DNA of 39,241 nt from Pseudobutyrivibrio sp. (lineage in GTDB: Bacteria; Bacillota; Clostridia; Lachnospirales; Lachnospiraceae). Location of the stretch: contig NZ_JAFUSK010000036.1 of the NCBI RefSeq assembly GCF_017471675.1, forward strand, positions 1-39,241, written 5' to 3'. Below are positions 1 through 39,241 of this stretch, in pieces. The notes beneath the pieces were generated by a model. The model made no database searches, was not told where the DNA came from, and saw nothing but the letters and a program-made list of their open reading frames with translations. The translations under genes and the position numbers were made by a program. Each line of letters starts with the position of its first letter. Positions within the stretch are counted from its first letter, which is position 1.

Positions 1-78
1 CCAAAAGAAATAATTGAAAAACTTTTGCCATGGTCAAAAGAAATCCCAGACGAAATAAAAGCTCCTTCAAACTGCTAA
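1..78 (+). CDS. C-terminal end of an IS66-family transposase (5' end off window)
   Basis: The frame is open from base 1 and stops at 76-78, giving 25 residues that end LLPWSKEIPDEIKAPSNC. The LLPW motif followed by a short charged tail is typical of the C-terminal element of IS66 transposases (TnpC, the DDE transposase). The stop codon lies inside the hairpin that follows, so gene end and terminator overlap. The family call also rests on the GTAAGCG-type terminal repeat 60 bases downstream. The catalytic domain is outside the window, so activity cannot be judged. Confidence 0.6.
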   Translation, partial: PKEIIEKLLPWSKEIPDEIKAPSNC

Positions 79-104
79 TTTAAGCGGTTCGAGGGAGCTT
101 TTTA
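58..104 (+). terminator. Terminator-like hairpin at the transposase 3' end
   Basis: The arms at 61-76 and 83-98 pair over 16 positions with two G-U wobbles and one A-C mismatch, around a six-base loop. Flanking AAA and TTT extend the stem, and a short T-run follows at 99-103. It overlaps the transposase stop codon. Confidence 0.6.
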
Positions 105-138
105 ATATCCTAACACCGTAAGCTGTAACTACGCTTAC

Positions 139-449
139 ATGATGGACAGACAATTGTAAATAATTTAGAAAAAGAATCTCCTAGTATTGATACACCAGAG
201 GATGATGATTCACAGGAGGTGATTTCACCTGAAAATCCAAATGAGGGACCTTCAGTGGATGTGCCAAATGAGCCAGAAAATGAACCTGCAGTGGATACAC
301 CTGATAATTCTGGGGATTCTCATTCTGATAAAGATTCTAAAGAAAATCAAAATCCTAGTGCAAAAAAAATAATTGAGAAGATAGTTTATGTTGTAAAAAA
401 GATTATTAAGGACGTAGTAAATATTTTATGGAAAATATTTAGGGATTAG
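139..449 (+). pseudogene. 3' remnant of an acidic, low-complexity protein interrupted by IS66
   Basis: The frame ending at 449 stays open upstream into the insertion sequence (next stop at 126-128), so this is the 3' part of a gene cut by the IS66 end at 138. It encodes a Pro/Glu/Asp/Ser-rich stretch with repeated units such as PSVDVPNEPENEPAVDTPDN. A basic amphipathic or hydrophobic tail of about 28 residues follows (AKKIIEKIVYVVKK then IIKDVVNILWKIFRD). The acidic part resembles a surface-protein linker and the tail could associate with membrane, but I recognise no family. GTG at 219 could start a residual 76-residue product. It ends three bases before the GH94 gene, so the two were probably cotranscribed before the insertion. 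Confidence 0.5.
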
Positions 450-452
450 TTT

Positions 453-2735
453 ATGGAATATGGCAATTTTATAAATGGAGGAAAGGAGTATGAGGTGGTA
501 ACACCTCATACTCCGGTTCCTTGGAAAAATTATATTTTTAATGACAATTATTATCTTGAATTGGATCAAACACTTCAAGGAGATGGATACCTTGTAGAAA
601 ATTATAATAGAACAAAGTGTGTTGAAGCCTACAGATATTTTTATATTAAAGATGAGAAGAATGGCATGACTTGGAATCCGAACTTTGTTCCACTATGTGT
701 CCAGTTAGATGAATTTTCCTGTGTCCATGGTATGTGGAACACCTGCATTAATTCTTTGAAAAACAAAATCATCTGCAATGTTGAAATATGTGTTACGGAT
801 AAAAGATGTGGAGAATTGTGGAAAATTCATTTAAAAAACGAAGATGATGTTGAAAGACAGATTTCCTTTTATTCGGCAGTTGGTCTTTATGACCATGGAG
901 TAATGGGCGGTGTGTGTAAATATGATAGTAAAGAAAAAATAATATATAAATACTCATTTCCTTATCATACATTTTATGAGGATAAAGAAAAGGTAGAAAA
1001 GGAAAAGGCTTATTACTATCTAATATCAAATCTAGAATATGAATCCTGCGAATTAAGTAAGAGAAGATTTTTTGGTAGACCTGAGGCTATGTGTCCTATT
1101 GGAGTTGAGAATGGGGCGCTAAGTAATATGGATGGAGAAGTAGAAGATTTTTGTGGTGCATTAAAATTTAACTTTTCTTTTGCGCCAGGAGAAAGCAAGG
1201 ATTTTTATATAGAAGTAGGAGCAGCAAAAAATATAGATGAAATCATTAAATATAAAAAAGATTTCACATATAAAGCAAATGAAAACGTTAGAAAAATAAC
1301 CAAGGAAAAATGGGAAAATGTGTGTGAAGGATTTAAAATCAATACTCCTGATAAAAACCTGAACACATTTGTAAATTATTGGCTAAAAAAACAAATTATA
1401 TATTTGGCTACACATAATAGAGGAACCACATATTGTCCCGTTAGAAACCAATTACAGGATGCTATGGGGTTATCGTTTATTGATTATAAGTCGGCAGAAA
1501 AGCTGTTATTAGATGTATTAGTTTTACAAAACAGTAATGGATTTCTTCAACAATGGCATGATACCACAGGCGCACATCCCAGAGGTCTTAGTTTATTAAA
1601 ACATTCTGATGGCCCGGTTTGGCTTGTGATATGTGCTCTTGTAATTGCAAACAATGGAGACACCAAAAAGTTTTTATGTCAAAAAGTGACCTATAATGAC
1701 GGTGGTAATGCTAGCGTATTGGAACATCTGATTACTGCTGTTAAATATTTGCTTAAAGAGCGTGGAAGCCATGGGTTGTGCCTGATGAAAGATGGTGACT
1801 GGAATGACCCTATCAATGCCCCAGGACGAAATGGTAAAGGTGAATCAGTATGGCTTTCAATGGCGCTAGTATATGCAATAAGTAGATTATTACCCTATTT
1901 ATCAGGTGAAGTGCATATTAAACAAATCTTTATCGAGGAAAGGGAAAAACTAATCCACAGTATAAATGAATACGCCTGGGATGGAAGTCAATATGCCATG
2001 GCTATAAATGATGATGGTGATGTGCTTGGAGATAGTAAAGATAGATTGTTTTTAAATACTCAGGCATGGGCAATAATATCAGGTGTGGCCGATGAGGAAA
2101 AAATCAAAATAATCAATTCTAGGGTGGAAAAGCTTGAAACTCCATTTGGACCATTGATTCTATATCCACCATTTCGAGAATGGGACGAAAGATGGGGAAG
2201 GTTAAGTGTTAAGAAATCTGGCACTACAGAGAATGGTTCTGTATATTGTCATGCTTCTATGTTTTGGGCATATGCGCAAAAATGCTCCAATGATATTAGC
2301 GGGTTTTATGAAACTATATGGAGGACCCTCCCAACAAACAAAAATAATCCTCCAGAGAAAAGCCTACAAATCCCTATCTATCTTCCCAATTATTATTATG
2401 GGCTGAAAGAATCTAAAAACTTTGGGCGCTCCAGTGCACATATAGGAACAGGTACAGTAGCGTGGCTTATGATGTTACTAGTTGAACATTTAATAGGGTT
2501 TAATGTTGATGATAAAGGAATAAAACTTGATACTGTTCTTCCAAAAGAATGGAATGAGGTTTTCTGCAAAAGGATTTACAGGGGCGCAACATATAATATA
2601 ACCATTAAGCAAGGCGAAGATAGAAGCCTATATGTGGATGACATACTTCAACAAACAGATAGATTACCTTATGAAGAGAACGAAACATACAATGTAGTAT
2701 ATACAACAAAAAATGGGGGACAAAATGGAGAATAA
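453..2735 (+). CDS. GH94-family glycoside phosphorylase, substrate unknown (760 aa)
   Basis: GH94 enzymes split beta-glucosides with inorganic phosphate to give a sugar 1-phosphate. The N-terminus ([19 protein letters not shown], then VPW) matches the beta-sandwich start of the cellobiose phosphorylase encoded at 17533-19968. The catalytic region has DWND at residues 449-452, where the family's general acid Asp lies. What follows differs: [15 protein letters not shown] replaces the cellobiose phosphorylase CLNLN segment, and PVRNQLQD replaces the usual RDxxQD. At 760 residues it is shorter than cellobiose (about 811) and cellodextrin (about 980) phosphorylases. There is no signal peptide, so it is cytoplasmic. 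AGGGA at 441-445 serves the ATG. The gene overlaps the following GH2 gene. AGA- and ATA-rich codon use differs from the CGT-rich ribosomal genes, suggesting low expression or transfer. Confidence 0.82.
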
Positions 2736-4503
2736 TAAACCTAAAATATATATGTCAGATATTCATCTGGAAAATTATACTAAGCAGTATGAAGAAAAGA
2801 AAAGCACTGCAGAAACAATGATTTTTGATTATTCAAGACAGAAGGAATCATTGGGTGGAGTTTGGAAATACTCGGTGGACCAGTATGATACCTGTTTGAG
2901 GCAAAAATGGTTTTTGGAAAAAACGAAAGATGATAAGGGGAATTCTTTGCCACTAGACTATTCCTTTGATCAGTGGGATGAAATGAGATTACCTTGTTGT
3001 TGGAACACTATAGATGAAAAATATTTCTTATATGAAGGTCCTATGGTATTTACCAGAACTTTTTCATATCGGAAAAAATCAAATGAAAGACTTATATTGA
3101 AAATAGGAGCTGCCAATTATCTCTGTAGGGTGTTTTTAAACAAGGAATACATGGGAATGCACAGAGGAGGTTCTACCCCAAGCTATTACGATTTGACTGA
3201 TTATGTGTTGGAAGACAATAGAATCATAATTAGTGTGGATAATACTCGAAGACCTACGCAGGTACCAACAGAGAATACAGACTGGTTTAATTACGGCGGC
3301 ATTTATAGAGAGATTGAGCTTTTTAGGGTGCCTGAAGTATATATTAAATATTTTAGTGTAGGATTAGCAAAGAACTGTTCATATTCAAAAATTAATGTAA
3401 AAGTAAAGATGTCTTGTGCTATTGACTGCGAAGCTGAGTTCACTATAAATGAGTTAAATCTATATGAAAAAATTAAAATTGAAAATGGTGTGGGCGAAGC
3501 ATTAATAGATGCCAAGCCACAGCTATGGACCACAACTGATCCTAAACTCTTTAAGGTCAAACTAAAATGCGGCGAGGATTGTGTTGAAGATAAAGTTGGA
3601 TTTAGAGAGATAAGCGTAGAAAATGGCGAGATATTGCTAAATGGCAAATCAATTTTTTTGAAGGGGGTTAGTTGCCATGAGGAAAGCGTTTTAAACGGCA
3701 AGGCGCTCACTGATGAGGAAAGACTTGAAAACATTAGGCTTGCTAAAGAATTGGGGTGCAATTTTATGCGTGTTGCTCATTACCCTCATTCAGAGAAAAT
3801 GGCACGACTAGCCGATGAACAGGGGGTGCTTTTATGGGAAGAGATACCAGTATATTGGGCTGTTCAGTTTGAAAACAAAGATACCTATGCAGATGCTAGA
3901 AACCAACTTGAGGAAATGATAATCAGAGACTATAACAGGGCCAGCGTTATAATATGGTCTGTTGGCAATGAAAACGCTGATACAGATGAACGATTAAAGT
4001 TTATGAGTGGTTTGGCAAAATCTGCAAGAGAAATTGATTCTACAAGGCTTGTATCTGCAGCTTGCCTGGTCGATAGTGAAAAAAATGTTATTTCCGACAG
4101 ATTGGCAGATTATTTGGATGTTATAGGCATTAATGAATATTGTGGTTGGTATACACCTGATTTTGAAATGTTACCAAAGCTGCTACAAAATAGTAATCCT
4201 GACAAACCAGTTATTATTACAGAGTTCGGTGCCGACGCATTTCCTAAGCATCATGGTACAATCTCAGATAAAGGCTCAGAAGAATGTCAGGCATATGTAT
4301 ATGAATGTCAAATCAATACCCTTAAACAGATTAGTTATATTAAGGGAATGACCCCTTGGATATTGTACGATTTCCGATGTCCAAGAAGAACGCATTATTT
4401 GCAAAAATACTATAATCGAAAAGGATTGTTGTCTGAAGATAAACAATATCGAAAGATTGCTTTTGATGTGTTGAAAGAATTTTATGACAATATAGAAGAT
4501 TAA
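2725..4503 (+). CDS. GH2-family beta-glucuronidase/beta-galactosidase-like hydrolase (592 aa)
   Basis: This is a retaining exo-beta-glycosidase of the GH2 family. An N-terminal jelly-roll domain (about residues 40-200, with [13 protein letters not shown]) is followed by an immunoglobulin-like domain and a TIM barrel. Counted from ATG 2725, the acid/base Glu is E416 in SVGNEN and the nucleophile is E500 in IITEFGAD. The ITEFGAD motif and the length near 600 are closest to the beta-glucuronidase branch, but substrate cannot be fixed from sequence alone. I chose 2725 over the ATG at 2713 because GGGGGA at 2715-2720 is a usable Shine-Dalgarno only for 2725. It overlaps the GH94 gene by 11 bases, implying coupled translation. 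No signal peptide: it would act on imported oligosaccharides together with the phosphorylase. Confidence 0.85.
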
Positions 4504-4509
4504 TTATTC

Positions 4510-4545
4510 AGTCCATCCTCGTGGGGGTGGACTTGTTTTGTTATT
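4510..4545 (+). terminator. Intrinsic terminator after the GH94-GH2 pair
   Basis: A nine-base-pair stem (AGTCCATCC at 4510-4518 with GGGTGGACT at 4525-4533, one G-U) has a six-base loop and is followed by a T-rich tract. It starts seven bases after the GH2 stop. Confidence 0.85.
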
Positions 4546-4607
4546 TGTATTAAAATGGGAGAGCTAACTGTAGTTAGTATATTTTGAAAATAGATAAGGA
4601 GATTAAA

Positions 4608-6047
4608 ATGGCACAGGAAAAAAAGCTGGTAGAAGCGATTACCTCTATGTCTGAGGATTTCGCACAGTGGTATACCGATGTAGTTGTTAAGGCTGATTTG
4701 ATTGCATATTCATCAGTAAAGGGATGCATGATTATCAAGCCCGATGGTTATGCTATTTGGGAAAACATCCAGCACGAGTTGGACAGAAGATTCAAAGAAA
4801 CAGGAGTACAGAATGTGTACATGCCGATGTTCATTCCTGAGAGTCTTCTTCAGGTTGAGAAGGATCATGTTGAGGGATTTGCACCAGAGGTAGCTTGGGT
4901 TACACATGGTGGTCTTAACCCGCTTCAGGAGCGTCTTTGCGTTCGTCCTACATCTGAGACTCTTTTCTGTGATTTTTATAAGGATATTATCCACTCTCAC
5001 AGAGATTTACCAAAGGTTTACAACCAGTGGTGCTCAGTAGTTCGTTGGGAGAAGGAGACACGTCCATTCCTTCGTTCACGTGAGTTCTTATGGCAGGAAG
5101 GTCACACAGCACATGCTACAGCTGAGGAGGCAGAGGCACGTACAGTTCAGATGCTTAACTTATACGCAGATTTTTGTGAGGAAGTCCTTGCAATGCCTGT
5201 AGTTCGTGGACAGAAGACAGATAAGGAGAAGTTTGCAGGTGCTGAGGCTACATATACAATCGAGGCACTTATGCACGATGGTAAGGCTTTACAGTCTGGT
5301 ACATCACACAACTTTGGACAGAACTTCTCTAAGCCATTTGGTATTCAGTACACAGATAAGAACAATCAGCTTCAGTATGTTCACCAGACATCTTGGGGCA
5401 TGACTACACGTCTTATCGGTGCTATCATTATGGTACATGGTGATGATTCAGGTCTTGTACTTCCACCACGTATCGCACCTACACAGGTAGTAGTTATTCC
5501 TATTCAGCAGAAGAAGGAAGGCGTACTTGAAAAGGCAGGCGAGGTTTGTGAACGCCTTGGTAAGACAATGCGTGCTAAGCTTGATGATTCAGACAAGAGC
5601 CCAGGTTGGAAGTTCTCTGAGGCAGAGATGCGTGGTATCCCTGTTCGTGTAGAGCTTGGACCTAAGGATATCGAGGCAGGCAAGTGCGTACTTGTTCGCC
5701 GTGATACACGTGAAAAGATTGAGTGCCCACTTGATCAGGTAGAGACAAAGGTAGCTGAGCTCCTTGATACTATCCAGAAGGATATGTTTGAAAGAGCAAA
5801 GGCTCACCGTGATAGCCATATCTGGGATGCTCACAACTACGCTGAGTTTACAGAGATTGCTAACAACAAGCCAGGCTTCATTCGTGCTATGTGGTGCGGT
5901 GATGTAGCTTGCGAGAACAAGATTAAAGAGGATTTAGCTGTAACTAGCCGTTGTATGCCATTCAATGATCAGGAGCAGATTTCTGACGTATGTGCATGCT
6001 GTGGTAAGCCAGCTAAGAAATTAGTATATTGGGGTAAAGCTTATTAA
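4608..6047 (+). CDS. proS: Prolyl-tRNA synthetase, archaeal/eukaryotic-type (479 aa)
   Basis: It charges tRNA-Pro with proline. The sequence shows class IIa motifs: [20 protein letters not shown] (motif 2), the [13 protein letters not shown] block, and [14 protein letters not shown] (motif 3). An anticodon-binding domain and a C-terminal domain with paired cysteines ([10 protein letters not shown]) end in a terminal Tyr. This is the compact form without the INS editing domain of the typical bacterial enzyme. The ATG at 4608 is preceded by AAGGAG at 4596-4601; an earlier in-frame ATG at 4584 has no ribosome binding site. It starts an operon: cca follows after one base. A 6-bp inverted repeat (CTAACT/AGTTAG, 4564-4577) lies upstream, and I could not identify a clear promoter. 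Confidence 0.96.
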
Positions 6048-6048
6048 T

Positions 6049-7374
6049 ATGAATTTACCAGCAGACGTTTCAAAAATAATAAATATTTTAGAATCTAACG
6101 GACACGAAGCCTATGCAGTGGGCGGCTGTGTCCGTGACTGCATTCTAGGGAAAGTTCCACATGATTGGGACATTACAACATCGGCTTTGCCAGAAACGGT
6201 AAAGTCTTATTTTGATAGGACTTTTGACACTGGAATAGAGCATGGCACAGTTACGGTGCTGCTTCACGGCGTTGGCTACGAGGTTACCACATACCGTGTG
6301 GATGGCAAGTATGAAGATGGTCGCCACCCTAAGGAAGTCACATTTACAGCATCATTAGAGGAAGACCTTAAGAGGCGTGATTTCACTATCAACGCCATGG
6401 CTTACAACGACAGTAAGGGGCTTGTGGATTTGTTTGGCGGCAAGGAGGATTTAGAGGCAGGCATCATCCGTGCGGTAGGCAATCCTACAGAGCGTTTCAC
6501 CGAGGATGCCCTTCGTATGCTGCGTGCTCTTAGATTCTCAGCCCAGCTAGGCTTTGAGATAGAGCCTGAGACCTATAAGGCTATCTGTGAGCTTGCACCT
6601 ACCCTTGATAGAATCAGTGCTGAGCGAATCCAGGTGGAGATGGTGAAGCTGGTTACATCGAACCATCCCGAAAGGCTTAGAGAGGTCTATAACACAGGGC
6701 TTTCAAAGGTGTTCTTCCCTGAGCTTAACGTAATGATGGAATGTGAGCAGAATAACAAGCATCACATGTACACAGTAGGTGAGCATGCCATTAAGGCAAT
6801 GGAGCTATCCCCAGCGGATAAGGTAATCCGCCTTACTATGATGCTTCACGATGTGGCAAAGCCAGCCTGCAAGACCACTGATGATAAGGGGCAGAACCAT
6901 TTCAAGCTTCATCCTGTAAAGGGGGCTGAGATGGCCCGTGATGTGCTTAGGCGCCTTAAGTTTGATAATGACACTACAGATAAGGTGTGCAATCTGGTAA
7001 AGAACCATGATGACAGGCCTGAAATAAATGAGCGTAACATCCGTAGAATGATTATCAGGGTAGGCAAGGAGAATTTTGAGGATTTGCTGGCTGTTAAGCG
7101 TGCAGATACCTTGGCACAGAGTATGTATCATCGGGATGAGAAGCTTGCTTATATTGATGAGCTGGAGCAGATGTATAAGTCTATAATTGCAGCAGGGGAT
7201 TGCCTTAAGATAAAGGATTTACAGATAAACGGTAAGGATTTAATAGACATGGGAGTCCCACAGGGACAGCGCATCGGGGAGATTTTAAAGGCTGTTTTTG
7301 ATGAAGTTGTAGATAATCCTAAGCTTAATAATAGAGATTATTTGCTAAATCGAGTTAAAGATATGCTACAATAA
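6049..7374 (+). CDS. cca: CCA tRNA nucleotidyltransferase (441 aa)
   Basis: It adds or repairs the 3' CCA end of tRNAs using CTP and ATP. The N-terminal head carries GGCVRD at residues 25-30, the metal-binding DWD at 39-41 and RRDFTINAMAYN, all hallmarks of class II CCA-adding and poly(A) polymerases. An HD-type domain is present (LHDVAK near residue 266, NHD about 60 residues later), as in many bacterial CCA enzymes. The start codon is one base after the proS stop with only a weak upstream purine stretch, so translation is probably coupled. The neighbouring tRNA synthetase fits a tRNA-maturation role. It shares one base with the next gene. Confidence 0.94.
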   Translation: MNLPADVSKIINILESNGHEAYAVGGCVRDCILGKVPHDWDITTSALPETVKSYFDRTFDTGIEHGTVTVLLHGVGYEVTTYRVDGKYEDGRHPKEVTFTASLEEDLKRRDFTINAMAYNDSKGLVDLFGGKEDLEAGIIRAVGNPTERFTEDALRMLRALRFSAQLGFEIEPETYKAICELAPTLDRISAERIQVEMVKLVTSNHPERLREVYNTGLSKVFFPELNVMMECEQNNKHHMYTVGEHAIKAMELSPADKVIRLTMMLHDVAKPACKTTDDKGQNHFKLHPVKGAEMARDVLRRLKFDNDTTDKVCNLVKNHDDRPEINERNIRRMIIRVGKENFEDLLAVKRADTLAQSMYHRDEKLAYIDELEQMYKSIIAAGDCLKIKDLQINGKDLIDMGVPQGQRIGEILKAVFDEVVDNPKLNNRDYLLNRVKDMLQ

Positions 7375-8705
7375 TGAATATGGAAGGGATTTTTACACAC
7401 AAAACAATCAATTTAATACTGATAATGACCGTAGGAATGTTGGCTTTTACTGGTTGTGGCAGGCATCCTAACAACGCTACTGTAACAAACCATACTGGCT
7501 CTGCTCTAAAGCAGGATTCTGCAAATGTGGAGAATCAGGATGCCACCGCTTCTTCTGAGGAAGAGGAGATAGTAGAGGCGACTCTTTACATCGTTGAGAA
7601 TCTTAATATGACAGATGAGACCATATCGTTGTATTCAGTGGATGAAGATAAGCAGATTAGGTACAACTACAATATGACCACACGGTTTTTGGATAAGTTT
7701 GGCACAAACAGTGTGTGGGCAAGCTTTACAAATGGCACAGTTGTTACAATCGGAGATTTCCTGCCTGCCTCAGGAGCACTTGAATCCGTTCAAAAGAGTG
7801 GGGATGTATGGATATTTGACGATATTTCCAAGTATAAGCTAGAACCTGAACGAGGTCTCATTACTATTGATGGCAAGAATTACAAGATTACTGATAAGAC
7901 CAAGGTCTACTCTGACAATCTTAAGATTCAGGCATCTGATATCGGTGAAGATGACATTATCACTGTTGTAGGTCAGGAAAAGGAAGTTATATCCATTGCA
8001 GTTACTACAGGTCATGGGTATTTTAAGCTGACTAATACGTCCTTGTTTGACGGCAGTATGATTTTCATAGGTAAGAAGATAGTATCCACTGTCTATGGGG
8101 ACGAGCTAATAGAAGTACCAGAAGGAACATATAACATTACGGTTGCTAACAATGGCTGGGGCGGCACTGGGGAATATTCAGTTGCAAGAAATGCCACTAC
8201 TGTAATTAATTTAGAGGATTTAAAGGGCGAAGGACCATCATTTTGCCTGCTTACATTCCTTGTTACAGTGCCAGACACTTATGTATTCTTGGATGGCAAG
8301 CAGGTGGATGTAACGGAGCCTCAGAAAGTCCAGTACGGCTCACATAAGCTGGTGGTTCAGTGCGATGGGTATACATCTTGGAACAAGACTCTGGTGGTTA
8401 ATTCCGAATCTGCCACTATTACCCTTGAAATGGAAACAGATACGGGGGAAACTACAGAACAATCTGTAACAAACAATACTCAGAATAATGAGCAGGCTGA
8501 TACGTCAAATACTGCAAATCAGCTTCCTAATCAGACAACAAATCAGACAACAAACCAGGCTACTAATGGGACTACAAACAATTCTGTAAATAGAAATAAT
8601 TCACCTGAAAAAGAGTCTGCTGGTAGCACTTTAAAAGACAATTACGATTACGAAGTGGATTATTTGTCGACAATTTCAGACCTTATCAGTAATCTTATGA
8701 ATTAG
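7374..8705 (+). CDS. PEGA-domain lipoprotein (443 aa), role unknown
   Basis: The N-terminus has a hydrophobic segment followed by LAFTGC, giving a lipidated Cys at residue 28, so it should be anchored on the outer face of the membrane. The middle contains beta-rich segments. Residues about 295-352 match a PEGA domain (VPDTYVFLDGKQVDVTEPQK and following), a fold found in surface and S-layer-associated proteins. The C-terminal 90 residues are low complexity, Asn/Thr/Gln-rich with NQTTNQTTNQ repeats. The start ATG overlaps the cca stop codon (TAATG), so it is translationally coupled to two tRNA genes, an unexpected partnership. The lipobox has Phe at -3, which is acceptable but not ideal. No enzymatic motif is visible. 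Confidence 0.8.
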   Translation: MNMEGIFTHKTINLILIMTVGMLAFTGCGRHPNNATVTNHTGSALKQDSANVENQDATASSEEEEIVEATLYIVENLNMTDETISLYSVDEDKQIRYNYNMTTRFLDKFGTNSVWASFTNGTVVTIGDFLPASGALESVQKSGDVWIFDDISKYKLEPERGLITIDGKNYKITDKTKVYSDNLKIQASDIGEDDIITVVGQEKEVISIAVTTGHGYFKLTNTSLFDGSMIFIGKKIVSTVYGDELIEVPEGTYNITVANNGWGGTGEYSVARNATTVINLEDLKGEGPSFCLLTFLVTVPDTYVFLDGKQVDVTEPQKVQYGSHKLVVQCDGYTSWNKTLVVNSESATITLEMETDTGETTEQSVTNNTQNNEQADTSNTANQLPNQTTNQTTNQATNGTTNNSVNRNNSPEKESAGSTLKDNYDYEVDYLSTISDLISNLMN

Positions 8706-8801
8706 CTAACTGTGAAAAAGATGTGAACTTCCCGAAAAATCAAGGGTTTGTAAATAGTAATAGTGTTTAAAAATAACGCAAAAAATTTGTAATAATCCAT
8801 A

Positions 8802-8839
8802 AAAACCTTATAAAAACGGGATATTTTAGGGTTTTCTTG
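8802..8839 (+). terminator. Possible weak terminator after the proS operon
   Basis: AAAACCTTA (8802-8810) pairs with TAGGGTTTT (8827-8835) over nine positions with one G-U and a 16-base loop; the 3' arm itself ends in TTTT. AT-rich and only moderately convincing. The rest of 8706-8839 shows no other structure I can name. Confidence 0.35.
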
Positions 8840-8868
8840 TTGACATGCAAAGTCAAAACAATTATAAA
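8840..8868 (+). promoter_or_regulatory. sigma-A promoter for the HU gene
   Basis: TTGACA at 8840-8845 and TATAAA at 8863-8868 are separated by 17 bases. The predicted start near 8875 leaves a leader of about 60 bases before the HU start codon. Confidence 0.85.
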
Positions 8869-8934
8869 GAATATTGTAGTTAAGGGATTTTCCCAACTAT
8901 AAAATTTAAATTAAATTCTCGAGGAGGAATAGTA

Positions 8935-9207
8935 ATGAACAAGACAGAATTAGTAGCAGCTATCGCTAGCAAGGCTAACATTTCTAAGAAGGACGCAGAA
9001 GCTTCTGTTAAGGCATTTACAGAGGTTGTTGCTGAAGAGCTTAAGAAGGGGGAGAAGATTCAGCTTGTAGGTTTTGGTACTTTTGAAGTATCTGCAAGAG
9101 CAGCTCGTACAGGTAGAAACCCACAGACAGGCGCAGAGATGAAGATTCCTGCATCTAAGGCTCCTAAGTTTAAGGCTGGTAAGGCTCTTAAGGATGCTAT
9201 CAACTAA
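8935..9207 (+). CDS. hup: HU family DNA-binding protein (90 aa)
   Basis: This is a small, basic, dimeric nucleoid protein that bends DNA. The 90-residue length and the pattern match [22 protein letters not shown] at the N-terminus, [20 protein letters not shown] in the middle and a C-terminal helix [13 protein letters not shown]. The Arg- and Pro-containing arm ([14 protein letters not shown]) that inserts into the minor groove is complete. The GAGGAGG ribosome binding site ends eight bases before ATG. It is a single-gene unit with its own promoter (8840-8868) and a strong terminator (9233-9260). HU lies just upstream of the rqcP-divIC cluster in many clostridia, which supports the gene order here. 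Confidence 0.96.
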
Positions 9208-9232
9208 TAACTTTCTAGATTAGATGATGGTT

Positions 9233-9260
9233 GGGGTTCGGCATAGCCGAACCCCTTTTT
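9233..9260 (+). terminator. Intrinsic terminator of the HU gene
   Basis: A perfect ten-base-pair GC-rich stem (GGGGTTCGGC with GCCGAACCCC) with a three-base loop is followed by TTTTT. Confidence 0.95.
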
Positions 9261-9270
9261 AAAATCCTAC

Positions 9271-9354
9271 GCTGATTACAGCAACAAGCCATTAAATTTC
9301 TACGCTCAACAACATGTTTCGCTTAAGAAACTTAAGAGCTTGTTACTTATCAGC
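9271..9354. other. Nested inverted repeats in the hup-rqcP spacer
   Basis: Three concentric pairings are visible. GCTGAT (9271-9276) pairs with ATCAGC (9349-9354), AACAAGC (9283-9289) with GCTTGTT (9338-9344), and GTTTC (9316-9320) with GAAAC (9327-9331). This could be a structured 5' leader of rqcP or a decayed intergenic repeat. I see no T-run and no clear promoter. Confidence 0.35.
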
Positions 9355-9390
9355 TTACATTGTGCAAATACATGAGGTTATATATACGAT

Positions 9391-9630
9391 ATGAGACTAG
9401 ACAAATATCTAAAAGTAAGCCGCTTAATCAAACGTCGCACCGTAGCCAATGAGGCTTGCGACAGCGGTCGAGTACAAATTAATGGAAAAATTGCGAAAGC
9501 TTCCACTGATGTTAAGATTGGTGATATAATTGAGATAGCATTTGGTAACAAAAATGTTAAGGTAGAAGTATTAGATATTCAGGAAACTACAAAAAAGGAT
9601 GCAGCAGCGGAGCTATTCAAGTATGTCTAA
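9391..9630 (+). CDS. rqcP: S4-domain RNA-binding protein RqcP (YabO/Hsp15-like, 79 aa)
   Basis: This is a small S4 RNA-binding protein. Homologues (B. subtilis YabO/RqcP) bind stalled 50S subunits and support alanine tailing by RqcH in ribosome-associated quality control. The sequence is an intact S4 fold: MRLDKYLKVSRLIKRRTVAN, then CDSGRVQINGKIAKAS and VKIGDIIEI. The upstream GAGG at 9375-9378 is 12 bases from ATG, so initiation may be weak or leader-dependent. The gene overlaps divIC by eight bases, coupling the two. In spore-formers such as B. subtilis, yabP and yabQ lie between these genes; here they are absent. Confidence 0.88.
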   Translation: MRLDKYLKVSRLIKRRTVANEACDSGRVQINGKIAKASTDVKIGDIIEIAFGNKNVKVEVLDIQETTKKDAAAELFKYV

Positions 9631-9931
9631 AAAGGGAAGAAGAGTTAGAAGAAAGAAAACCTCTACAGGTAGAATATACGTAGCTGTAATCATGCTTTTT
9701 ATGATAGGGGCTATGACTGTCCAGATGGTTAATCTGTATCGCAAGAATCAGGACTACAAGAAGACAGAAGAGGCTCTTGAAAAGCAGCTTGAATCAGCTA
9801 AGCAAAAGCAAGATAAATTAAAGGAAGATGAAGAATACGTCGGTAGCGACGAATACATAGAAAAAGAAGCATCTGAGAAGCTTGGATTAACACATGACAA
9901 TTGGACCATTTTTAAAGTAAAAGAAAATTAA
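9623..9931 (+). CDS. divIC: Septum formation initiator, DivIC/FtsL-like (102 aa)
   Basis: This is a bitopic division protein that joins the FtsL-DivIB complex at the septum. A basic cytoplasmic N-terminus (MSKKGRRVRRKKTSTGR) precedes one membrane helix (about residues 18-39). A short extracellular coiled coil (about 40-75) and a C-terminal motif (EKEASEKLGLTHDNWTIFKV) follow, as expected for PF04977-type proteins. I chose ATG 9623 over an in-frame start at 9599 because a basic start right before the helix is typical and GGAG lies at 9609-9612. It overlaps rqcP by eight bases, and the tilS frame begins at its stop codon. Confidence 0.85.
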   Translation: MSKKGRRVRRKKTSTGRIYVAVIMLFMIGAMTVQMVNLYRKNQDYKKTEEALEKQLESAKQKQDKLKEDEEYVGSDEYIEKEASEKLGLTHDNWTIFKVKEN

Positions 9932-9953
9932 CGAATATATTGAGAAATACAAT

Positions 9954-11261
9954 ATGCTTAATAGAGGCGATGGAGTAGTGCTAGGCCTGTCAGGAGGTCC
10001 AGATTCCGTATGCCTCTTTTTTGTATTGTTAGCACTTAAATCAGAATACGACCTTACCATAGAAGCAGTGCACATTAATCACATGATTAGAGGCACAGAT
10101 GCAGACGAAGATGAGGAATATGTTAGAGGGCTTTGTCAGGAATTTGATGTGCCTTTAAAAGTGTTAAGAATCGATATTCCATCACTTGCCAGTGCAAGCG
10201 GCAGGTCTATAGAGGAAGAGGCCAGAATCGCCAGATACGAGGCATTTGAGGATGCTGCAAATATGCTGAGGGATAAAGGCTTTAATACTAAGATAGCTGT
10301 GGCTCATAATGCCGATGATAATGCTGAGACAGTGCTGTTTCACATGGCTAGAGGCACTGGACTAGACGGTATGTGCGGCATTGTTCCTGTAAGGGGTGGC
10401 ATTATTAGACCACTTCTTGCAGTCTCTAAGAAAGATATCTTAGAATTCTTGGAATCTAATGAAATAGCCTATTGCATCGATGCCACTAACAATCAGGTGG
10501 ATTATGATAGAAACAGAATCAGGCATAATATAATGCCTGAGCTTAATCTTATAAACGATAAGGCCTTAGAGCACATATTTGATATGACAGAAAGGCTATC
10601 CCAGGTGGCAGATTACATATCCTTCGAGGCTAAGGGACTGCTACAGATGGCTAAGCAAGAGGATGGGTCTCTTAGAAAACGGGCCATATCTACAGCCCCT
10701 AGGGTAATTGCAAGCCAGGCAATAAAGGAATATTTAAGCGGCTTTATGCCTTATCAGAAGGATGTTTCAGCAGTCCATATTGATTCAATATTAGATTTGC
10801 TTAATGAGGACGGGGAGCGTCAGGTTCAGCTTCCATACAAGAAAACCCTCATAATATCTTACGAAAAGCTGTATGTGATTGATAAAGAAGAATCAGAGGC
10901 AAAAAAAGTTAATCCTAGGTTTGAATATAGGGAATTTGCCTATGAAAAAGCCATGAATTACCCTAAAGAAACCTATACGAAATGGTTTGATTGTGATAGA
11001 ATAATGGCTAATGTTGTAATAAGAACCAGAGCTGAAGGGGATTATCTTGTCATCGATTCTGAAGGTAATCGCAAGTCAATTCAAGATTATTTTGTTGACG
11101 AGAAAATTCCAAGGCACATGCGTGATACAGTACCTCTAGTGTGCGATGGCAATCATGTTATGTGGGTAGTAGGCCACAGGGTTAGCGAATATTACAAGAT
11201 TTCTACAAATACCACTCGAGTATTAGAGATAAGTTACACGGAGGAAGAACAAAATGAGTGA
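9954..11261 (+). CDS. tilS: tRNA(Ile)-lysidine synthetase (435 aa or slightly longer)
   Basis: It converts C34 of the CAU-anticodon tRNA-Ile to lysidine using ATP and lysine, which is essential for reading AUA. The N-type ATP pyrophosphatase motif SGGPDS is at residues 13-18, followed by HINHMIRG, HNADDNAETVL and GTGLDGMCGI. TilS-type substrate-binding and C-terminal domains follow. The first ordinary start is ATG 9954, but the frame is open back to 9921 and reads INEYIEKYNM, matching the conserved first helix of TilS. Translation may therefore begin at ATT 9927, which overlaps the divIC stop codon. It overlaps hpt by eight bases. The tilS-hpt-ftsH order is conserved across Firmicutes. Confidence 0.95.
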   Translation: MLNRGDGVVLGLSGGPDSVCLFFVLLALKSEYDLTIEAVHINHMIRGTDADEDEEYVRGLCQEFDVPLKVLRIDIPSLASASGRSIEEEARIARYEAFEDAANMLRDKGFNTKIAVAHNADDNAETVLFHMARGTGLDGMCGIVPVRGGIIRPLLAVSKKDILEFLESNEIAYCIDATNNQVDYDRNRIRHNIMPELNLINDKALEHIFDMTERLSQVADYISFEAKGLLQMAKQEDGSLRKRAISTAPRVIASQAIKEYLSGFMPYQKDVSAVHIDSILDLLNEDGERQVQLPYKKTLIISYEKLYVIDKEESEAKKVNPRFEYREFAYEKAMNYPKETYTKWFDCDRIMANVVIRTRAEGDYLVIDSEGNRKSIQDYFVDEKIPRHMRDTVPLVCDGNHVMWVVGHRVSEYYKISTNTTRVLEISYTEEEQNE

Positions 11262-11778
11262 GAACATCAGAGTTCTGTTACCAGAGGATGAATTAGCTGA
11301 AAGAATAGCAGAACTAGGAGCACAGATTAGCAAGGACTATGAGGGTGAATCAGTATTTTTAGTATGTATATTAAAGGGCGCAGCCTTCTTCGCATGTGAG
11401 CTTGCAAAGCGTATCACAGTCCCTGTTACTATTGATTTTATGGCTACATCCAGCTATGAAGGCGGCACAGTATCTTCAGGTGTAGTTAAGATTAAGAAAG
11501 AGTTAGACCTAGACCCAACTGGACAGAATGTCATCATAGTTGAGGATATTATAGATAGTGGTAACACACTTAATTTCCTTGGACAGTATTTCAAGGACCG
11601 CGGGGCTAAATCAGTTCGCATGGTTACAATGCTTGATAAGCCAGACCGCAGAGAGGTAGATGTACACGTAGATTACACAGGCTTCACTATTCCAGATCAG
11701 TTTGTGGTTGGATATGGACTTGATTATGACCAGAAGTATCGCAATCTTCCATATATCGGAGTGGTTGAATTAGACTAG
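11254..11778 (+). CDS. hpt: Hypoxanthine phosphoribosyltransferase (174 aa)
   Basis: This purine salvage enzyme joins hypoxanthine or guanine to PRPP to give IMP or GMP. The PRPP-binding motif VIIVEDIIDSGNT is at residues 93-105. The SYEGGTVSSG flexible loop and the C-terminal FVVGYGLDYDQKYRNLPYIG base-binding segment are also present, and the 174-residue length is normal. The ribosome binding site GGAGG lies within the end of tilS, and the two genes overlap by eight bases. In B. subtilis HprT interacts with TilS and FtsH-linked regulation, and the trio is conserved in order here. Confidence 0.96.
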   Translation: MSENIRVLLPEDELAERIAELGAQISKDYEGESVFLVCILKGAAFFACELAKRITVPVTIDFMATSSYEGGTVSSGVVKIKKELDLDPTGQNVIIVEDIIDSGNTLNFLGQYFKDRGAKSVRMVTMLDKPDRREVDVHVDYTGFTIPDQFVVGYGLDYDQKYRNLPYIGVVELD

Positions 11779-11787
11779 GAGGAAAAA

Positions 11788-13611
11788 TTGAAGAAAACTA
11801 GAGCTTCAGGAATGATTATCTATGCCATTTTTGTAGTGGTGATACTTGGGATTTTGTATACAAGTATGGGCAAAGCAACAGCTACATACACAATGGCGCA
11901 GTTTAAAAGAGCAATCAAGCATGATGAGGTGACTTCTGTTAACATCGTACAGAATGAGCAGGTACCTACTGGTGCAGCAAATATCAAGCTTTCTGATGGC
12001 ACAACAGTTAAGCTTTACGTTTCAGATGTAAACGAAGTGGAAAGCTTACTTGAAAAAGCTAGGATTACCTACACACTTTCAGATGTTCCTCATGACAGCT
12101 GGATTTCCGATTTGCTGCCAATGCTTGTAGTGCTTGGCGCAGTGTTCATATTGTTTATGATGCTGATGAATGCCCAAAGCGCAGGTGGCGGTGGCGGAGC
12201 AAATGCCAGAATGATGAATTTCGGCAAGAGCCGCGCCAAGATGACTTCCAAGGAAGATATTAATACCACATTTGATGATGTGGCAGGCCTTAAGGAAGAA
12301 AAGGAAGAAGTGGAAGAGCTTGTTGATTTCCTTAAAGACCCGGCTAAGTACACACGCCTTGGTGCACGTATTCCTAAGGGTGTTATTCTTGTAGGCCCTC
12401 CAGGAACAGGTAAGACTCTTCTTGCCAAGGCTATTGCAGGCGAGGCAGGAGTTCCATTCTTCTCTATTTCAGGCTCTGATTTCGTAGAGATGTTTGTTGG
12501 TGTAGGTGCCAGCCGTGTTCGCGATTTGTTTGAAGAGGCTAAGCAGAATGCCCCATGTATCGTATTTATTGATGAGATAGATGCAGTTGCCCGCAGAAGA
12601 GGTACTGGTATGGGCGGCGGCCACGATGAGCGTGAGCAGACACTTAATCAGCTTCTTGTAGAGATGGATGGATTTGGTGTAAACGAAGGCATTATCGTAA
12701 TGGCAGCCACTAACCGTGTTGATATATTAGATCAGGCTATCATGCGTCCGGGACGTTTCGATAGAAAGGTTTACGTAGGTCGTCCTGATGTTAAGGGACG
12801 TGAAGAAATCCTTAAGGTACACGCTGCTAACAAGGCTTTGGCTGAGGATGTTGACCTTAAGCAGGTGGCTCAGTCTACTGTAGGCTTTACAGGAGCGGAT
12901 CTTGAGAACCTCCTTAACGAGGCAGCAATCCTTGCAGCAGGTGAGGATAGAGCCTACATCCTACAGGAGGATATTAAGAAATCCTTCATCAAGGTAGGAA
13001 TCGGTAAGGAAAAGAAGAGCAGGGTGGTTTCTGACAAGGAAAAGAAAATCACTGCTTATCACGAGGCAGGACATGCAATCCTTTTCCATGTGTTGCCTGA
13101 TGTTGGACCGGTATATACAGTTTCAATTATTCCTACAGGCGCCAGCGCCGCAGGATATACCATGCCAATAGATGAAAATGATGATATGTTTAATACTAAG
13201 GGCAAGATGACCCAGAATATCATTGTTTCACTAGGCGGCAGGGTTGCAGAGGAGCTTATATTTGATGATGTGACCACAGGTGCATCAAACGATATTAAGC
13301 AGGCTACTCAGATGGCTAAGAATATGGTTACTAAATATGGATTTTCTAAGGCAATCGGCATGGTTCACTATGGCGATGACGACGAGGAAGTATTTATAGG
13401 TCGTGACCTTGCCCATACAAAGGGCTTTTCCGATGCTACAGCGAAGGCCATCGATGATGAAGTTAAGAAGATTATCGATGAATGTTATGAAAAAGCTGTG
13501 AAAATTCTAAAAGATAATGAACAGATTTTGCATAAATGTGCTAATCTATTAATAGAGAATGAAAGAATTGGTAGAGAGGAGTTCGAAGCATTATTTGATG
13601 CTGAGAACTAG
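11788..13611 (+). CDS. ftsH: ATP-dependent zinc metalloprotease FtsH (607 aa)
   Basis: This is a membrane-anchored hexameric AAA+ protease for membrane and regulatory proteins. Two N-terminal membrane helices (about residues 9-28 and 110-127) flank an extracytoplasmic domain. Walker A GPPGTGKT begins at residue 203, Walker B is IVFIDEID, and the second region of homology contains MRPGRFD. The zinc site HEAGH is at residues 425-429. It uses a TTG start at 11788 with AGGAGG five bases upstream; no ATG or GTG fits the first membrane helix. It closes the rqcP-divIC-tilS-hpt-ftsH operon and is followed by a terminator at 13794-13823. Confidence 0.97.
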
Positions 13612-13793
13612 CTTAAAATCGCTGTATAAGGAATGAATGGGGAGTGTTTAGTGCAATATGTACAAAAACATTTATGATGATTTGTTATATTTGTGCACAC
13701 TTAAGTGTTGCACGGCCATATAATAAACATCGTAAAAACCCCCCAATACATTATATAATTTTTACTAACCCCATAGTAAAAATACCTTCTCCT

Positions 13794-13823
13794 AAAAAGA
13801 CAGCGATCGTAGCTGTCTTTTTT
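13794..13823 (+). terminator. Intrinsic terminator between ftsH and the GH13 gene (possible attenuator)
   Basis: AAAAAGACAGC (13794-13804) pairs perfectly with GCTGTCTTTTT (13812-13822) around a seven-base loop. The T-run lies within and just after the 3' arm. Only 32 bases separate it from the GH13 start, so transcription of that gene most likely crosses it. Confidence 0.85.
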
Positions 13824-13854
13824 ACTATCTAAAAATATTCGAGGGGAGCTCGTT

Positions 13855-15885
13855 ATGAATATCCAAGCAATTTACTCAGATGGAACAGCAGAATATAGAC
13901 ACCCTATGGAGCCGGAGCCTTATGATTTAGTAACAATAAGGCTAAGAGTCTACCATCAGGAGGAATTAGATGCCTTTCTTGTATCTAAGCAGCTAGAATC
14001 TGCCAAGAAGATGCATTTAGAGCGTACACGTGGCGAGTTCGATTATTATTCTTGCGATGTGAAGCTGCAGGATAAGGAATTTAGATATCATTTTGAAATC
14101 GTTGGTGATTATGGCATCTATTATTACGATAGAGTGGGATTGTGGCGCGACCTGCGAGAGCATTATGATTTTTCTATAATGCCTGGTTTTTCCACACCAG
14201 CATGGGCAAAAGGTGCAGTTATGTACCAAATCCTTGTGGATAGATTCTGCAATGGTGATAAGAGCAACGATGTGGAAACCAATGAATATCATTATGTGGG
14301 CGCACCTGTTCAAAGGGTAACTGACTGGGATAGCATTCCCGCAAATCTTGATATAGGTAGATTTTACGGTGGAGACTTAGAGGGCGTTAGACAAAAGCTA
14401 CATTACCTTAAGAGCTTAGGTGTAGAGGTGATTTATTTTAACCCCCTATTTGTTTCTCCGTCTAATCATAAATACGATACTTCTGATTATGACCACATCG
14501 ACCCTCATTTCACTGTTATTAAAAATGATGGTGGAGAGTGTCTGAAGGATGGGGATTATGATAATACCCATGCCACTAAATATAAGCTGAGAGTCACTAA
14601 CAAAGAGAACCTGGATGCAAGTAACCAGTTCTTTGCAGATTTTGTAAATGAGGCTCACGATAAGGGAATTAGAATCATTATTGATGGTGTATTTAACCAT
14701 TGTGGTTCATTTAATAAATGGCTAAATAGGGAAAAGATTTATTCTAAGGAAGAGGGCTATGCACCTGGAGCTTACGAAAGCAAGGACAGTCCTTACCATG
14801 ATTTCTTTGGATTTTTTGAAGACAGCTGGCCTGATAATAAATCATATGATGGCTGGTGGAGCCATGATACATTGCCTAAGCTTAACTACGAGGCATCTGA
14901 GAAGCTATATAAATACATAATGGATATTGGCAAAAAGTGGGTTAGTCCACCATACAATTGTGACGGCTGGAGACTTGATGTTGCTGCGGATTTAGGACAC
15001 TCAGAGGAATTTAACCATAAATTCTGGCGCGATTTCAGGGATGCAGTAAAATCTGCAAATCCTAATGCTATTATTCTTGCGGAGCATTATGGAAACCCTA
15101 GTGCGTGGCTTGCTGGAGACCAGTGGGATACTATCATGAATTATGATGCCTTTATGGAACCACTTACATTCTTCCTGACAGGTATGGAGAAGCATTCTGA
15201 CGAATTCCAGCCTAGTGCAATAGGGGATGGTGAGCGATTTAAGAATACCATGCTACATTTTATGGCTCGTCTTAAGACACCATCATTGTATTGTTCCATG
15301 AATCAGCTTTCTAACCACGACCATTCCAGATTTTTGACCCGTACTAATCATGTGGTGGGGCGTCTTGCTACTAAGGGCGCCAGAGCCGCTGAGGACGGCG
15401 TTAGCGTGCCTATAATGAAGCTGGCAGAGATGGTTCAGATGACCTGGCCGGGAGCTCCTACCCTGTATTACGGAGATGAGGCAGGTGTATGTGGATTCAC
15501 TGACCCAGATAGCAGACGTACTTTCCCTTGGGGTAATTGCGATTACAATCTTATCGATTACACCAGGGATATGATAATGGTTCATAAGCATAGCAAGGCT
15601 ATTAAGGAAGGCTCATTTAGATTTCTTAATTGTGGACAGGGATTTATCAGCTATGCCCGCTTTACATCTAACGAGCAGGTAATTGTGGTGATAAATTCCA
15701 ATACAAATGCTATCACTGTGGATATCCCAGTATGGATAGCTGGGGTTCCTATGAATTGCAATTTGGAGCGTGCGATTTTGACCAATGAGGTTGGTTATTC
15801 AATAATGCCTACCGATATAAAAGTTGAGGGAGGAAATCTCCATGTGGAGCTGACTCCTTTATCCGGCATTGTGTACAAAAGATGA
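13855..15885 (+). CDS. GH13 alpha-glucan hydrolase, neopullulanase/cyclomaltodextrinase-like (676 aa)
   Basis: This alpha-amylase-family enzyme probably cleaves maltodextrins or cyclodextrins inside the cell, as no signal peptide is present. An N-terminal beta domain (about residues 1-120) resembles the GH13_20 starch-binding module. The barrel carries IIIDGVFNHCG, nucleophile D375 in DGWRLDVA, acid/base E410 in IILAEHYG, and D489 in LSNHDHSRF. A C-terminal beta domain ends at residue 676. ATG 13855 has AGGGGAG at 13842-13848. The only TATAAT upstream (13719-13724) lies before the terminator at 13794, so readthrough or attenuation is likely. Exact specificity cannot be told from sequence. Confidence 0.9.
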   Translation: MNIQAIYSDGTAEYRHPMEPEPYDLVTIRLRVYHQEELDAFLVSKQLESAKKMHLERTRGEFDYYSCDVKLQDKEFRYHFEIVGDYGIYYYDRVGLWRDLREHYDFSIMPGFSTPAWAKGAVMYQILVDRFCNGDKSNDVETNEYHYVGAPVQRVTDWDSIPANLDIGRFYGGDLEGVRQKLHYLKSLGVEVIYFNPLFVSPSNHKYDTSDYDHIDPHFTVIKNDGGECLKDGDYDNTHATKYKLRVTNKENLDASNQFFADFVNEAHDKGIRIIIDGVFNHCGSFNKWLNREKIYSKEEGYAPGAYESKDSPYHDFFGFFEDSWPDNKSYDGWWSHDTLPKLNYEASEKLYKYIMDIGKKWVSPPYNCDGWRLDVAADLGHSEEFNHKFWRDFRDAVKSANPNAIILAEHYGNPSAWLAGDQWDTIMNYDAFMEPLTFFLTGMEKHSDEFQPSAIGDGERFKNTMLHFMARLKTPSLYCSMNQLSNHDHSRFLTRTNHVVGRLATKGARAAEDGVSVPIMKLAEMVQMTWPGAPTLYYGDEAGVCGFTDPDSRRTFPWGNCDYNLIDYTRDMIMVHKHSKAIKEGSFRFLNCGQGFISYARFTSNEQVIVVINSNTNAITVDIPVWIAGVPMNCNLERAILTNEVGYSIMPTDIKVEGGNLHVELTPLSGIVYKR

Positions 15886-15899
15886 GCCTGATATTGTAA

Positions 15900-15928
15900 T
15901 TTACAAGCTATGCCGTATTTAGTATAAT
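15900..15928 (+). promoter_or_regulatory. sigma-A promoter for the J-domain gene
   Basis: TTTACA at 15900-15905 and TATAAT at 15923-15928 are spaced by 17 bases. The start near 15935 gives a leader of about 80 bases. Confidence 0.75.
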
Positions 15929-16014
15929 CAAGGTAGGTTCAGGTATTGATACACAATATATAGTTGTTAATGATTGGCCTAACCCAAGTTATTGAGTTTT
16001 ACGGGAGAGTTATT

Positions 16015-16467
16015 ATGGCAAAGGATCTCACATGTCAAAGCAACATCGACATGCAATCACTTGAGGACCGACATAAAGAGCTAGAAAAAGCATGGAACGA
16101 TTTGCTAATGGAAAGAAGAGAGTATGAAGCGCGTATTCACGCCCTCGAACAGCAAGAAAAGCAGTTTCAACTAAAATGGGATTTGTTGATTAGTGAAACA
16201 CAGAAGCTTGCTGAAGACAAGAAGCAATTCGAAAGAAAGAAAAAGTTCTATGAGCACGTACAATCAAGCTACATAGAACCATACCAGGAGCAGGATAACA
16301 TCGTCCACGGAGAGATGTTCTTTTCTGGTGTTTCTGATAAGAAAGCGCTTAAAAAGCGCTATAAGGATTTAATTAAAATCTATCATCCAGACGGCGAATC
16401 TGGCGACACCGCCACCGTCGCCGAAATAAACCGCGAATACGAAGACTTGAAAGAGTCAATGAATTAA
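16015..16467 (+). CDS. Coiled-coil protein with a C-terminal J-domain (150 aa)
   Basis: Residues about 12-90 form a long charged coiled coil (SLEDRHKELEKAWNDLLMER and following heptads). Residues about 108-150 form a J-domain-like segment: KKALKKRYKDLIKIYHPDGE, then TVAEINREYEDLK. The HPD motif is what J-proteins use to stimulate an Hsp70 (DnaK) ATPase, so this may be a specialised co-chaperone whose coiled coil chooses the client; that is inference. The J-domain at the C-terminus, with no Gly/Phe or zinc region, differs from DnaJ. ATG 16015 is chosen because GGGAGA at 16003-16008 fits it; an in-frame ATG at 15964 has no such site. It has its own promoter and converges on the pseudouridine synthase gene. 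Confidence 0.78.
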   Translation: MAKDLTCQSNIDMQSLEDRHKELEKAWNDLLMERREYEARIHALEQQEKQFQLKWDLLISETQKLAEDKKQFERKKKFYEHVQSSYIEPYQEQDNIVHGEMFFSGVSDKKALKKRYKDLIKIYHPDGESGDTATVAEINREYEDLKESMN

Positions 16468-16492
16468 AAAAGCCTTCCCCTTGAGGGGAAGG
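16466..16492 (-). terminator. Terminator for the minus-strand pseudouridine synthase gene
   Basis: A perfect eight-base-pair stem (CCTTCCCC/GGGGAAGG, loop of four) is followed on the minus strand by TTTTTT. On the plus strand no T-run follows, so it acts mainly for the minus-strand transcript. Confidence 0.8.
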
Positions 16493-16516
16493 TGGTCCGA
16501 AGGACCGGATGAGGTG
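16472..16516. repeat. Palindromic intergenic element, two hairpins
   Basis: Two adjacent perfect hairpins fill the gap between convergent genes. The first is CCTTCCCC-TTGA-GGGGAAGG (16473-16492) and the second GGTCC-GAA-GGACC (16494-16506), followed by GGATGAGGTGT. This layout resembles multi-copy palindromic elements that I recall from gut Clostridia; copy number cannot be tested here. The second hairpin shares its CCGAAGG apex with those at 24691-24705 and 28374-28386. Confidence 0.6.
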
Positions 16517-16518
16517 TA

Positions 16519-17406
16519 TCACTCCACAACTTTTCGCATATCCTCAGGCAATGGAGCCACAAACTCCATTGCCTGTTTTGTTATGGGATGCCTAAATTCA
16601 ATCCTCCGCGAATGCAACGCCTGTCTATCCATCCACTCAAAATCAGGATTATACAAATAATCCCCAATCAGCGGATGTCCAATATACTTAAAGTGCACCC
16701 TAATCTGATGAGTGCGCCCTGTTTCCAAATGTATGGAAACAAGACTATGCCCATTCATTTCCTCTACAACCTTATAGTGGGTAACGGCACGCTCACCGTT
16801 TTCAAAATCAACCTGTCTGGTAATAATAGATTCTCCAACACGCCCAATAGGCGCATCTATAGTACCTTCCTTTTGTTCTAAGGTACCTCTTACAATAGCG
16901 TAGTATTCCCTGTGAAACTGTCTATTTTTAACAGCTGTAGAAATAATATTGGCACTAACCAAATGCTTGGCTATAACAGTAAGGCCTGAAGTATTCTTAT
17001 CTAATCTGTTGGCACAACGGAAAATAAAAGGCTTACCTTGGGACTCATAATAATAGGCCAGGCCATTAGCCAGTGAATCCTCGTAATGATTAAGACTAGG
17101 ATGTATTGGCAGCCCCGCAGGCTTATTTATTACAATAATATCCTCATCCTCATATACAATATCCAAATCCATCTTCACAGGTGGAATCTTTTCAGAAGAA
17201 TCCTCTTCAGATATGTTCACAGTCAACACTTCCCCAGCTGCAAGCTTTCGATTCATATGCACCCACTCACCCTCGATAACCACATTATTTGGCATCTTTT
17301 TGATAGCAGTGATATTTGCGGAAGAATAGCCTTGCGCCTTTAAATATTTATCTATCTGAAATCCATCATATTCATTTTCAATTGTATAAATCAATTCCCT
17401 ATTCAT
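16519..17406 (-). CDS. RluA/RluD-family pseudouridine synthase (295 aa)
   Basis: It converts specific uridines in rRNA (or tRNA) to pseudouridine. An N-terminal S4-like domain (about residues 13-70) precedes the catalytic domain. That domain has INKPAGLPIHPS, the signature RLDKNTSG with catalytic D136, and THQIRVHFKYIGHPLIGD near the C-terminus. Length and domain order are normal for RluD-type enzymes; target site is unknown. The -10 box ends only seven bases before ATG and no Shine-Dalgarno is visible, so the mRNA may be leaderless. A good terminator lies beyond the stop (16466-16492). Confidence 0.92.
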   Translation of the reverse strand: MNRELIYTIENEYDGFQIDKYLKAQGYSSANITAIKKMPNNVVIEGEWVHMNRKLAAGEVLTVNISEEDSSEKIPPVKMDLDIVYEDEDIIVINKPAGLPIHPSLNHYEDSLANGLAYYYESQGKPFIFRCANRLDKNTSGLTVIAKHLVSANIISTAVKNRQFHREYYAIVRGTLEQKEGTIDAPIGRVGESIITRQVDFENGERAVTHYKVVEEMNGHSLVSIHLETGRTHQIRVHFKYIGHPLIGDYLYNPDFEWMDRQALHSRRIEFRHPITKQAMEFVAPLPEDMRKVVE

Positions 17407-17413
17407 ACCTATG

Positions 17414-17442
17414 ATTCTATTGTGTAGCTAATTTTTAGTCAA
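17414..17442 (-). promoter_or_regulatory. Promoter of the pseudouridine synthase gene
   Basis: On the minus strand TTGACT (17437-17442) and TAGAAT (17414-17419) are separated by 17 bases. The expected start falls at or within about two bases of the ATG at 17404-17406. Confidence 0.75.
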
Positions 17443-17458
17443 TAATTAAGAATAATCA

Positions 17459-17492
17459 AAAGGACCAGCGGATCATTTTCCGTTGGTCCTTT
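17459..17492 (-). terminator. Terminator of the cellobiose phosphorylase gene
   Basis: AGGACCAGCGGA (17461-17472) and TCCGTTGGTCCT (17479-17490) pair over 12 positions with one wobble and a six-base loop. On the minus strand a short T-rich tract (TTTTGATT) follows. Confidence 0.8.
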
Positions 17493-17532
17493 CTAGAAGG
17501 AGAATAATATTATTTAAATGAAGAAAAAGAAG

Positions 17533-19968
17533 CTACTTCATAGTTGCAACTACACTTACTGTCTTCTTGCTTCCGTCGAATGGGATTACATTTCCTGCAA
17601 CCTCTACTCCGTCAACTGTAAGTGATGCAACGCCCTTTTGAATCTTGTTAGGGTTCTTGATTTCAATATTGTAGGTTACTCCGCGGTAAACACGTGTGAT
17701 ATTGAAATCACCAAATTCTGCTGGGATACATGGATTAACTGAAAGTCCCTCAAGTGTAGGATAAATTCCAAGGATGTATTGAGAGATATTTGTGAATGTC
17801 CATGCAGCAGTTCCTGTAAGCCAGCTGTTCTTTGCCTCACCGTGGAACTTGGCATCAGCTCCTGCTACCATCTGTGAGTAAACATAAGGCTCTGTTCTAT
17901 GTATCTCAGAAATGTCCTCGATGTATGAAGGGCATGTTTTCTTGTAAACTTCAAATGCTCTATCACCACGTCCTATGCATGTTTCTGCAATAGAAATCCA
18001 AGGATTGTTGTGGCAGAAGATTCCGGCATTTTCCTTGTATCCTGGTGGATATGATGTGATTTCACCAAGCTCAAGATGATATCTTGTGTAAGCTGGCTGA
18101 AGAATCATAACACCGTACTTTGTATCAAGCTTTTCCTTAACTGAATCAAGGGCTTTCTTTGCGTTACCATCCTCGATACCAACACCAGCCATTACGCACA
18201 TACCCTGTGGCTCGATGTAAATCTGACCTTCATCACATTCCTTAGAACCAACCTTGTGGCTGTATGCATCATAAGCTCTTACGAACCAATCACCGTCCCA
18301 GCCATCCTTCTCAATGGCTTTAATCATCTTATCAACCTCAGCTAAAACTCTGTCAGCTTCAGCATTGTCGCCCATGAGCTTGCAAAGGTCTGCATACTCG
18401 CGACCATATTTTACAAACATACCAGCAATAAATACTGATTCTGCAACAGGTCCCTCTGATGGTCCAAAGCACTGGAAGCTTTCGCCAGGATGTTCAGAGA
18501 AGCAGTTAAGGTTCAGGCAATCATTCCAATCGGCACGACCAATAAGTGGAAGGTCGTGTGGACCCTTGTGATTAACAATATAATCAAATGAACGCTTCAA
18601 ATGCTCCATAAGAGTAGTTGCCACAGACATATCGTTGTCGTAAGGAACCATTTCCTTAAGGATTGAAGTATCACCAGTTTCGCGGATATAAGCGCTTGTT
18701 CCTGCAATGAGCCATAATGGATCATCGTTAAATCCAGAACCTATATCAGAATTGCCCTTCTTTGTAAGAGGCTGATACTGATGGTAAGCACTACCATCCT
18801 GGAACTGAGTAGAAGCAATATCGATGATACGCTCTCTAGCTCTATCTGGAATAAGGTGAACGAACCCAAGTAAATCCTGGCAGGAATCTCTAAATCCCAT
18901 TCCTCGTCCGATACCTGTTTCGTAGTAAGAAGCAGAACGTGACATGTTAAATGTAACCATACACTGATACTGGTTCCAGATATTTACCATACGGTTAACA
19001 TGCTCATCCTTAGATTCGATATGGAACTTGCCAAGAAGTTCATTCCAGTATTCATTAAGCTTTGCAAAGGCATTGTTGAAATCTGCCTCTGTTTTATATT
19101 TGCCAAGCAGTTCATTAGCTTTCTTCTTATTGATGATTCCAGGAGCTTCCCACTTATCATCCTCAGCATTTTCAATGTAACCAAGTGCAAATACGAATGT
19201 CTTGCTTTCGCCAGCTTCAAGGCTGACATTTATCTGGTGAGAAGCGATTGGATACCAGCCAGAAGCAATAGTGTTATGAAGCTTTCCTTCAATAACAGCA
19301 GCTGGCTTGTCAGGACCGTTGTATGCACCACGGAATTCATCTCGGCTTGTCTCGAATCCATCAATCTTTGTATTTACAGAGTAAACAGCGTAGTGATTAC
19401 GGCGCTCTCTGTACTCAGTCTTGTGATATATTGTAGAATCGATTACTTCTACTTCGCCAATAGAAAGGTTACGCTGATAATTCTTCATATCGTCATCAGC
19501 GTTCCATAGGCACCACTCAACATAAGAGAAAAGTGTGATATCTTTTTTGGCATTTCCCTTATTAGTCAAAGTAACCTTTGTAAGTTCAACCGGGTCACCG
19601 ATAGGTACAAATGTTGTAAGTGCAGCTTCAATATCATTCTTAGCACCTGTGAATTTGCTGTAACCAATACCGTGACGGCACTCGTAAGAATCAAGCTCAG
19701 TCTTTGTAGGCTGCCAGCCTGGGTTCCAGATTGTATCTCCATCTTTAATATAGAAATACTTACCATTAGTATCTGGTGTAGTGTCGTTGTAACGATATCT
19801 AGTCATGCGAAGAAGCTTTGCATCCTTATAGAATGTATATCCACCGCAAGTGTTAGATATCAATGTGAAGAAGTCTGTACAGCCAAGGTAATTAATCCAT
19901 GGCAATGGGGTCTTTGGAGTGGTGATAACGTATTCTTTATTGTTATCATCGAAAAATCCGTATTTCAT
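17533..19968 (-). CDS. cbpA: Cellobiose phosphorylase, GH94 (811 aa)
   Basis: It splits cellobiose with phosphate into glucose 1-phosphate and glucose in the cytoplasm, saving ATP compared with hydrolysis. The N-terminus [20 protein letters not shown], then PLPWINYLG, is that of clostridial cellobiose phosphorylases, and 811 residues is the usual length. [11 protein letters not shown] and [12 protein letters not shown] (Asp of DWND at residue 480, the general-acid region) are intact. There is no signal peptide. The minus-strand ribosome binding site GGGAGG lies just upstream of ATG. It has a promoter at 20006-20033 with a LacI-type site over the start region, and diverges from a LacI-family regulator and sugar transporter, which fits cellobiose use. 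Activity on longer cellodextrins cannot be excluded. Confidence 0.95.
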
Positions 19969-19995
19969 ATGTTCCTCCCTAAATGATGAATAAGT

Positions 19996-20003
19996 AAACG
20001 ATT
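19996..20003. promoter_or_regulatory. LacI-type operator O1 at the cbpA start region
   Basis: AAACGATT lies within GTAAACGATTAAG (19994-20006), just downstream of the cbpA -10 box on the minus strand, where a bound repressor would block transcription. It shares its core with the site at 20237-20244. Confidence 0.55.
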
Positions 20004-20005
20004 AA

Positions 20006-20033
20006 GTTATAATTTAATTGATAATCGTGTAAA
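20006..20033 (-). promoter_or_regulatory. Promoter of cbpA
   Basis: On the minus strand TTTACA (20028-20033) and TATAAC (20006-20011) are separated by 16 bases. The -35 box overlaps the left arm of a 9-bp inverted repeat (20029-20037 with 20075-20083). Confidence 0.6.
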
Positions 20034-20083
20034 TACTGATAAAAACCTACGCAAACGTTTAAGCTAATAAGCACAGTATTTAC
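20029..20083. promoter_or_regulatory. Nested palindrome around LacI-type operator O2
   Basis: GTAAATACT (20029-20037) and AGTATTTAC (20075-20083) form a perfect 9-bp inverted repeat. The palindrome AAACGTTT (20053-20060) sits at its centre to within half a base. It occupies the middle of the cbpA-lacI spacer; the remainder of that spacer holds the two promoters, two further LacI-type sites and twin palindromes listed separately. Confidence 0.5.
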
Positions 20084-20182
20084 GCTTTAAGAATACCATA
20101 ATAAGTTGAAAAAGCAATTAGAAGGATGAAACTTTGTGCAAATAGCACTAAAAAGGCAGGGTGAATTATTGCGAAAACACAA

Positions 20183-20215
20183 ATTTTCGAAAATGACTTG
20201 TAGATTTTCGAAAAT
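20183..20215. repeat. Twin ATTTTCGAAAAT palindromes in the lacI promoter
   Basis: Two identical perfect 12-bp palindromes (20183-20194 and 20204-20215) have centres exactly 21 bp apart, two helical turns. The second fills most of the spacer between the -35 and -10 boxes. This looks like a paired operator for a dimeric or tetrameric regulator. Confidence 0.6.
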
Positions 20216-20226
20216 AGAGCTATATT
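20198..20226 (+). promoter_or_regulatory. Promoter of the LacI-family regulator gene
   Basis: TTGTAG (20198-20203) and TATATT (20221-20226) are 17 bases apart. The predicted start near 20233 falls at the edge of the inverted repeat GAAAACG/CGTTTTC (20235-20254). Confidence 0.6.
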
Positions 20227-20234
20227 TAAGTTAC

Positions 20235-20254
20235 GAAAACGATTAAGCGTTTTC
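20235..20254. promoter_or_regulatory. LacI-type operator O3, probable autoregulation site
   Basis: A perfect 7-bp inverted repeat, GAAAACG (20235-20241) and CGTTTTC (20248-20254), contains AAACGATT at 20237-20244. It covers about +1 to +20 of the predicted lacI transcript, a good place for self-repression. Confidence 0.55.
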
Positions 20255-20276
20255 AGAAGGGATTAGGTATGAAGTG

Positions 20277-21290
20277 ATGGTTTCATTAAAGGATATTGCA
20301 AGCAAATGTAATGTATCCGTAGCTACTGTCAGTAAGGCACTTAATGATCACAGTGACATCGGAGCGGAGACAAAAGCCAGGATAAGAAGGACAGCAAGAG
20401 AATTAGGATACGTGCCAAATGCGGCAGCAAAATCCATGAAGACGAATAGAACCCACAACCTTGGAGTTTTATTTATGGATGATGCCAACAGCGGATTACA
20501 GCACGACTTCTTCGCAAGTGTCTTGGAAAGCTTCAAAAAAGAAGTTGAAAGGGAAGGCTACGATATCACCTTTATTTCTAATGATAGAACCAGACCGGGA
20601 AGAACTTCTTATCTTACACATGCAAGATACAGAAGATTTGATGGAGTGATAATAGCAAATGTTCACTTCGATGACCCAGAGGTGGTAGAGCTGGTTAAAA
20701 GCGATATTCCGGTTGTTACAATCGATCACATCTACAACGACACCACTACAATCTTATCTGATAATGTAGATGGAATGAAAACTCTTGTTGATTTTGTTGT
20801 TGCAAATGGTCATAAGGATATCGCATACATCCATGGGGCTGATTCTTCAGTTACAAGAACAAGACTTGTTACTTTCAACAAACAATTGGAAGAGCACGGA
20901 ATTACAGTTCCAGATGAGTACATTCAGGAATCTCCTTATAGAGATACACATGGGGCATACGAAAAGACATTGGAGCTTTTGGATTTGCCAAACAGACCAA
21001 CCTGTATCTTTTATCCAGATGATTATGCAGCATACGGCGGCATGAGAGCGGTGATGGAAAAGGGATTGAAGGTTCCAGATGATGTATCAGTAGTTGGGTT
21101 CGATGGAATCAAGGTGGCTCGCCACATTCGTCCACGTCTTACAACCTACAGACAGGATGCGGATGGCTTAGGAACCCAGGCGGCGAAGAATCTTATCGAT
21201 TTAATCGAAAGACCAAAGACCACATTAATCAAGCAGATAGTGGTAAAAGGAAAGCTCCTTGAAGGAGATACTCTTAAAAAGCTTAATTAG
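20277..21290 (+). CDS. LacI-family transcriptional regulator (337 aa)
   Basis: This is a sugar-responsive DNA-binding repressor. An N-terminal helix-turn-helix (SLKDIASKCNVSVATVSKAL) and hinge helix (PNAAAKSMKT) are followed by a periplasmic-binding-protein-like sensor domain (about residues 60-335). The TVSKAL recognition helix and the hinge are typical of regulators that bind sites centred on CG, matching the AAACG(A/T)TT sites nearby. It diverges from cbpA and precedes a sugar transporter, so cellobiose or a derivative is the likely effector (inference). The ATG at 20277 overlaps the stop of a two-codon frame at 20269-20277 that has the better-spaced ribosome binding site. GTG at 20274 is an alternative start. 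Confidence 0.92.
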   Translation: MVSLKDIASKCNVSVATVSKALNDHSDIGAETKARIRRTARELGYVPNAAAKSMKTNRTHNLGVLFMDDANSGLQHDFFASVLESFKKEVEREGYDITFISNDRTRPGRTSYLTHARYRRFDGVIIANVHFDDPEVVELVKSDIPVVTIDHIYNDTTTILSDNVDGMKTLVDFVVANGHKDIAYIHGADSSVTRTRLVTFNKQLEEHGITVPDEYIQESPYRDTHGAYEKTLELLDLPNRPTCIFYPDDYAAYGGMRAVMEKGLKVPDDVSVVGFDGIKVARHIRPRLTTYRQDADGLGTQAAKNLIDLIERPKTTLIKQIVVKGKLLEGDTLKKLN

Positions 21291-21341
21291 GCATTTGGTT
21301 GAGAAATCAACTTATTATAAATGCAGTAACAATCAATCAAA

Positions 21342-21356
21342 ACGCGCTAAGCGCGT
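21342..21356. other. GC-rich hairpin upstream of the binding-protein gene
   Basis: ACGCGC and GCGCGT form a perfect 6-bp stem with a three-base loop, ending about six bases before the GGGAGG ribosome binding site and with no T-run. It may be a 5' mRNA-stabilising hairpin or an operator. Confidence 0.45.
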
Positions 21357-21376
21357 AAAATTGGGAGGAACACAAA

Positions 21377-22777
21377 ATGAAAAAACGTTTAGTAAGTTTG
21401 CTAGCAATGGCAACAATGACAGCAACAATGTTTGCTGCATGTGGAAGCTCTGATACAGCTTCTACAGAAACACCTGCAACTGATGGAGCAGCTACAGAGG
21501 CTACTGATTCAGCTGACGCTGCAGTAGAGCTTCCTGAAGACACAGGTAAGGTTCTTAACATCTATGGATGGAACGAGGAGTTCAAGAGCCGTCTTACAGA
21601 TCATTATGCAGGCTACACAGAAGTAGATGCAACACATGGTAAGATTGGTGATGTTGATGTTGTTTGGAATATCACTCCTTCAACAGACAATGCATACCAG
21701 AACAACCTTGATGAAGCTCTTTTAGCTCAGGAATCTGCTTCTGCAGATGACAAGGTTGATTTATTCCTTGTAGAAGCTGACTATGCACTTAAGTATGTTG
21801 ATACAGATTATGCAATGGCTCTTAAGGATCTTGGAATCACAGATGCTGACCTTGCTGATCAGTACAAGTACACACAGGATATCGTTACAGATTCAAACGG
21901 TAACTTAAAGGGTGCTTCATGGCAGGCTTGCTCAGCTGGTCTTATCTACAACAGAGAAGCAGCTAAGGAAGTTTTAGGAACAGATGATCCTACAGAAGTA
22001 CAGGCAGCTGTAGCTGACTGGTCTAAGTACAGCGAGACAGCTAAGAAGGTTGCTGATGCAGGCTACACAATGTGCTCTGTAAACGATACATACCGTGTAT
22101 ATTCAAACAACGTATCTGGCAAGTGGGTACAGGATGGCAAGGTTGTAATTGATAAGAACATTGATAAGTGGGTAGAGGATTCTAAGGCACTTGTTGATGC
22201 TAAGGCTGAAGATACAGATGATCTTTGGGGCGATGACTGGGGTAAAGGCAAGAGACCTGAAGGAAAGGTATTCTGCTACTTTGGACCAGCTTGGTTCTTC
22301 AACTTCAGCTTGGACGCAGCTGATGAAGGTACAATCGCAAACAAAGGCGGTTGGGGATTCTGCGAAGGCCCACAGTCTTACTACTGGGGTGGTACATGGA
22401 TCTGCGCAGCAACAGGCACAGACAATGCTAACCTTGTAAAGGATATCATCCTTACAATGACAACAGACAAGGCAGTACTTAAGGATATCGCTCAGAAGGA
22501 TTCTGATTGTGTAAACTCTAAGACAGTTCTTGCAGAACTTGCAGCAGATGAGTCTGGTAACCTTGATATTCTCGGTGGACAGAACCCATACGAGCAGCTT
22601 GCAGCAGGAGCAGAAGGAATTGACTTATCAAATCTTTCAGCTTATGACCAGGGTTGCAACGAGGAATTCCAGAAGGCAATGAAGAACTACTTCCTTGGCA
22701 AGGCTACAAAAGATGAAGCTATTGATATGTTCAAGAAGGCAGTTCATGAGAAGTATCCAGATGTAGCAGTAGACTAA
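21377..22777 (+). CDS. Carbohydrate ABC transporter substrate-binding lipoprotein (466 aa)
   Basis: This cell-surface sugar receptor delivers substrate to the two permeases downstream. The signal peptide MKKRLVSLLAMATMTATMFA leads to a lipobox ending in Cys22, followed by an acidic Ser/Thr/Ala-rich linker to about residue 55. The mature domain (KVLNIYGWNEEFKSRL onward) is a CUT1-type extracellular binding fold, rich in Trp, Tyr and Asp (PAWFFNF, YYWGGTW) suited to stack on sugars. Cellobiose or cellodextrin is the best guess from the neighbouring cbpA, not from the sequence. GGGAGG lies ten bases before ATG. A possible promoter (TTGGTT 21295-21300, TATAAA 21316-21321, 15-base spacer) is weak; readthrough from lacI is equally possible. 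Confidence 0.92.
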   Translation: MKKRLVSLLAMATMTATMFAACGSSDTASTETPATDGAATEATDSADAAVELPEDTGKVLNIYGWNEEFKSRLTDHYAGYTEVDATHGKIGDVDVVWNITPSTDNAYQNNLDEALLAQESASADDKVDLFLVEADYALKYVDTDYAMALKDLGITDADLADQYKYTQDIVTDSNGNLKGASWQACSAGLIYNREAAKEVLGTDDPTEVQAAVADWSKYSETAKKVADAGYTMCSVNDTYRVYSNNVSGKWVQDGKVVIDKNIDKWVEDSKALVDAKAEDTDDLWGDDWGKGKRPEGKVFCYFGPAWFFNFSLDAADEGTIANKGGWGFCEGPQSYYWGGTWICAATGTDNANLVKDIILTMTTDKAVLKDIAQKDSDCVNSKTVLAELAADESGNLDILGGQNPYEQLAAGAEGIDLSNLSAYDQGCNEEFQKAMKNYFLGKATKDEAIDMFKKAVHEKYPDVAVD

Positions 22778-22808
22778 TAGTTTTACTTAATTGATGGATA
22801 ATTAAAAT

Positions 22809-22842
22809 GGGGGCGCATGGGGGATAGGCTCCATGCGCCCTA
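22809..22842 (+). terminator. Stable hairpin between binding-protein and permease genes
   Basis: GGGCGCATGG (22811-22820) pairs perfectly with CCATGCGCCC (22831-22840); inner pairs can extend it. The tail TATTTAG is not a real T-run, so it probably protects the upstream mRNA or partly terminates, giving more binding protein than permease. Confidence 0.6.
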
Positions 22843-22865
22843 TTTAGAAGAAAAAGGGAGCATTT

Positions 22866-23771
22866 ATGGCTAAGAAAAGTAAAGTAGTTAGATACAATAA
22901 ATGGGGCTACATATTTTTAATTCCGTTTCTCGTAGTGTTTATAGTATTTCAGTTGATACCATTGGTATCTACTATTTATAATTCTTTTTTCGAGAATTAT
23001 CGCTCGGGATTAACTCAGATTGGTCCTAATTTTGTTGGAATCGAAAATTACAAAACAATAATTACAAATGGTGATTTACCATTATATTTCAAGAATACAA
23101 TGATTATGTGGATTTTAGGCTTTATTCCACAGATAGTACTTTCATTATTATTAGGAGCTTGGTTTACTGATCCTTCACTTAGATTAAAGTTCCAGACATT
23201 TTTTAAAACAGTAATCTATATGCCAAACTTGATTATGGCATCAGCATTTGCAATGTTATTCTTTACATTATTTGCTGATAGCGGTCCAATCAATTCATTA
23301 TTAATTCAGATTGGTGTCTTTAAAGAAGCATTTAAGTTTATGAGCCATGCAGGAACTGTCAGAGGACTTGTGGCTACAATGAACTGTCTTATGTGGTTTG
23401 GAAATACGACTATTCTTCTGATGGCAGGTATGATGGGTATTGATCCTTCATTATTCGAAGCGGCTCAGGTTGATGGTGCTACTGCTAATCAGATTTTCTA
23501 TAAAATAACTCTGCCACTCCTTAGACCAATATTGGTATTCGTAATGATTACCTCACTTATTGGTGGATTACAGATGTTTGATGTACCACAGATTTTAACA
23601 AACGGTACTGGAGACCCAATGCGTACATCAATGACACTTATTATGTATTTGAACAAGCATCTATATAGTAAGAACTTTGGTCTTGCTGGTGCACTTTCAG
23701 TTTACATGTTTGTAATCACTGGAATTTTAAGTTTGATTGTTTACAAGTTTACAAATTCAGAAAAGAATTAG
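22866..23771 (+). CDS. Sugar ABC transporter permease, MalF-type (301 aa)
   Basis: This is one of two membrane subunits of a CUT1 carbohydrate importer. Six membrane helices are apparent, starting with WGYIFLIPFLVVFIVFQLIP. The cytoplasmic EAA loop, EAAQVDGATANQIFYKITLP, begins at residue 198 and docks the ATPase. The conserved Gly of the loop (DGA) is present. GGGAG upstream of the ATG at 22866 provides initiation. It lies 88 bases after the binding-protein gene, beyond a strong hairpin, and ten bases before the second permease. No ATPase gene follows, so a shared MsmX/MsiK-type ATPase elsewhere is likely. Confidence 0.93.
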   Translation: MAKKSKVVRYNKWGYIFLIPFLVVFIVFQLIPLVSTIYNSFFENYRSGLTQIGPNFVGIENYKTIITNGDLPLYFKNTMIMWILGFIPQIVLSLLLGAWFTDPSLRLKFQTFFKTVIYMPNLIMASAFAMLFFTLFADSGPINSLLIQIGVFKEAFKFMSHAGTVRGLVATMNCLMWFGNTTILLMAGMMGIDPSLFEAAQVDGATANQIFYKITLPLLRPILVFVMITSLIGGLQMFDVPQILTNGTGDPMRTSMTLIMYLNKHLYSKNFGLAGALSVYMFVITGILSLIVYKFTNSEKN

Positions 23772-23781
23772 GAGAATAGAA

Positions 23782-24639
23782 ATGGCAGATAATAAGAAAC
23801 AATCTGGCGGTGGTATTCATTTTAGAAGACTGATTGCCTATATTGTATTAATAATAATATCGTTCCTGTGCTTGTTCTGGTTCTATGTGCTATTTATTAA
23901 TGCTACAAGAAGCAATGCTGAATTAAGTGCAGGTTTCACAGCAATCCCAAGCACCCATTTTATTGAAAACTGGGTAAACCTTAAAAACGGAACACTACCT
24001 ATTGTAAGGGGTATGTTTAACTCACTTATAATCGCATTTTTAACTGCGACACTTGCTACATATTTTTCAACAATGACTGCATATGCTATTCATGCTTATG
24101 ATTTTAAGGGCAAGAAATTCATCTTCACATTCATACTTATGATTATGATGATTCCTACACAGGTAACTGTACTTGGTTTCTTGCAGTTGATTGATAAGAT
24201 GAAGCTTGATAACAGCGCAATCCCTCTTGTGGTTCCTGCTATCGCATCTCCAGCTGTATTCTTCTATATGAAGCAATACATGGATGCTACACTTCCTCTA
24301 TCACTTGTTGAAGCAGCAAGAATTGACGGCTCTGGAGAATTCAGAACCTTCAATCAAATTGTAACACCTCTTATGAAGCCAGCTATTGCTGTACAGGCAA
24401 TCTTTAGCTTTGTAGGAAGCTGGAACAACTACTTCACTCCAGCACTTGTATTACACGATGACACTAAAAAGACTCTTCCTATATTAATAGCCCAGCTTCG
24501 TAACGCTGACTGGCTCAAGTTTGATATGGGACAGGTATATATGATGATTGCATTCTCAATCTTCCCTGTTATAATTGTATACCTAATCCTTTCTAAGCAC
24601 ATCGTAGGTGGCGTAACTCTTGGAGGTGTTAAAGGTTAG
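23782..24639 (+). CDS. Sugar ABC transporter permease, MalG-type (285 aa)
   Basis: This is the second membrane subunit of the CUT1 importer. The first helix is near residues 15-38 (LIAYIVLIIISFLCLFWFYV). The EAA loop EAARIDGSGEFRTFNQIVTP starts at residue 177, and the C-terminus HIVGGVTLGGVKG is the usual MalG-type tail. ATG 23782 is preceded by AGGAG at 23770-23774; in-frame codons further upstream overlap the first permease and lack a ribosome binding site. It ends the transporter operon. Confidence 0.93.
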   Translation: MADNKKQSGGGIHFRRLIAYIVLIIISFLCLFWFYVLFINATRSNAELSAGFTAIPSTHFIENWVNLKNGTLPIVRGMFNSLIIAFLTATLATYFSTMTAYAIHAYDFKGKKFIFTFILMIMMIPTQVTVLGFLQLIDKMKLDNSAIPLVVPAIASPAVFFYMKQYMDATLPLSLVEAARIDGSGEFRTFNQIVTPLMKPAIAVQAIFSFVGSWNNYFTPALVLHDDTKKTLPILIAQLRNADWLKFDMGQVYMMIAFSIFPVIIVYLILSKHIVGGVTLGGVKG

Positions 24640-24723
24640 CAAGTAATTTGCACAAGCTTGCTTGGGTAAATTGCTTGCCACAGCGAGCCCATTGCCGAAG
24701 GCAATTTGCATGGGCTCTGCTTT
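24639..24723 (+). terminator. Double-hairpin region closing the transporter operon
   Basis: Stem one pairs 24639-24649 with 24668-24678 (11 bp, one G-U). Stem two pairs GAGCCCAT (24685-24692) with ATGGGCTC (24710-24717); alternatively ATTGCC-GAA-GGCAAT (24691-24705) forms inside it. The T-run is short (CTTT at 24720-24723). It starts at the permease stop codon. The remaining spacer up to 24770 shows nothing else I can name. Confidence 0.6.
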
Positions 24724-24770
24724 CCCGTATTGGGGTTGTGTTTTTATAACATATAAATTCAGAAAAAGAC

Positions 24771-24799
24771 TTGACAGACTTACCTAGCTATGATAAATT
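24771..24799 (+). promoter_or_regulatory. Promoter of the rpmG-secE-nusG operon
   Basis: TTGACA (24771-24776) and TAAATT (24794-24799) are spaced by 17 bases. A perfect 7-bp inverted repeat, CTAGCTA (24784-24790) and TAGCTAG (24800-24806), brackets the -10 box. Confidence 0.7.
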
Positions 24800-24920
24800 T
24801 AGCTAGCGACTAAGAAAAGCAGGTCTTTTTTTTATGCTCTTTTTTCGCCTCATCAAATTGTTCGCTATGATGAGTGAGCGTAAGGTAGACCAAAGTAGAA
24901 ATTTAACGGAGGTGGAAGTT

Positions 24921-25070
24921 GTGCGCACAAAGATAACATTAGCTTGCACAGAGTGCCAGCAGCGTAATTACAACATGACAAAAGACAAGAAGACACACCC
25001 TGACAGAATGGAAACAAAGAAGTATTGCAGATTCTGCAAGAAGCACACAATGCACAAAGAGACAAAGTAG
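24921..25070 (+). CDS. rpmG: 50S ribosomal protein L33 (49 aa)
   Basis: This small protein of the large subunit lies near the E site. [20 protein letters not shown] and [15 protein letters not shown] form a zinc ribbon with two CxxC pairs, so this is the zinc-binding (C+) form of L33. GTG 24921 is the start because CGGAGG at 24907-24912 fits it and the family begins VR(T/V)KITLAC; an ATG further upstream in frame would add about 29 unrelated residues. It heads the rpmG-secE-nusG unit, a standard bacterial order. Confidence 0.95.
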
Positions 25071-25088
25071 TCTAGCGGAGGTGCGATT

Positions 25089-25286
25089 ATGGCAGAGGAG
25101 AAGAAAGCAAAGTCAGGACGTTTCGCAGGTCTCAAGGCAGAGTTTAACAAGATTGTCTGGGCAGACCCTAAGGACGTGTCAAAGCAGACAACAGCAGTTG
25201 TTGCTGTGTCAGTAGTTGTAGCAGTGATCATCATCGTATTAGATGCAGTGATCAACAAGGGTGTTAATATCCTAGTTAATTTATAA
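25089..25286 (+). CDS. secE: Preprotein translocase subunit SecE (65 aa)
   Basis: It is the clamp subunit of the SecYEG protein-export channel. The single-helix form has an amphipathic segment (FAGLKAEFNKIVWADPKDVS) and one membrane helix (about residues 37-58, VVAVSVVVAVIIIVLDAVIN). Length and the KIVWADPKD motif are typical of Firmicutes. It lies between rpmG and nusG in the conserved order. GGAGG is at the expected distance, and its stop overlaps an ATG at 25286 that is probably not used. Confidence 0.95.
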   Translation: MAEEKKAKSGRFAGLKAEFNKIVWADPKDVSKQTTAVVAVSVVVAVIIIVLDAVINKGVNILVNL

Positions 25287-25300
25287 TGGAGGCATCGCGT

Positions 25301-25831
25301 ATGGCAGAGGCAAAGTGGTATGTAGTTCATACTTACTCAGGCTATGAGAACAAAGTCAAGACAAACATTGAAAAGGCAATCGAGACACAGCATCTCGAAG
25401 AGCAGATACTTGATGTACGAGTACCTATGGTCGAAGTTACTGAGACTAAGGACGGCGTTAAGAAGCAAGTTTCTAAGAAGATGTACCCTGGTTACGTTCT
25501 TATTGAGATGATTATGAATGATGAAACCTGGTATGTTGTCAGAAACACAAGAGGTGTTACAGGCTTCGTAGGACCAGGAAGTAAGCCAGTGCCATTGTCA
25601 GAAGCAGAGGTTCAGGCATACTTACTAGGTTCTAGCACTGAAAAGGTCAACGTTGAGGTAGACTTCGAAATCGGCGATACACTTAGCGTAGTAGATGGTA
25701 CCTGGAAAGATACTGTTGGTGTTGTTAAGTCTATCAATGCTAAGAAGCAGACAGTTACAATCAGCGTTGAAATGTTCGGACGTGAGACACCAGTTGAGAT
25801 TGATTTCACGGACGTACGAAAGATGGATTAG
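25301..25831 (+). CDS. nusG: Transcription termination/antitermination protein NusG (176 aa)
   Basis: It binds RNA polymerase beta' and links it to Rho or the ribosome. The NGN domain starts AEAKWYVVHTYSGYENKVKT and contains MYPGYVLIEM and FVGPGSKPVPLSE. The C-terminal KOW domain has VVDGTWKDTVGVVKSINAKK. ATG 25301 has GGAGG at 25288-25292; the alternative ATG at 25286 would place the ribosome binding site inside the gene. It is followed by a hairpin (25832-25862) and then rplK. Confidence 0.96.
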   Translation: MAEAKWYVVHTYSGYENKVKTNIEKAIETQHLEEQILDVRVPMVEVTETKDGVKKQVSKKMYPGYVLIEMIMNDETWYVVRNTRGVTGFVGPGSKPVPLSEAEVQAYLLGSSTEKVNVEVDFEIGDTLSVVDGTWKDTVGVVKSINAKKQTVTISVEMFGRETPVEIDFTDVRKMD

Positions 25832-25862
25832 GTTAGCACGATAAAGGTACGAAGGTGCTAAC
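25832..25862 (+). other. Hairpin between nusG and rplK
   Basis: GTTAGCAC (25832-25839) and GTGCTAAC (25855-25862) pair perfectly with a 15-base loop. A T-run is lacking, so it is more likely an mRNA processing or regulatory structure than a terminator. Confidence 0.5.
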
Positions 25863-25885
25863 GCTTATTAAGCAGGAGGAATATC

Positions 25886-26311
25886 ATGGCTAAGAAAATT
25901 GAAGGCTATATCAAGTTACAGATTCAAGCTGGTAAAGCTACACCAGCACCACCAGTTGGTCCAGCACTTGGTCAGCATGGTGTAAACATTGTGGAGTTTA
26001 CAAAGCAGTTTAACGCAAAGACAGCAGATATGGGAGACACAGTAGTTCCTACAATCATCACTGTTTATGCAGATAGAAGCTTCAGCTTCATTACAAAGAC
26101 TCCACCAGCTCCAGTTCTTATTAAGAAGGCTTGCAAGATTGCTAAGGCATCAGGCACACCTAATAAGACAAAGGTAGCTAAGATTACAAAGGCTCAGGTT
26201 AAGGAAATCGCAGAGACAAAGATGCCAGACCTTAACGCAGCATCAATCGAAGCTGCAATGAGCATGATCGAAGGAACATGTAGATCAATGGGCGTTGAGG
26301 TTGTAGAATAA
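25886..26311 (+). CDS. rplK: 50S ribosomal protein L11 (141 aa)
   Basis: It forms the GTPase-associated centre with 23S rRNA. The sequence starts [20 protein letters not shown] and contains [20 protein letters not shown]. It ends with the rRNA-binding domain, [20 protein letters not shown] then [10 protein letters not shown]. The 141-residue length is exact for the family. AGGAGG lies eight bases before ATG. It is cotranscribed with nusG upstream and rplA downstream. Confidence 0.98.
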
Positions 26312-26354
26312 TTACAGCTTAGCGAAAACAACGTTCTTACTATTAATTAATTGA

Positions 26355-26383
26355 GTGGGAGAGCATTTAGCTCGACAAACCAC
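26355..26383 (+). promoter_or_regulatory. Probable L1-binding leader upstream of rplA
   Basis: GTGG (26355-26358) pairs with CCAC (26380-26383) and GAGC (26361-26364) with GCTC (26370-26373), separated by an asymmetric internal loop (GA against GACAAA). The AGGAGG ribosome binding site follows directly. This is the arrangement known for L1 autoregulatory sites in Firmicutes. L1 made in excess would repress its own translation. Confidence 0.6.
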
Positions 26384-26394
26384 AGGAGGTAAAC

Positions 26395-27090
26395 ATGAAA
26401 AGAGGAAAGAAATACGTTGCAGCTGTTAGCTCATACGATAAGTCAGCTGCATACGATCCAGCAGAAGCAATCTCACAGGTAAAGAAGAATGCTACTGCAA
26501 AATTTGATGAGACAATTGAAGCTCATATCAGAACTGGTTGTGACGGACGTCACGCTGAGCAGCAGATTCGTGGTGCTGTTGTACTTCCACACGGCACAGG
26601 TAAGACTGTTAGAGTTTTAGTATTCGCTAAGGGTGCTAAGCTTGACGAGGCGCAGGCTGCAGGCGCTGATTTCGTTGGCGGCGAGGAGCTTATTCCAAAG
26701 ATTCAGAACGAAGGATGGTCTGATTTCGATTCTGTAGTTGCTACTCCAGATATGATGGGTGTTGTTGGACGTCTTGGTCGTGTACTTGGACCTAGAGGAC
26801 TTATGCCAAACCCTAAGGCTGGTACAGTAACAATGGATGTTGCTAAGGCTGTTGAAGAAATCAAAGCTGGTAAGATTGAGTATAGACTTGATAAGACAAA
26901 CATTATCCATGTACCTATCGGAAAGGCTTCTTTCACAGAGGAGCAGTTAGCGGACAACTTCCAGACTCTTATGGATGCTATCAACAAGGCTAAGCCATCA
27001 AGCTTAAAGGGTCAGTACATTAAGAGCATTTCACTTGCTCCTACAATGGGACCTGGCGTTAAGCTTAATGTTGCTAAAGTTTCAAACTAA
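26395..27090 (+). CDS. rplA: 50S ribosomal protein L1 (231 aa)
   Basis: It forms the mobile L1 stalk and guides E-site t[23 protein letters not shown] is the N-terminus; [14 protein letters not shown] and [20 protein letters not shown] are family signatures. The length is normal. The ribosome binding site AGGAGG overlaps the end of the stem that I propose as the L1 leader, so autoregulation is likely. It ends just before the rplJ promoter. Confidence 0.98.
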
Positions 27091-27093
27091 TAG

Positions 27094-27123
27094 TTGACAG
27101 CCCAATATAATAAATGATATAAT
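27094..27123 (+). promoter_or_regulatory. Promoter of rplJ-rplL
   Basis: TTGACA (27094-27099) and TATAAT (27118-27123) are both consensus, spaced by 18 bases. The start should fall near 27130. Confidence 0.85.
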
Positions 27124-27129
27124 GCACAA

Positions 27130-27245
27130 AGTTGTTGCCGAAGACAGCAGGTGGCGTTAGCCGTAAAGATTTTATCTACCAGCCGAGGACGATTAAGTAT
27201 TTATCGATTAATCACCTCTATGTCTTTATGGCATAGAGGTTTTTT
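27130..27245 (+). promoter_or_regulatory. L10 (rplJ) ribosomal protein leader with terminator
   Basis: The stretch TTGCCGAAGACAGCAGGTGG with CCAGCCGAGGAC further on is the conserved core of the Firmicutes L10 leader, which binds the L10-L12 complex. It ends in a hairpin (ACCTCTATG 27214-27222, CATAGAGGT 27232-27240) with TTTTT, as expected if excess L10 causes premature termination before rplJ. Confidence 0.85.
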
Positions 27246-27294
27246 ACTTATCCTCATATAAGCAACACTAAGATTTTATAAGGAGGAAAAATTC

Positions 27295-27867
27295 GTGGCA
27301 AAAGTTGAATTAAAGCAGCCTATCGTTGACGAGATTTCAGCTCAGGTTAAAGATGCAGCATCAGTTGTAGTAGTTGACGCTCGTGGACTTACAGTTGCAG
27401 AAGACACACAGTTACGTAAGCAGCTTCGTGAAGCAGGCGTTTCATACAAGGTTTACAAGAACACACTTATGAAGCGTGCTTTTGAAGGAACTGACTTTGC
27501 AGCACTTGATGAGGTTCTTGAAGGACCTAGCGCAATCGCTGTTTCAAAGGACGATGCTACAGCACCAGCAAGAATCCTTGCTAAGTTTGCTAAGACAGCA
27601 TCTAACCTTGAGATCAAGGCTGGTGTAGTAGAAGGTACATTCTACGATGCACAGGGAATGACAGCAGTTGCAGCTGTACCAAGCAGAGAGGAACTTCTTT
27701 CAAAGTTACTTGGAAGCTTACAGTCACCAATCACAAACTTCGCTCGCGTACTCAACCAGATCGCAGAGCAGGGTGGTGCATCTACAGAGGCTCCAGCAGC
27801 AGATGCTGCAACAGAAGAGCCAGCTGAGGCTCCAGCAGAGGAAGCTCCAGCAGCAGATGCAGAGTAA
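27295..27867 (+). CDS. rplJ: 50S ribosomal protein L10 (190 aa)
   Basis: It anchors L7/L12 dimers to the ribosome stalk. AKVELKQPIVDEISAQVKDA, then VVVVDARGLTVAEDTQLRKQ and YKVYKNTLMKRAFEG, are family features. The helix for L7/L12 binding lies near residues 135-160. A Pro/Ala/Glu-rich tail (about 160-190) is added. The start is GTG with AAGGAGG eight bases before. Expression is probably controlled by the leader at 27130-27245. Confidence 0.97.
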   Translation: MAKVELKQPIVDEISAQVKDAASVVVVDARGLTVAEDTQLRKQLREAGVSYKVYKNTLMKRAFEGTDFAALDEVLEGPSAIAVSKDDATAPARILAKFAKTASNLEIKAGVVEGTFYDAQGMTAVAAVPSREELLSKLLGSLQSPITNFARVLNQIAEQGGASTEAPAADAATEEPAEAPAEEAPAADAE

Positions 27868-27908
27868 TTTAATTGATTTTTATTATTATTTAATGGAGGA
27901 AAATAATC

Positions 27909-28286
27909 ATGGCAAAGATGACAACAGAAGAGTTTATCGCAGCTATCAAAGAGCTTAGCGTATTAGAGTTAAATGACCTTGTAAAGGCATGTGAGGAAGA
28001 GTTCGGCGTTTCTGCAGCAGCAGGCGTTGTAGTTGCAGCAGCAGCTGGCGACGGTGCAGCAGCAGGCGAAGAGAAGGATGAGTTCGATGTAGAGCTTACA
28101 GAAGTTGGTTCTGAGAAGGTTAAGGTTATCAAGGTTGTTCGTGAGGCAACTGGTCTTGGTCTTAAGGAAGCAAAAGAGCTCGTTGATGGCGCTCCAAAGG
28201 TAATCAAGGAAGCAGCAGACAAGGCTACAGCTGAGTCAATCAAGGCTTCTCTTGAGGAAGTTGGCGCAAAGGTTACATTAAAGTAA
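27909..28286 (+). CDS. rplL: 50S ribosomal protein L7/L12 (125 aa)
   Basis: It forms the flexible stalk that recruits translation GTPases. [20 protein letters not shown] is the N-terminal dimerisation domain; an Ala/Gly-rich hinge (residues about 37-55) and the C-terminal domain ([20 protein letters not shown]) follow. Length is typical. GGAGG lies nine bases before ATG. A strong terminator follows at 28320-28364. Confidence 0.98.
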
Positions 28287-28319
28287 TTAAGCCTTATTCA
28301 TAAGCAGAGTGAATAAAAT

Positions 28320-28364
28320 AAATGGTGTCTCTGGGGATTTATCTCCAAGAGATACCATTTTTTT
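28320..28364 (+). terminator. Terminator of rplJ-rplL
   Basis: A long stem pairs AAATGGT (from 28320) and TCTCT with AGAGA and ACCATTT (ending near 28360), around a GGGA/TCTCC core. A T-run follows to 28364. Confidence 0.9.
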
Positions 28365-28373
28365 ATTCATTGT

Positions 28374-28415
28374 GCGCCGAAGGCGCTAATAAATGACTGC
28401 GATGCAGGCATTTAT
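28374..28415. repeat. Two-hairpin intergenic element between rplL and rpoB
   Basis: GCGCC-GAA-GGCGC (28374-28386) is followed by a second hairpin. In it ATAAATG (28389-28395) and CTGC pair with GCAG and CATTTAT (28409-28415) around a GAT loop with one mismatch. It has no T-run. The first hairpin shares the CCGAAGG apex with 16497-16503 and 24695-24701. The rest of this 308-base gap holds the rplL terminator, the rpoB promoter and a leader of about 110 bases. Confidence 0.5.
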
Positions 28416-28445
28416 GTACTGCTGAAAAAACAATTATATAAATAC

Positions 28446-28475
28446 TTGACTTTATTGTTGCTTTTGGCATAGAAT
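28446..28475 (+). promoter_or_regulatory. Promoter of rpoBC
   Basis: TTGACT (28446-28451) and TAGAAT (28470-28475) are spaced by 18 bases. The leader contains a small hairpin (TGCAC near 28492, GTGCA near 28504) before the rpoB ribosome binding site. Confidence 0.7.
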
Positions 28476-28594
28476 GTAGTTTGCACTATTATGGTGCAGT
28501 GTGTACTTCTATGCTTATTTTTATGTATGGATTTCCACACATTACTTAGGTAAGATTTTTCCAAATTTAAAATAAAATGAGAGGTGGAACGTCA

Positions 28595-31500
28595 ATGGAG
28601 AAAAACAGAATACGTCCAGTGAAAGCTGGAAAGAACTTGCGTATGAGTTACTCGAGACAAAAAGAGGTACTTGAGATGCCTAATTTAATCGAGGTCCAGA
28701 AGAACAGCTATGACTGGTTCGTTAAGGACGGATTAAAGGAAGCATTTGCAGATATCTCTCCTATTCAAGATAGGGGTAACCAGCTTGAGTTACATTTTGT
28801 TGACTTTACACTGTGCAAGGATGAGGTGAAATATACAATCCCACAGTGCAAGGAAAGAGATGCAACATATGCTGCACCTTTAAAGGTTAAAGTGCGCCTT
28901 GTTAACAAGGAATCCGGCGATATGCAGGAGCACGAAATCTTTATGGGTGATTTACCACTTATGACTGAGACAGGTACATTCGTAATCAACGGAGCGGAGC
29001 GTGTTATCGTCAGCCAGTTGGTACGTTCACCAGGTATCTACTATGCAATCGGTCACGATAAGATTGGTAAGGAGTTATATTCTTGTACTGTTATTCCAAA
29101 CCGTGGTGCTTGGTTAGAGTATGAGACAGATTCCAATGACGTTTTTTATGTACGTGTAGATCGTAACAGAAAGGTACCTGTTACAGTTCTTATTCGTGCA
29201 CTTGGTTTAGGTACAAACCAGGAGATTATAGATGTTTTCGGTGAGGAGCCAAAGATTCTTGCTACATTTGCTAAGGATCCTTCTATCACAGAAAAGAATC
29301 CACAGGGTAGCTATGAAGGCGGCCTTTTAGAGTTATATCGTAAGCTTCGTCCAGGCGAGCCACTTGCTAAGGATAGTGCTGAGTCTCTTATCCATGGCAT
29401 GTTCTTTGATCCACGTCGTTACGATCTTGCAAAGGTTGGACGTTACAAGTTCAATAAGAAGCTTATGCTTCGCAACCGTATTGCAGGACAGATTTTAGCT
29501 GAGGATGTTGTTGATACAACTACAGGTGAAATCATTGCTAAGGCTGGAGATAAGGTAACTGTTGAGAAGGCAGATGAAATCCAGAATGCTGCAGTTACAC
29601 ACGTATTTATCCAGACAGAGACACGTAATGTCAAGGTGCTTTCTAACATGATGGTTGACATCACTAAGTTCGTTGACTGTGATGCAGCTTCACTTGGTAT
29701 TACTGAGCTTGTTTATTATCCAGTTCTCGAGAGAATTCTTTCTGAGAACTCTACAAAAGAAGATATCGAAGATGCAATCGAGAGAAATGTTGCAGACCTT
29801 ATTCCTAAGCACATTACTGTTGAGGATATTTTTGCTTCAATCAACTACAATATGCATCTTGAGTATGGTATTGGTAAGGATGATGATATCGATCACCTTG
29901 GTAACCGTCGTATCCGTGCTGTAGGTGAGTTGTTACAGAACCAGTACAGAATTGGTTTATCACGTCTTGAGAAGGTTGTACGTGAGCGTATGACTACTCG
30001 TGATGTTGAGGATATTTCACCACAGAACCTTATCAATATTAAGCCTGTAACAGCTGCTATCAAGGAATTCTTTGGTAGTTCACAGTTGTCACAGTTCATG
30101 GATCAGAACAACCCACTTGGTGAGTTGACACATAAGAGACGTTTATCAGCCCTTGGTCCTGGTGGTCTTTCAAGAGACCGTGCCGGATTCGAGGTTCGAG
30201 ACGTTCACTACTCTCACTATGGACGTATGTGCCCAATCGAGACACCTGAAGGACCTAACATCGGTCTTATCAACTCTCTTGCTAGCTATGCTCGTATTAA
30301 TGAGTATGGTTTCATCGAGGCACCATACAGACGTATTGATAAGTCTGACCCAGAGAACCCTCGTGTAACAGACGAAGTTGTATATATGACTGCAGACGAA
30401 GAGGATAATTACCATGTAGCACAGGCTAACGTCAAGCTTGACGAGGAAGGCCATTTCATGAGAAAGAACGTATCTGGTCGTTTCCGTGAGGAGACTCAGG
30501 AATACGATAAGAAGATGTTCGATTACATGGACGTATCTCCTAAGATGGTATTCTCAGTAGCTACAGCCCTTATTCCATTCCTTCAGAACGATGATGCTAA
30601 CCGTGCCCTCATGGGTTCTAACATGCAGCGTCAGGCAGTGCCTCTTCTTACTACAGAAGCACCTGTTGTTGGTACAGGTATGGAACCAAAGACAGCTGTC
30701 GATTCAGGTGTCTGCGTTGTTGCTAAGCGCGCAGGTATCGTTGAGATGTCTGAAACAAAGAGAATTATCGTTAAGGCTGACGAAGACGGAACAAGAGATG
30801 AGTATGATCTTCTTAAGTTCACACGTTCTAACCAGTCTAACTGCTATAACCAGCGCCCTATCGTATTTAAGGGTGACCATGTAGAGGCTGGCGAGGTTAT
30901 CGCTGATGGTCCTTCTACAAAGAATGGTGAGCTTGCCCTTGGTAAGAACCCACTTATCGGATTCATGACATGGGAAGGTTACAACTACGAGGATGCCGTT
31001 CTTCTTTCAGAGCGCCTCGTTCAGGATGATGTTTACACATCTATCCATATTGAAGAGTACGAAATCGATGCTCGTGATACAAAGCTTGGACCAGAGGAAA
31101 TCACACGTGATGTAGCTGGTGTAGGTGATGATGCTCTTAAGGATCTTGATGAGAGCGGTATCATCCGTATCGGTGCAGAGGTTCGTGCCGGTGATATCCT
31201 TGTTGGTAAGGTTACACCAAAGGGTGAGACAGAGCGTACACCAGAAGAAAGACTTCTTCTTGCAATCTTCGGCGAGAAGGCTAGAGAGGTACGTGATACA
31301 TCACTTCGTGTTCCGCACGGTGCTTACGGTATCGTTGTTGATGCAAAGGTATTTACTCGTGAGAACGGTGATGAGCTTGCTCCAGGAGTTAACAAATCAG
31401 TACGTATCTACATCGCTCAGAAGAGAAAAATCGGTGTAGGTGATAAGATGGCCGGTCGTCACGGTAACAAGGGTGTAGTTTCCCGCGTGCTTCCAGTAGA

Positions 31501-32503
31501 GGATATGCCATATCTTCCAAACGGTCGTCCACTTGATATCGTACTTAACCCATTGGGCGTTCCTTCACGTATGAACATTGGTCAGGTCCTTGAGATTCAC
31601 CTTTCTCTTGCAGCTAAGGCTCTTGGATTTGATATTGAGACACCAGTATTTGATGGTGCAAAGGAAATTGATATTCAGGATACTCTTGAACTTGCAAATG
31701 ACTATGTAAATATGCCATTTGATAAGGAAGAGGCTAAGGACGGCGAGGAGACATTCTTCGATAAGTATGTTGATGTCCTTCGTGAGGATGTTATGGATTA
31801 TCTTTCAACAAACCGTGCACACCGTGCGCTTTGGAAGGGTGTTCCAATCTCTCGTGATGGTAAGGTACAGCTTCGCGATGGTCGTACAGGTGAGCCATTC
31901 GATGGTCCAGTTACTATCGGACACATGCACTACCTCAAGCTACACCACCTTGTAGATGATAAGATCCACGCTCGTTCAACTGGTCCTTACTCTCTTGTTA
32001 CACAGCAGCCACTCGGTGGTAAAGCACAGTTCGGTGGTCAGCGTTTCGGAGAGATGGAAGTTTGGGCCCTCGAGGCTTATGGTGCATCATACACACTTCA
32101 GGAAATCCTTACAATGAAGTCTGATGATGTTATCGGTCGTGTTAAGACATACGAAGCTATTATCAAGGGTGAGAACATCCCTGAGCCAGGTATCCCTGAG
32201 TCATTCAAGGTATTACTTAAGGAATTACAGTCACTTGGTCTTGATGTACGTGTGCTCGATGAAAACCGTGAAGAGGTTGAGCTCATGGAGACTAGTGAAT
32301 ATGGAAATACAGACCTCAATGCAATCATCGCAGGCAGCGACAGAAACTTCGCTTTCGAGGATGACAATTCATTCGCACAGGCAGGATTCTCTAAGAAGAA
32401 ATTCGATTCAGAGGGTGATCTTGTAGATGACGAAGATGATATGCCATACGAAGAAGATGACGAAGATTTCGATGACGTAGCAGATGAATTTGATGAGGAA
32501 TAA
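28595..32503 (+). CDS. rpoB: DNA-directed RNA polymerase beta subunit (1302 aa)
   Basis: This is the catalytic-core subunit of RNA polymerase. Starting at ATG 28595 it reads [20 protein letters not shown], a normal Lachnospiraceae N-terminus; GAGGTGG at 28581-28587 supports this start over the ATG at 28577. The rifampicin-binding cluster ([37 protein letters not shown]) has the usual sensitive-type residues. [20 protein letters not shown] and the C-terminal [20 protein letters not shown] are intact. A highly acidic Asp/Glu tail ends the protein. It is cotranscribed with rpoC, 19 bases downstream. Confidence 0.98.
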
Positions 32504-32522
32504 ATAGGAAGGGAGCTAGAAA

Positions 32523-35500
32523 ATGCCAGAGAATAAAGAAGCGACATATCAACCAATAGCATTTGACGCAATACAGATTGGATTGGCTTCACCTGAGAAG
32601 ATCAGACAGTGGTCTCGTGGCGAGGTTAAGAAGCCTGAGACAATCAACTATCGTACACTGAAGCCTGAGAAGGATGGTCTTTTCTGCGAAAAGATTTTTG
32701 GACCAAGCAAGGACTGGGAATGTCACTGCGGAAAGTACAAAAAGATTCGTTATAAGGGTGTAGTTTGTGACCGTTGTGGTGTTGAAATCACAAAGGCTAG
32801 CGTTCGTCGTGAGCGTATGGGTCACATCGAGCTTGCTGCACCAGTTTCACATATTTGGTATTTCAAGGGAATCCCTTCACGTATGGGACTTATTCTTGAT
32901 CTTTCACCAAAGACATTAGAGAAGGTTCTCTACTTTGCATCATACATCGTACTTGATGCAGGTGAGACTGCTCTTATGTACAAGCAGGTTCTTACAGAGG
33001 CTGAATACCAGGAAGCTAGAGAGCAGTATGGTAACGGCTTCAGGGTAGGAATGGGTGCTGAAGCTATTCAGGAGCTGTTAAAGGCAATTGACCTTGATGA
33101 GGAAGCTACTAGACTTCAGATTGAATTAGATAACGCTACAGGCCAGAAGCGTTCACGTATCATCAAGAGACTCGAGGTTGTTGAGGCATTCCGTGAGTCA
33201 GGAAACAGACCTGAGTGGATGATTATGACAGTTATCCCTGTTATTCCACCAGATCTTCGTCCTATGGTACAGCTTGATGGTGGCCGTTTTGCTACATCTG
33301 ACCTTAACGACTTATATCGTCGTATCATTAACAGAAACAACCGTCTTCGTAGACTGTTAGAGCTTGTAGCTCCTGATATCATCGTTCGTAACGAGAAGCG
33401 TATGCTTCAGGAAGCTGTTGATGCTCTTATTGATAACGGTCGTAGAGGACGTCCAGTTACAGGTCCTGGTAACAGACCACTTAAGTCACTTTCAGACATG
33501 CTCAAGGGTAAGTCTGGTCGATTCAGACAGAACCTTCTTGGCAAGCGTGTTGACTACTCAGGTCGTTCAGTTATCGTCGTTGGACCAGAGCTTAAGATTT
33601 ACCAGTGTGGTCTTCCAAAAGAGATGGCACTTGAGCTATTCAAGCCTTTCGTTATGAAGGAGCTTGTTGGTAATGGAATGGCTCACAACATTAAATATGC
33701 TAAGAAGATGGTAGAGAAGTTTGAGCCAGAGGTTTGGGACATCCTTGAAGATGTCATTAAAGAGCATCCAGTTATGCTTAACCGTGCTCCTACACTTCAT
33801 AGATTAGGTATCCAGGCTTTCGAGCCAATCCTTGTAGAAGGTAGAGCTATCAAGCTTCATCCACTTGTATGTACAGCTTTCAACGCCGATTTCGACGGTG
33901 ACCAGATGGCTGTTCACCTTCCACTTACTCAGGAGGCACAGGCAGAGTGTAGATTTATGCTTCTCTCTCCTAACAACTTACTTAAGCCTTCAGATGGTGG
34001 TCCTGTTGCCGTTCCTTCACAGGATATGGTACTTGGTATCTATTATCTTACACAGGAGCGTGGTACTACAGTAGGCGATTCAAGAGAAGAGCTTGGTGAG
34101 GGTAAGATTTTCAAGAACCTTAACGAAGCAATCTTAGCTTATGAGAACAAGGCTCTTACAATGCACGCTCGTATTACAGTTCGTGTTTCTAAGAAGCAGG
34201 CTGATGGTACTGTAGTAACAGGTAATGTTTCATCAACACTTGGAAGACTCTTATTTAACGAGATTATTCCTCAGGATCTTGGTTATGTAGATAGAACAAA
34301 GCCTGAGAATGAGCTTGTACCAGAGGTTGACTTCCACGTTGGTAAGAAGCAGTTAAAGCAGATTCTTGAAAAAGTTATTAATACACACGGAGCTACAAAG
34401 ACAGCAGAAGTTCTTGATGATATCAAGGCAATGGGTTACCACTACTCAACAATCGCTGCCATGACAGTTTCTATTTCAGATATGACAGTTCCTGCTCAGA
34501 AGCCAGAGCTTATTGCACAGGCTGAGGAGACAGTTGATAAGATTACACGTCAGTACAAGCGTGGTCTTATTACAGAGGAAGAACGTTATCGTGAAGTTGT
34601 AGATACATGGAAAGAGACTGATGATGAGCTTACAAGAGACCTTCTTGATGGTCTTGATAAGTACAACAACATCTTCATGATGGCTGATTCAGGTGCCCGT
34701 GGTTCTGATAAGCAGATTAAGCAGCTTGCTGGTATGCGTGGTTTGATGGCTGATACAACAGGTAAGACTATCGAGCTTCCTATTAAGTCTAACTTCCGTG
34801 AGGGTCTTGATGTACTTGAGTACTTCATGTCAGCTCATGGTGCTCGTAAGGGTCTTTCTGATACAGCTCTTCGTACAGCCGATTCAGGATACTTGACACG
34901 TCGAATGGTTGACGTTGCTCAGGAGCTTATTATCCGTGAGTCTGACTGTGTTGCTGGTACAGACAGAGAAATCCCAGGTATGTGGGTATACGCATTCATG
35001 GATGGTCGTGAAGAGATCGAATCTCTTAAGGATCGTATTACTGGTAGATTCTCTTGCTACTCTATCTACGATGCTAACGGCGAAATGATTGTTAAGGCTA
35101 ATCACATGATTACACCTAAGCGTGCAGCTGCAATCATTGAGCGTGGTGTTGATGATAAGGGCGAGCCAATTAAAAAGGTTAAGATTAGAAACGTACTTAA
35201 CTGCCGTTCACACGTTGGTGTATGTGCTAAGTGTTATGGTGCTAACATGGCTTCAGGTCGTGCCGTACAGGTTGGTGAAGCAATCGGTATCATCGCTGCA
35301 CAGTCTATCGGTGAGCCAGGTACACAGCTTACTATGAGAACATTCCATACTGGTGGTGTTGCTGGTAACGATATTACACAGGGTCTTCCTCGTGTCGAGG
35401 AGCTTTTCGAGGCTAGAAAGCCTAAGGGACTTGCTATCATCACAGAGATTGCTGGTACAGTTTCTATTGAAGAGGATTCTAAGACAAAGAAGAGAGAGGT

Positions 35501-36191
35501 TGTTGTTACAAACTCTGAGACAGGTGATGTAGAGAAGTACTTAATTCCTTATGGTTCACGTATCAAGGTTCTTGCTGGACAGGAACTTGAAGCTGGTGAT
35601 GAGCTTACAGAAGGTTCTGTAAACCCACATGATATCCTTACTATTAAGGGTAAGTCAGCTGTTCAGGATTACTTAATCCGTGAAGTTCAGCGTGTTTACC
35701 GTTTACAGGGTGTTGATATCAACGATAAGCATATCGAAGTACTTTGCCGTCAGATGTTAAAGCGTATCAGAGTTGACGAGGCTGGTGATACAGGCTTCAT
35801 GCCAGGTTCACTTGTTGATTGGCTTGACTTTGAGGATGCTAACGAGAAGATGGAAGCAGAAGGTAAGGAACCAGCTACAGGTACTCAGGAGCTTCTTGGT
35901 ATTACAAAGGCAGCCCTTGCTACTAACTCATTCCTTTCAGCAGCTTCATTCCAGGAGACAACTAAGGTTCTTACTGATGCAGCTATCAAGGGTAAGATTG
36001 ATCCACTTAACGGACTTAAAGAGAACGTTATCATCGGTCGCTTAATCCCTGCTGGTACAGGTATGAAGAGATACTCTAACATTCCACTTTCAACTGATAA
36101 TCAGTTGGCAGAGGCTCAGGCAGCTCTTGACGCTCTTGAGAACGAAGATGCAGAGGCTGAAACAGCTGAAGATCTTGTTGATGTAGAATAA
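32523..36191 (+). CDS. rpoC: DNA-directed RNA polymerase beta' subunit (1222 aa)
   Basis: This is the largest core subunit, holding the active-site magnesium. An N-terminal zinc ribbon is visible ([20 protein letters not shown], four Cys). The catalytic [15 protein letters not shown] motif is intact, as are the bridge-helix and trigger-loop regions and a second zinc site ([13 protein letters not shown]). Length is normal for Firmicutes and no insertion is apparent. GGGAG precedes ATG. A strong terminator follows at 36207-36240. Confidence 0.98.
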
Positions 36192-36206
36192 TAATTGTTT
36201 ATATTG

Positions 36207-36240
36207 AATGGCCTTGGCGAAGTGCTAAGGCCATTTTTTT
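36207..36240 (+). terminator. Terminator of rpoBC
   Basis: AATGGCCTT (36207-36215) pairs with AAGGCCATT (36227-36235), with inner GGC/GCT pairing, followed by a T-run to 36240. Confidence 0.93.
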
Positions 36241-36253
36241 CACATTTTTTATC

Positions 36254-36282
36254 TTGACATATTGAAATATAGGAAATATAAT
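36254..36282 (+). promoter_or_regulatory. Promoter of the str operon (rpsL-rpsG-fusA)
   Basis: Perfect consensus: TTGACA (36254-36259), 17-base spacer, TATAAT (36277-36282). The predicted start is near 36290. Confidence 0.92.
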
Positions 36283-36353
36283 GTTCTAGCATGCGCTAAT
36301 GGGATAACTATGTAATTTTGCATGCGAAGAAATAAATTAGGAGGTAAAAAAGA

Positions 36354-36773
36354 ATGCCAACATTCAACCAGCTAGTTAGAAAAGGTCGTCAGACATCTGT
36401 TAAGAAGTCTACAGCACCAGCACTTCAGAGAGGTTATAACTCTCTTAAGAAGAAGCCTACTAACACTTCTTCTCCACAGAAGCGTGGTGTATGTACAGCT
36501 GTTAAGACAGCTACACCTAAGAAGCCTAACTCAGCTCTTCGTAAGATTGCCAGAGTTCGTCTTTCAAACGGAATCGAAGTAACATCATACATTCCAGGCG
36601 AAGGTCACAATCTTCAGGAGCATAGCGTTGTTTTGATTCGTGGTGGTCGTGTTAAGGATTTACCAGGTACACGTTATCACGTAATCAGGGGTACACTTGA
36701 TACAGCCGGCGTTGCTAACCGTAAGCAGGGTCGTTCAAAGTACGGCGCTAAGAGACCTAAGGACGCTAAGTAA
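36354..36773 (+). CDS. rpsL: 30S ribosomal protein S12 (139 aa)
   Basis: It is part of the decoding centre. [20 protein letters not shown] is the N-terminus; [20 protein letters not shown] and [20 protein letters not shown] contain the usual streptomycin-sensitive-type lysines. Length is normal. AGGAGG lies upstream. A pair of GCATGC palindromes (36289-36294 and 36320-36325) in the leader could form a stem. Confidence 0.98.
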
Positions 36774-36926
36774 AATAGCGTAATGGCTTAATATTTTTAT
36801 TGTATATCACATAAACTTTGGTGAGTGTTGTATTTTATTTTACTTATGAATAAATACTGCACGAACACACAGTAATACATGTGAGTACCGTTGATCTAAC
36901 AAATTTTAGTTAAGGAGGGAAGTATC

Positions 36927-37397
36927 GTGCCAAGAAAAGGACATACTCAAAAGAGAGACGTTTTGGCAGATCCTATATACAATAGCAAAGTAGTTACAAA
37001 GCTTATCAACAACATCATGCTTGATGGTAAGAAGGGCGTAGCTCAGAAGATTGTATATGGTGCATTTGACAAAGTCGCAGAAAAGACTGGAAAGCCTGCA
37101 CTTGAGGTTTTCGAAGAAGCTATGAACAACGTTATGCCTGTACTTGAGGTAAAGGCTAGACGTATCGGTGGTGCTACATATCAGGTACCTATCGAAGTTA
37201 GACCAGATCGTCGTCAGGCCCTTGGCCTTAGATGGCTCACAATGTTCTCTCGTACACGTACAGAGAAGACAATGGAAGAGCGTCTTGCTAACGAGATTAT
37301 GGATGCAGCTGGTAACACAGGTTCAGCTGTTAAGAGAAAAGAAGAAATGCATAGAATGGCAGAAGCTAATAAGGCATTTGCTCATTACAGATTCTAA
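36927..37397 (+). CDS. rpsG: 30S ribosomal protein S7 (156 aa)
   Basis: It nucleates assembly of the 30S head. [35 protein letters not shown] and [20 protein letters not shown] are family motifs; 156 residues is the exact usual length. GTG is the start, with GGAGG at 36914-36918. The 153-base gap after rpsL is long for this operon and AT-rich; I see no clear promoter or terminator in it. An S7-binding autoregulatory structure could lie there. Confidence 0.98.
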
Positions 37398-37412
37398 TAG
37401 GAGGGGCAAACA

Positions 37413-39092
37413 GTGGCAGGAAGAGAATATCCACTTGAGCGTACCAGAAATATTGGTATTATGGCTCATATCGATGCCGGAAAGACTACACTTACAGAGC
37501 GTATTCTTTATTATACTGGTGTTAACTACAAAATCGGTGATACTCATGAAGGAACTGCAACCATGGACTGGATGGAGCAGGAAGCAGAGCGTGGTATCAC
37601 AATCACTTCAGCTGCTACAACATGTCACTGGACTGAGCAGGAAAACTGCAAGCCTAAGAAGGGTGCTTTAGAGCACCGTATCAACATCATTGATACACCA
37701 GGCCACGTAGATTTCACTGTTGAGGTTGAGCGTTCCCTTCGTGTACTTGATGGCGCCGTTGGTGTCTTCTGTGCAAAGGGTGGCGTTGAGCCACAGTCAG
37801 AGAATGTTTGGAGACAGGCTGACACATATAACGTACCAAGAATGGCTTTCATCAATAAGATGGATATCCTTGGTGCAAACTTCTACGGAGCTGTTGATCA
37901 GATCCGTGATAGACTTAAGAAGAACGCTATCGTTCTTCAGCTTCCAATCGGTAAGGAAGATGATTTCAAGGGAATCATCGATCTTTTCGAGATGAAGGCA
38001 TACATCTATAACGATGATAAGGGTGATGATATTTCTATCACAGATATCCCTGAGGATATGAAGGAAGATGCTGAGCTTTATCACACAGAGCTTGTTGAGA
38101 AGATTTGTGAGTTAGATGATGATCTTATGATGGCTTATCTTGAGGGTGAGGAGCCTTCAATCGATGAGTTAAAGGCAGTACTTCGTAAGGCTACTTGCGA
38201 GTGCAAGGCTATCCCAGTATGCTGTGGATCTGCATATAGAAACAAGGGTGTTCAGAAGCTTCTTGATGCTATCCTTGAGTTCATGCCAGCTCCTACAGAC
38301 GTACCAGCTATCCAGGGTACAGACTTAGATGGTAACCCAGTTGAGAAGCACTCTTCAGATGAAGAGCCATTCGCAGCTTTAGCATTTAAGATTATGGCTG
38401 ACCCATTTGTTGGAAAGCTTGCTTTCATCCGTGTATATTCAGGTACATTGAACTCAGGTTCATACTGCCTCAATGCTACAAAGGATAAGAAGGAACGTGT
38501 AGGTCGTATCCTTCAGATGCACGCTAACAAGCGTACAGAGTTAGACAAGGTTTACTCTGGTGATATCGCAGCTGTTGTAGGTCTTAAGTTTACAACAACT
38601 GGTGATACAATCTGCGATGAGCAGCACCCAGTTATCCTTGAGTCTATGGAATTCCCAGAGCCAGTTATCGAGCTTGCTATCGAGCCTAAGACTAAGGCTG
38701 GTCAGCAGAAGATGGGCGAGGCTCTTGCTAAGCTTGCTGAAGAGGATCCTACATTCCGTCAGCACACTGATCAGGAAACAGGTCAGACAATTATCGCAGG
38801 TATGGGTGAGCTTCACCTTGAGATTATTGTTGATCGTCTTCTTAGAGAGTTCAAGGTTGAGGCAAACGTTGGTGCACCTCAGGTTGCTTACAAGGAGACA
38901 TTTACAAAGCCTGTTGATCAGGAATACAAATATGCTAAGCAGTCAGGTGGTCGTGGTCAGTACGGTCACTGTAAGGTTAGATTTACTCCAATAGATGCTA
39001 ACGCTGAAGAGACATTCAGATTTAAGTCTTCAGTAGTTGGTGGTGCTATTCCTAAGGAATACATCCCATCTGTTGGTGAGGGTATCGAGTAA
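37413..39092 (+). CDS. fusA: Elongation factor G, ended early by an in-frame TAA (559 aa)
   Basis: This GTPase drives ribosomal translocation. G-domain motifs are complete: AHIDAGKTT (G1), DTPGHVDFT (G3) and INKMD (G4). Domain II, domain III ([20 protein letters not shown]) and the first part of domain IV ([14 protein letters not shown]) follow. GTG 37413 has AGGAGGGG just upstream. The frame stops at 39090-39092 after VGEGIE, in domain IV, about 140 residues short of the usual 690-700. The next codon onward continues as normal EF-G. Other proteins have Glu after GI(Q/E), so a single G-to-T change of GAA to TAA would explain it. Everything else about the gene looks functional, so sequencing error or a recent nonsense mutation is more likely than a true short protein. 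Confidence 0.9.
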
Positions 39093-39241
39093 GCAGCTAA
39101 GGCTGGTATCCTTTGCGGATTCCCTGTTCTTGGTGTAGAAGCAGACGTTTACGATGGTTCTTACCATGAAGTCGATTCATCAGAAATGGCATTCCACATT
39201 GCTGGTTCAATGTGCTTCAAGGAAGCTATGGCTAAGGCAGC
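39093..39241 (+). pseudogene. fusA: Continuation of the fusA frame after the in-frame stop (3' end off window)
   Basis: In the same frame the sequence reads [20 protein letters not shown], then [20 protein letters not shown] and [10 protein letters not shown] to the window edge. This is textbook EF-G domain IV and early domain V, with no further stop or frameshift and no ribosome binding site of its own. It is meaningful only as the remainder of fusA. Confidence 0.85.

Follow-up and report, generated by a model that had tools for sequence, protein, structure and literature searches.

How an in-frame stop codon came to lie within fusA, the gene for elongation factor EF-G, is the question raised by this locus of a Pseudobutyrivibrio-type gut bacterium. 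The window, meaning the whole stretch of DNA analyzed, is a complete contig of 39241 bp (G000:C6) that terminates in the gene order rpoB-rpoC-rpsL-rpsG-fusA, as read from its open reading frames (ORFs). The TAA that interrupts fusA is most likely no property of a living EF-G gene and instead a wrong or minority base in the consensus beside the contig end. Among the papers listed in literature searches, none deals with this case.

The interrupted fusA frame

From its GTG start, fusA runs for 559 sense codons before it meets the TAA, which is codon 560, in frame, and within domain IV (Table 1). Beyond the TAA, the same frame continues with 49 EF-G codons up to 39239, and a match to the EFG_IV domain spans the stop uninterrupted (38877-39239, 147.4 bits, one TAA inside). 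An earlier note, made from the sequence alone, had described a TAA after residue 559 followed by 49 further EF-G codons, and that description is present in the letters given. When the 559-amino-acid piece was compared with Pfam, the G domain, domains II and III, and a partial EFG_IV were found, the last corresponding to positions 1 to 70 of the 121-position profile. The same piece is a canonical EF-G, with 891.8 bits against TIGR00484 (cut-off, 659.4); its translation carries the RGITI motif, and its place behind rpsL-rpsG supports its being the fusA of the str operon. The TAA denies fusA an uninterrupted frame through domains IV and V, and domain V is absent from the contig. EF-G is 705 amino acids long in all 15 relatives measured, and a product ending at the TAA would lose the remainder of domain IV and the whole of domain V.

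Table 1. Coordinates of the features discussed, in window positions
Feature	Position	Strand	Evidence or remark
rpoB	28577..32503	+	frame intact
rpoC	32523..36191	+	frame intact
rpsL	36354..36773	+	G016 and G024 contigs end at equivalents of 36538 and 36648
rpsG	36927..37397	+	G002 and G007 contigs end at equivalents of 36981 and 37103
fusA (canonical EF-G) through its in-frame stop, 559 aa	37413..39092	+	TIGR00484, Pfam
In-frame TAA, codon 560, domain IV	39090..39092	+	Glu in 16/16 genus genomes spanning the codon
Contig-terminal 151 bases	39091..39241	.	letter-identical in 6/15 other genus species
fusA in-frame continuation, 49 codons and two bases, reaching the contig end	39093..39241	+	

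The stop aside, fusA itself is an ordinary gene. Compared with genome G006, it has 21 synonymous and 6 nonsynonymous codon changes, the pattern of a gene in use, and the EF-G of P. ruminis CF1b is 97% identical to that of the window. Homologues in at least one of three relatives were found for 26 of the 27 window ORFs, one of them at only about 25% identity. Among the 27, fusA alone holds a stop well inside a gene, and other stops, as judged from their coordinates, lie in other frames or at gene ends.

What codon 560 normally encodes is clear within the genus. Every same-genus genome whose fusA spans the codon has Glu there, written GAA in 15 and GAG in G024, and among the relatives compared the stop is private to this assembly, as the comparison with close relatives proposed in the earlier note could reveal. 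The note had also taken Glu to be the normal residue of EF-G at this position, which holds in the genus and is not universal: among 108 EF-G loci of other genomes, the residue is Glu in 72, Gly in 19, Asp in 11, Ser in 4, Gln in 1, and Ala in 1. These loci are 111 rows minus two rows of the genome itself and its own C9 paralogue, and they count twice what is apparently one genome (G005 and P. ruminis CF1b). A stop occurs at codon 560 in none of the 108. When domain IV was surveyed across 295 genomes of this order, no row among those listed, which do not include that of the window itself, had a stop inside. The fusA of a Bacillota MAG, RGIG8018, has an in-frame TAG at a different codon (L067:6283-6285, on a contig of 7780 bp).

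A private base beside a contig end

Only 151 bases separate the odd base from the end of the contig, a boundary that was not visible to the earlier note. The assembly comprises 3.10 Mb in 92 contigs, with a completeness of 98.23% and a contamination of 0.34%; the genome is fragmented and probably a MAG, a status that we infer. Despite that completeness, the assembly contains no match to an EF-Tu domain, and hence no tuf, and no match to 16S rRNA. The SSU rRNA gene is described as frequently absent from MAGs (PMC7593591). Moreover, the 3' end of fusA was not found in the assembly by a search for the EFG_C domain; matches above the cut-off lie on contigs C9, C56, C76, and C67, within open frames of 602 to 733 amino acids, and none is the missing end. 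In G012, for example, tuf lies directly behind fusA.

The tail of the contig is common to several species. Within the last 152 bases, the six species that share the terminal 151 differ from the window at position 39090 only, and in three of them this holds across at least the last 233. Over the last 241 bases, identity to three genomes is 98.3 to 99.2%, which places this segment among those most alike between species; in two of those three genomes, the values for kilobase segments farther upstream lie between 69 and 97%. Assemblies of relatives also break nearby: contigs are broken within rpsL-rpsG in 4 of the 19 other genus genomes with a match (Table 1). Among 28 other genomes of the genus, a match to rpoC-rpsG is absent in 9 and a match to the EF-Tu domain in 10.

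Sequence and assembly errors are known at the contig ends of MAGs, in stretches common to co-occurring relatives. Here too, the contig breaks off inside a gene that hardly varies from species to species, essential neighbors are unassembled, and a single base is private; the case differs in that its cause is read indirectly, from the consensus. In a mixed sample, stretches common to co-occurring species would make the assembly graph ambiguous, the contig would halt there, and a tip built from few or mixed reads could let an erroneous or minority base survive. Among the genomes compared, the stop belongs to this assembly only; it stands 151 bases before the contig ends, in a tail common to several species, and the neighboring essential sequences (tuf and the 3' end of fusA) were not found elsewhere in the assembly. 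These features argue for an artefact, most simply one base, wrong or from a minority, at a tip whose coverage would be thin or ambiguous. Sequencing or assembly error was the first choice of the earlier note and is the explanation best supported. The case is mainly a caution against reading a biological meaning into an essential gene that looks broken near the tip of a contig when the genome is fragmented; such assemblies break at genes like fusA and tuf, which hardly differ from one species to the next.

Two further private stops in the genome speak against an artefact of this kind, however, as both lie far from contig ends, beyond the reach of the contig-end mechanism. Counts of private changes likewise give no impression of a consensus that is poor throughout. 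C>A changes (with G>T) are 8.3% of 2925 private changes here, compared with 6.0% of 1355 in G025 and 10.8% of 3159 in G006. Among private amino acid changes at invariant codons, C>A accounts for 37 of 202 here versus 16 of 107 in G025, 76 of 474 in G006, and 176 of 1199 in G003, an excess that is slight at most. Finally, rpoC-rpsL-rpsG-fusA has 4 private amino acid changes in 2098 codons, the stop counted, versus 0 to 6 in 15 others. A signal of assembly-wide damage or of a mutator was looked for, and none was found beyond this at most slight C>A excess.

Other private stops and the search for a second copy

The first of the two further stops is an in-frame TAG at C67:38255-38257 (L003:820-822, minus strand) in a Tet-like gene, on a contig of 45519 bp. 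Matches to this gene occur in 28 relatives, and in all 24 genus relatives taken for alignment the copy is intact and the position is a Glu codon. The second is an in-frame TAA at C1:22216 (L302:2216-2218, plus strand) in a gene for an OppA-like solute-binding protein (PF00496), on a contig of 107592 bp. The position is Glu in the three relatives that align there (G006, G003, and G010); the stretch in G012 is not alignable. All three private stops, that of fusA included, are consistent with a codon for Glu in which G became T.

The stop survey compared 780 kb of the genome with the ORFs of relatives, covered 290 kb, and considered by eye only well-aligned conserved frames. In nineteen rows of the genome itself, over 8 residues separated a stop from either end of the relative's ORF, and 7 of these rows represent the three cases above. 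The other 12 were set aside by eye as near starts, upstream of the gene start, at a natural end, poorly aligned, or antisense; the stop at window position 9062, for instance, is antisense to an intact HU-like gene. We note that one stop set aside, at C67:28693, is well aligned and close to the C terminus and that another, at C15:43, lies in a short ORF at a contig start. A third stop set aside, a TAA in the frame of tilS (window 9918-9920), lies just before the first listed ATG, inside the end of the preceding gene. The ORFs of relatives read through that position, where G019 has AAA (Lys), not Glu; provided that tilS is coding in this stretch, the TAA would replace a residue other than Glu.

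The reverse comparison, of the genome's own ORFs with four relatives, returned 13 rows (4 in G025, 5 in G003, 0 in G006, and 4 in G019), all near starts or poorly aligned and none convincing by eye. A cruder count of codon columns pointed to 13 putative stop columns in G003 and 5 in G006. In-frame ORF neighbors that passed a coding score number 31 here versus 9 in G025, 7 in G003, and 2 in G006. By eye, three of the 31 were kept as having no clear start behind the stop (the Tet-like gene, the OppA-like gene, and a pair on C24), and the rest were judged ordinary. The pair on C24 (C24:107578; L244:7578, plus strand) is a possible split ORF of 73 and 63 amino acids around a TAG, with no Pfam match and no relative among the genomes compared.

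Private stops in two other genes are what decaying or mixed populations may contain, and the stop in fusA might likewise be a true nonsense mutation, present either in a fraction of the population or in a strain whose second, intact fusA lies in an unassembled part of the genome. EF-G from the window copy would then be missing domain V entirely and domain IV in part, and the hole in the assembly, which falls exactly at the end of fusA, could hide an intact copy. We consider such an allele unlikely, although less so than the explanations taken up below. Behind the stop, the sequence agrees letter for letter with that of six relatives for 151 bases, and thus the nonsense change, if real, would be very young. 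Moreover, the 16 genus relatives that have fusA show one long fusA match per genome, and a search of the rest of this genome, which the earlier note had proposed, revealed no second canonical fusA in the assembly. A recent duplicate was also sought by DNA comparison and not found: elsewhere in the genome, fusA matches only short stretches, the longest being about 150 bases at 70%.

Besides fusA, two genes encode an EF-G domain IV, one on C9 and one on C67. The C9 gene has an intact open frame for a protein of 698 amino acids that shares 33.7% identity with fusA where the two align. The protein scores 601.3 against the EF-G equivalog, below its cut-off of 659.4, scores 843.8 against NF009381 (cut-off, 583), and is without the RGITI consensus in G2. 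Absence of that consensus is given as a character of the EFG II subfamily (PMC3150367). By these sequence characters, the C9 protein would fit EFG II and not a spare fusA: it resembles EFG II in having EF-G-like domains without RGITI, and its gene differs from the window gene in being neither the str-operon fusA nor a close duplicate of it. The C67 gene is the Tet-like gene with the private TAG; its product is a Tet-like GTPase that scores 380.8 bits against NCBIfam tet_protect, below the cut-off of 775. The end of the protein presumably resembles the start of a YacP/NYN domain, as judged by eye, and a Pfam search gave no match to that domain there. Clostridiales Tet proteins with a YacP/NYN-type domain are mentioned in the literature (PMC4342817). 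Rescue by a paralogue, the second choice of the earlier note, thus finds no support in the assembled part of the genome, where the EFG II-like gene and the Tet-like gene are the only ones of the kind.

Suppression, takeover by a paralogue, and the genetic code

A tRNA with the anticodon TTA reads both TAA and TAG. Were the anticodon of tRNA-Glu(TTC) changed to TTA, a recent or weak suppressor could read both codons as Glu, a prospect that we regard as distinctly improbable. On this improbable account, a UUA-anticodon tRNA-Glu would insert Glu at TAA and TAG, so that essential fusA and other genes could hold stops at Glu positions. TAA and TAG would still end most genes, and the genome would stand at an early, ambiguous step toward a changed code in a wild bacterium, which we likewise rate as a slim chance. 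All three private in-frame stops in conserved frames do fall at Glu of the aligned relatives. With every stop-making base change taken as equally likely, a stop falls on Glu with a chance of 0.182, and all three do so with a chance of about 0.006; with changes limited to G>T or C>A, the two values are 0.558 and about 0.17. Three of three at Glu is odd under the first assumption and unremarkable under the second.

The 30 tRNA loci listed by ARAGORN, with 150 of 174 candidates scored, include none with the anticodon TTA, CTA, or TCA, though tRNA-Glu(TTC), the gene from which a suppressor would derive, is itself without a match in the assembly. A tRNA-Glu(TTC) gene occurs in tRNA clusters of G003, G010, G012, and G019; in this genome, G025, and G006, the search gave two tRNA-Glu(CTC) genes each and none with TTC. 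If Glu-to-stop changes were neutral along this branch, about 108 would be expected at 1874 comparable Glu codons, by a rough estimate from the rate at fourfold sites (51 in 888) that ignores codon preference, versus two seen by the same criterion; any suppressor would thus be recent or weak. The possible tilS stop, at a Lys codon of one relative, also counts against a suppressor if that stretch is coding. The case resembles ochre nonsense suppressor tRNAs, in a comparison of how they work only, in that TAA and TAG both stand at Glu positions; it differs in that no such tRNA was found in the scan, tRNA-Glu(TTC) has no match in the assembly, and the sites are very few. For stop readthrough, the third explanation in the earlier note, a dedicated signal after the TAA is improbable, as the next 151 bases are the same in six relatives with GAA and thus no such signal appears to have evolved. 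Should the TAA prove genuine and be decoded as Glu, nature would here offer an essential elongation-factor gene that tolerates a stop via suppression, and with it a testable model of how a code change begins.

Still less probable, to the point of being hardly credible, is that EF-G of the str operon has become dispensable and that the C9 paralogue has taken over its role. The intact 698-codon frame on C9 would permit a takeover, but its product falls below the equivalog cut-off (601.3 against 659.4) and is without RGITI. Several genus relatives with an intact fusA have a second, weaker match of the same kind, and the ratio of 21 synonymous to 6 nonsynonymous changes in fusA does not suggest a gene out of use.

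That TAA (and TAG) might be sense codons for Glu genome-wide can be dismissed for practical purposes, the three Glu-position stops being its only ground, since TAA and TAG still serve as the terminators of most genes, about as often as they do in relatives, which excludes a settled code change. The earlier note had argued from the use of TAA as a normal stop, and the argument holds in the window and among orthologous pairs. The 26 ORF ends in the window are 15 TAA, 8 TAG, and 3 TGA, and the counts of TAA/TAG/TGA are 104/40/12 here versus 108/34/14 in G025 (156 pairs), 102/35/9 versus 100/37/9 in G003 (146 pairs), and 29/8/6 versus 26/10/7 in G006 (43 pairs).
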